Both the position numbers and the translations under genes were made by a program. Shown here piece after piece: positions 1-35,217 of a stretch of 35,217 nt of DNA. The stretch is from assembly GCF_011044975.1 (NCBI RefSeq), contig NZ_JAAKZV010000064.1:1-35217 (forward strand), written 5' to 3'. The stretch is from Streptomyces coryli. Its GTDB lineage: Bacteria; Actinomycetota; Actinomycetes; Streptomycetales; Streptomycetaceae. The first letter of the stretch is position 1. Each line of letters starts with the position of its first letter. Below the pieces are notes generated by a model. That model did not search any database. It saw only the letters and a program-made list of their open reading frames with translations, and was not told the origin of the DNA.

Positions 1-40
1 GCCCCCGCCCCCGCTTACGTTCGGAAATCCACGCCCCGTC

Positions 41-54
41 TCTACGGGCGTAGA
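41..54. promoter_or_regulatory. Palindromic operator candidate upstream of the beta-ureidopropionase gene
   Basis: TCTACGGGCGTAGA is a perfect palindrome (TCTACG-GG-CGTAGA arms) located 78 nt before the start codon of the first gene. The same 14-mer with one change (TCTACGGGTGTAGA) lies just before the dihydropyrimidinase gene at 13938-13951. Two near-identical palindromes before genes of one pathway suggest a common regulator. That regulator is not in the window, and its family is unknown. Confidence 0.6.
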
Positions 55-132
55 GCTTCCGCCTGCCGAGGCAGCACCGCCGGCCTCCCGGCCCCGGCGC
101 ATCGCGCTCGCACCGCGCAAAAGGAGCAGCTC

Positions 133-975
133 ATGAGCAACGTCGTACGCGCCGCCCTGGTCCAGGCGACCTGGACCGGCGACACCGAGTCGATGATCGC
201 CAAGCACGAGGACCACGCCCGGGCCGCGGCCGCACAGGGAGCCAAGGTCATCGGCTTCCAGGAGGTCTTCAACGCCCCCTATTTCTGCCAGGTCCAGGAG
301 CCCGAGCACTACCGCTGGGCCGAGCCCGTCCCCGACGGCCCCACGACGACCCGCATGCAGGCCCTCGCCCGCGAGACCGGCATGGTCATCGTCTCGCCGG
401 TCTTCGAGGTCGAGCAGGAGGGCTTCTACTACAACACCGCCGTCGTCATCGACGCCGACGGCACCGTCCTCGGCAAATACCGCAAGCACCACATCCCGCA
501 GGTCAAGGGCTTCTGGGAGAAGTACTACTTCAAACCGGGCAACGCCGGCTGGCCGGTCTTCGACACCGCCGTCGGCAGGATCGGCGTCTACATCTGCTAC
601 GACCGCCACTTCCCCGAGGGCTGGCGCCAGCTCGGCCTCAACGGCGCCCAGCTCGTCTACAACCCCTCCGCCACCTCCCGCGGCCTGTCCGCGTACCTGT
701 GGCAGCTGGAGCAGCCCGCGGCCGCCGTCGCCAACGAGTACTTCATCGCCGCGATCAACCGCGTCGGCCAGGAGGAGTACGGCGACAACGACTTCTACGG
801 CACCAGCTACTTCGTCGACCCGCGCGGCCAGTTCGTCGGCGACACCGCCAGCGACAAGGAGGAGGAACTCGTGGTCCGCGACCTCGACTTCGGCCTCATC
901 GAGGAGGTCCGCCAGCAGTGGGCCTTCTACCGGGACCGCCGGCCCGACGCGTACGAGGGGCTGGTGCAGCCGTGA
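133..975 (+). CDS. Nitrilase-superfamily amidohydrolase, beta-ureidopropionase (N-carbamoyl-beta-alanine amidohydrolase) type
   Basis: The 280-residue protein is a complete carbon-nitrogen hydrolase. The Glu-Lys-Cys triad is visible: Glu44 in GFQEVFNAPYF, Lys118 in KYRKHHIP and Cys155 in VYICYDRHFPE. The stretches GFWEKYYFKPGN and NPSATSRGLS with INRVG resemble the beta-ureidopropionase branch, which hydrolyses N-carbamoyl-beta-alanine to beta-alanine, CO2 and ammonia as the last ring-opening step of reductive uracil/thymine degradation. N-carbamoylputrescine amidase is the nearest alternative. A GGAG ribosome site (123-126) sits 6 nt before ATG. The stop codon overlaps the GTG of the next gene, so the two are translationally coupled. 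No signal peptide is seen; the enzyme is expected in the cytoplasm. Confidence 0.9.
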   Translation: MSNVVRAALVQATWTGDTESMIAKHEDHARAAAAQGAKVIGFQEVFNAPYFCQVQEPEHYRWAEPVPDGPTTTRMQALARETGMVIVSPVFEVEQEGFYYNTAVVIDADGTVLGKYRKHHIPQVKGFWEKYYFKPGNAGWPVFDTAVGRIGVYICYDRHFPEGWRQLGLNGAQLVYNPSATSRGLSAYLWQLEQPAAAVANEYFIAAINRVGQEEYGDNDFYGTSYFVDPRGQFVGDTASDKEEELVVRDLDFGLIEEVRQQWAFYRDRRPDAYEGLVQP

Positions 976-2237
976 GCAACGAGCTCCTCCGCCGCCACAA
1001 GGCCGTCCTCCCCGACTGGCTGGCGCTGTACTACAACGACCCCATCGAGATCACCCACGGCGAGGGTCGCCACGTCTGGGACGCCGAAGGCCGCCGCTAC
1101 CTTGACTTCTTCGGCGGCATCCTCACCACGATGACCGCCCACGCCCTCCCCGAGGTGACGAAGGCGGTCGCCGAGCAGGCCGGCCGCATCCTGCACACCT
1201 CCACCCTCTACCTCAACCGCCCCATGGTGGAGCTCGCCGAGCGCATCGCCCAGCTCTCCGGCATCCCGGACGCCCGCGTCTTCTTCACCACGTCCGGTAC
1301 GGAAGCCAACGACACCGCCCTGCTGCTGGCCACCGCGCACCGCCGCTCCAACCAGATCCTCGCGATGCGCAACAGCTACCACGGCCGCTCCTTCTCGGCC
1401 GTCGGCATCACGGGCAACCGCTCCTGGTCGCCCACCAGCCTCTCCCCGCTGCAGACGCTCTACGTCCACGGCGGCGTCCGCACCGACGGCCCCTTCGCGC
1501 AGCTCACCGACGCCGAGTTCATCGAGGCCTGCGTCGCCGACCTGCGCGACCTGCTCGGCCAGACCCGCGGCGTCGCGGCGCTGATCGCCGAGCCGATCCA
1601 GGGCGTCGGCGGCTTCACGTCCGGGCCCGACGGCCTCTTCGCCGCCTTCCGCGAGGTGCTCGACGAGCAGGACATCCTCTGGATCTCGGACGAGGTGCAG
1701 ACCGGCTGGGGCCGTACCGGCGAGCATTTCTGGGGCTGGCAGGCACACGGCCAGAACGGCCCGCCCGACATCCTCACCTTCGCCAAGGGCATCGGGAACG
1801 GCGCCTCCATCGGCGGCGTCGTCGCCCGCGCCGAGGTCATGAACTGCCTCGACAGCAACTCCATCTCCACCTTCGGCGGCAGCCCGATCACGATGGCGGC
1901 GGGCCTGGCGAACCTCACCTACCTCCTGGAACACGACCTCCAGGGCAACGCCCGCCGCGTCGGCGGCCTGCTCCTGGAGCGGCTGCGCGGCGTCGCGGCG
2001 GGGCTCGATGTCGTACGGGAAGTGCGCGGCCGCGGCCTGATGATCGGCATCGAGCTGGACTCGCCGGCCACCGCCAACGCCGTCATGGAGACCACCCGCG
2101 CGTCCGGCCTGCTGATCGGCAAGGGCAAGCAGGGCGAGACCCTCCGCATCGCCCCACCGCTCAGTCTCACGGTCGCGGAGGCCGAGGAGGGCGCGGGCTT
2201 GCTGGAGGAGGCGCTACGAGCGGCATCCGCGGGATAA
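972..2237 (+). CDS. Class III PLP-dependent aminotransferase, AGXT2 / beta-alanine transaminase-like
   Basis: The 421-residue protein starts at a GTG that overlaps the preceding stop (GTGA). It has the class III fold: a substrate region FFGGILTTMTAHALP near the N-terminus, SGTEAND, the PLP-side ISDEVQTGWGRTG, and the Schiff-base lysine in TFAKGIGNGAS. The family includes alanine-glyoxylate aminotransferase 2 and aminotransferases acting on beta-alanine or 3-aminoisobutyrate. Coupling to a beta-ureidopropionase-like gene makes beta-alanine or 3-aminoisobutyrate the likely substrate, giving malonate semialdehyde or its methyl form. That substrate is inferred from context and not shown by residues. 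An upstream in-frame extension is open to 699, but it is only the shadow of the first gene. Confidence 0.9.
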   Translation: MSNELLRRHKAVLPDWLALYYNDPIEITHGEGRHVWDAEGRRYLDFFGGILTTMTAHALPEVTKAVAEQAGRILHTSTLYLNRPMVELAERIAQLSGIPDARVFFTTSGTEANDTALLLATAHRRSNQILAMRNSYHGRSFSAVGITGNRSWSPTSLSPLQTLYVHGGVRTDGPFAQLTDAEFIEACVADLRDLLGQTRGVAALIAEPIQGVGGFTSGPDGLFAAFREVLDEQDILWISDEVQTGWGRTGEHFWGWQAHGQNGPPDILTFAKGIGNGASIGGVVARAEVMNCLDSNSISTFGGSPITMAAGLANLTYLLEHDLQGNARRVGGLLLERLRGVAAGLDVVREVRGRGLMIGIELDSPATANAVMETTRASGLLIGKGKQGETLRIAPPLSLTVAEAEEGAGLLEEALRAASAG

Positions 2238-2250
2238 CAGCAAAGCCCGA

Positions 2251-2293
2251 TGTCCGGATCTGACAGAAAGCAGTCATTGCAGCCATCCGGACA
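2251..2293. promoter_or_regulatory. Inverted repeat in the promoter region of the GlxA-type regulator
   Basis: TGTCCGGAT (2251-2259) and ATCCGGACA (2285-2293) form a perfect 9-bp inverted repeat with a 25-nt spacer. It ends 18 nt before the regulator start at 2312. The spacing of about three helical turns between arm centres suits a dimeric AraC-type regulator binding its own promoter. Autoregulation is inferred from position only. Confidence 0.5.
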
Positions 2294-2311
2294 CCGCGCG
2301 ACCATGGACGC

Positions 2312-3295
2312 ATGCCCACCACCCGCCGCATCGTCATCGCGGTCTTCCCCGACGTCGACCTCCTCGACGTCACCGGCCCGGCCGAGGTCTTCTCCCTGGC
2401 CAACCGGGAGACCGGCGGTGCGGCGGGCTACCAGGTGCAGCTCGCCTCCCCGGAGGCGGGCGTGGTCACCACCTCGGCAGGGGTCCGGCTGGTCACGGAC
2501 CTCGCCTTCGCCGAGGTCAACGGCGTCCTGGACACCCTCCTGGTGCCCGGCGCCGTCGACATGCACCCGGAAGGCCCCGTACCCCGCATCGACCAGGACG
2601 TGGTGGCGTGGGTGGCGAAGGTCGCGCCCGCGGCCAAGCGCGTCGCGTCCGTCTGCGTAGGCGCGCACGTGCTGGCCGAGGCGGGCCTGCTGGACGGCAG
2701 GACCGCCACCACCCACTGGTCGACAGCCGAGCGCCTGGCGGCGGACCATCCCAAGGTCACCGTCGACCCGGACCCGATCTTCGTACGCAGCGGGCGGATC
2801 TGGACCGGCGCCGGGATCAGCGCCTGCATGGACCTGGCGCTGGCCCTGGTCACCGAGGACCTCGGCGAGGAGGTCGCCCTCGCGGTGGCCCGGCAGCTGG
2901 TGATGTATCTGAAGCGGCAGGGCGGCCAGAGCCAGTTCTCGGTGCCGCTCAGCCGCCCGCCCGCCACCCGGCGGGACATCGACGAGCTGCGGATGTACAT
3001 CGCCGAGCATCTGGAGAGCGATCTCTCCGCGCCCGCCCTCGCCGAGCGGATGTGCCTGAGCGAGCGGCACTTCGCCCGCGTCTTCCGCCAGGAGACCGGC
3101 AGCACGCCCGCCGGCTACGTCGAGGCCGCCCGGGTAGAGGCGGCCCGCCGGCTGCTGGAGAGCACCGACGACCCCCTCGACCAGGTGGCCGCCGCCTGCG
3201 GCCTCGGCTCGGTGGAGACCCTGCACCGGGCGCTGCGCAAGCACATCGGCACCACACCGGCGGCTTACCGGCGCCGGTTCCGCACTGCGAGCTGA
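2312..3295 (+). CDS. GlxA-family transcriptional regulator (DJ-1/PfpI domain plus AraC HTH)
   Basis: The 327-residue protein has two domains. Residues 1-170 are a DJ-1/PfpI-like (glutamine amidotransferase-like) sensor beginning IVIAVFPDVDLLDVTGPAEVF, with a cysteine elbow in SVCVGAHVLAEAG. Residues about 225-325 are a double helix-turn-helix AraC domain (LSERHFARVFRQETGSTP and CGLGSVETLHRALRKHIG). Such proteins are cytoplasmic regulators; their ligands are mostly unknown. The gene is followed after 38 nt by a cysteine hydrolase, a pairing often seen for this family, so the hydrolase is probably its target. An out-of-frame ATG at 2304 and a weak ribosome site make the exact start slightly uncertain. 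Confidence 0.92.
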   Translation: MPTTRRIVIAVFPDVDLLDVTGPAEVFSLANRETGGAAGYQVQLASPEAGVVTTSAGVRLVTDLAFAEVNGVLDTLLVPGAVDMHPEGPVPRIDQDVVAWVAKVAPAAKRVASVCVGAHVLAEAGLLDGRTATTHWSTAERLAADHPKVTVDPDPIFVRSGRIWTGAGISACMDLALALVTEDLGEEVALAVARQLVMYLKRQGGQSQFSVPLSRPPATRRDIDELRMYIAEHLESDLSAPALAERMCLSERHFARVFRQETGSTPAGYVEAARVEAARRLLESTDDPLDQVAAACGLGSVETLHRALRKHIGTTPAAYRRRFRTAS

Positions 3296-3333
3296 CGCTC
3301 GCACCTTTCGTACCACTCGATCTGGAGATACCC

Positions 3334-3945
3334 ATGTCTGCTGTGTCCGCTTCCAAGACCCTGCGCGAGCTCGGCGGCGCATCCGAGGAGGCCCCGCGCC
3401 TCGCCGACGCCACCGTCATCATGATCGATTACCAGAACACCTACCGGACCGGTGTCATGCAGCTCGTCGATGCCGAGGAGGCGGTGCAGGCCGGTCAGCG
3501 CCTGCTGACCGCCGCCCGCGCCGCCGGCGCCAAGGTCATCCACATCCAGCACGACGGCGGCGAGGGCAGCCCGTACGACCTCAGCACCCACCTCGGCGCC
3601 ATCAGCGACGAGGTCGCCCCGGTCGACGGCGAGCCGGTGATCACCAAGCAGGCGCCGAACTCCTTCCACGGCACCACGCTCGAGCAGACCCTGAAGGACA
3701 TCGGTGCGGGCAATGAGCTGATCATCGCGGGCCTGATGGCCCACATGTGCGTCACCTTCACCTCCGAGGGCGCCGCGCTGCGCGGCTACCGCCCGACCGT
3801 CGTCGCCGAGACCACCGCGACCCGCAACCTTCCGACTGCCGACGGCGGCGTGGTCCCGGCCGCGACGCTCAAGCAGTCCGCGCTGGCTCAGATCGGCGAC
3901 GCGTACGGCCTGGTGGTCAACACCGTGGACGAGCTCAAGGCGTAA
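3334..3945 (+). CDS. Isochorismatase-family cysteine hydrolase
   Basis: The 203-residue protein has the cysteine-hydrolase triad: Asp in VIMIDYQNTY, Lys in VITKQAPNSF and Cys in GLMAHMCVTFT. Family members cleave isochorismate, nicotinamide, N-carbamoyl compounds or peroxyureidoacrylate-type substrates. Nothing in the sequence fixes the substrate here. A GGAG at 3324-3327 lies 6 nt before ATG and decides the start; longer in-frame extensions run through the regulator gene and are not real. It is likely co-transcribed with the GlxA-type regulator. Its 3' end overlaps the converging epimerase gene by 11 bp. Confidence 0.9.
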   Translation: MSAVSASKTLRELGGASEEAPRLADATVIMIDYQNTYRTGVMQLVDAEEAVQAGQRLLTAARAAGAKVIHIQHDGGEGSPYDLSTHLGAISDEVAPVDGEPVITKQAPNSFHGTTLEQTLKDIGAGNELIIAGLMAHMCVTFTSEGAALRGYRPTVVAETTATRNLPTADGGVVPAATLKQSALAQIGDAYGLVVNTVDELKA

Positions 3946-4906
3946 CCCGTGCCAGCACCCGCGCTTCCTGCTCCTCCGTGAACCCTTCCGTCAGCGGCGG
4001 CCGGCCGCGCTCGCGATCCCACGCGAGCACGTCGGCCGCCGTTCGCGCGAGCGGCGTCGCCGGCATCCCGGCCGCCCGCGCCTTCGCCGGGCTGCGCTGC
4101 GAGGACGGCCAGTGCGGCCGTACGAGCGGAAAGCCCGGCCACCCCGGCACGTCCTCCGGCGCCAGCTCCACCGGCACCAGCTCCACCTCGCTCCCCGCCA
4201 CCTCCGCACACGTCCGGATCAGTCCGCCGAGCGTCGTCGGCTCGGCCGGCCCCACCGCGTGGAAGGCCCCGCCCCGCTCGTCCTCGAGCAGCCGCACCAC
4301 CAGCCGGCCCACATCCCGTACGTCCACGACCTGCACCGGCTGCGCGGGATCACCGGGCACCGCCACCCGGCCGCCGCGCGCGGCCCGCCGCACCCAGTAC
4401 GTAAAGGCGTCGAAGGGGTCGTACGGGCCCGCGACCCGTCCCGGCCGGGCGACGGTCGCCCGCTCCCCGTAGCGGGCGGTCACGTCGTCCTCGCAGGCCA
4501 CCTTCAGCCCGCCGTACGTCTTCCCGCCCACCACCTCGGTGTCGCGTACGGGCGGTACCCGCGCCGCGTCCTCGTCGGAGTCGGGGGCGAGGCCGTCGAG
4601 GGCGTACACGGCCCCGCTGGAGATGAAGAGATACCGCCCCGCCCGGTCGCCGAGCGCGTCCATCGCCTGCCCGACATGGCGCGGGACGTAGCCGCTGACG
4701 TCCACGACGGCGTCCCAACGACCCGCCGCCCGCAGCGCGTCGTAGTCGCCGGTGTCCCGGTCCCCGATGAGCCGTTCCGCCTCGGGGAAGAGGTCATTGC
4801 CGGTCTTCCCGCGCCCGAAGAGCGTCACCTCATGCCCGGACCGCAGCGCGTCCGCCACGATCGCCCGCCCGACGAAGGCCGTGCCGCCAAGTATCAGTAA
4901 GCGCAT
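3935..4906 (-). CDS. NAD-dependent epimerase/dehydratase family protein (extended SDR)
   Basis: The 323-residue protein begins MRLLILGGTAFVGRAIVADAL, an N-terminal Rossmann dinucleotide site (GGTxFVG, a variant of GxxGxxG). It continues with FISSGAVYA and a central TYGGLKVACEDD segment where extended SDR proteins carry the YxxxK pair. The substrate is unknown; this atypical branch is often annotated simply as epimerase or reductase. The gene begins 11 nt after the radical SAM gene on the same strand, so the two form an operon. Codon 3 is TTA (4898-4900), which in Streptomyces makes translation depend on the bldA leucyl-tRNA. An in-frame upstream extension to 5026 runs into the radical SAM gene and is rejected. 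Confidence 0.85.
   Translation of the reverse strand: MRLLILGGTAFVGRAIVADALRSGHEVTLFGRGKTGNDLFPEAERLIGDRDTGDYDALRAAGRWDAVVDVSGYVPRHVGQAMDALGDRAGRYLFISSGAVYALDGLAPDSDEDAARVPPVRDTEVVGGKTYGGLKVACEDDVTARYGERATVARPGRVAGPYDPFDAFTYWVRRAARGGRVAVPGDPAQPVQVVDVRDVGRLVVRLLEDERGGAFHAVGPAEPTTLGGLIRTCAEVAGSEVELVPVELAPEDVPGWPGFPLVRPHWPSSQRSPAKARAAGMPATPLARTAADVLAWDRERGRPPLTEGFTEEQEARVLARVTP
4898..4900 (-). other. TTA leucine codon at codon 3 of the epimerase gene
   Basis: The gene reads ATG CGC TTA on the minus strand. TTA is very rare in genes of this base composition. In Streptomyces it is read by the developmentally controlled bldA tRNA, and a TTA this close to the start is typical of bldA-gated genes. 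Confidence 0.85.
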
Positions 4907-4917
4907 GGCGGCCGACC

Positions 4918-6294
4918 CTACTGCCGCCCGCCGAAAGCCGACAGCGTGCGCTCCAGCAGCGGCAGCGCCCGCACCACCCGCCGCGAGCGGATCAGCGCGT
5001 CCCACGCGGGCTCGAACTTCTTCCACCCGCCCGCGTACGCGAGGTGCCGCAGCCGCTCGTGCGTCCCGGGCTGCTCAGCAGCGCCCCGCCAGATGTTCCG
5101 CCATCGGTAGAAGTCCCGGTACGCCCGCCAGTACCCGTCCTCCAGCTGCCGCGGCGTCATGCCGCGCGGCCGGTAGACCACGTGCCGGGTGTCGTAGAGA
5201 TCCCAGTCCCGGTGCACGATCCGGTCCTCCGACTCCAGTTGCTTCCACAGCCCGGTCGACGGATACGGGGTCATGATGGGGAAGGTCGCCGTCTCGATGC
5301 CCTGCTCGACCGCCCACGCCACCGTCCGGTCGAAGACGTCGGGCCCGTCCTGGTCCAGGCCGAAGACGAAGCTGGCGTTCACCATCACGCCCGCGTCGTG
5401 CAGGCGGCGGACCGCCGCCCCGTAATCCTTGCCGATGTTCTGGTCCTTGCGGCGCTCGGCGAGATTGGCGGAGTTGACGGTCTCGAAGCCGACGAAGAGG
5501 CTGCGCAGCCCGGCGTCGACCGCCTTCTCCAGCAGTCCCGGCTGCAGCACCGACTTCACCGTCCCGGCCGCCTGCCACAGCCGCCCCATGCCGGCCATGC
5601 CGTCGAAGAGGGCTTCGGCGAAGCGGCGGTTGCCCAGCAGGTGGTCGTCGAGGAAGTACAGGTGGCGGCCCGGCAGTCGGTCGATCTCGGCGAGCGCGTC
5701 GTCGACGGTCTGGGTGTAGAAGGACTTGCCGCCCTCGAAGAAGGCGTCCTTGTAGCAGAAGTCGCAGTGGTGCGGGCAGCCGCGCGAGACCACCAGGGAG
5801 TTGGGCACCAGGTACCGATGCCGCTTGATCAGGTCGCGGCGGATCGGCGGCAGCCCGGCGAGGGTGCGCTCCCGCCCGGAGTCGTAGCGGCGCGCGGGCA
5901 CCCCGTCCCGGAACTCCTTCAGGAAGCGTGGCCAGCTGTCCTCGCCAGGCCCGGTGAAGACCGTGTCCGCGTGCGCCGCCGCCTCCTCCGGCAGCGAGGT
6001 GACGTGCAGACCGCCCATCGCGACGTGCGCGCCCCGGGCGCGGAAGTGGTCGGCGATCTCGTACGCGCGGCGGGCCGAGGTGATGTAGGGCTGGAGGACG
6101 AGGAGTTCGGGAGTCGGCATGGCCTCCAGATCGAGGCGTTCGACGTGCTCGTCGTGGAGTTCGACCTCGTCGGTGTCGTCGAGATAGCCGGCGAGGGTGG
6201 CGAGGCCGAGGGGCGGGAAGAGCGAGTACTTGATCGGCCGGAAGAGCGGGCTGGTGGCCTCGGTCAGGGCGGGGAGGATCATCGTCACGCGCAT
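4918..6294 (-). CDS. B12-binding-domain-type radical SAM protein
   Basis: The 458-residue protein has an N-terminal region like a cobalamin-binding Rossmann domain (residues about 1-130, with PLGLATLAGYLDD and VAMGGLHVTSLPEE). A radical SAM core follows, with Cys173, Cys177 and Cys180 in SRGCPHHCDFCYKD binding the 4Fe-4S cluster. The downstream stretches FLDDHLLGNRRFAEALF and SLFVGFETVNSANLAERRKD are typical of the core. The canonical DxHxxG cobalamin ligand motif is not obvious, so B12 use is uncertain. The reaction is unknown. It forms an operon with the epimerase gene and diverges from the cupin gene. The ATG at 6294 has only a weak GAG ahead of it. Confidence 0.88.
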   Translation of the reverse strand: MRVTMILPALTEATSPLFRPIKYSLFPPLGLATLAGYLDDTDEVELHDEHVERLDLEAMPTPELLVLQPYITSARRAYEIADHFRARGAHVAMGGLHVTSLPEEAAAHADTVFTGPGEDSWPRFLKEFRDGVPARRYDSGRERTLAGLPPIRRDLIKRHRYLVPNSLVVSRGCPHHCDFCYKDAFFEGGKSFYTQTVDDALAEIDRLPGRHLYFLDDHLLGNRRFAEALFDGMAGMGRLWQAAGTVKSVLQPGLLEKAVDAGLRSLFVGFETVNSANLAERRKDQNIGKDYGAAVRRLHDAGVMVNASFVFGLDQDGPDVFDRTVAWAVEQGIETATFPIMTPYPSTGLWKQLESEDRIVHRDWDLYDTRHVVYRPRGMTPRQLEDGYWRAYRDFYRWRNIWRGAAEQPGTHERLRHLAYAGGWKKFEPAWDALIRSRRVVRALPLLERTLSAFGGRQ

Positions 6295-6341
6295 GGCAGC
6301 TCAGACAGGCGGAAGGGCGGCGGCGGTTCCGCCGGGAGGTC

Positions 6342-6370
6342 TTGTCCGGCCGTGGCCGGGGCCCTAGCTT
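6342..6370 (+). promoter_or_regulatory. Promoter of the cupin gene, probably giving a leaderless mRNA
   Basis: TTGTCC (6342-6347) and TAGCTT (6365-6370) are separated by exactly 17 nt and resemble vegetative Streptomyces -35 and -10 boxes. Only 8 nt lie between the -10 box and the ATG at 6379. Transcription should therefore start at or next to the A of ATG. No Shine-Dalgarno sequence is present, which fits leaderless translation. Confidence 0.6.
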
Positions 6371-6378
6371 GGGGCCGC

Positions 6379-7104
6379 ATGGGGACGGCCACGTACGACG
6401 GACTGCCCGGCGGCATCGCGATCTCGCACCTCACCGTGTATGACTGGCCCACCACCGACGGCCTGCGCGGCGGCACCCCGCATCTGCATCTCACCTGCAC
6501 CGAGGGATACGTCGTGACCGGCGGCAGCGGCATGGTGCAGACGCTGACCGCGTCCGGCTACGCCGAGACGCCGCTGGCGCCGGGCGCGCTGGTGTGGTTC
6601 ACGCCCGGGACGATCCACCGGCTGGTGAACGAGGGCGACTTGAAGATCGTCGTCATGATGCAGAACAGCGGCCTGCCGGAGGCGGGCGACGCGGTGCTGA
6701 CGCTCCCGCCGGAGCTGCTCCGGGACCCGGAGACGTACGCGGCCGCCGTCCGCATCCCGCCCGATGGCACCGAGGCCGCCCAGGCCGCGGCCGCGCGCCG
6801 CCGCCGGGACCTGGCCATCGGCGGCTTCCTGAAGCTGCGGGCCGCGACGGAGGCGGGCGACCCGGAGCCGCTCGCGGCCTTCCACCGCGCGGCGGCCGCG
6901 CTCGTACGCCCCCGGCTGGACGACTGGGAGCAGCGCTGGCGGACCGGCGCCGCGGCGGCGTCGGGCGCCACGGTCGCGCAGCTGGCGACGCTGCGCGGCG
7001 GCGATGCCGGCTATCTGGCCGCGGCGTCGGTACGGGCCGAACAGCCCGCCGCGCACGGCAAGTTCGGCATGTGCGGCCGCCTGGACGTGTACGCGACGGA
7101 CTGA
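6379..7104 (+). CDS. Cupin-domain protein of unknown function
   Basis: The 241-residue protein has a single cupin beta-barrel in its N-terminal half. TPHLHLTCTEGYVVTGGSG matches the metal-binding cupin motif 1 (HxH...E...G), and LVWFTPGTIHRLVNEGDL matches motif 2 with its His. The C-terminal half is alanine- and arginine-rich, predicted helical and without recognised motifs. Many cupins of this kind are sugar isomerases or small-molecule-binding sensors; no activity can be assigned. The start at 6379 is supported by the 17-nt-spaced promoter ending 8 nt before it. In-frame upstream extensions run through the antisense radical SAM region and are rejected. Confidence 0.8.
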   Translation: MGTATYDGLPGGIAISHLTVYDWPTTDGLRGGTPHLHLTCTEGYVVTGGSGMVQTLTASGYAETPLAPGALVWFTPGTIHRLVNEGDLKIVVMMQNSGLPEAGDAVLTLPPELLRDPETYAAAVRIPPDGTEAAQAAAARRRRDLAIGGFLKLRAATEAGDPEPLAAFHRAAAALVRPRLDDWEQRWRTGAAAASGATVAQLATLRGGDAGYLAAASVRAEQPAAHGKFGMCGRLDVYATD

Positions 7105-7160
7105 ACCCCACCCGCACTTCGCCCAAACTCACACACCACCCCACCCTCCCGTGATGCGCT

Positions 7161-7337
7161 TAGGGCCTGTCTGGAGTCTCCCGTCTGCGCCCCGACGCCC
7201 GGCACGCACGCTCGCCGCACGCCGCCCCCGGACCGGTGGCTCCGCCACAGGACCGGTCACAGCGCACGCCGATCGCACGCACCGGCTGCCGCTGCGCCGC
7301 GCTTCGCGCGACGACGGGAGACTCCAGACAGGCCCTA
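7161..7337. mobile_element. 177-bp element with perfect 25-bp terminal inverted repeats (MITE-like)
   Basis: The left arm 7161-7185 begins TAGGGCCTGTCTGGAG. It is an exact reverse complement of the right arm 7313-7337, ending CTCCAGACAGGCCCTA. If the element proper begins at GGGCC and ends at GGCCC, it is flanked by TA on both sides, as in TA-target insertions. The interior (about 127 bp) holds small hairpins, for example around GTGGCTCCGCCAC, and no open frame of interest. It fills the gap before the kinase gene. A non-autonomous transposable element is the simplest reading; a repetitive extragenic palindrome or a regulatory/terminator structure is the alternative. Confidence 0.6.
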
Positions 7338-7381
7338 GCACCGAAGATCCGCGCGCCGACCCGGAAGGATGGCCGAAGGCC

Positions 7382-8830
7382 ATGACCGTACTCGCCCTCG
7401 ACCAGGGCACCTCGGGCACCAAGGCACTCGTCGTCGACCCCGGCGGCGGCATCCTCGCCGTGGCCGAGGTGCCCGTGACCGCCGCGTATCTCCCGGGCGG
7501 CGGTGTGGAGCAGGATCCGGCGCAGCTCCTCGACTCGGTGCTGCGGGCCGGCCGGGAGGCGTACGAGCGGGCCGGCCGCCCGCCGCTCGCGGCCGTCGCG
7601 CTCGCCAACCAGGGCGAGACCGTCCTCGCCTGGGACCGCGCCACCGGAAAGCCGCTCTCCCCGGCGATCGTCTGGCAGGACAGCAGAGCGCAGCGGATAT
7701 GCGACGAGCGCGCCGACGCCCGCGACTGGGTGGCGCACCGCACCGGCCTGGTCCTCGACCCGTACTTCACCGCCCCGAAGATCACCTGGCTGCGCGCCAA
7801 CGTCACCCGCGAAGGCGTCGTCACCACGACCGACACCTGGCTGCTCCACCACCTCACGCGAGGCGGCGCCTTCGTCACCGACGCCGCCACCGCCTCCCGC
7901 TCGCTGCTCCTCGACCTCGACGCGGTCGCCTGGGACCCGGAGCTGGCCTCGCTCTTCGGCGTCGACCCCGCCGAGCTGCCGCGCATCGCCGCCTGCGACG
8001 AGGTCGTCGGCACGACCACCGCCTTCGGCGATACGGAGGTGCCGGTCGCCGGCCTCGTGGTCGACCAGCAGGCCGCCCTCTTCGGCGAGAGCTGCTTCAC
8101 CGCGGGTACGGCCAAGTGCACGTACGGCACGGGCGCGTTCCTGCTCGCGAACACGGGCGAGCGGGCCGTCCGCTCGGGTTCCGGCCTCACCACCTCCGTC
8201 GCCTGGCGCGCCGGCGGCGCCACCCCGTACTGCGTCGACGGCCAGGTCTACACGGTCGCCTCCGCCATCCGCTGGCTCGCGGACCTCGGCCTCATAGGCT
8301 CCGCCGCCGAACTGGACACCGCGGCAGCCGCAGATGACGCGGGCGGCGTCCTCTGCGTCCCCGCCTTCGCAGGCCACGCCGCCCCCTGGTGGCGCTCCGA
8401 CGCCACCGCCTCCTTTACGGGCCTCACCCTCGCCGCCCGCCGCGAACACCTCGTGCTCGCCGTCCTCCAGGGCGTCGCCGCCCAGATAGCCGAGCTGGCC
8501 GGGCTGGTCGCCGCCGACATCGGCGCGCCCCTGACCCGGCTGCGCGCCGACGGCGGCCTCACCGCCAGCGCCACCCTGATGCAGGCCCAGGCCGACCTCG
8601 CCCAGGTCCCCGTCGACGTCTACCCGTCCCCGCACGCCACCGCCCTCGGCGCGGCGGCGCTGGCCCGGCTGGCGGTCGAGCCGGGTCTCCCGTCCGCCGA
8701 GGCGGTGGGGGAGTGGCAGCCGGGCCGCACCTACGAGCCGCGCTGGCCGGCCGAGCGGGCGGCGGAACACCTGGAGCGCTGGCGGGAGTCCGCCGCCGCG
8801 ACCCTGCCGGGGGCGGCCGCTCGTGACTGA
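7382..8830 (+). CDS. FGGY-family carbohydrate kinase, glycerol-kinase-like
   Basis: The 482-residue protein shows the FGGY fold in order: phosphate loop ALDQGTSGTKALV, VALANQGETVLAWDRATG, IVWQDSRAQR, TGLVLDPYFTAPKITWL, VVDQQAALFGESCF, the signature-like AKCTYGTGAFLLANTG, and the C-terminal LRADGGLTAS. The PYF-KI-WL and DQQAALFG stretches point to glycerol kinase and not xylulokinase, so it likely phosphorylates glycerol or a related polyol with ATP. It overlaps the next gene by 8 bp (GTGACTGA), so it is coupled to a GlpA-like dehydrogenase fusion. An out-of-frame ATG at 7369 precedes the chosen ATG at 7382. The inverted-repeat element ends 44 nt upstream. Confidence 0.9.
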   Translation: MTVLALDQGTSGTKALVVDPGGGILAVAEVPVTAAYLPGGGVEQDPAQLLDSVLRAGREAYERAGRPPLAAVALANQGETVLAWDRATGKPLSPAIVWQDSRAQRICDERADARDWVAHRTGLVLDPYFTAPKITWLRANVTREGVVTTTDTWLLHHLTRGGAFVTDAATASRSLLLDLDAVAWDPELASLFGVDPAELPRIAACDEVVGTTTAFGDTEVPVAGLVVDQQAALFGESCFTAGTAKCTYGTGAFLLANTGERAVRSGSGLTTSVAWRAGGATPYCVDGQVYTVASAIRWLADLGLIGSAAELDTAAAADDAGGVLCVPAFAGHAAPWWRSDATASFTGLTLAARREHLVLAVLQGVAAQIAELAGLVAADIGAPLTRLRADGGLTASATLMQAQADLAQVPVDVYPSPHATALGAAALARLAVEPGLPSAEAVGEWQPGRTYEPRWPAERAAEHLERWRESAAATLPGAAARD

Positions 8831-11339
8831 GGCGCACCTCCCGTACGACATAGCCGTCATCGGCGCCGGCGTCGTCGGCTGCGCGATCGCGCGCGAGCTG
8901 GCCGGGCACGAGCTGAGCGTCGCGGTCCTCGACGCCCGCCACGACGTCGGCGACGGCACCAGCAAGGCCAACACGGCGATCCTGCACACGGGTTTCGACG
9001 CGACGCCGGGCACGCTCGAGGCGCGTCTCGTACGGCGGGGCCACGAGCTGCTCACGGCATACGCGCCCACCGCGGGCATTCCGGTCGAGCGGGTCGGCGC
9101 GGTGCTGGTCGCCTGGACGGAGGAGGAGCTGAAGACGCTCCCGGCACTGGCGGAAAAGGCCGCGGCGAACGGCTACGACCGCTGCGAGCTGGTCTCCGAG
9201 ACCGACCTGCGCCGCCACCTCCCCGCCCTGGCCCCGGGCGCCCTCGGCGGCCTCACCGTGCCCGACGAGTCGGTCATCTGCCCGTGGACGACGACCCTCG
9301 CCTACGCCACCGAGGCCCGCGCCCGCGGCGCCGAACTCCTCCTCGGCCACCGCGTCCTGGCCGCCGAGCCCGACGCGGACGCCACCGTGCTGCGCACCAA
9401 CCGCGGCCCGGTCGCGGCCCGCTGGGTGGTCAACGCCGCGGGCCTCGGCGCCGACACCGTCGACGCCCTCTTCGGCCACCACCGCTTCACGGTGACCCCG
9501 CGCCGCGGCGAGCTGATCGTGTACGACAAGGCGGCCCGCCCGCTCGCCGACCGCATCGTGCTCCCGGTTCCGGGCCCGTGGGGCAAGGGCGTGCTGATCT
9601 GCCCGACCGTCTACGGCAACGTCCTCCTCGGCCCGACGGCGGAGAACCTCACGGATCGCACCGCCACGGGGACGTCCCGGGCGGGCCTGGACCAGCTCCT
9701 CGCGAAGGGCGGGCGGCTGATGCCGCGACTGCTGGCGGAGGAGGTGACGGCGACGTACGCGGGCCTGCGGGCGGCGACGGACCGCGAGGACTACGTGATC
9801 GCGCTGGACACCGAACAGCGCTACCTGCTGATCGGCGGCATCCGCTCGACGGGCCTGTCGGCGTCACTGGCACTCGCGGAGCACGCGGCCGAACAACTGC
9901 GGGCAGCGGGTGTGCCATTGACCCGCCGCGCCGCCCTGCCGCCCACGCCGCGTATCCCCAACGCGGTAGGCGAGTCCCCCCGCCCGTACGAGGACGCCGA
10001 ACTGATCGCGAGCGACGGCGCATATGGCCGCATCGTCTGCTTCTGCGAGCGAGTGACAGAGGGCGAGATCCGCGCCGCGCTGTCGTCCCCGCTCCCGCCG
10101 GCCGACGCGGGAGGCCTGGCCCGGCGCACCCGGGCGGGCAGTGGGCGGTGCCAGGGGACGGCATGCGGGGCGCGGGTGGCGCGATTGCTGCGGGAGGGGA
10201 CGGGAGCCGACACGGGGCCGGCAGCGGACGGCGTCCCCGATGACCGTCGCGCAGCCTGCACCGCAGCCGCTGGCTACCCAGCAACCGGGGCACCGTCCGG
10301 TCCGGCAGCCCGTGCCGCATCCGCCGGCCGGCCGGCAACTGGGGCTGCTGCGTCCGATCCGTCCGCCCGCTCGACCGCCAACGCCGCCCACTCAACTCCC
10401 ACCGCCCTCACCCCCGACGTCGTCATCGTCGGTGCCGGCCCCGCCGGGCTTACCGCCGCCGCCCGGCTGGCGGTCCGGCTCGACGGTGGCGTGCTCGTCC
10501 TTGACCGCGAGCCCGAGCCGGGCGGCGTACCGCGGCACTGCCGCAATCGCGGGTTCGGGCTGCGTGACCTGCGCCGTCCGCTCACCGGCCAGGGTTACGC
10601 CCACGCGCTCGCGCAGCGCGCCGCGGCCGCCGGGGCGGTGGTTCTCACCGACGCCACCGTCACCGGCTGGTCCGACGCCCGCACCCTCGACGTCACCACG
10701 CCGGAGGGCCGCCTGCGGGTGAGCGCCGACGCCGTCGTCCTCGCCACCGGCGCCCGCGAACGTCCCCGCCACGCCCGCCTGATACCCGGGGACCGCCCGG
10801 CGAGCGGGATCTACACGACCGGGCAACTCCTCACCGGACTGGCTGACTTCACCGGCCACCGCGCCGTCATCCTCGGTACGGAGCCGCTCAGCTGGTCCAC
10901 CGTCACCACCCTCCGCCGCGTCGGCTGCCGGACCGCGCTGCTCACCACCGAGCGCCCGACACCCGGCTCGTACGCCCAACGCCTCCGCCACGGCGCCACC
11001 GTCGCGACCCGCACCCGCATATCCCGTATCGACGGCCGGAACGGCAGCCTCGCGGCTGTCGAGATCGAGCACCTCGTCACCGGCCAGCGCCGCACCATCC
11101 CCTGCGACACCCTCGTCCTGACCGGCGACTGGACCCCCGACCACGAACTCGCCCGCGCCGCCCACCTGGACCTCGACCCGGTCACCCGCGCCCCACTGGT
11201 CGACCCGACCCTCCGCACCAGCCGCCCGAGCGTCTACGCCGCAGGCGCCCTCATCCACCCGGGCGGCACAGCAGCGAACGCCGCCGCCACCGGCCGCCGC
11301 GTCGCCGACCAGGTCCTCGCCCAGTGGGGCGGCCGCTGA
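8823..11339 (+). CDS. Fusion of GlpA-like FAD dehydrogenase, [2Fe-2S] BFD domain and a second FAD/NAD oxidoreductase
   Basis: The 838-residue protein is unusually long. Residues 1-380 are a GlpA/GlpD-type dehydrogenase (DIAVIGAGVVGCAIARELA; TSKANTAILHTGFD). Residues about 400-450 are a BFD-like [2Fe-2S] domain with four cysteines (CFCERVTEGEI and GRCQGTACGA). Residues about 455-530 are a low-complexity Ala/Pro/Ser/Thr linker. From about 531 comes a second dinucleotide-binding flavoprotein (VVIVGAGPAGLTAAARLA, GGVPRHCRNRGFG, ASGIYTTGQLLTGL), like the NAD(P)/FAD partner usually encoded by a separate gene. With the coupled glycerol-kinase-like gene it suggests oxidation of glycerol 3-phosphate or a similar sugar-alcohol phosphate, with electrons passed through the cluster to the second flavin. 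The fusion and linker may be natural or result from joining two genes. Confidence 0.85.
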   Translation: MTEAHLPYDIAVIGAGVVGCAIARELAGHELSVAVLDARHDVGDGTSKANTAILHTGFDATPGTLEARLVRRGHELLTAYAPTAGIPVERVGAVLVAWTEEELKTLPALAEKAAANGYDRCELVSETDLRRHLPALAPGALGGLTVPDESVICPWTTTLAYATEARARGAELLLGHRVLAAEPDADATVLRTNRGPVAARWVVNAAGLGADTVDALFGHHRFTVTPRRGELIVYDKAARPLADRIVLPVPGPWGKGVLICPTVYGNVLLGPTAENLTDRTATGTSRAGLDQLLAKGGRLMPRLLAEEVTATYAGLRAATDREDYVIALDTEQRYLLIGGIRSTGLSASLALAEHAAEQLRAAGVPLTRRAALPPTPRIPNAVGESPRPYEDAELIASDGAYGRIVCFCERVTEGEIRAALSSPLPPADAGGLARRTRAGSGRCQGTACGARVARLLREGTGADTGPAADGVPDDRRAACTAAAGYPATGAPSGPAARAASAGRPATGAAASDPSARSTANAAHSTPTALTPDVVIVGAGPAGLTAAARLAVRLDGGVLVLDREPEPGGVPRHCRNRGFGLRDLRRPLTGQGYAHALAQRAAAAGAVVLTDATVTGWSDARTLDVTTPEGRLRVSADAVVLATGARERPRHARLIPGDRPASGIYTTGQLLTGLADFTGHRAVILGTEPLSWSTVTTLRRVGCRTALLTTERPTPGSYAQRLRHGATVATRTRISRIDGRNGSLAAVEIEHLVTGQRRTIPCDTLVLTGDWTPDHELARAAHLDLDPVTRAPLVDPTLRTSRPSVYAAGALIHPGGTAANAAATGRRVADQVLAQWGGR

Positions 11340-11345
11340 CTCGCC

Positions 11346-12770
11346 TCACGCCTCGTCCGTCGCCGGAGCCTGGATCCGCGGCCACTCCCGCTCGCCCTCC
11401 AGCGCGTACGCGACCTCGAGCAGCGTCCGCTCATCCCCGTCCCGCGCCGACAGCATCACCCCGACCGGCATCCCGTCCGCCGTCCGCTTCGCCCCCGGCA
11501 CCGAGATCGCCGGACTCCCGGAGACGTTGTTGAGCGGCGTGAAGGCCACATACGACGTGAGCCGCCGCATCAGCTCCTCGTACGGCACGTCGGGGGAAAG
11601 GTGCCCCAACTCCGGCGTGGTGTGCGCGAGCACCGGCGACAGCAGCAGGTCGTAGCGCCCCAGTGCCGACTCGTACGCCGCCCGCGACGCCTGCCGCAGC
11701 CGCCGCAGCACCGCCGGGGTGGCGGCGATCCGGCGCCGGTAGCGGGTCCGCAGGCCGAGGCTGAGGCCGTCCATCCGGCGGCCGTCGAAGTGCCGGTCGA
11801 GGAGCAGCCGGCCGGTGGCGGAGGCGAGGAAGGACAGCATCCCCCAGTACGTGATGAAGTCGCCCTCGAAGCGCGGGTCGAGCGGCAGCGTGCACGGCTC
11901 GACCTCGTGCCCCTGCTTCTCGAGTGCGGCCGCCGTGGCCGTCACCGCCGCCCGGGTCTCGTCGTCCGTGACCACGCCGGTGGGCGAGTCCAGCAGCAGC
12001 CCGATCCGCAGCCGGCGCTCCGACGGTCCCTCGACGAGGCCCAGCGGCGGCAGCTTCGGGCTCTGCCAGTGCCGTTCGGCGGCCGCGTAGAAGGCGGCGG
12101 TGTCGCGGACCGTACGGCTGAGGACGCCGTCGCAGACGACGTCGATCGGCAGCCGCCGCCCCTGCTCGCTGGCCACCATCCGCCCCCGCGTCGGCTTCAG
12201 CCCGACCAGACCGCAGCACGCGGCCGGGATACGGATCGAGCCGCCGCCGTCGTTGGCGTGGGCTATCGGCACCGCGCCGGCGGCGACCAGCGCGGCGCTG
12301 CCGCCGGACGAGCCGCCCGCGGAGTGGCCGGTGTGCCAGGGGTTACGGACGGCGTCGCCGCCCGGGTACTCGGTGGTGGCGTTGAAGCCGAACTCCGGCA
12401 GCCGCGTCTTGCCCAGCACCGTCATCCCGCTGGCCAGGAACTGCTCGGTGAACGGCGCGTGCTTTTTCGCCGGCCGGGCGCGGAAGGCCGCGCTGCCGTG
12501 CCCGGTGGGCAGCCCGCGGTAGTCGGTGTTGTCCTTGACGAAGGTCGGCACGCCCGCGAGGGGGCCGTCGTCCTGCAGCGCCGGGGCGTCGAAGGCGGCC
12601 ACCGCCACCGCCTGCAGCGCGGGTTCGACCTGCCGGACCCGCGCGACGGCGGCGTCCGCCGCCTCCCGGGCGCTCACGTCGCCGGCCCGGATCAGCGCGG
12701 CGAGGGCGGTGGCGTCGTGGTCGCCGAGGACGTCGTCTGCGGTGAACGCGTGCACGCGGGTGCTGGTCAT
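11346..12770 (-). CDS. Amidase signature family protein
   Basis: The 474-residue protein carries the amidase signature: catalytic Lys in TFVKDNTDYRG, the Gly/Ser-rich GHSAGGSSGGSAALVAAG with the cis-Ser and nucleophile context, and GGGSIRIPAACCGLVGLKPTRGR. It hydrolyses an amide bond; the substrate is unknown. The length is normal for the family. The ATG at 12770 lacks a Shine-Dalgarno sequence. A possible -10 (TACGCT on the minus strand, 12778-12783) lies 7 nt upstream, so the message may be leaderless. The gene converges with the oxidoreductase fusion (6-nt gap) and diverges from a serine hydrolase. An upstream in-frame extension to 12974 overlaps that gene and is rejected. Confidence 0.9.
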   Translation of the reverse strand: MTSTRVHAFTADDVLGDHDATALAALIRAGDVSAREAADAAVARVRQVEPALQAVAVAAFDAPALQDDGPLAGVPTFVKDNTDYRGLPTGHGSAAFRARPAKKHAPFTEQFLASGMTVLGKTRLPEFGFNATTEYPGGDAVRNPWHTGHSAGGSSGGSAALVAAGAVPIAHANDGGGSIRIPAACCGLVGLKPTRGRMVASEQGRRLPIDVVCDGVLSRTVRDTAAFYAAAERHWQSPKLPPLGLVEGPSERRLRIGLLLDSPTGVVTDDETRAAVTATAAALEKQGHEVEPCTLPLDPRFEGDFITYWGMLSFLASATGRLLLDRHFDGRRMDGLSLGLRTRYRRRIAATPAVLRRLRQASRAAYESALGRYDLLLSPVLAHTTPELGHLSPDVPYEELMRRLTSYVAFTPLNNVSGSPAISVPGAKRTADGMPVGVMLSARDGDERTLLEVAYALEGEREWPRIQAPATDEA

Positions 12771-12786
12771 GTCAGGCAGCGTAAGG

Positions 12787-12844
12787 CCGATCCGGGCGCC
12801 GATCGAGTGACGTGACCAGCACGCATTCCCGATGCCCGGATCGG
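12787..12844. promoter_or_regulatory. 11-bp inverted repeat between divergent amidase and serine hydrolase genes
   Basis: CCGATCCGGGC (12787-12797) and GCCCGGATCGG (12834-12844) are perfect reverse complements with a 36-nt spacer. The centre of symmetry is 46 nt from one start codon and 50 nt from the other. This placement suggests a shared operator for both divergent genes, or a looped repressor site. The left arm overlaps the presumed promoter spacer of the amidase. Confidence 0.45.
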
Positions 12845-12864
12845 ATGCTGATACGAAAGGCGTG

Positions 12865-13845
12865 ATGCTCTCCCGTAACCGCGCGTTGTGGCTGCCGGGG
12901 GCCGTGCTGACGCTCGCCGCCGGCACGGCCCTGATCGCCCTGAACCGGGGGGCGGTGCCGGCGCCGGAAGGCACCGCCCCCCTCGTGGACCGGCGGCCAC
13001 CCGTGCAGGCCGCTCAGGCCGCTCAGGCGGCGACGCAGACGCACGAGCCCGTCGCCCGTCCCGCGCAGCGCTCCGCCGCGCGTACCGCGGCGGACGCGGT
13101 GCGGGACGAGTTGGGTGCCGCCGCGGACGGCGAGCGGCTGCGCTACAGCATCGCCGTGGAGGACCTGGACACCGGCGAGTTGGCGCACTCGGCCGCGGGC
13201 TCGGGCACGTACGACACGGCCAGCATCGTGAAGGTGAACATCCTGGCGGCCCTGCTGCTGCAGGCGCAGGCGACGGGCCAGGCGCTCACCCCCGCGCAGC
13301 AGGCGCTGGCGGCGTCCATGATCCGTAACAGCGACAACACGGCCACGGACACGCTGTGGCGCGCCATCGGCGGCGGCCCGGGCCTCGCCCGCGCGAACCG
13401 CACCTTCGGCCTGACCGATACGACCCCCGGCGCCGGCGGCCAGTGGGGCCTGACCCAGACGGTGGCGGCGGACCAGCTGCGGCTGCTGCGCGCGGTGTTC
13501 ACCAGCCCGTCGCCGCTCACCCACGCCTCGCAGGACTACATCAGGTCGCTGATGGGCAGCGTCGCCGCCGACCAGGACTGGGGCGTCCCGGCGGCGGCCC
13601 CGGAGTCGGCCGGCTTCGTCAAGAACGGCTGGCTCCCGCGCACGGGTTCCGGCGAGTGGGACGTCAACAGCATCGGCCGCGTCGACTACGCCGGCCACAC
13701 CCTCCTGGTGAGCGTCCTCTCGGACCACCACGCGACCCGCGAGGCGGGCATCGCGCTGGTCGAGAAGGCGGCGTCAACGGCCGTGCACGCGCTGGTCGCC
13801 GCGGCGGACACGCCGGCCCACGGCCCGGAGACACTGGCGCGCTGA
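12865..13845 (+). CDS. Membrane-anchored class A beta-lactamase-like serine hydrolase
   Basis: The 326-residue protein begins with a basic stretch and one hydrophobic segment (LWLPGAVLTLAAGTALIAL), either a signal anchor or an uncleaved signal. A Pro/Ala/Gln-rich linker follows. The penicillin-binding fold motifs are SxxK in TASIVKVN, SDN in IRNSDNTATD, and KNG in FVKNGWLPRTG in place of KTG. It is therefore an extracellular serine hydrolase of the class A beta-lactamase/D-Ala-D-Ala peptidase superfamily. The omega-loop ExxLN is not evident, so true beta-lactamase activity is uncertain. GAAAGG at 12855-12860 sits 4 nt from ATG; a GTG one codon upstream is an alternative start. Confidence 0.85.
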   Translation: MLSRNRALWLPGAVLTLAAGTALIALNRGAVPAPEGTAPLVDRRPPVQAAQAAQAATQTHEPVARPAQRSAARTAADAVRDELGAAADGERLRYSIAVEDLDTGELAHSAAGSGTYDTASIVKVNILAALLLQAQATGQALTPAQQALAASMIRNSDNTATDTLWRAIGGGPGLARANRTFGLTDTTPGAGGQWGLTQTVAADQLRLLRAVFTSPSPLTHASQDYIRSLMGSVAADQDWGVPAAAPESAGFVKNGWLPRTGSGEWDVNSIGRVDYAGHTLLVSVLSDHHATREAGIALVEKAASTAVHALVAAADTPAHGPETLAR

Positions 13846-13937
13846 GCCCGCTGCCGCGACCGGCTGCCGCGGCTCGTTGCGGGTGGCGGTATTGCCGCGC
13901 GGCGGACATGCTTCTACGGTCGGCAGAATCCGGAGAC

Positions 13938-13951
13938 TCTACGGGTGTAGA
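13938..13951. promoter_or_regulatory. Palindromic operator candidate upstream of dihydropyrimidinase
   Basis: TCTACGGGTGTAGA differs by one base from the perfect palindrome at 41-54. It ends 15 nt before the ATG and directly abuts the ribosome site (GGGGAGAG), so a bound protein could block transcription or the initiation region. A further half-site TCTACGG lies at 13913-13919. Confidence 0.6.
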
Positions 13952-13966
13952 CGGGGAGAGCGAACC

Positions 13967-15373
13967 ATGAGCCGAACTGTCATCCGCGGCGGCCTGGTCA
14001 TCACGGCCACCGACGAGATCCACGCCGACGTCCTGATCGAGGACGGCCGCATCGCCGCCCTCGCCGCCCACGACAGCACCCTCGCCGAAGGCTGGCTGCC
14101 GGCGGCCGACCGCGTCGTGGACGCCGCCCACAAATACGTGATCCCGGGCGGCGTGGACGCCCACACGCACATGGAGTTGCCCTTCGGCGGCACCTTCGCC
14201 TCGGACACCTTCGAGACCGGCACCCAGGCGGCGGCCTGGGGCGGTACGACGACGATCGTGGACTTCGCCGTCCAGTCCCAGGGCCACCCGCTACGCGAAG
14301 GCCTCGACCTCTGGCACGCCAAGGCCGACGCCAAGTGCGCCATCGACTACGCCTTCCACATGATCCTCTCGGATGTGAACGAGTCCACCCTGAAGGAGAT
14401 GGACGGGCTGGTGGAGGAGGGCGTGACGTCCTTCAAGCTCTTCATGGCCTACCCCGGCGTCTTCTACAGCGACGACGGCCAGATCCTGCGCGCGATGCAG
14501 AAGTCGGCCGCGAACGGCGGCCTGATCATGATGCACGCCGAGAACGGCATCGCGATCGACGTCCTCGTCGAACAGGCCCTGGCGGAAGGCAAGTCCGACC
14601 CCCGCTACCACGGCGAGGTCCGTAAGGTGCTGCTGGAGGCGGAGGCCACGCACCGGGCGATCCAGCTGGCGCGGGTGGCCGGCGCGCCGCTGTACGTCGT
14701 CCACGTATCGGCGGAGGAGGCGGTGGCGGAGCTGGCCCGGGCCCGGAACATGGGGCTGCCGGTGTTCGGCGAGACGTGCCCGCAGTATCTGTTCCTGTCG
14801 ACGGACAACTTGGCGGAGCCGGACTTCGGCGGCGCGAAGTACGTCTGCTCGACACCGCTGCGGCCGAAGGAGCACCAGGCGGCGCTGTGGCGGGGGCTGC
14901 GGACGAATGACCTGCAGGTGGTGTCGACGGACCACTGCCCGTTCTGCTTCGTGGGGCAGAAGGAGCTGGGACGAGGCGACTTCTCGAAGATCCCGAATGG
15001 TCTGCCGGGGGTGGAGAACCGCATGGACCTCCTCCACCAGGCGGTCCTGGACGGCCACCTCACGCGGCGGCGGTGGATCGAGATCGCCTGCGCCGCCCCG
15101 GCCCGGATGTTCGGCCTGTACGGCAAGAAGGGCACGATTGCGCCGGGCGCGGACGCGGATGTGGTGATCTACGACCCGACGGCGGAGCAGGTGATGTCGG
15201 CGGAGACCCATCACATGAACGTGGACTACTCGGCGTACGAGGGGAAGCGGGTCACCGGGCAGGTGGAGACGGTGCTGTCGCGCGGCGAACTGGTCATCGA
15301 CCAGCGCAAGTTCGTCGGCCGGGCGGGGCACGGGGTGTATACGCCTCGCGGCATCAGCCAGTACCTCGCTTAG
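13967..15373 (+). CDS. hydA: Dihydropyrimidinase / D-hydantoinase
   Basis: The 468-residue protein is a complete cyclic amidohydrolase. Zn ligands are His66 and His68 in GGVDAHTHMELPFGG, the carboxylated Lys157 in TSFKLFMAYPGVF, further His in VVHVSAEEA, and the Asp/His stretch STDHCPFCFVGQ. It hydrolyses dihydrouracil or dihydrothymine to N-carbamoyl-beta-amino acids, and 5-substituted hydantoins in vitro. Its product is the substrate of the beta-ureidopropionase-like enzyme at 133-975, which carries a matching upstream palindrome. GGGGAGAG at 13953-13960 supports the ATG. Dihydropyrimidine dehydrogenase and a nucleobase transporter are not in the window. The serine hydrolase upstream on the same strand ends 121 nt before. 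Confidence 0.95.
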   Translation: MSRTVIRGGLVITATDEIHADVLIEDGRIAALAAHDSTLAEGWLPAADRVVDAAHKYVIPGGVDAHTHMELPFGGTFASDTFETGTQAAAWGGTTTIVDFAVQSQGHPLREGLDLWHAKADAKCAIDYAFHMILSDVNESTLKEMDGLVEEGVTSFKLFMAYPGVFYSDDGQILRAMQKSAANGGLIMMHAENGIAIDVLVEQALAEGKSDPRYHGEVRKVLLEAEATHRAIQLARVAGAPLYVVHVSAEEAVAELARARNMGLPVFGETCPQYLFLSTDNLAEPDFGGAKYVCSTPLRPKEHQAALWRGLRTNDLQVVSTDHCPFCFVGQKELGRGDFSKIPNGLPGVENRMDLLHQAVLDGHLTRRRWIEIACAAPARMFGLYGKKGTIAPGADADVVIYDPTAEQVMSAETHHMNVDYSAYEGKRVTGQVETVLSRGELVIDQRKFVGRAGHGVYTPRGISQYLA

Positions 15374-15521
15374 TCAGAAGCATCTCTCTTGCTCGGACGC
15401 GTGACCACCGGCTGTGTGCACCGGCACAAGATTCGATGCGGCACCTTGCCTCCGTACCCCGCCCCGGTAATCGTGTGCATGCCACACCAATCGGAACGGG
15501 CGGCAACGGAGGGCGGCGTCG

Positions 15522-16658
15522 ATGATGATCCGCAGGGGCACGACACTCGGGCTCGTGCTGGCGCTCGGCGCCGCGCTGATGGCCCCGGCAGGGGCCGCGG
15601 CCGAGGAGTCCCCGGGGCAGCACGGCCGGCACCGCTACCCAGGCGCGGAGTGGGAACGCGGCGACGCCGCCCGCGCCGGCTTCAACCCGGCGAAGCTCGC
15701 GGAGCTGGCCGCCGACGCCCAGGCGAAGGGGTCCAACTGCCTTGTCGTCGTACGGCACGGCAAGCTCGTCGGCGAGTGGTACTGGAACGGCACCGGCCCG
15801 GACAGCTCTCAGGAGGTCTGGTCGGTCACCAAGTCGGTCACCTCTACCCTGGCAGGCATCGCCGAGTCCGCCCGCCAACTCGACGTCGACGACCGGGCGT
15901 CGAAGTACATCGAGCCGTGGGCGGGCACCGGCTCCGCCGCCGTCACCGTCGAGGACCTGCTCAGCAACGACTCCGGCCGGCACTGGAGCGCGGGCACCGA
16001 CTACGGTGGCCTCATCACCACCCCGGACCGCACCGGGCTCGCCGTCGGACTCAGCCAGGACGCCCCGCCCGGCGAGGTGTGGGCGTACAACAACGCCGCC
16101 ATCCAGACTCTCGACGACGTGCTCTCCGCCGCCACCGGCACCGAGCCCGCCGCCTACGCGGACAAGCACCTCCTCGGCCCCCTCGGCATGGCCGACTCGC
16201 GCATGACCAAGGACCCGTCCGGCAACACCAACACCTTCATGGGTCTGCAGTCGACCTGCGAGGACCTGGCCCGCTTCGGCCACCTCTTCCTCCGCGACGG
16301 CCGCTGGAAGCACGACCGCGTGCTGCCGCGCCGCTGGGTACGGGCCGCCACCGGCCGCCCGTCCCAGGACATCTCCGCGTCGTACGGCTACCTGTGGTGG
16401 CTCAACCACCACGGCCCGGTGGCCTCCGACCCCCTGGACCCGCTGACCCGCGAGGAAAGCGCAGCCGCCCCGCACACCCGGCTGGTGCCGGGCGCCCCCG
16501 GCGACATGTACTGGGCCATCGGCCTCGGCGGCCAGGTAGTGCAGGTCCACCCGGACTCGGACACGATCGTGGTCCGCCTGGGCCCGGCAACCTTCAACGA
16601 GACCTACACACCGGCCGACTCGGCCCGGGTGGTGACGGAGGCCCTGGGGCGGCAATAG
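15522..16658 (+). CDS. Secreted class C beta-lactamase-family serine hydrolase
   Basis: The 378-residue protein has a Sec signal peptide (MMIRRGTTLGLVLALG, cleavage probably after the AGAAA near residue 27). The mature domain shows SxxK in WSVTKSVTS and YxN in VWAYNNAAIQ. The C-terminal GDMYWAIGLGGQVVQV replaces the third KTG-like motif, as in many esterase/peptidase members. It is an exported serine hydrolase; the substrate may be a peptide or an ester. GGAGGG at 15508-15513 lies 8 nt before the first of two adjacent ATG codons and supports 15522. The gap to the dihydropyrimidinase gene is 148 nt, so independent transcription is likely. Confidence 0.88.
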   Translation: MMIRRGTTLGLVLALGAALMAPAGAAAEESPGQHGRHRYPGAEWERGDAARAGFNPAKLAELAADAQAKGSNCLVVVRHGKLVGEWYWNGTGPDSSQEVWSVTKSVTSTLAGIAESARQLDVDDRASKYIEPWAGTGSAAVTVEDLLSNDSGRHWSAGTDYGGLITTPDRTGLAVGLSQDAPPGEVWAYNNAAIQTLDDVLSAATGTEPAAYADKHLLGPLGMADSRMTKDPSGNTNTFMGLQSTCEDLARFGHLFLRDGRWKHDRVLPRRWVRAATGRPSQDISASYGYLWWLNHHGPVASDPLDPLTREESAAAPHTRLVPGAPGDMYWAIGLGGQVVQVHPDSDTIVVRLGPATFNETYTPADSARVVTEALGRQ

Positions 16659-17076
16659 GCGGTCAGCGCGGTGGATCGCATCAAAGCCTGGGGGCGCCGA
16701 GGCCCTCCTGAGTTTCGGCCTCATGGTCGGTGAGGCGGGCCTGGCCTGCGTAGCGGGTCCAGTCCTAGTCATGGCGCTCGCTGCTGCTGTGCTTGCGGCA
16801 CGAGGTGACGCGGTGACCACGATGTGCAGTCAGGGTCTCGTGGCCCTGGTCGTGGCGGGAGGGATCTTTGTGGGCATGACCGATCAGGACGCCTCCGGCC
16901 CCCATCGGCCCTCGCCCGGCAGCACGTTCAGCGGTGAAGTGGGCTGCCGTAGTGGTGGCGACAACAGGGAGTGCCTGGATACCGGGGGCTGAACTCTCGA
17001 CGGGCTGGCCCTCCATGGATCGCGGCTCCCGCCCCGGGACGGGGGACGGGAGCCGATTCCTCTTGCAGCCGCAGAC
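16659..17076. other. 418-bp stretch without a supported gene
   Basis: The stretch between the serine hydrolase and the PhoD gene holds the phosphatase terminator hairpin (17023-17055). One weak plus-strand frame of 89 codons (16723-16992) has a hydrophobic middle, but only about three quarters of its third positions are G or C, far below the neighbours. No ribosome site or recognised family supports it. It could be a decayed gene. I saw no transposase remnant in any frame. Confidence 0.4.
17023..17055 (-). terminator. Hairpin terminator after the PhoD gene
   Basis: CGGCTCCCG (17023-17031) pairs perfectly with CGGGAGCCG (17047-17055) around a 15-nt G/C-rich loop. It begins 21 nt after the minus-strand stop of the phosphatase gene. 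No U-tract follows, as is usual for Streptomyces terminators. Confidence 0.6.
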
Positions 17077-18645
17077 TCAGTCGCGGCGGTACTGCGCCGG
17101 CGACTTCGCCGTCGCGCGGTCCTCGTAAGAGCCGGGCTTGCCTCGGTCCACGTGGAAGGACGTGAGCGTGGAGATCGGTGACTTGGGGTCCCGGCGGTCG
17201 CCGATCACGCGCATGTGCTGAGTGAAGCGGCGCGGGGTCAGCTCGTAGACGTCGTAGCCGTAGCGGTTGCCCTCGAAGTACTTCAGGTGGGGGTTGGCCT
17301 GGCCCATCAGCGGGCCGTTCTCCTTGTTCCAGTCGGCCGAGTAGGCGCCGGAGGTGATCGAGTGAGCCGTGAATTCCGTACCGATGACCGGCGATGAAAT
17401 GTCGTCGAAGTCGGGGCGGATGTCGTCGACGAAGGCCGAGTGCCAGTCGCCGGTGACCACGACCAGGTCCTCCAGGCCGCTGTCGTGGACGTGGGTGAGG
17501 ACTTCCTTGCGTTCGGCGAGGAAGCCGTCCCACTGGTCGGTGAACATGTAGCCGCCGCCGGGCTTGCCGCGCAGCTGGCTGAGCATGATGGAGTTCGCCC
17601 ATACGTGCCAGGTGTCCGGGGCGTGCGAAATCGCCTTCTTCAGCCAGGACTTCTGGTCGGCGCCGAGGATGGTGCCGTCGGGGAGGTTCTGCTGCGAGCG
17701 GTACGAGCGCAGGTCGAGTACGGACAGCTCGAGCAGGTCGCCCCAGCGGCGTATTCGGTGGATCTGCGGGCTGGTGGGGGCCGCGGGGTGGGAGGTGCCG
17801 TCGTCGCGGTGCGGCATGTTCTCGTACCAGGCCTGGTAGCCGGCCTTGCGGCGGCGCGTGAAGTCGCCGCCCTGGGTGCCGCTGTAGTCGTTGTAGACCT
17901 CGTGGTCGTCCCAGGTCAGATACCACGGGTGGGCGGCGTGGGCGGCGCGCAGCGACGGGTCGCCCTTGTAGAGGGCGTAGCGGCGGCGGTAGTCGGCGAG
18001 GGTCAGCGCCTCGCCGAAGAGGTGGTCGCGGACGTGGTCCTCGGGGACGCCGCCGACCTCGCCGTGCTCGTAGATGTAGTCGCCGAGGTGGATGACGAAG
18101 TCGACGTCCTCGCGGGCGATGCCGCGGTGTGCGGCGTAGAAACCGTCGTGGAACGCCTGGCAGTTGGCGGTGGCGAAGGACAGCCGGGACAGACTGCCGA
18201 TGGCGGCGGTCTTGGTGCGGCCGAGGCGGCTCTTCTTGCCCAGGGCGGTGAAGGCGTAGAAGTAGCGGCGGCCGGGGCGCAGGCCCGTAACGGTGACGCG
18301 GACGCTGTGTCCGAGGTCGGCGGTGGCGGGCGCGGTGCCGCGGCGGACCACCTGGCGCAGCTCGCGGTCCTCCGCCACCACCCAGTCGACCTCGACGGTC
18401 TGCGGCAGCTTCTGCTCCGCGGCCAGGGGCTCCGGCGCGAGCCTGGTCCACAGCACGACGCTGGTGGGCTGCGGGTCGCCGGAGGCTATGCCGAGGGTGA
18501 ACGGGGCGGGGTCGTATTCCGCGCCGATCGCCTCGGCCCGGGCGCGCGCCTGGGCCGGGGTGATGCCGCCGACCAGCGGCCAGGCGAGGCCGAGCGCGCC
18601 GGCCGCGGCAGCGGACTTGAGCAGATTCCTGCGGTCTGGCTTCAC
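17077..18645 (-). CDS. Tat-exported alkaline phosphatase D (PhoD) family phosphodiesterase
   Basis: The 522-residue protein starts [19 protein letters not shown], a twin-arginine signal peptide with an AQA-type cleavage region near residue 33. A short N-terminal beta domain ([26 protein letters not shown]) is followed by the metallophosphatase domain. Candidate metal ligands are Cys/Asn in FATANCQAF, Asp in [25 protein letters not shown], and [13 protein letters not shown]. The family is a Ca/Fe-dependent phosphodiesterase/phosphatase acting outside the cell on phosphate esters, often under PhoR/PhoP control. The GTG start at 18645 is supported by GGAGG (18655-18659) at 9-nt spacing. No clear PHO box was found. 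Confidence 0.93.
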
Positions 18646-18781
18646 AGGGTGGTGCCTCCGGGTTACAGAGCCGAACTGGACGGCCCATAGCGAACCACAC
18701 GCCCCATGAACCCCGGATGGCCAACTCCTCCCGTACAGGCATCAGAAACCACAACGCTGGACGGCAGCCCCACCCGAGGCC

Positions 18782-18812
18782 GACACATCGCGCGTGTCAT
18801 GAAAAGTGTCAT
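18782..18812. promoter_or_regulatory. GACAC/GTGTC repeats between phosphatase and catalase genes
   Basis: GACAC (18782-18786) and GTGTC (18794-18798) form an inverted repeat with a 7-nt spacer. GTGTCAT recurs at 18794-18800 and 18806-18812, a direct repeat with a 12-bp period. The cluster is 73 nt upstream of the catalase start. It could be a regulator site for catalase or the divergent phosphatase. The 12-bp period does not match the 11-bp period of PhoP boxes. Confidence 0.3.
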
Positions 18813-18884
18813 TCACCCATGTTTGGCACTCTGAATAGAGGCCACCCGCCACCCGCCGGTACACCCACACAGGAAGGCGATTCC

Positions 18885-20408
18885 ATGCCCGACGTTTCGC
18901 GCAACGCGACCACCACCGACTCCGGCGCCCCGGTGGAGAGCGATGAACACTCGCTCACGGTCGGGCCGGGCGGACCGATCCTGTTGCAGGACGCCTACCT
19001 GATCGAGCAGATGGCGCAGTTCAACCGGGAGCGGATCCCCGAGCGGCAGCCGCACGCCAAGGGCAGCGGCGCGTTCGGGCACTTCGAAGTGACCAATGAC
19101 GTCAGCGCCTATACGAAGGCCGCGCTCTTCCAGCCGGAGACGCGGACCGAGCTGGTCATCCGCTTCTCGACGGTCGCCGGCGAGCGCGGCAGCCCTGACA
19201 CCTGGCGCGACCCCCGTGGCTTCGCGGTGAAGTTCTACACCAGCGAGGGCAACTACGACATGGTCGGCAACAACACGCCGGTCTTCTTCGTGAAGGATCC
19301 GATGAAGTTCCAGCACTTCATCCGGTCCCAGAAGCGCCGCGCGGACAACAACCTGCGTGATCATGACATGCAGTGGGACTTCTGGACGCTCTCGCCCGAG
19401 TCCGCGCACCAGGTCACCTGGCTGATGGGAGACCGCGGCATCCCGCGCACCTGGCGCCATATGAACGGCTACACCTCGCACACGTACATGTGGATCAATG
19501 CGCAGGGCGAGCGGTTCTGGGTGAAGTACCACTTCAAGACCGATCAGGGCATCGAGTACTTCACCCAGCACGAGGCCGACCAGATGGCGGCGGCCGATAC
19601 GGATTACCACACCCGCGATCTCTTCGAGCACATCCGGGACGGCGAGTACCCGAGCTGGACGCTGTATGTGCAGGTCATGCCGTACGAGGACGCCGCGGGC
19701 TACCGGTTCAACCCCTTCGACCTGACCAAGGTGTGGCCGCACGGCGACTACCCGCTGATCGAGGTCGGCCGGATGACGCTGGACCGCAACCCCACCGACA
19801 ACCACGCCGAGATCGAGCAGGCGGCCTTCCAGCCGAACAACTTCGTCCCCGGCATCGGCCCGAGCCCCGACCGGATGCTGCTGGCCCGGCTGTTCTCCTA
19901 CGCCGACGCCCACCGCCATCGCATCGGCGGGAACTACCAGCAGCTTCCGGTCAACGCGCCCGTCGTCCCGGTGCACACGTACTCCAAGGACGGGGCGATG
20001 GCGTATCGCAAGACCACCGACCCGGTCTACGCCCCGAACTCCAAGGGCGGTCCGGCGGCCGACACCGAGCGCCACGGCTCACCGCCCAGCTGGTACGCCG
20101 ACGGCGAGATCACCCGCGCCGCCTACGTCGACCACGCCGAGGACGACGACTGGGGCCAGCCCGGCACGATGGTCCGCGAGGTCCTCGACGACGCGGCGCG
20201 CGACCGGCTCGTCGACAATGTCGTCGGCCATCTGCTCAACGGCGTCACCGAGCCGGTGCTGCAGCGCGCCTTCCAGTACTGGTCCAACATCGACAAGTCG
20301 ATCGGCGAACGCATCGAGCAGGGCGTCCGCGCCAAGGCGCACGAGAAGGACCCGAAGGCCGCGGAACAGGGAAACCCGGCCCGCCGAAGCATGCAGGACA
20401 AGGCCTGA
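18885..20408 (+). CDS. Monofunctional haem catalase
   Basis: The 507-residue protein decomposes H2O2 to water and oxygen in the cytoplasm. The distal His57 lies in [17 protein letters not shown] and the distal Asn in [14 protein letters not shown] (about 129-130). The proximal haem ligand Tyr339 lies in [14 protein letters not shown]. The NADPH-binding type of small-subunit catalase is about this length. AGGAAGG (18871-18877) before ATG supports the start at 18885; the in-frame extension to 18717 has no such site. The gene converges on the SigB/F-type sigma factor gene, with one shared terminator between them. Oxidative or osmotic stress control is likely but no regulator box is certain. Confidence 0.95.
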
Positions 20409-20412
20409 GCCG

Positions 20413-20448
20413 GCTCCATGGAGCAGGCCTGCGCCTGCTCCATGGAGC
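20413..20448. terminator. Strong bidirectional terminator between catalase and sigma factor genes
   Basis: GCTCCATGGAGCAGGC (20413-20428) pairs perfectly with GCCTGCTCCATGGAGC (20433-20448) around a 4-nt CTGC loop. The 16-bp stem is placed 4 nt after the catalase stop and 7 nt from the stop of the converging sigma factor gene. Each arm also contains the self-complementary GCTCCATGGAGC. Confidence 0.85.
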
Positions 20449-20455
20449 GGTGAGT

Positions 20456-21280
20456 TCAGGCGGCGACCGCGCTGTCGGCCTCGGCGCGCCGGCGCAGCTG
20501 TTCGCAGGTGCGGTTGAGCAGGCGGGAGACGTGCATCTGCGAGACGCCGATGTCCTCGGCGATCTGCCGCTGGGTCAGGTCGCGGAAGAAGCGCAGGTAG
20601 AGGATGTGCTTCTGCCGCTCGGGCAGCTCGCTCAGCCCCTCGCGGATCGCTTCGCGCTGCAGCACCAGCTCATAGCCGGACTCGCGGTCGCCGAGGGTGT
20701 CCTTGAGCGAGTAGCCGTCGTCGGAGGCGTTGGTCAGCTCGGTGTCCAGGGACAGCGTCCGGTAGCTGTTGAGGGCTTCCATGCCGGTACGGGCCTCCGC
20801 CGGCGTCAGTTCGGCCTGCTCGGCGATCTCCTCGACGCCCGGGCTGCGGCTGTCCTGGGACTGGCTCAGCTCGTGGTCCGCGGCCCGGACCCGGTTGCGC
20901 AGCTCCTGGACCCGGCGGGGCACGTGCATGTCCCAGGTGTGGTCGCGGAAGTGCCGCTTGATTTCGCCGGTGATGGTGGGCACGGCGTAGCTGGCGAAGG
21001 CGGTGCCGTATTCGGGGTTGTAGCGCATCACGGCCTTGACCAGGCCGAGCCGGGCCACCTGTTCCAGATCTTCCAGGTTCTCCCCGCGGCCGCGGAAGCG
21101 GCGGGCGATGCGGGTCGCCATCGGCATCCAGGCGCAGACGATCTCCTGGCGGAGGCGGTCGCGCTCGGGGCCGGCCGGAAGCGTGATCAGCCGCTCGAAG
21201 GCCGCTGCGGTGTCCGGCTCGTCGTCATGCGGGTGCCGGAACTTCTTGGAGTTGCTGTGTGCGTCCGTGATCGGGGGCAT
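20456..21280 (-). CDS. RNA polymerase sigma factor, SigB/SigF/SigG family (group 3)
   Basis: The 274-residue protein contains sigma region 2 (ENLEDLEQVARLGLVKAVMRYNPEYGTAFASYAVPTITGEIKRHFRD, residues about 70-115), region 3 (VQELRNRVRAADHELSQ to about 185) and region 4 with its HTH (LTQRQIAEDIGVSQMHVSRLLNRT, about 225-255). This is the SigB/F branch, which in Streptomyces controls osmotic and oxidative stress and sporulation, usually restrained by anti-sigma factors. None is encoded next to it. GGGAGG (21289-21294) lies 8 nt before ATG. It converges on the catalase gene and is followed upstream by the FUSC gene on the same strand (160-nt gap). Confidence 0.93.
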   Translation of the reverse strand: MPPITDAHSNSKKFRHPHDDEPDTAAAFERLITLPAGPERDRLRQEIVCAWMPMATRIARRFRGRGENLEDLEQVARLGLVKAVMRYNPEYGTAFASYAVPTITGEIKRHFRDHTWDMHVPRRVQELRNRVRAADHELSQSQDSRSPGVEEIAEQAELTPAEARTGMEALNSYRTLSLDTELTNASDDGYSLKDTLGDRESGYELVLQREAIREGLSELPERQKHILYLRFFRDLTQRQIAEDIGVSQMHVSRLLNRTCEQLRRRAEADSAVAA

Positions 21281-21440
21281 GGTCCAGGCCTCCCTCTTCG
21301 GTGGGGACAGTGGTCACCACGGAGGAAGGCGCACCTGCCATGGACGGCCGACGGCGCTCGTATCCTCCGCGAGCGTGCCTGCAGTCCGAAGCACAGATGA
21401 GCGTGTGCCCGGCAGGTCGGGCCGCAAACACCAGGGCCCT

Positions 21441-22748
21441 TCATCCAGCCGGCTTCGAAGGCCGGCCGCAGCGCGAGCCGGCGGCCACCGGGGCGAGCTC
21501 CGGTCCGCTCTGGTCCAGGGCACGGCAGGCGTGCTCGAGGTCGTGGACGAGGCGGATGGCTTCGGTCAGGAGCATGCCGTAGGGGCGGCTGCTGTCCAGA
21601 ACGGGTGCCGCGGCCTTTTCGGCGTAGGCGGTGAGCTCGTCCAGCCTCATCCGGGCCGCGTCGGCGGCATCCAGCAGCGGGCTGGTCTGGTGGGGGAGTG
21701 CTGCCTCGTCGAGCCGGCTGAGGCGCTCGGCGATCTCGCAGCAGGCGCCGAGGGTCTTGCCGTAGGCGGTGAGGAAGCCGCGGTCCACGGTGCGGAAGCC
21801 GCCGTCCGCGGCGTTCGCGCTCTGGTCCTGCTGGGCGTAGGCCAGGCTGCGGCACACTGCTGCGATCTGGCCCGCGTTGCGCTCCAGGGCGCCGGCGAGG
21901 GCGCGGTAGCCGGCGAACTGACGGTGGGCCCGGTGGGTGCGCAGTAGCCGGCGCGGGTTGTAGGCGAGCGATTCGCCGGCCCGGTCGACCGCCTCCCGGG
22001 CCTGGGTCGCCTGCGGCAGCAGGGCGTTGGACCGGTGCTGCCAGGAGGTGACGCGGTCCTCGTCGAGCGGCTCGGCCAGACAGGTCTGCATGTCGCCGAG
22101 GAGCCGGCAGAGGTCGTCGGCCACGGTGCGCAGCGCCTGTTCCGCGGTCCGGTGCCGCAGCGGCGGCCAGAGCGTGAGGTTGATCGTGGTGCCGACCGCG
22201 CAGCCGAGCAGCACCAGCGCGGCGATCTGGCCGAGCGCGGTCCACTTCTGGTCGGCCGGCACGATCATGTAGGTGGAGAAGGCGAAGAGAGCCGCGGTGG
22301 TGACCTGGCTGCCTTCGGAGCCCAGCGCCGGCCAGCGACCGATGATCAGGGCGAGCGCGGTGACGGCCGCGAAGGTGATCAGATACGGGCCGGCCAGCTG
22401 GCCGAGCACGCCCTGCACGAGGACGCCGGCCGCGACGGCGCCCACGTAGCGCAGGGACTGCCAGACGGACTGGTAGATCGTGACCTGCATGATCGCCACG
22501 GCCGCGAAGGGGGCGAACGCCGGGGCCTTGGCGTGCCACACGTCATGGGCGAGATACCAGCAAATCGTCGCCGCCAGCGTGGATTTGAGGACCGTGAGTG
22601 CGACATGCCGCTCCTGCCCGTCCGACTGCTTGGCGCGACTGATCCAGCCGCGGGCCCGCGCGCGGCAGGCTTGCAGCGAAACGCGCTCGGGGCCGGTCCG
22701 TGCGGTCCGTCCAGTCCGTGCGGTCCGTGCGGTCCGGTGGAACGTCAT
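21441..22748 (-). CDS. FUSC-family (aromatic acid exporter-like) inner membrane protein
   Basis: The 435-residue protein has a basic N-terminal tail and then about six hydrophobic segments between residues 50 and 185 (for example VALTVLKSTLAATICWYLAH, AVTALALIIGRW, IAALVLLGCAVGTTINL). A long cytoplasmic helical region rich in Ala, Arg and Glu follows. This is the FUSC/ArAE half-transporter plan, associated with export of aromatic acids or toxic metabolites; the substrate is unknown. GGAG (22755-22758) sits 6 nt before ATG and fixes the start. Residues 5-19 are an RTA/RTG repeat encoded by a 9-bp tandem array. The final 15 residues are polar and poorly conserved in character. Confidence 0.85.
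   Translation of the reverse strand: MTFHRTARTARTGRTARTGPERVSLQACRARARGWISRAKQSDGQERHVALTVLKSTLAATICWYLAHDVWHAKAPAFAPFAAVAIMQVTIYQSVWQSLRYVGAVAAGVLVQGVLGQLAGPYLITFAAVTALALIIGRWPALGSEGSQVTTAALFAFSTYMIVPADQKWTALGQIAALVLLGCAVGTTINLTLWPPLRHRTAEQALRTVADDLCRLLGDMQTCLAEPLDEDRVTSWQHRSNALLPQATQAREAVDRAGESLAYNPRRLLRTHRAHRQFAGYRALAGALERNAGQIAAVCRSLAYAQQDQSANAADGGFRTVDRGFLTAYGKTLGACCEIAERLSRLDEAALPHQTSPLLDAADAARMRLDELTAYAEKAAAPVLDSSRPYGMLLTEAIRLVHDLEHACRALDQSGPELAPVAAGSRCGRPSKPAG
22695..22739. repeat. Five 9-bp tandem repeats in the 5' end of the FUSC gene
   Basis: Units GGTCCGTGC, GGTCCGTCC, AGTCCGTGC, GGTCCGTGC and GGTCCGGTG follow one another without gaps. On the minus strand they encode the basic Arg-Thr-Ala/Gly tail at residues 5-19. 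As 9 is a multiple of 3, copy number changes would lengthen or shorten the tail without shifting the frame. Confidence 0.85.
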
Positions 22749-22959
22749 ATCCGGCTCCAGCTCGCCTCACCTTTCGCCTGTCACCACCCGGCTCGACCGG
22801 GCGTCCCGGCGCAAAACCCGCAGGTGGCGCATCTCTCACGAGCAGGAGCCGGTCCGACGTGTGCATGCGTGGCCGGGATCGGGGCACCTGGAAGGGGCGC
22901 CGCGAGCCCGGGAAGCAAGGGCTCGCACGCACCGAACAGACATGAGGATGGGAACTCAC

Positions 22960-23115
22960 ATGATTGTTCTTGGAGCCATTCTGCTCATCATCGGCATGTT
23001 GGCCGGTATCTCGCTCTTGACGACCATCGGCGCCGTGCTGCTCGTGGTCGGCGCCGCCCTGTGGATCCTCGGTGCGACCGGACGCGCGGTCGGCGGCCGC
23101 AGGCACTACTTCTGA
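22960..23115 (+). CDS. DUF6131-type small hydrophobic protein
   Basis: The 51-residue protein starts MIVLGAILLIIGMLAGISLL, continues TIGAVLLVVGAALWILGA, and ends with a GRAVGGRRHYF tail. Two closely spaced membrane segments and the conserved Gly-Gly-Arg-Arg-His-Tyr ending match the DUF6131 family of Actinobacteria, whose function is unknown. GGATGGGA (22946-22953) precedes ATG at 22960; an in-frame ATG at 22942 is an alternative. It overlaps the converging PHP gene by 10 bp and diverges from the FUSC gene. Confidence 0.85.
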   Translation: MIVLGAILLIIGMLAGISLLTTIGAVLLVVGAALWILGATGRAVGGRRHYF

Positions 23116-24149
23116 CCGGACCGCGTCCCGCCCTGGCCGGCGGTCCATGCCAGTAGCTCTTCCGCCGGCCAGGTGTTGATCACGCGCCGCGGTTCCACGC
23201 CGCACTCTTCCGCGCGGGCGCAGCCGAGGATCTGCCAGTCCAGCTGGCCCGGTGCGTGCGCGTCGGTGTCGATCGCGAACAGGGCGCCCGAGGCCACCGC
23301 CTGCCGCAGCAGCCGGCGGGGCGGGTCCAGCCGCTCCGGCCGACTGTTGATCTCCACGGCGGTGCCCGCCTCGGCACATGCGCCGAAGACCTCGTCGGCA
23401 TCGAACTGCGACTCCGGCCGGCCCCGCCCCGTCACCAGCCGCCCCGTGCAATGACCCAGCACATCGGCCGACGGATTGCGCACCGCCGCGACCATGCGGC
23501 GGGTCATCGCCGACCGGTCCATCCGCAGCTTGGAGTGCACGGAGACCACCACCACGTCGAGCTGGTCCAGGAGCTCCGGTTCCTGATCCAGCGAGCCGTC
23601 CTCGAGGATGTCGCACTCGATGCCGGTGAGCAGGCGAAACGGCGCCCAGCCGGCATTGAGCCCGGCCACCACCCGGAGCTGCTCGCGCAGCCGCTCCGGG
23701 GACAGCCCGCGCGCGATGGTCAGCCGCGGGGAGTGGTCGGTCAGGACCGCCCACTCGTGTCCGACCTCCTGTGCGGCGCGGCCCATCTCCTCGATCGGGC
23801 TGCCGCCGTCCGACCAGTCGGAGTGCAGGTGGCAGTCGCCGCGCAGCAGAGCGCGCAGGGCCTGGCCCGCCTCTCCGTCCGCGGTCAGCGGCTCCTGCGC
23901 CTGCTGCTCCAGCCATACGAGATAGTGCGGCGTCTCGCCGGCCAGGGCTTCCCTGATCACCTTGGCCGTCTTCGGGCCGATGCCCTTGAGGGACTCCAGT
24001 GACCCCTCGTCGACCCGGCGTCCGACCTCGCCGGGCGGCAGCTCCCGTACGGCGGCGGCAGCGCCGCGAAAGGCCCGCACCCGGTACGTCTCGGCGCGCG
24101 AGCGCTCCAGCAGAAACGCGATGCGCTCCAGCGCCTGCACCGGATCCAT
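23106..24149 (-). CDS. Helix-hairpin-helix plus PHP-domain protein (DNA polymerase X-like without polymerase core)
   Basis: The 347-residue protein has an N-terminal Pol beta-type 8-kDa helical domain (residues about 1-75, with the HhH LKGIGPKTAKVIREAL). A complete PHP phosphoesterase domain follows: GDCHLHSDWSDGG, LTDHS, GIECDILEDG, VVVSVHSKL, VLGHCTGR, VEINSRPERLDPP and AIDTDAHAPGQLD. These provide the His/Asp/Glu metal ligands. Bacterial PolX proteins carry a nucleotidyltransferase core between these two parts; here there is none. A role in trimming or dephosphorylating DNA ends is plausible given the divergent Ku gene, but histidinol-phosphatase-like activity cannot be excluded. A GTG two codons upstream (24155), preceded by GGAGG, is an equally possible start. 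Confidence 0.88.
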   Translation of the reverse strand: MDPVQALERIAFLLERSRAETYRVRAFRGAAAAVRELPPGEVGRRVDEGSLESLKGIGPKTAKVIREALAGETPHYLVWLEQQAQEPLTADGEAGQALRALLRGDCHLHSDWSDGGSPIEEMGRAAQEVGHEWAVLTDHSPRLTIARGLSPERLREQLRVVAGLNAGWAPFRLLTGIECDILEDGSLDQEPELLDQLDVVVVSVHSKLRMDRSAMTRRMVAAVRNPSADVLGHCTGRLVTGRGRPESQFDADEVFGACAEAGTAVEINSRPERLDPPRRLLRQAVASGALFAIDTDAHAPGQLDWQILGCARAEECGVEPRRVINTWPAEELLAWTAGQGGTRSGQK

Positions 24150-24325
24150 GGACACCTTCCGCCTCCGCCGCGTCGTCCCTCTCGCTCACTCCAGGCTCGC
24201 GCACCATCGCCGATGTGGCATGTGCAGCACACCAGCGCAGCGGCTCCGAAAACGGGTGCATGAGGGGCATAAGCCTGGATACCCGGATGAAAGCAAGCGC
24301 CGGTGACGTACGAAGGGGAGATGAG

Positions 24326-25279
24326 ATGGCCCGTACCGTCTGGTCGGGTTCGCTGTCCTTCGGACTGGTGAACCTGCCGGTCGCGATGGCCGCGGCCACG
24401 GGCTCCCACACGGTCCATTTCCACCAGCTGGAACGCGGCACCTCGGACCGGGTACGGAACAAGCGCGTGAACGAGCGCACCGGCAAGGAGGTCCCGTACG
24501 ACAAGATCGTGAAGGGATATCCGGCGGGGGACGGCGATGACGGGTACGTAGTGGTCGAGCCGGAGGAGCTGGACGACATCGCCCCCGGCCGCTCCAGGAC
24601 CATCGACGTCGCGGGCTTCGCCGCGCTGGAGGACATCGACCCGGTCTACTTCGACGCCACGTACTATCTGCAGCCGCGCAAGGACGCGGACAGCAAGACC
24701 TACGCCGTGCTGCGCGACACGCTGAAGCGGACCGGCCGCGCCGGGATCGCCACGATGAGCATGCGGCAGAAGGAGCACCTGGTCGCGGTCCACGCCGAGG
24801 ACGACGTCCTCGTCCTGCACACGCTGCACTGGGCCGACGAGGTACGCGAGCCGCGCGACACCCTCGACCGGCTGCCCGACGGCAGCAAGGCCTCCGCCAA
24901 GGAACACCGGATGGCCGAGCAGCTCGTCGACACCATGGCCATCGACTTCGACCCGCGGGACTACCGCGACCGCACCCAGGAGCGGGTGGAGGAACTGATC
25001 TCCGCCAAGCGGGACGGCGGGACGGTCGAGAAGGCGGCGGAGGCGCCGGAGGACACCAACGTCGTCGACCTGACCGCCACCCTCCAGCGCTCCGTGGAGT
25101 CGGCACGCCAACGGCGCGGCGGCGGCCGTACGCGCAAGGACGGCAGCGGACTTGAGCGGCTGACGAAGAGCGAGCTCTACCGGCGGGCGTCGGAGGCCGG
25201 CATCAGCGGCCGCTCGAAGATGAACCGGAAGGAACTGCTGCGCGCCCTCCGCGCGGCCGACACCAGGAAAGCCTCGTGA
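24326..25279 (+). CDS. ku: Ku homodimeric DNA end-binding protein (non-homologous end joining)
   Basis: The 317-residue protein begins MARTVWSGSLSFGLVNLPVAM, the classic bacterial Ku start. The Ku core covers about residues 1-255 (GYVVVEPEEL, YLQPRKDADSKTYAVLRDTLKRTGRAGI, MRQKEHLVAV, YRDRTQERVEELISAK). After a basic linker the C-terminus carries a Rho-N/SAP-like helical module (LTKSELYRRASEAGISGRSKM, about 281-312), common in Streptomyces Ku. Ku binds broken DNA ends and recruits LigD-type ligases; no ligD is in the window. GGGGAG (24315-24320) at 5-nt spacing supports the ATG at 24326. It diverges from the PHP gene. Confidence 0.95.
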   Translation: MARTVWSGSLSFGLVNLPVAMAAATGSHTVHFHQLERGTSDRVRNKRVNERTGKEVPYDKIVKGYPAGDGDDGYVVVEPEELDDIAPGRSRTIDVAGFAALEDIDPVYFDATYYLQPRKDADSKTYAVLRDTLKRTGRAGIATMSMRQKEHLVAVHAEDDVLVLHTLHWADEVREPRDTLDRLPDGSKASAKEHRMAEQLVDTMAIDFDPRDYRDRTQERVEELISAKRDGGTVEKAAEAPEDTNVVDLTATLQRSVESARQRRGGGRTRKDGSGLERLTKSELYRRASEAGISGRSKMNRKELLRALRAADTRKAS

Positions 25280-25332
25280 ACGGGGCAGCACCACCCGCCC
25301 GTCACCTCACCAGAAAGGCGAACGAGCCACCG

Positions 25333-25779
25333 ATGTCCCATGATCTCGTACTGGCACGGCCCGAGCCCAAGTCCAAGACGCCCATCTCCTACCCCCGAAT
25401 GCTGCGGAGGGTGCAGTACGACGGCCTCTACCCCACCCCTGAACGAGCGGAGGAAACCGTCCGGCTGGTGCTCACCGCACTGGGCCGCCAGCTGACCGGC
25501 GACGAACGCATCGAGCTCGCCGCCCTGCTGCCCCCGGAGGCCGCCCAGATCTTCACGGCGCAGACCCCCGCCGCCGAGAAGCTCACCGCCCGCGGCTTCG
25601 TGAACGAACTCGCTACCCACACCGGCGGCAGCCCGGCCACCGCCCGCTGGGACGCCGGCACCGTCCTGGCCCTCATCGACCAACTCGCCGACCCGGACCT
25701 CCTCACCCGCATCCTCACCCAACTCCCCCCAGGCTTCGCCCTCCTCTTCGGCAAGGCCGAACTGGCCCGGGCGGCCTGA
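25333..25779 (+). CDS. DUF2267-domain protein
   Basis: The 148-residue protein matches the DUF2267 pattern: repeated helical blocks with YPRMLRRVQYDG, ERAEETVRLVLTALGRQLTGDERIELAALLPPE, and a second half with LTARGFVNELATHTG and LLTRILTQLPPGFALLFG. The family is unknown in function and frequent near stress genes. It lies 53 nt downstream of Ku on the same strand, so it may be co-transcribed. The frame is open back to a GTG at 25276 that overlaps the Ku stop (GTGA), so a coupled, 19-residue-longer form is possible; the ATG at 25333 is preferred on composition. Confidence 0.8.
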   Translation: MSHDLVLARPEPKSKTPISYPRMLRRVQYDGLYPTPERAEETVRLVLTALGRQLTGDERIELAALLPPEAAQIFTAQTPAAEKLTARGFVNELATHTGGSPATARWDAGTVLALIDQLADPDLLTRILTQLPPGFALLFGKAELARAA

Positions 25780-25793
25780 CCGGCGCTGGTTGC

Positions 25794-26660
25794 CTAATCG
25801 AGTACGGGCGGGCCCGCCTCGATGCGCCGCAGTACTGGGGTCAGGCGGTCTACGTCGGGGCCGGGGTCCAGTTGGCGTTCGTCCCACCAGGTGGCGCCTG
25901 CGTCGCGTAGTGGAGCGATCACGTCCTTGGGCTTGGTGGTATCCGGTGGAGTGGCGCCGCCGACTACGAGGTCGAAGGGGTGCTGGGTGTTGCCTTCGCG
26001 CTGGCTGTGCACGTAGGTGAGCAGCTCCCGTACGTCCTTGGGGTCCGGGGCGTGTCCGTGCAGGGCGTTCTTGAACAGGGGCACTGCGCCGTCCCATCGT
26101 GCGGCTCGTCGCATGGGCGGGCGGTTCGGCCAGAAGCCCCCGATCCATACCGGCGGGCGGGGGCGTTGCACGGTGGCGGGCTGCAGGCTTACGTTGCGCG
26201 CCTGGTAGTGCTGGCCGTGGTGGTCGACGGTCTCGCCCGTCCAGAAACGCCCCAGCAGCTCCAGTCCTTCGTCCAGCCGCTCGGCGAGCACGCGTCGGTC
26301 GGTGGAGTCGCCGAAGCTGCCGTACTCGTCCTCGACCGGCCCGCCCAGCCCTGCCGCGAAGATGACCCTGCCTGCGCTGAGGTTGTCCAGGGTGGCCACC
26401 TGCCGCGCGAGTTGCTGTGGCCGATAGCGGGCCACCGGAGTGAGCAGAGTCCCCAGCCGGATCCGTGACGTCGCGAGTGCGGCCGCGGTCAGCAGCATCC
26501 AGGCGTCCCCGAAGGGGCGCCCCGCGTACTCCCGGTAGTGGACGTGGTCCCAGACGAAGAGCCCGTCCCACCCCGCTTCCTCGGCCGCCGCCGCGACGGT
26601 TGCCACGTTTCGGGGGTCGGCAAAGTCGCCGAAGTTCGGGACGTTGATCGAGAAACGCAT
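25794..26660 (-). CDS. LLM-class flavin/F420-dependent oxidoreductase
   Basis: The 288-residue protein is a luciferase-like TIM barrel: FSINVPNFGDFADPRNV at the N-terminus, AEEAGWDGLFVWDHVHY, TSRIRLGTLLTPVARYRP, LARQVATLDNLSAGRVIFAAGLGG, and PVWIGGFWPNRP near the middle. Such enzymes use FMNH2 or coenzyme F420; the substrate is unknown. No Shine-Dalgarno sequence is evident before ATG at 26660. The frame is open far upstream, but that region has no protein features. It lies 47 nt after the DoxX-like gene on the same strand, so the two may form an operon. It converges on the DUF2267 gene with a 14-nt gap. Confidence 0.9.
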   Translation of the reverse strand: MRFSINVPNFGDFADPRNVATVAAAAEEAGWDGLFVWDHVHYREYAGRPFGDAWMLLTAAALATSRIRLGTLLTPVARYRPQQLARQVATLDNLSAGRVIFAAGLGGPVEDEYGSFGDSTDRRVLAERLDEGLELLGRFWTGETVDHHGQHYQARNVSLQPATVQRPRPPVWIGGFWPNRPPMRRAARWDGAVPLFKNALHGHAPDPKDVRELLTYVHSQREGNTQHPFDLVVGGATPPDTTKPKDVIAPLRDAGATWWDERQLDPGPDVDRLTPVLRRIEAGPPVLD

Positions 26661-26707
26661 CCGGGCATCGTGGGCTGTCCCCGCCTGCCCAGGCAACGGA
26701 TTATTGG

Positions 26708-27058
26708 TCAGTACGTGATCAGCCGCAGCGTCAGCGCGGCGGCACCGAGCAGCAGGTTCACCACCGGCGGGCCGAGGTGTGCCGTATCGCGGAACCGGAC
26801 GTGTGCCCCGCACGCCAGCAGGAAGTAGACGGTGACGCCGGTCGCCGCGGCGATGCCGATCGGAGCCCAGAACAGCCCGGCGATCAGTCCGGCGACGGCG
26901 CAAGCCAGCACCCCCGCCAGTGCGTTGAGCCGCTCCTCGGGCACGTGCACCCGGGCGTAGCCTTCGACAACATCGGGCTTGTGGCTGAGCTTCAAGGCCA
27001 CCGACGCCGCCAGGGAGGCGGCTAGTACGGCGGTGATGACGACGGTTGCGACGAACAT
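26708..27058 (-). CDS. DoxX-like four-helix membrane protein
   Basis: The 116-residue protein has four hydrophobic segments: FVATVVITAVLAASLAASVALK, LAGVLACAVAGLIAGLF, GIAAATGVTVYFLLACGAH, and VNLLLGAAALTLRL. With the polar KLSHKPDVVEGYARVHVPEE loop after helix 1, this fits the DoxX/DoxX_2 family of small membrane proteins. Family roles range from terminal oxidase subunits to redox and stress functions; none can be assigned here. The ATG at 27058 directly begins helix 1. It is divergent from the HAD gene (83-nt gap). Confidence 0.75.
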   Translation of the reverse strand: MFVATVVITAVLAASLAASVALKLSHKPDVVEGYARVHVPEERLNALAGVLACAVAGLIAGLFWAPIGIAAATGVTVYFLLACGAHVRFRDTAHLGPPVVNLLLGAAALTLRLITY

Positions 27059-27141
27059 CGGCGGCTCCGTACTCCGGCTGGCACACCACCCCGGTCTTGC
27101 CCCGATTATCCGCCATGTGCGGCCGCCCAGAGGGAGGTTGT

Positions 27142-27894
27142 GTGCAGGCAAGTAGGTACGTCGTTCTCGTGGATCTGGACGACACGCTGATCCCGGACCG
27201 CAGTGCGGCCTGGGCGGCTGTGGAGGCCACGCTGCATTCGCTCGGAGTGGCGCGTGCTTCGGAGCGCGTGCAGAGCGTCTTCGACATTGCCCGGTCCTGT
27301 TGGCGGGCAGGACCGTACTTCGAGTCGCTCAAGGGCCTGGGGATCAGCTCTTGGGAGGCGCTCTGGGCGGATCTGACACTTGCGTCGGTGCCGGAGGCGG
27401 GCGGGTGGGGACTGCGGTATCGCCTCGAGGTCTGGGGCGACGTGCTGCGGACCGCGGGCGCGGTTGCGGAAGCGGATCGCGAGGATGCCGCGCGACAGTT
27501 CGTACGGCATCGGCAAGAGCTGGTGCGGTGCCTGCCCGGGGCGGCGGAGTTCGTCGAGCGGATGGCTCGCGATCACGAGGTCTGGCTGATGACGAACGGG
27601 GCCTCTCGGCTGCAGCGCCTCAAGTTGAGCCTCAGCGGGCTGGATCAGTACGTTGCCCGGGTGTTCGTCTCCTCGGAGGTCGGGCACGCCAAGCCGCATC
27701 CGCGGTTCTTCGAGGCAGTGAGTGACGCGCTCCTCGACGATCAGGCCGTGTGTCTGGTGGTGGGCGACAGCCTGGACGGGGACGTACGTCCGGCGCTGGA
27801 CCGGGGGTGGCCCGCGGTCCACCTGCCCTGCACGCGCGTCAGCTTGATTGGCGACGTCGTCCCTCCGTGCTCTCACCGCGCGGACGCCTCCTGA
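27142..27894 (+). CDS. HAD-superfamily phosphohydrolase
   Basis: The 250-residue protein has all four HAD motifs: DLDDTL with nucleophile Asp11 and general acid Asp13, MTNGAS (motif II), Lys in GHAKPHPRFFE (motif III), and VVGDSLDGDVRPA (motif IV). A helical cap (residues about 20-120) places it among subfamily I phosphatases acting on small phosphate esters. GGGAGG (27132-27137) lies 4 nt before the GTG at 27142 and decides the start over an upstream ATG at 27115. Its stop is 3 nt before the first ARE of the hormone locus. Participation in hormone synthesis, by dephosphorylating the butenolide phosphate intermediate, is conceivable but not shown. Confidence 0.88.
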   Translation: MQASRYVVLVDLDDTLIPDRSAAWAAVEATLHSLGVARASERVQSVFDIARSCWRAGPYFESLKGLGISSWEALWADLTLASVPEAGGWGLRYRLEVWGDVLRTAGAVAEADREDAARQFVRHRQELVRCLPGAAEFVERMARDHEVWLMTNGASRLQRLKLSLSGLDQYVARVFVSSEVGHAKPHPRFFEAVSDALLDDQAVCLVVGDSLDGDVRPALDRGWPAVHLPCTRVSLIGDVVPPCSHRADAS

Positions 27895-27897
27895 CTT

Positions 27898-27919
27898 ATA
27901 CAGACCGCCCGTGCCGTTT
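27898..27919. promoter_or_regulatory. ARE 1: autoregulatory element upstream of the pseudoreceptor gene
   Basis: The 22-bp site begins ATACAGACCG and ends CCGTTT. By eye it matches 17 of 21 informative positions of the published ScbR/FarA-type ARE consensus. It lies 258 nt before the pseudoreceptor start. Confidence 0.65.
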
Positions 27920-28072
27920 ATCACTTGGTGATGAGTTGGCATGGGTCGGGGTGGGTAGCGGCCCCTGAGGTGCGTTGTTTACAGTCAGGTGTGGGGTGTT
28001 GGGCGTAGGGTGCGGAATCGCGAGTTGACATATAGGGCAAACTTTTCCGCGGGCGGGCACATGTGGGCTTGA

Positions 28073-28094
28073 AAACAGCATGAATGGTCTGTTT
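28073..28094. promoter_or_regulatory. ARE 2: autoregulatory element upstream of the pseudoreceptor gene
   Basis: The 22-bp site starts AAACAGCATG and ends GGTCTGTTT, with perfect outer arms AAACAG/CTGTTT. It agrees with the ARE consensus at nearly every position (two mismatches in the left arm and one at the centre). It lies 82 nt before the pseudoreceptor GTG. Confidence 0.75.
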
Positions 28095-28176
28095 AATGTG
28101 CGTGCGGCCCGGCATTCCTCGCCCGCGGTCAGGCGGCGTGCGATCCCCGTATGACGGGCCGACGGGAGCGATACGA

Positions 28177-28815
28177 GTGACGATTCAGCACCGGGCCGCC
28201 AAGACGCGATTGGCCCTGATCCGGTCTGCCGCCGAGGATTTCGCCGAGCGGGGTTACAGGTCCAGCACGCTGGAGGCGATCACTCGCCGCGCCGGGGTGA
28301 GCACCGGGGCGCTGCATTTCCATTTCGAGAACAAGGCGGCGCTGGCGACTGCCGTACAGGACGCCGCCCAGCAGGTGTTGGCGCGGATCGTCGCCGACTC
28401 GCGGTCAGGTGACGACGGCGCGCTGCAGCGGCTGACCGACGCCTCTCAGGAACTGGCCGCCCGGATGCGGGTGGACGTCGTCCTGCGTGCCGGATTCCGG
28501 CTCGGCTGGGAGGACGGCCGCCGGGACAGCGATGGCCTGCACCGGATGTGGCAGGAGTGTGTGACGGCGCTGATGGGCGCAGCCCAGTCGGAGGGTGCGC
28601 TCGCGGCCGACGTCAGGGCCGAGGAGGCCGTGCTCACCATCGTCGCCGCCACCACGGGATTCGAGGCACTGAGCCAGGAGGATCCCGTGTGGATCTCCCA
28701 CTCCACGTTCACCGGATTCTGGAGACTGCTGCTGCCGAGTCTTGCGTGTCCCGAGGCCCTGGACGGGCTGGATCCCGCGGGAAGGCAGCAAACCCGTGGG
28801 GGGACAGCTGGATAA
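28177..28815 (+). CDS. ScbR-family TetR-type regulator, probably a pseudo gamma-butyrolactone receptor
   Basis: The 212-residue protein has an N-terminal TetR HTH (residues 8-55: EDFAERGYRSSTLEAITRRAGV, STGALHFHFENKAALA), very close to gamma-butyrolactone receptors. The ligand domain is more divergent: WEDGRRDSDGLHRMWQECV places Trp125 near the usual ligand Trp, but the P-x-W context of true receptors is missing. Such pseudoreceptors often bind antibiotics or other signals and repress the same ARE sites. GGGAG (28164-28168) is 8 nt before the GTG at 28177. Two ARE-like sites lie upstream, so it is probably itself hormone-controlled. It converges on the AfsA-like gene. Confidence 0.85.
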   Translation: MTIQHRAAKTRLALIRSAAEDFAERGYRSSTLEAITRRAGVSTGALHFHFENKAALATAVQDAAQQVLARIVADSRSGDDGALQRLTDASQELAARMRVDVVLRAGFRLGWEDGRRDSDGLHRMWQECVTALMGAAQSEGALAADVRAEEAVLTIVAATTGFEALSQEDPVWISHSTFTGFWRLLLPSLACPEALDGLDPAGRQQTRGGTAG

Positions 28816-28834
28816 CGGCGGTATGGATACGCCG
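28815..28834. terminator. Possible hairpin between pseudoreceptor and synthase genes
   Basis: ACGGCGGTATGGATACGCCG can fold with GTAT/ATAC and flanking G/C pairs apart from one bulge. It sits in the 44-nt gap between two converging genes. The stem is short, so support is weak. Confidence 0.3.
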
Positions 28835-28859
28835 AGTTGGCGGGCCGAGCGAGGCGTAG

Positions 28860-29819
28860 TCAGGCCTGCGCCGCCAGGCCGGCCAGCGGGTGGGCCCCGG
28901 AGCCGACGGACTGGCTCGCTTCCATGTGGCAGCGGAAGACGACCTCGCCGTCCTGTGTCCCGGTGACCTCGGCGGCCGCCGCGAAGGGCGTCAGGGCAGG
29001 GATTTCGCTGGCCTCCAGCCAGCAGGGAGCGTCGAACTCGACGTACTGGTACGGGCGGAGCGCGGCCGCAGTGAAGGCGTAACCGGGCTGCAGCGTGCCG
29101 GCGAAGGCCGCCTGCCGGGCCGCTTCCATCAGGACCAGGCCGGGCACGTGGTCGACGGCATGGTCGATCAGCGCAGGGTGGCCGGGGTTCGGCCGCAGCT
29201 CCCAGCGCTTCCCGTCGCCGAGCGGTGCCAGCAGCGTCTCGTCGTCGCTGTGCCGGCCAACTGCCAGGGGCGATACGGGTATCGAGGTGGGGGCGGGGCT
29301 GACCGGGCGGCGGTCGCCGCGCAATCGGGCGTAGACCTGCGGGGCGATCCAGCCGAGGCCGGCGTCGGCGGTGCCGAAGATGCCGCCGGCGTGCCAGAGC
29401 GTCAGCGCGACGTCCACGGCTCGGCGGTTGCGCCGGGTGAACACCACGTCGAGCGTGACCCGGGCGTCGGTATCGGGCAGGTTCAGCGGGTCGAGCCGGT
29501 AGGTGAGGCGGTTCATCAGGAAGTGGTCGGTCGGCGGCACGCCGGACTCGACGTGCAGCAGGCCGAGGACGCCCTGCCGAATCGTTTGCTCTACCAGCAT
29601 GGTGTGGTCGGCGGCCGAGGCGAGAGTGCGGAAGAAGCAGTGCGGCCGGGACCAGTCGGCGTCGACGGAGTAGTGCTGGTCGCTGTGGCGACTCCAGCCG
29701 CAGATGAGGACATCCTCATCGTGAACGCGGTGCACCTGCCCGGGAGTCGGAGTTTTCGTCGGGGGCTGCGAGGGTCTGTCTTCGCTGGCCCGGTCTGCTT
29801 TCCCGTTCGGTGTGGACAT
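28860..29819 (-). CDS. AfsA/ScbA-type gamma-butyrolactone synthase
   Basis: The 319-residue protein consists of two AfsA repeats (hotdog folds), about 30-165 and 205-310. Each holds a conserved Glu/Arg cluster: LVEQTIRQG (77-83) and LVLMEAARQAAFAG (Glu232, Arg235). The second matches the Glu/Arg pair found essential in ScbA. AfsA-type enzymes join a beta-ketoacyl thioester with dihydroxyacetone phosphate to start the gamma-butyrolactone or butenolide hormone. GAGAGGGG (29827-29834) lies 7 nt before ATG at 29819. A promoter overlapped by ARE 3 lies upstream, and the gene diverges from its receptor gene, as in scbA/scbR. It contains no TTA codon. Confidence 0.92.
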   Translation of the reverse strand: MSTPNGKADRASEDRPSQPPTKTPTPGQVHRVHDEDVLICGWSRHSDQHYSVDADWSRPHCFFRTLASAADHTMLVEQTIRQGVLGLLHVESGVPPTDHFLMNRLTYRLDPLNLPDTDARVTLDVVFTRRNRRAVDVALTLWHAGGIFGTADAGLGWIAPQVYARLRGDRRPVSPAPTSIPVSPLAVGRHSDDETLLAPLGDGKRWELRPNPGHPALIDHAVDHVPGLVLMEAARQAAFAGTLQPGYAFTAAALRPYQYVEFDAPCWLEASEIPALTPFAAAAEVTGTQDGEVVFRCHMEASQSVGSGAHPLAGLAAQA

Positions 29820-29900
29820 GCTCGTACCCCTCTCTGGGGAACGCTGGGGGAACGCACGGCGCCTCTCGAATCCGGAGGCGTAGGCTCTGCATGACGTAGT

Positions 29901-29922
29901 AAACATACGGTCGGTCCGGTTT
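29901..29922. promoter_or_regulatory. ARE 3: operator across the AfsA-like promoter
   Basis: The 22-bp site begins AAACATACGG and ends CCGGTTT. The outer arms AAAC/GTTT and the ACATAC core match the ARE consensus; the centre is less perfect. It covers the -10 box and most of the spacer of the minus-strand promoter, so a bound receptor would block RNA polymerase. Confidence 0.75.
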
Positions 29923-29930
29923 CTTTTCAA
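29902..29930 (-). promoter_or_regulatory. Promoter of the AfsA-like synthase gene
   Basis: On the minus strand TTGAAA (29925-29930) and TATGTT (29902-29907) are 17 nt apart, a good vegetative -35/-10 pair. Transcription would start near 29895, about 75 nt before the ATG. ARE 3 lies inside it. Confidence 0.6.
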
Positions 29931-29999
29931 GCAAAACCGGGGGTGCTCCACAAGCGGAAGCCCCGATACTCGTCAGAGATGACTGCGGTAAGTACCCTG

Positions 30000-30021
30000 T
30001 AAAGTACGGGGTGGTCGGTTT
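30000..30021. promoter_or_regulatory. ARE 4: weaker autoregulatory element before the receptor gene
   Basis: The right half GGTCGGTTT agrees fully with the ARE right arm. The left half (TAAAGTACGG) is degenerate. It lies 40 nt upstream of the receptor start, in the position of the scbR autoregulatory site. Confidence 0.5.
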
Positions 30022-30061
30022 TAATCTTCATCAGTTCTGGCGCAGTGGGGGAGGAGATCAG

Positions 30062-30709
30062 ATGGCTCAGCAGGAGCGCGCCATCCGCACCCGGAAAGTG
30101 GTGCTCGACGCCGCGGGTGCCGTGTTCGCCGAGCAGGGATACAGCGCCACCACCATCGCGGAGATCCTCAAACGCGCCGGCGTGACGAAGGGCGCGTTGT
30201 ACTTCCACTTTCCGTCGAAGCAGGATCTGGCCAGAGGCGTCATCGAGCAGGCGGTCACGGAACCTCCGCGCGAGGAGGAGCTGATCCTGCAGTCCTTCGT
30301 GGACATGGGGCTGGAGCTGGCCTACCGCCTGCCGCGCGAACCGGTGCTGCGCGGCGCCGCCCGGCTCGCCGCCGACCAGGGCGCTCCCGACTTCTTCGGC
30401 ACCCCGTGGCCGCAATGGGCCTATCGCGGCGAGCAGTTGCTCAACAAGGCGAAGGCGCAGGGTGAAGTGCTGCCGCACGTCGACGCCGCGGTCACCTCCC
30501 GGCTGCTGGTCGGCTCCTTCACCGGCCTGCAGCTGGTCGCGCAGTCGGAGGCCGGGGCGGAGAGCTTCCAGGAGCTGGTCTCGCGACTGTACGATCACGT
30601 GCTGCCGGCCGTGGCTCTGCCCGGGGTGCTCATGCAGCTGGACACCTCGGTCGAGCGCGGCGCGCTGCTGGCCGAACGCAAGCCGCACAAGCAGGAAGCG
30701 ATGTCCTGA
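30062..30709 (+). CDS. ScbR/ArpA-type gamma-butyrolactone receptor (TetR family)
   Basis: The 215-residue protein has a TetR HTH (residues 10-55: AVFAEQGYSATTIAEILKRAGV, KGALYFHFPSKQDLA) and the receptor ligand domain. FFGTPWPQWAYRGEQLL places Trp at position 119, the residue needed for hormone binding in ArpA/CprB-type receptors, so it should be a true receptor. It would repress its own gene, the divergent synthase, and other ARE-bearing genes until hormone binds. GGAG (30053-30056) is 5 nt before ATG. The SDR gene follows after 37 nt on the same strand, so the two are probably one transcript. No TTA codon. Confidence 0.92.
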   Translation: MAQQERAIRTRKVVLDAAGAVFAEQGYSATTIAEILKRAGVTKGALYFHFPSKQDLARGVIEQAVTEPPREEELILQSFVDMGLELAYRLPREPVLRGAARLAADQGAPDFFGTPWPQWAYRGEQLLNKAKAQGEVLPHVDAAVTSRLLVGSFTGLQLVAQSEAGAESFQELVSRLYDHVLPAVALPGVLMQLDTSVERGALLAERKPHKQEAMS

Positions 30710-30746
30710 GCGACGTACGGATCGCACTCACACGGCAGGGGTGGGC

Positions 30747-31511
30747 ATGGATCAGCTCGGCGGCAAGGTCGCACTGGTAACCGGCGCGAGCCGGGGGATC
30801 GGCAGGGCCATCGCGCAGCGACTGGCCGGCGCGGGTGCGCTGGTCGCGGTGCACTACAAGAGCAACCGGGCCGCCGCGGAGGAGACCACGGACGCGATAC
30901 GGCGGGCCGGCGGCCGTGCGTTACCGGTCGAAGCCGACCTGGCCGCGCCCGATGCCGCCGATACGGTCTACGCGGCGCTGGACGCGGGGCTGAAGGAGGA
31001 AGGGCTCGAGGCCGGCTTCGACATTCTGGTCAACAACGCGGCGCTGGGCCCCGCGGTGCCGCTGGCCCAGGTCACGCCCGAGCACCTCGACGAGCTGCTG
31101 GCCATCAACGCCAGGTCGCCGTTCTTCCTCGTCCAGCAGGGACTGCCGCGGCTGCGGGACAACGGGCGGATCATCAACATCTCGTCACTGGCCTCCCGTA
31201 CCGCCTTCCCCGAGGCCATCGCGTACGCCATGACCAAGGGCGCGCTCGATGCCTTCACCCTCGCGCTGGCCAAGGAGGTCGCCCCCCGGGGCATCACGGT
31301 CAACGCCGTCGCCCCGGGGTTCGTCGAGACGGACATGAACGCGCCGCTGCGTGAAAGCGAGCAGGGGCGGCAGTGGCTCGCCTCCCAGTCGGTGTTCAAC
31401 CGGATCGGCCAGCCGGCCGATATCGCGGATGCCGTGGCCTTCCTGGCCTCCGGCGAGGCGCGGTGGATCACCGGCCAGTGGCTGAGCGTGAGCGGCGGAT
31501 CGGCTCTGTAG
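30747..31511 (+). CDS. Short-chain dehydrogenase/reductase, likely hormone ketoreductase
   Basis: The 254-residue classical SDR has VALVTGASRGIGRAIAQ (cofactor site, residues 7-24), LVNNAAL, the catalytic Ser in NISSLAS and Tyr/Lys in YAMTKGA, plus the C-terminal GFVETDMNAP and SVSGGSAL. It should be an NADPH/NADH-dependent ketoreductase. In related hormone loci an SDR reduces the 6-keto group of the butyrolactone (BarS1/ScbB-like roles), which fits its place directly behind the receptor gene. FabG-like activity is the alternative. Codon 59 is TTA (30921-30923), so translation should need bldA. It converges on the P450 gene with a 9-nt gap. Confidence 0.88.
   Translation: MDQLGGKVALVTGASRGIGRAIAQRLAGAGALVAVHYKSNRAAAEETTDAIRRAGGRALPVEADLAAPDAADTVYAALDAGLKEEGLEAGFDILVNNAALGPAVPLAQVTPEHLDELLAINARSPFFLVQQGLPRLRDNGRIINISSLASRTAFPEAIAYAMTKGALDAFTLALAKEVAPRGITVNAVAPGFVETDMNAPLRESEQGRQWLASQSVFNRIGQPADIADAVAFLASGEARWITGQWLSVSGGSAL
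30921..30923 (+). other. TTA codon 59 in the SDR gene
   Basis: The frame reads GCG TTA CCG. It is the first of three TTA codons in the hormone locus and is read by the bldA tRNA in Streptomyces. Confidence 0.85.
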
Positions 31512-31520
31512 GGACCCGGT

Positions 31521-32789
31521 CTAGAGCCCCGCCACGGACAGTGCGGTCCCCGCCCGCGGGCCGGGGAGCACCGGCAGCTCCCGGTGGCCGTTGAGGACCA
31601 GCGAGGACACGGGCTCGAGCCGGTCGACAGGGACGGCCAGGCGCAGGTCGGGGAAGGCCGCGAAGAGGCTGTCCAGCGCGATCACCGCCTCCATGCGTCC
31701 CAGGGGCGCGCCCAGGCAGTGGTGCACGCCGTGGCCGAAGGCCACGTGGGTGGCGCGGGTGCCGCGGGTGAGGTCGAAGCGGTCGGCGTCATCGCCGTGC
31801 ACCCGCTCGTCGCGGCCCGCTCCCATGGCCGAGACGACGATGGCGTCCCCGCGGGGTATCAGCTCACCCGCGATCGACACGTCCTCGGTCGCGTACCGCA
31901 GCAGGAAGTTGGCAGCGGGCGGATCCAGCCGCAGGATCTCGTCGACGGCGTCCTCCCAGCCGTACAACCCCTCGCGGATCAGCTCCAGTTGTGCGGGGTG
32001 GGTGAGCAGGGCGTGCACACAGCGATCGATGAGGGTCGCCGTGGTCTCGTAGCCGGCCGCCACCAGGTGCAGCAGGGTGTCGGTGAGTTCCTGCTCCGTG
32101 ATGGCGTCCGCCCCTTCGGCCGCGCTCTGGGCCGCCAGCAAGGCGCTCGTCAGGTCCTCGCCCGGCTCGGCCCGCCGGGTGGCCACCAGGTCCGCGAGGA
32201 TCGCGTACATCTCGCCGGCGGCCTCCTGGGCGGCTGCCGCCGGCAGCGCGGTGTCGTGGAGGGCGGCGATGAGCCGGCGCAGCGGAAGGCGCTGCTCCTC
32301 GGGCACGCCGAACAGCAGGCAGATGACCCGGGCAGGTAAGGGCTCGGCATACGCCGTGCGCAGGTCGACCGGCTCGTCCGGGGGCAGTTGAGCGATTCCG
32401 TCCAGCAGGTCCGCCACCAGCCGCTCGATCTCGGGGCGCAGCCGCCGCACCTGCCGCATGGTGAAGCCGGCGGCGACGAACTTGCGCAGCCTGCTGTGGT
32501 CGGCGCCGGCCGAGGTGAACATGTTCTTCAGCGACACCCACTTGGCCAGGGACCAGTCGGTGGTCACCCGGCCGTCGATCCAGGCCTGCCAGTGCCGGCG
32601 CGGGTCCTTCGAGATCCGGGGGTCGGTCATCAGCTGCTTGGCCTCGGCCAGCCCCGACACCATCCACGCCGGTACGTCGCCGGGCAGGACCACGCGTGTC
32701 ACCGGGCCGAGTTGCCGCAGTTTGCGTACCTCACCCGGCAGGTCGGCGCCGGCAGGGTCAAGGGTCAGCGGGCACTGTTGTCTGGTCAC
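31521..32789 (-). CDS. Cytochrome P450 under ARE control
   Basis: The 422-residue P450 has the I-helix oxygen motif LVAAGYETTATLI, the K-helix ExxR in VDEILRLDPP, and the haem loop FGHGVHHCLGAPLGRME with its Cys thiolate. It is soluble and needs external ferredoxin and reductase. The GTG at 32789 is preferred over the ATG at 32813, because GGGAG (32797-32801) lies 7 nt before the GTG while nothing precedes the ATG. An ARE is 101 nt upstream and codon 151 is TTA (32337-32339). A role in oxidising the hormone side chain, as for P450s in butenolide pathways, or another metabolite, is inferred from context. Confidence 0.92.
   Translation of the reverse strand: MTRQQCPLTLDPAGADLPGEVRKLRQLGPVTRVVLPGDVPAWMVSGLAEAKQLMTDPRISKDPRRHWQAWIDGRVTTDWSLAKWVSLKNMFTSAGADHSRLRKFVAAGFTMRQVRRLRPEIERLVADLLDGIAQLPPDEPVDLRTAYAEPLPARVICLLFGVPEEQRLPLRRLIAALHDTALPAAAAQEAAGEMYAILADLVATRRAEPGEDLTSALLAAQSAAEGADAITEQELTDTLLHLVAAGYETTATLIDRCVHALLTHPAQLELIREGLYGWEDAVDEILRLDPPAANFLLRYATEDVSIAGELIPRGDAIVVSAMGAGRDERVHGDDADRFDLTRGTRATHVAFGHGVHHCLGAPLGRMEAVIALDSLFAAFPDLRLAVPVDRLEPVSSLVLNGHRELPVLPGPRAGTALSVAGL
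32337..32339 (-). other. TTA codon 151 in the first P450 gene
   Basis: The minus strand reads CCC TTA CCT in frame from the GTG at 32789. It implies bldA dependence of this P450. Confidence 0.85.
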
Positions 32790-32889
32790 AGGACGTCTCC
32801 CTTTCGATGGCATAGCTGGCGAATGACGAGCCGTGCATGGCGCGGTTGCGCTTGGCGCTGAGGGAGTCCTGAGAGCGAGTCTAAATAAG

Positions 32890-32911
32890 AAACAGTCCGT
32901 CCGGTATGGAT
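32890..32911. promoter_or_regulatory. ARE 5: autoregulatory element before the P450 gene
   Basis: The site begins AAACAGTCCG and ends GGTATGGAT. It matches the ARE consensus at all but about three positions. Its centre lies about 110 nt upstream of the P450 start, so the P450 should belong to the receptor regulon. Confidence 0.75.
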
Positions 32912-32977
32912 TCTGTTCGACTGCGGCTGCACTTCATACGGAGTTACGCGTTCCGTCACCGATGGCGACAGCGGTGG

Positions 32978-33886
32978 TCAGGGGCGCAGGACGACCTTGC
33001 CGACGGTGCGGCGGGCCAGCAGGTCCGCATGCGCCCGGCGGGCGTCGGCAAGCGGGTAGCTGCCGTGCACCACCGGCTTGAGGCGGCCGTCCGCCGTCAG
33101 CTCGAACAGCTCCCGCAGGGGCCCGTCGACCGCCCCGGGCCGGGCGAGTGCCGCACGGAGCCAGAAGCCCGCGACCGACGCGCTCAGCCGGCTCAGCCGC
33201 GCCGGGTCGACGTGGGGGATGCCGGTCCGCGCGGCACTGCCGTAACTCACCAGGCGGCCGAACGGAGCGAGGGTGTCCAGGGCTTGGCCGAAGAGATCCC
33301 CGCCGACCGCGTCCAGCACGACATCGGCCTGCCGGTCGTGGGGGTAGGTGATCACCTCGTCGGCGCCCAGCTCCAGGGCCAGCCGCTCTTTCGCGTCGGT
33401 GGATGCCTGGGCGCGGACGCACCCCGCGCCGAACTCCCGGGCGAGCTGCAGCGCCAGGCTGCCGACCCCGCCGGCGGCCGCGTGCACCACCACCGTCTCT
33501 CCCTGCTGCATCCGGGCCGCGGTGCGCAGCAGATGCCAGGCGGTCAGCCCCTGGACCAGCAGGGCGAGCGCCGCCCCGGCGTCGAGGTCCTCGGGGATCT
33601 CCCATACGGCGGCCTCCTCGGCCACCGCCAGCTCGGCGTATCCCTGGCGCACGCGGGCGAGCACCCGCCGTCCTTCGGGGGTGCGGCCGACCACCTCGGT
33701 TCCGGGGATGCACGGCAGCGGGTCGGATCCTGGATACGAGCCGTCGACGAGGTGAGTGTCGGCGAAGTTGACCCCGGCCGCCTCGACGGTGATCAGGACC
33801 TGTCCGGGGGACGGGCGCGGGACGGTCGTCTCGGTCGGAGTGAGGACCTCGGGTCCACCTATGCGGGCGAACTGGATGGCGAGCAC
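32978..33886 (-). CDS. Quinone-oxidoreductase-like (zinc-free MDR) NADPH enzyme
   Basis: The 302-residue protein is an MDR-superfamily oxidoreductase without the zinc ligands of alcohol dehydrogenases. The N-terminal catalytic domain has PGQVLITVEAAGVNFADTHLVDG and CIPGTEVVGR. The cofactor domain has VVVHAAAGGVGSLALQLAREFGA and ELGADEVITY. Family members reduce quinones or enones with NADPH. AGGG with 8-nt spacing supports the GTG at 33886; another GTG three codons upstream is possible. It is 47 nt downstream of the second P450 gene on the same strand, so the two are probably an operon. An enoyl reduction in hormone or secondary metabolite synthesis is possible. Confidence 0.9.
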   Translation of the reverse strand: MLAIQFARIGGPEVLTPTETTVPRPSPGQVLITVEAAGVNFADTHLVDGSYPGSDPLPCIPGTEVVGRTPEGRRVLARVRQGYAELAVAEEAAVWEIPEDLDAGAALALLVQGLTAWHLLRTAARMQQGETVVVHAAAGGVGSLALQLAREFGAGCVRAQASTDAKERLALELGADEVITYPHDRQADVVLDAVGGDLFGQALDTLAPFGRLVSYGSAARTGIPHVDPARLSRLSASVAGFWLRAALARPGAVDGPLRELFELTADGRLKPVVHGSYPLADARRAHADLLARRTVGKVVLRP

Positions 33887-33933
33887 GCACGGCACCCTAG
33901 CGCGGCCCCGGCCGGTGGTCATCGGCGCCGGCG

Positions 33934-35133
33934 CTACCACCGCACCGGCAGCCGGCGGACGCCCCGCAGCAGCATCCCGGGGATCCGGGCGCCGTGCTCC
34001 CCGCTCGTGTCGAGTGCCAGTCCGGGGCAGCGCTCGAGCAGCGCACCGAGTGCGACGCGCCCTTCGAGGCGGGCCAGCGGTGCGCCGAGGCAGTGGTGGA
34101 TGCCGTGGCCGAACCCGAGGTGGCCGGAGGGTTTTCGGTGGATGTCGAAGAGGTGGGCGTCGCGGAAGCGGCCCGGGTCCTGGTTGGCATCGGCCATGCA
34201 GATCAGCACGGTGGCGCCGCGCGGAATGACGGCGCCGCCGATGTCGATGGACTCCAGCGCCAGGCGCGGCGTGGACGACTCCACCGGACCGTCGTAGCGC
34301 AGGATTTCCTCGATGGTCTGCGGCAACAGCCCGTCCGGGTCGGCGCGCAGGGCGGCGAGCTGCTCGGGGTGGGCGAACAGGGCCCGCAGCCCGTTGCCGA
34401 TCAGATTGACCGTGGTCTCGTGTCCCGCGATCAGCAGCAGCCCGCAGGTGCCGAGGATCTCGTCCGGCGACAGCCGGTCACCGCCCTCGTCCACCGTATG
34501 CACCAGGGCGCTGAGCAGGTCGGGGCCCGGCCGGGCCCGCTTGGCGTCGATGAGCCCGGGCAGGTAGCCGTTCAGCTCCTGGTACGCGCGGGCCTCCGCC
34601 CGCGGACTGGTGCGGGACACCAGCTCGTTGGACCAGCTCCTGAAGGCCGCCCGGTCGAGTTCGGGCACGCCCAGCAGCTCGCAGATGATGGTCATCGGGA
34701 GCGGGAACGCGAAGCTGCCGATCACGTCGGCGCGGCGGTCCTCGGCGGCGAGCATGTGGTCCAGGAGCTCGTGCGCGAGGGCGGTCACGCGGGGATGCAG
34801 GGCCCGTACGCGGCGCTGGGTGAACTCGCGGGCGACCAGCCGCCGCAGCCGGGTGTGGGCCGGCGGATCCGCCATCAGCATGTGCGCGAGTGCCGGATCG
34901 TCGCCGGTGGTGTTGGTGATCCGGCCGACGTCGCCCGAGCGCGGCCAGTCGCGGCTGAGCCGGGCGTCCTGGCACGCCGCCCGGCAGGCGTCGTAGCCGA
35001 GGACGAGCCAGACCGTGTCGCCGTCCGGTGTCCGCACCTGGTGCACCGGGCCCTGCGCGCGGAGGCGCGCATACGCCGGGTAGGGGTCGGCCGCGAAATC
35101 CGGATCCAGTTCCAGAAGATCTAAGACAGGCAC
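33934..35133 (-). CDS. Second cytochrome P450 (CYP107-like)
   Basis: The 399-residue P450 starts GTG CCT GTC TTA, so codon 4 is TTA (35122-35124). It has LMADPPAHTRLRRLV, I-helix LLLIAGHETTVNLI, ExxR in IEEILRYDGP, and the haem loop LGFGHGIHHCLGAPLARLE. This resembles the CYP107/105 group that hydroxylates macrolides, polyketides and fatty acyl chains. Substrate and electron partners are unknown. The GTG at 35133 has no clear ribosome site, so the start is moderately uncertain. No ARE was found in the 84 nt up to the window edge. It is followed by the quinone-oxidoreductase-like gene. Confidence 0.93.
   Translation of the reverse strand: MPVLDLLELDPDFAADPYPAYARLRAQGPVHQVRTPDGDTVWLVLGYDACRAACQDARLSRDWPRSGDVGRITNTTGDDPALAHMLMADPPAHTRLRRLVAREFTQRRVRALHPRVTALAHELLDHMLAAEDRRADVIGSFAFPLPMTIICELLGVPELDRAAFRSWSNELVSRTSPRAEARAYQELNGYLPGLIDAKRARPGPDLLSALVHTVDEGGDRLSPDEILGTCGLLLIAGHETTVNLIGNGLRALFAHPEQLAALRADPDGLLPQTIEEILRYDGPVESSTPRLALESIDIGGAVIPRGATVLICMADANQDPGRFRDAHLFDIHRKPSGHLGFGHGIHHCLGAPLARLEGRVALGALLERCPGLALDTSGEHGARIPGMLLRGVRRLPVRW
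35122..35124 (-). other. TTA codon 4 in the second P450 gene
   Basis: The minus strand reads GTG CCT GTC TTA GAT. A TTA this close to the start, in a gene otherwise free of them, is a strong sign of bldA gating if the assigned start is right. Confidence 0.8.
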
Positions 35134-35217
35134 GGCGGGACGCTAGTGCCTTCGCGGCGGCCGGGTAAACGGGGCCTTGGGCGCCACGCCGGCGTCAGGG
35201 GGCGGGCGTTTCGGGGG

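Follow-up and report, generated by a model that had tools for sequence, protein, structure and literature searches.

Among the described hormone systems that bear on the present locus, the SRB (butenolide) system of Streptomyces rochei is encoded by the set srrX, srrG, srrO, srrA, srrB and srrP. In the avenolide system of S. avermitilis (aco, cyp17, avaR1), an acyl-CoA oxidase is required for synthesis (excerpts of PMC7554373), and Gln64 of the receptor AvaR1 adjoins the lactone and is largely conserved in lactone-hormone receptors (excerpts of PMC7347384). A short-chain dehydrogenase belongs to some of the A-factor, virginiae butanolide and SCB systems (excerpts of PMC5735094 and PMC7554373). 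The type of hormone is hard to predict from the AfsA sequence (PMC12301235, in excerpt).

In the following, we analyze a 35,217-nucleotide stretch of Streptomyces coryli DNA, called the window, and compare its hormone locus with these systems. One synthase residue and one receptor residue are found to split the examined neighbour pairs into two classes without exception. If this division is true, genome sequence could reveal the hormone class, and there would be a new inducer to seek for some silent antibiotic clusters. Our best explanation, which we hold with about even confidence, is that of a working SRB-like locus, the synthase and receptor of which are members of a separate class, with Gln78 in the synthase and Ala64 in the receptor, or have come to resemble it by convergence.

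Gene content and regulatory sites

The genes of the locus are listed in Table 1. A preliminary description of this DNA had named a synthase, two ScbR-type regulators, an SDR, two P450s and an MDR, and the open reading frames and family profiles bear out every one of them. The synthase scores 247.4 bits against the NCBIfam profile ScbA_BarX (NF041195; curated cut-off 200), and R1 and R2 reach 173.5 and 196.6 bits, respectively, against ScbR_bind_reg, both above the cut-off of 150. R1 probably starts at its GTG rather than at the ATG of the frame (28084), because the latter falls within an ARE. R2 and the SDR are probably carried on one transcript.

Table 1. Positions of the genes, key codons and ARE-like sites of the locus in the window.
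Feature	Position	Strand	Remark
ARE-like site 5	27898..27923		11.2 bits; weakest
ARE-like site 4	28069..28094		17.2 bits; upstream of R1
R1, SrrB-like pseudo-receptor-type TetR regulator	28177..28815	+	probable GTG start; ORF opens at 28084
AfsA-type synthase, Gln78 class	28860..29819	-	
Synthase codons E232 to R235, retained Glu/Arg pair of second repeat	29115..29126	-	
Codon of synthase Gln78	29586..29588	-	
ARE-like site 1	29901..29926		28.0 bits; overlaps promoter-like hexamers before synthase
ARE-like site 2	30000..30025		25.0 bits; precedes R2-SDR
R2, SrrA/AvaR1-like receptor, retains Trp, has Ala for AvaR1 Gln64	30062..30709	+	
Codon of R2 Ala64	30251..30253	+	
SrrG-type SDR	30747..31511	+	37 bp after R2
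P450a, SrrO-type hormone-locus P450	31521..32813	-	
ARE-like site 3	32886..32911		20.3 bits; P450a promoter region
MDR, quinone-oxidoreductase-like, orthologue of MDR beside Gln78 synthases	32978..33886	-	probable GTG start at 33886
P450b, PikC-like	33934..35133	-	upstream of MDR, same strand

The five ARE-like sites of the preliminary description were recovered with an independent matrix, trained on 68 of 88 upstream stretches from other loci with the window excluded. The next separate match across the 35 kb window has 6.3 bits. In 60 simulated windows with a first-order Markov background, a mean of 0.15 matches exceeded 10 bits and the top score was 12.2 bits; site 5 is therefore within the reach of chance. 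A promoter-like TTGAAA-17-TATGTT (29930-29902, minus strand) stands in front of the synthase and overlaps site 1.

The accompanying enzymes had been taken to suggest a modified butyrolactone or a butenolide. This suggestion stands for the SDR, P450a and MDR, which have counterparts adjoining AfsA genes elsewhere; both the P450 and the SDR trees gave long-branch warnings, and in the former most P450s were entered twice (from two queries) and few come from outside hormone loci. It does not stand for P450b, which we rejected as a hormone gene: it is PikC-like, and its best plasmid relative (64%) lies outside a hormone locus, with no AfsA or ScbR gene in a 17 kb neighbourhood. The HAD hydrolase at 27046-27894 was considered as SrrP and also rejected. 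It has no BLAST similarity to SrrP and no ARE in front, and the two share only a broad Pfam family, with SrrP below its cut-off.

The MDR connects the locus to a particular group of synthases. At 67-74% identity, 16 orthologues were found in 394 genomes, 12 of them with an AfsA gene within about 6 kb and in all 12 cases one of the Gln78 type. The window MDR is nested among these orthologues in a tree where the group label reached the window row only. In none of 38 AfsA loci without Gln78 does an MDR exceed 35% identity, the Actinopolyspora MDRs adjoining AfsA, at only 32-35%, being left uncounted. It is important to point out that 10 of the 16 Gln78 rows came in via the MDR search. Among the 71 AfsA relatives found without it, 5 have Gln, and 3 of those 5 have no MDR nearby; the 19 plasmid records that match the MDR likewise do not include four plasmids whose synthase has 78-79% identity to one of the Gln78 type.

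Synthase and receptor residues

We now turn to the synthase, which is a member of the AfsA/ScbA/BarX family by its NCBIfam score but lacks the first-repeat Glu. The reaction expected of this family joins a 3-keto thioester to DHAP. We take the first-repeat Glu to correspond to ScbA E78, a position regarded as catalytic, and the second-repeat Glu/Arg pair to correspond to ScbA E240/R243, with a functional role; mutagenesis of E78, E240 and R243 has reportedly been carried out in ScbA. Excerpts of PMC7756379 and PMC7756420 make no mention of these three residues. The second-repeat pair (E232, R235) was correctly noted in the preliminary description, where Gln78 went unreported. A first alignment retained 71 of 85 AfsA matches after removal of short, ambiguous and duplicate ones, and a larger one retained 81 of 107 to which the window was added, giving 82 distinct rows with SrrX counted once. 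In the latter, the first-repeat position is Glu in 66 rows and Gln in 16, the window included. The family was absent from 14 control genomes in a family scan, and an AfsA scan of the genome contigs returned no relative.

The 16 Gln78 synthases form one side of a single branch (UFB 99, SH-aLRT 93, one short row left out), which with the trait columns blanked has an SH-aLRT of 87 by a quick method, and every one of the 66 distinct AfsAs outside this clade has Glu at position 78. W157 and L228 are common to the window synthase and the clade. H30, R81, Q82, H89, E232, Q236 and E261 are fixed in all 15 other members. The window synthase sits on a long branch (1.3), and its best identity is 42% among the matches listed, in a search that scored five candidates per genome; its placement is less sure for these reasons. 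Grouping with inactive AfsA homologues, which the preliminary description had envisaged as evidence against its proposal, is thus half borne out: the synthase groups with the Gln78 AfsAs, for which no activity test was found in the literature. In the AF2 model (mean pLDDT 82.7, 21 rows), Gln78 and E232 are predicted to lie on two matching long helices, 73-92 and 227-241, which are flanked by strands; at the level of secondary structure, this fits a tandem hot-dog fold in which each repeat contributes one long helix.

The receptor side shows a corresponding change. The best solved relative of R2 is AvaR1, and at the AvaR1 positions R2 has Ala64 instead of Gln, Ala108 instead of Thr and Gly for Thr131, with Trp127 kept. 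The hormone-pocket Trp, previously assigned to one receptor (as Trp119), is indeed present but aligns in both R1 and R2, and Trp127 is conserved in every receptor aligned or paired here. With both the first-repeat Glu and the lactone-side Gln replaced, the earlier view of a core that is functional on paper is not upheld.

When synthases and receptors are considered as neighbours, Glu-type synthases adjoin receptors with Gln64, while Gln-type ones, the window included, adjoin receptors with Ala64. The 58 neighbour pairs comprise 38 Glu/Gln, 14 Gln/Ala and 6 with a cut synthase row that were resolved separately, with zero exceptions, and the window also conforms. This count covers loci of at least 5 kb with a receptor within 5 kb of AfsA at more than 110 bits in BLAST, where the receptor is nearest to R2, SrrA, AvaR1 or the receptor of the Gln78 locus L139; pairs with other regulators fall outside it. 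Over 38 loci (L006 left out), only receptor columns 64, 155 and 180 and synthase columns 78 and 176 separate the classes fully, and receptor position 108 varies within both. The Gln78/Ala64 pair is also found together on linear plasmids.

The independence of these cases is limited. Judged from the trees, the class correlation is one event among the synthases and one or two among the receptors, that is, few independent cases. R2 is placed beside SrrA and apart from the other Ala64 receptors (81/95), but a single clade of R2 with these receptors is not rejected (p-AU 0.44). R1 and SrrB are the sole pseudo-receptor rows of the receptor tree, and their pairing says little.

Proposed mechanism and rival readings

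The class residues, the neighbouring genes and the ARE sites are read from the sequence, and from them we infer all of the chemistry that follows. Using E232 and the Arg/Gln pair of each repeat, the synthase would join a 3-keto acyl thioester and a C3 unit, and the missing first-repeat Glu would alter the head group or the choice of C3 unit. The SDR would reduce the ketone of the side chain that adjoins the ring, and P450a, like SrrO, would oxidize the side chain. The MDR may have a BprA-like role, reducing the double bond of the ring. R2 would occupy the AREs before the synthase, R2-SDR and P450a until hormone binding, with the hormone entering the pocket where Ala stands for the lactone-side Gln. 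R1, with an ARE in front, would later repress targets as SrrB does. The matching changes in synthase and receptor suggest a hormone unlike the known ones, and the hormone of the locus probably has a changed head group. A bolder version, which we put forward only tentatively, is that the Gln78 synthases and Ala64 receptors are co-adapted to a hormone without the usual 2-alkyl butenolide/butyrolactone head, and that the window is a hybrid with SRB-type tailoring enzymes which would make a P450-oxidized member of a new hormone family. Searches of an open literature library listed no paper on the Gln78/Ala64 class.

These proposals have to be weighed against more conventional ones. The locus might be an ordinary SRB-type butenolide or P450-oxidized butyrolactone locus, where Gln78 is tolerated, the usual butenolide phosphate is formed and Ala64 only tunes affinity. 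The SDR, P450a and both regulators have their match in the SRB set, and the window synthase retains R235, H60 and H214, unlike most core Gln78 members; AfsA homologues with matching products may also share little sequence (PMC12301235, in excerpt). The strict conservation of Glu78 outside the clade, the replacement in R2 of a largely conserved lactone-side Gln (excerpts of PMC7347384) and the change of Thr131 to Gly nevertheless make this reading unlikely. We judge it similarly improbable that the pair is degenerate, with synthase catalysis lost and a hormone-blind receptor serving as an ARE-binding repressor tuned otherwise, as in pseudo-receptors. The loss of both key residues points in that direction, as does the loss of R235, H60 and H214 in most of the core clade, which fits the decay of one active site. 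Position 64 is moreover Ala or Gly in R1, in SrrB and in 5 of 8 other second-type ScbR proteins, and in the 8 loci used, out of 15 other Gln78 loci, the dN/dS of the synthases (0.19-0.44) exceeds that of the MDR or the receptors (the latter 0.01-0.11). The synthase dN/dS is, however, still below 1, and the seven residues fixed in the other members, the Trp127 kept throughout, the joint presence of the pair on linear plasmids, and the open frames of SDR, P450a and MDR amid AREs all argue against degeneration.

Another option, compatible with any of the other readings, is that two loci adjoin here, a hormone locus R1-synthase-R2-SDR-P450a and, with P450b-MDR, the edge of an unrelated cluster extending beyond the window. 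The PikC-like character and plasmid relative of P450b are consistent with this, and the 84 bases that precede it in the window yielded no ARE. The nesting of the MDR among orthologues that mostly stand beside Gln78 synthases speaks against it, and P450b alone could be foreign; we regard a division of the locus as somewhat doubtful.

Comparison with known systems

The A-factor, virginiae butanolide and SCB systems share with the window an AfsA-type synthase and an ArpA/ScbR-type receptor, the synthases AfsA, BarX and ScbA themselves being outside the alignments used here. The excerpts of PMC5735094 and PMC7554373 name no P450 for these systems, whereas the window has P450a. The avenolide system resembles the window in having a P450 in the locus and in AvaR1 being the nearest solved protein to R2. 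In agreement with the preliminary description, which gave Aco as absent, no acyl-CoA oxidase family was detected in the 28 window ORFs scanned (1460-1918, 12832-13845 and 26708-27151 lie outside the scan); as R2 also lacks Gln64 and Thr108, an avenolide-type locus was rejected.

The Gln78 loci of Streptomycetaceae (such as L139, L180 and L189, with the arrangement AfsA-receptor-SDR-MDR) have Gln78, Ala64 and an MDR of 67-74% identity, as in the window. Their SDR is, on the other hand, of another branch (29-35% identity to that of the window), the stretches read gave no P450 match at E 1e-6, and most lack R235, H60 and H214, unlike the window.

The SRB genes were taken from S. griseofuscus pSGRIFU1 and matched by published srrO size, gene order and srrB primer. 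Compared with this locus, the window synthase branches apart from the SrrX group and has Gln78 instead of Glu, the receptor has Ala64 instead of Gln, an MDR and P450b are added, the gene order is different, and SrrP gave no tblastn match in the window at E 0.01. We rejected the idea that the entire locus has one SRB origin, since the synthase and MDR group elsewhere. In the comparison with characterized loci called for earlier, the synthase is only 32.7% identical to SrrX, whereas the SDR, P450a and regulators are SRB-like, with identities of 57.5% (SrrG), 48.2% (SrrO), 52.2% (R2 and SrrA) and 40.6% (R1 and SrrB). The window has in common with the SRB locus an SrrG-type SDR, an SrrO-type P450, an SrrA-type receptor and an SrrB-type pseudo-receptor, and just as srrB has a reported receptor-binding site in front, R1 is preceded by an ARE.

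Synthase and its Gln78 relatives

Each name in the gene set of the preliminary description (AfsA-type synthase, two ScbR-type regulators, SDR, two P450s and MDR) was borne out by family scans. In the alignment, the first repeat of the synthase reads QTIRQ, with Gln at position 78, as opposed to ETxRQ in most others, while EAARQ is kept in the second repeat. No close relative was found: identity is at most 38.9% among the best 40 of 158 plasmid records, a pattern search of a genome-contig collection gave no relative, and the listed matches in 394 Streptomycetaceae genomes, 334 of which have some match, reach 42% at best.

Features towards the right end of the window, in gene order
Feature	Strand	Position
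Ku-domain protein gene beside PHP/HHH (polymerase X-like) gene (non-homologous end-joining neighbourhood)		23106-25279
HAD-type hydrolase gene, directly ahead of the hormone locus		27046-27894
Weak receptor-binding (ARE) site		27898
R1, SrrB-like pseudo-receptor type	+	
Synthase, AfsA-type	-	
R2, SrrA/AvaR1-like receptor	+	
SDR	+	
P450a, SrrO-type	-	
MDR, quinone-oxidoreductase-like	-	
P450b, PikC-type, near the window edge	-	33934-35133

Gln78 occurs in 5 of 71 distinct relatives found without use of the MDR, and in 16 of 82 once the MDR-led loci and the window are added. All sixteen form one branch side (support 99/93), which persists with the trait columns blanked (87), and the window synthase is its deepest and longest branch. 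The other 15 have H (7), C (2), Y (2), D (2), V (1) or R (1) at the second-repeat Arg position and have mostly lost H60 and H214; H30, R81, Q82, H89, E232, Q236 and E261 are invariant. R235, H60 and H214 are all retained by the window synthase. In two Glu78 synthases (L202 and L204; synthase at 4910-5854), His214 is replaced by Asn and Arg235 by His, and these two changes can therefore co-occur without Gln78.

In an AF2 model, as read from its secondary structure, residues 78 and 232 are borne by equivalent helices. Of the two sites expected in the double hot-dog, we infer that one uses residue 78 and R235, and the other, the kept one, R81 and E232. In ScbA, a catalytic role is assigned to the corresponding residues E78, E240 and R243.

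Receptor pairing and the state of the system

In AvaR1, Gln64 is adjacent to the lactone; this residue is reported to be largely conserved among lactone-hormone receptors and missing in the furan receptor (PMC7347384). In the pairs examined, including that of the window, a Glu78 synthase neighbours a Gln64 receptor and a Gln78 synthase an Ala64 receptor. The 58 pairs comprise 38 Glu78/Gln64, 14 Gln78/Ala64 and six with a cut synthase row, which were resolved separately without exception; the window was added. Across a set of 38 loci, the columns that split the classes without overlap are 64, 155 and 180 in the receptor and 78 and 176 in the synthase, and no others. Much of this correlation is shared history. 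R2 is placed beside SrrA, apart from the other Ala64 receptors, and Ala64 would therefore have arisen twice; one origin is not rejected. No report of a class of Gln78 synthases or of Ala64 receptors was found among the top-ranked papers of open full-text (PMC) searches, as judged by titles and abstract openings; a small part of these searches was directed at receptor position 64 and at synthase-receptor co-evolution.

A decayed synthase-receptor pair appears unlikely. In eight Gln78 loci, dN/dS is 0.19-0.44 for the synthases, 0.01-0.11 for receptors of the same loci and 0.14-0.27 for the MDR; all three are thus constrained, the synthase least. Linear plasmids also carry pairs of the Gln78/Ala64 class. 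Because of this constraint and these plasmid pairs we favour, at roughly even odds, a functioning system whose hormone is altered. An ordinary butenolide system, for which the likeness to the S. rochei butenolide (SRB) genes described below would speak, appears about as unlikely as a decayed pair.

Plasmids of Streptomyces sp. NBC_00178, NBC_01422 and NBC_01174 carry a Gln78 synthase and adjoining Ala64 receptor as a bare pair, with a second ScbR gene of the Gln64 type and plasmid maintenance or transfer genes close by.

The MDR enzyme and control of the locus

The MDR is a partner of the Gln78 synthase. Orthologues at 67-74% identity occur in 16 of 394 genomes (next group at most 58%); in 12 of these an AfsA gene lies within about 6 kb, and all 12 encode Gln78. 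No MDR above 35% was seen in the 38 non-Gln78 AfsA loci examined, and in the tree the window MDR is nested in an 18-row group made up of the orthologues. Against this partnership, no MDR is nearby in three of five Gln78 loci found through synthase similarity, nor in the three plasmid Gln78 loci opened; four plasmids carry a synthase match of 78-79%, and all four are missing from the 19 plasmid records that matched the MDR; two plasmid orthologues (L191, L192; 69%) are located away from AfsA. Quinone and enoyl reductases are among the best solved relatives, which would fit a role in double-bond reduction.

The stretch read around L191 and L192, on linear plasmids, is without AfsA and holds acyl-CoA dehydrogenase and transposase genes. 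In Actinopolyspora (L027 to L031), the receptor and AfsA genes flank a distant MDR (32-35%) that is oriented divergently to AfsA, possibly by independent recruitment.

The whole window was scanned with an ARE matrix learned from 68 stretches 5' of R2-like genes in other loci. All five sites claimed earlier were recovered as distinct sites, every one inside the hormone-locus stretch: 5' of the synthase, of R2-SDR, of P450a and of R1, and a weak fifth whose score is within reach of simulated windows. The synthase site overlaps a promoter-like hexamer pair, as would be expected for repression by occlusion. The site in the promoter region of P450a ties this gene to the regulon; MDR-P450b is not so tied by promoter, because only 84 bases are present in front of P450b. 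This last gene may mark a macrolide-like cluster beyond the window. The HAD-type hydrolase could supply a dephosphorylation step; the scan gave no ARE in front of it, and BLAST no similarity to the phosphatase SrrP.

Comparison with the SRB system

The SRB locus was found on S. griseofuscus pSGRIFU1, with which the published genes agree in srrO size, gene order and srrB primer (PMC7564063, PMC7296167). According to the former, the SRB side chain was shown to be oxidised at C-6' by SrrO. AfsA and ScbR genes adjoin the P450a relative in all five plasmid loci opened, out of 25 plasmid relatives listed. The window SDR groups with SrrG and further SDRs of AfsA loci in a branch of 10 rows, a placement that carries long-branch warnings. 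SrrB is the nearest row to R1 in the receptor tree, the two being the sole rows of that kind; R1 relatives at up to 51% identity are present in other loci. Compared with the SRB system, identities are 57% for SDR/SrrG, 48% for P450a/SrrO, 52% for R2/SrrA and 41% for R1/SrrB.
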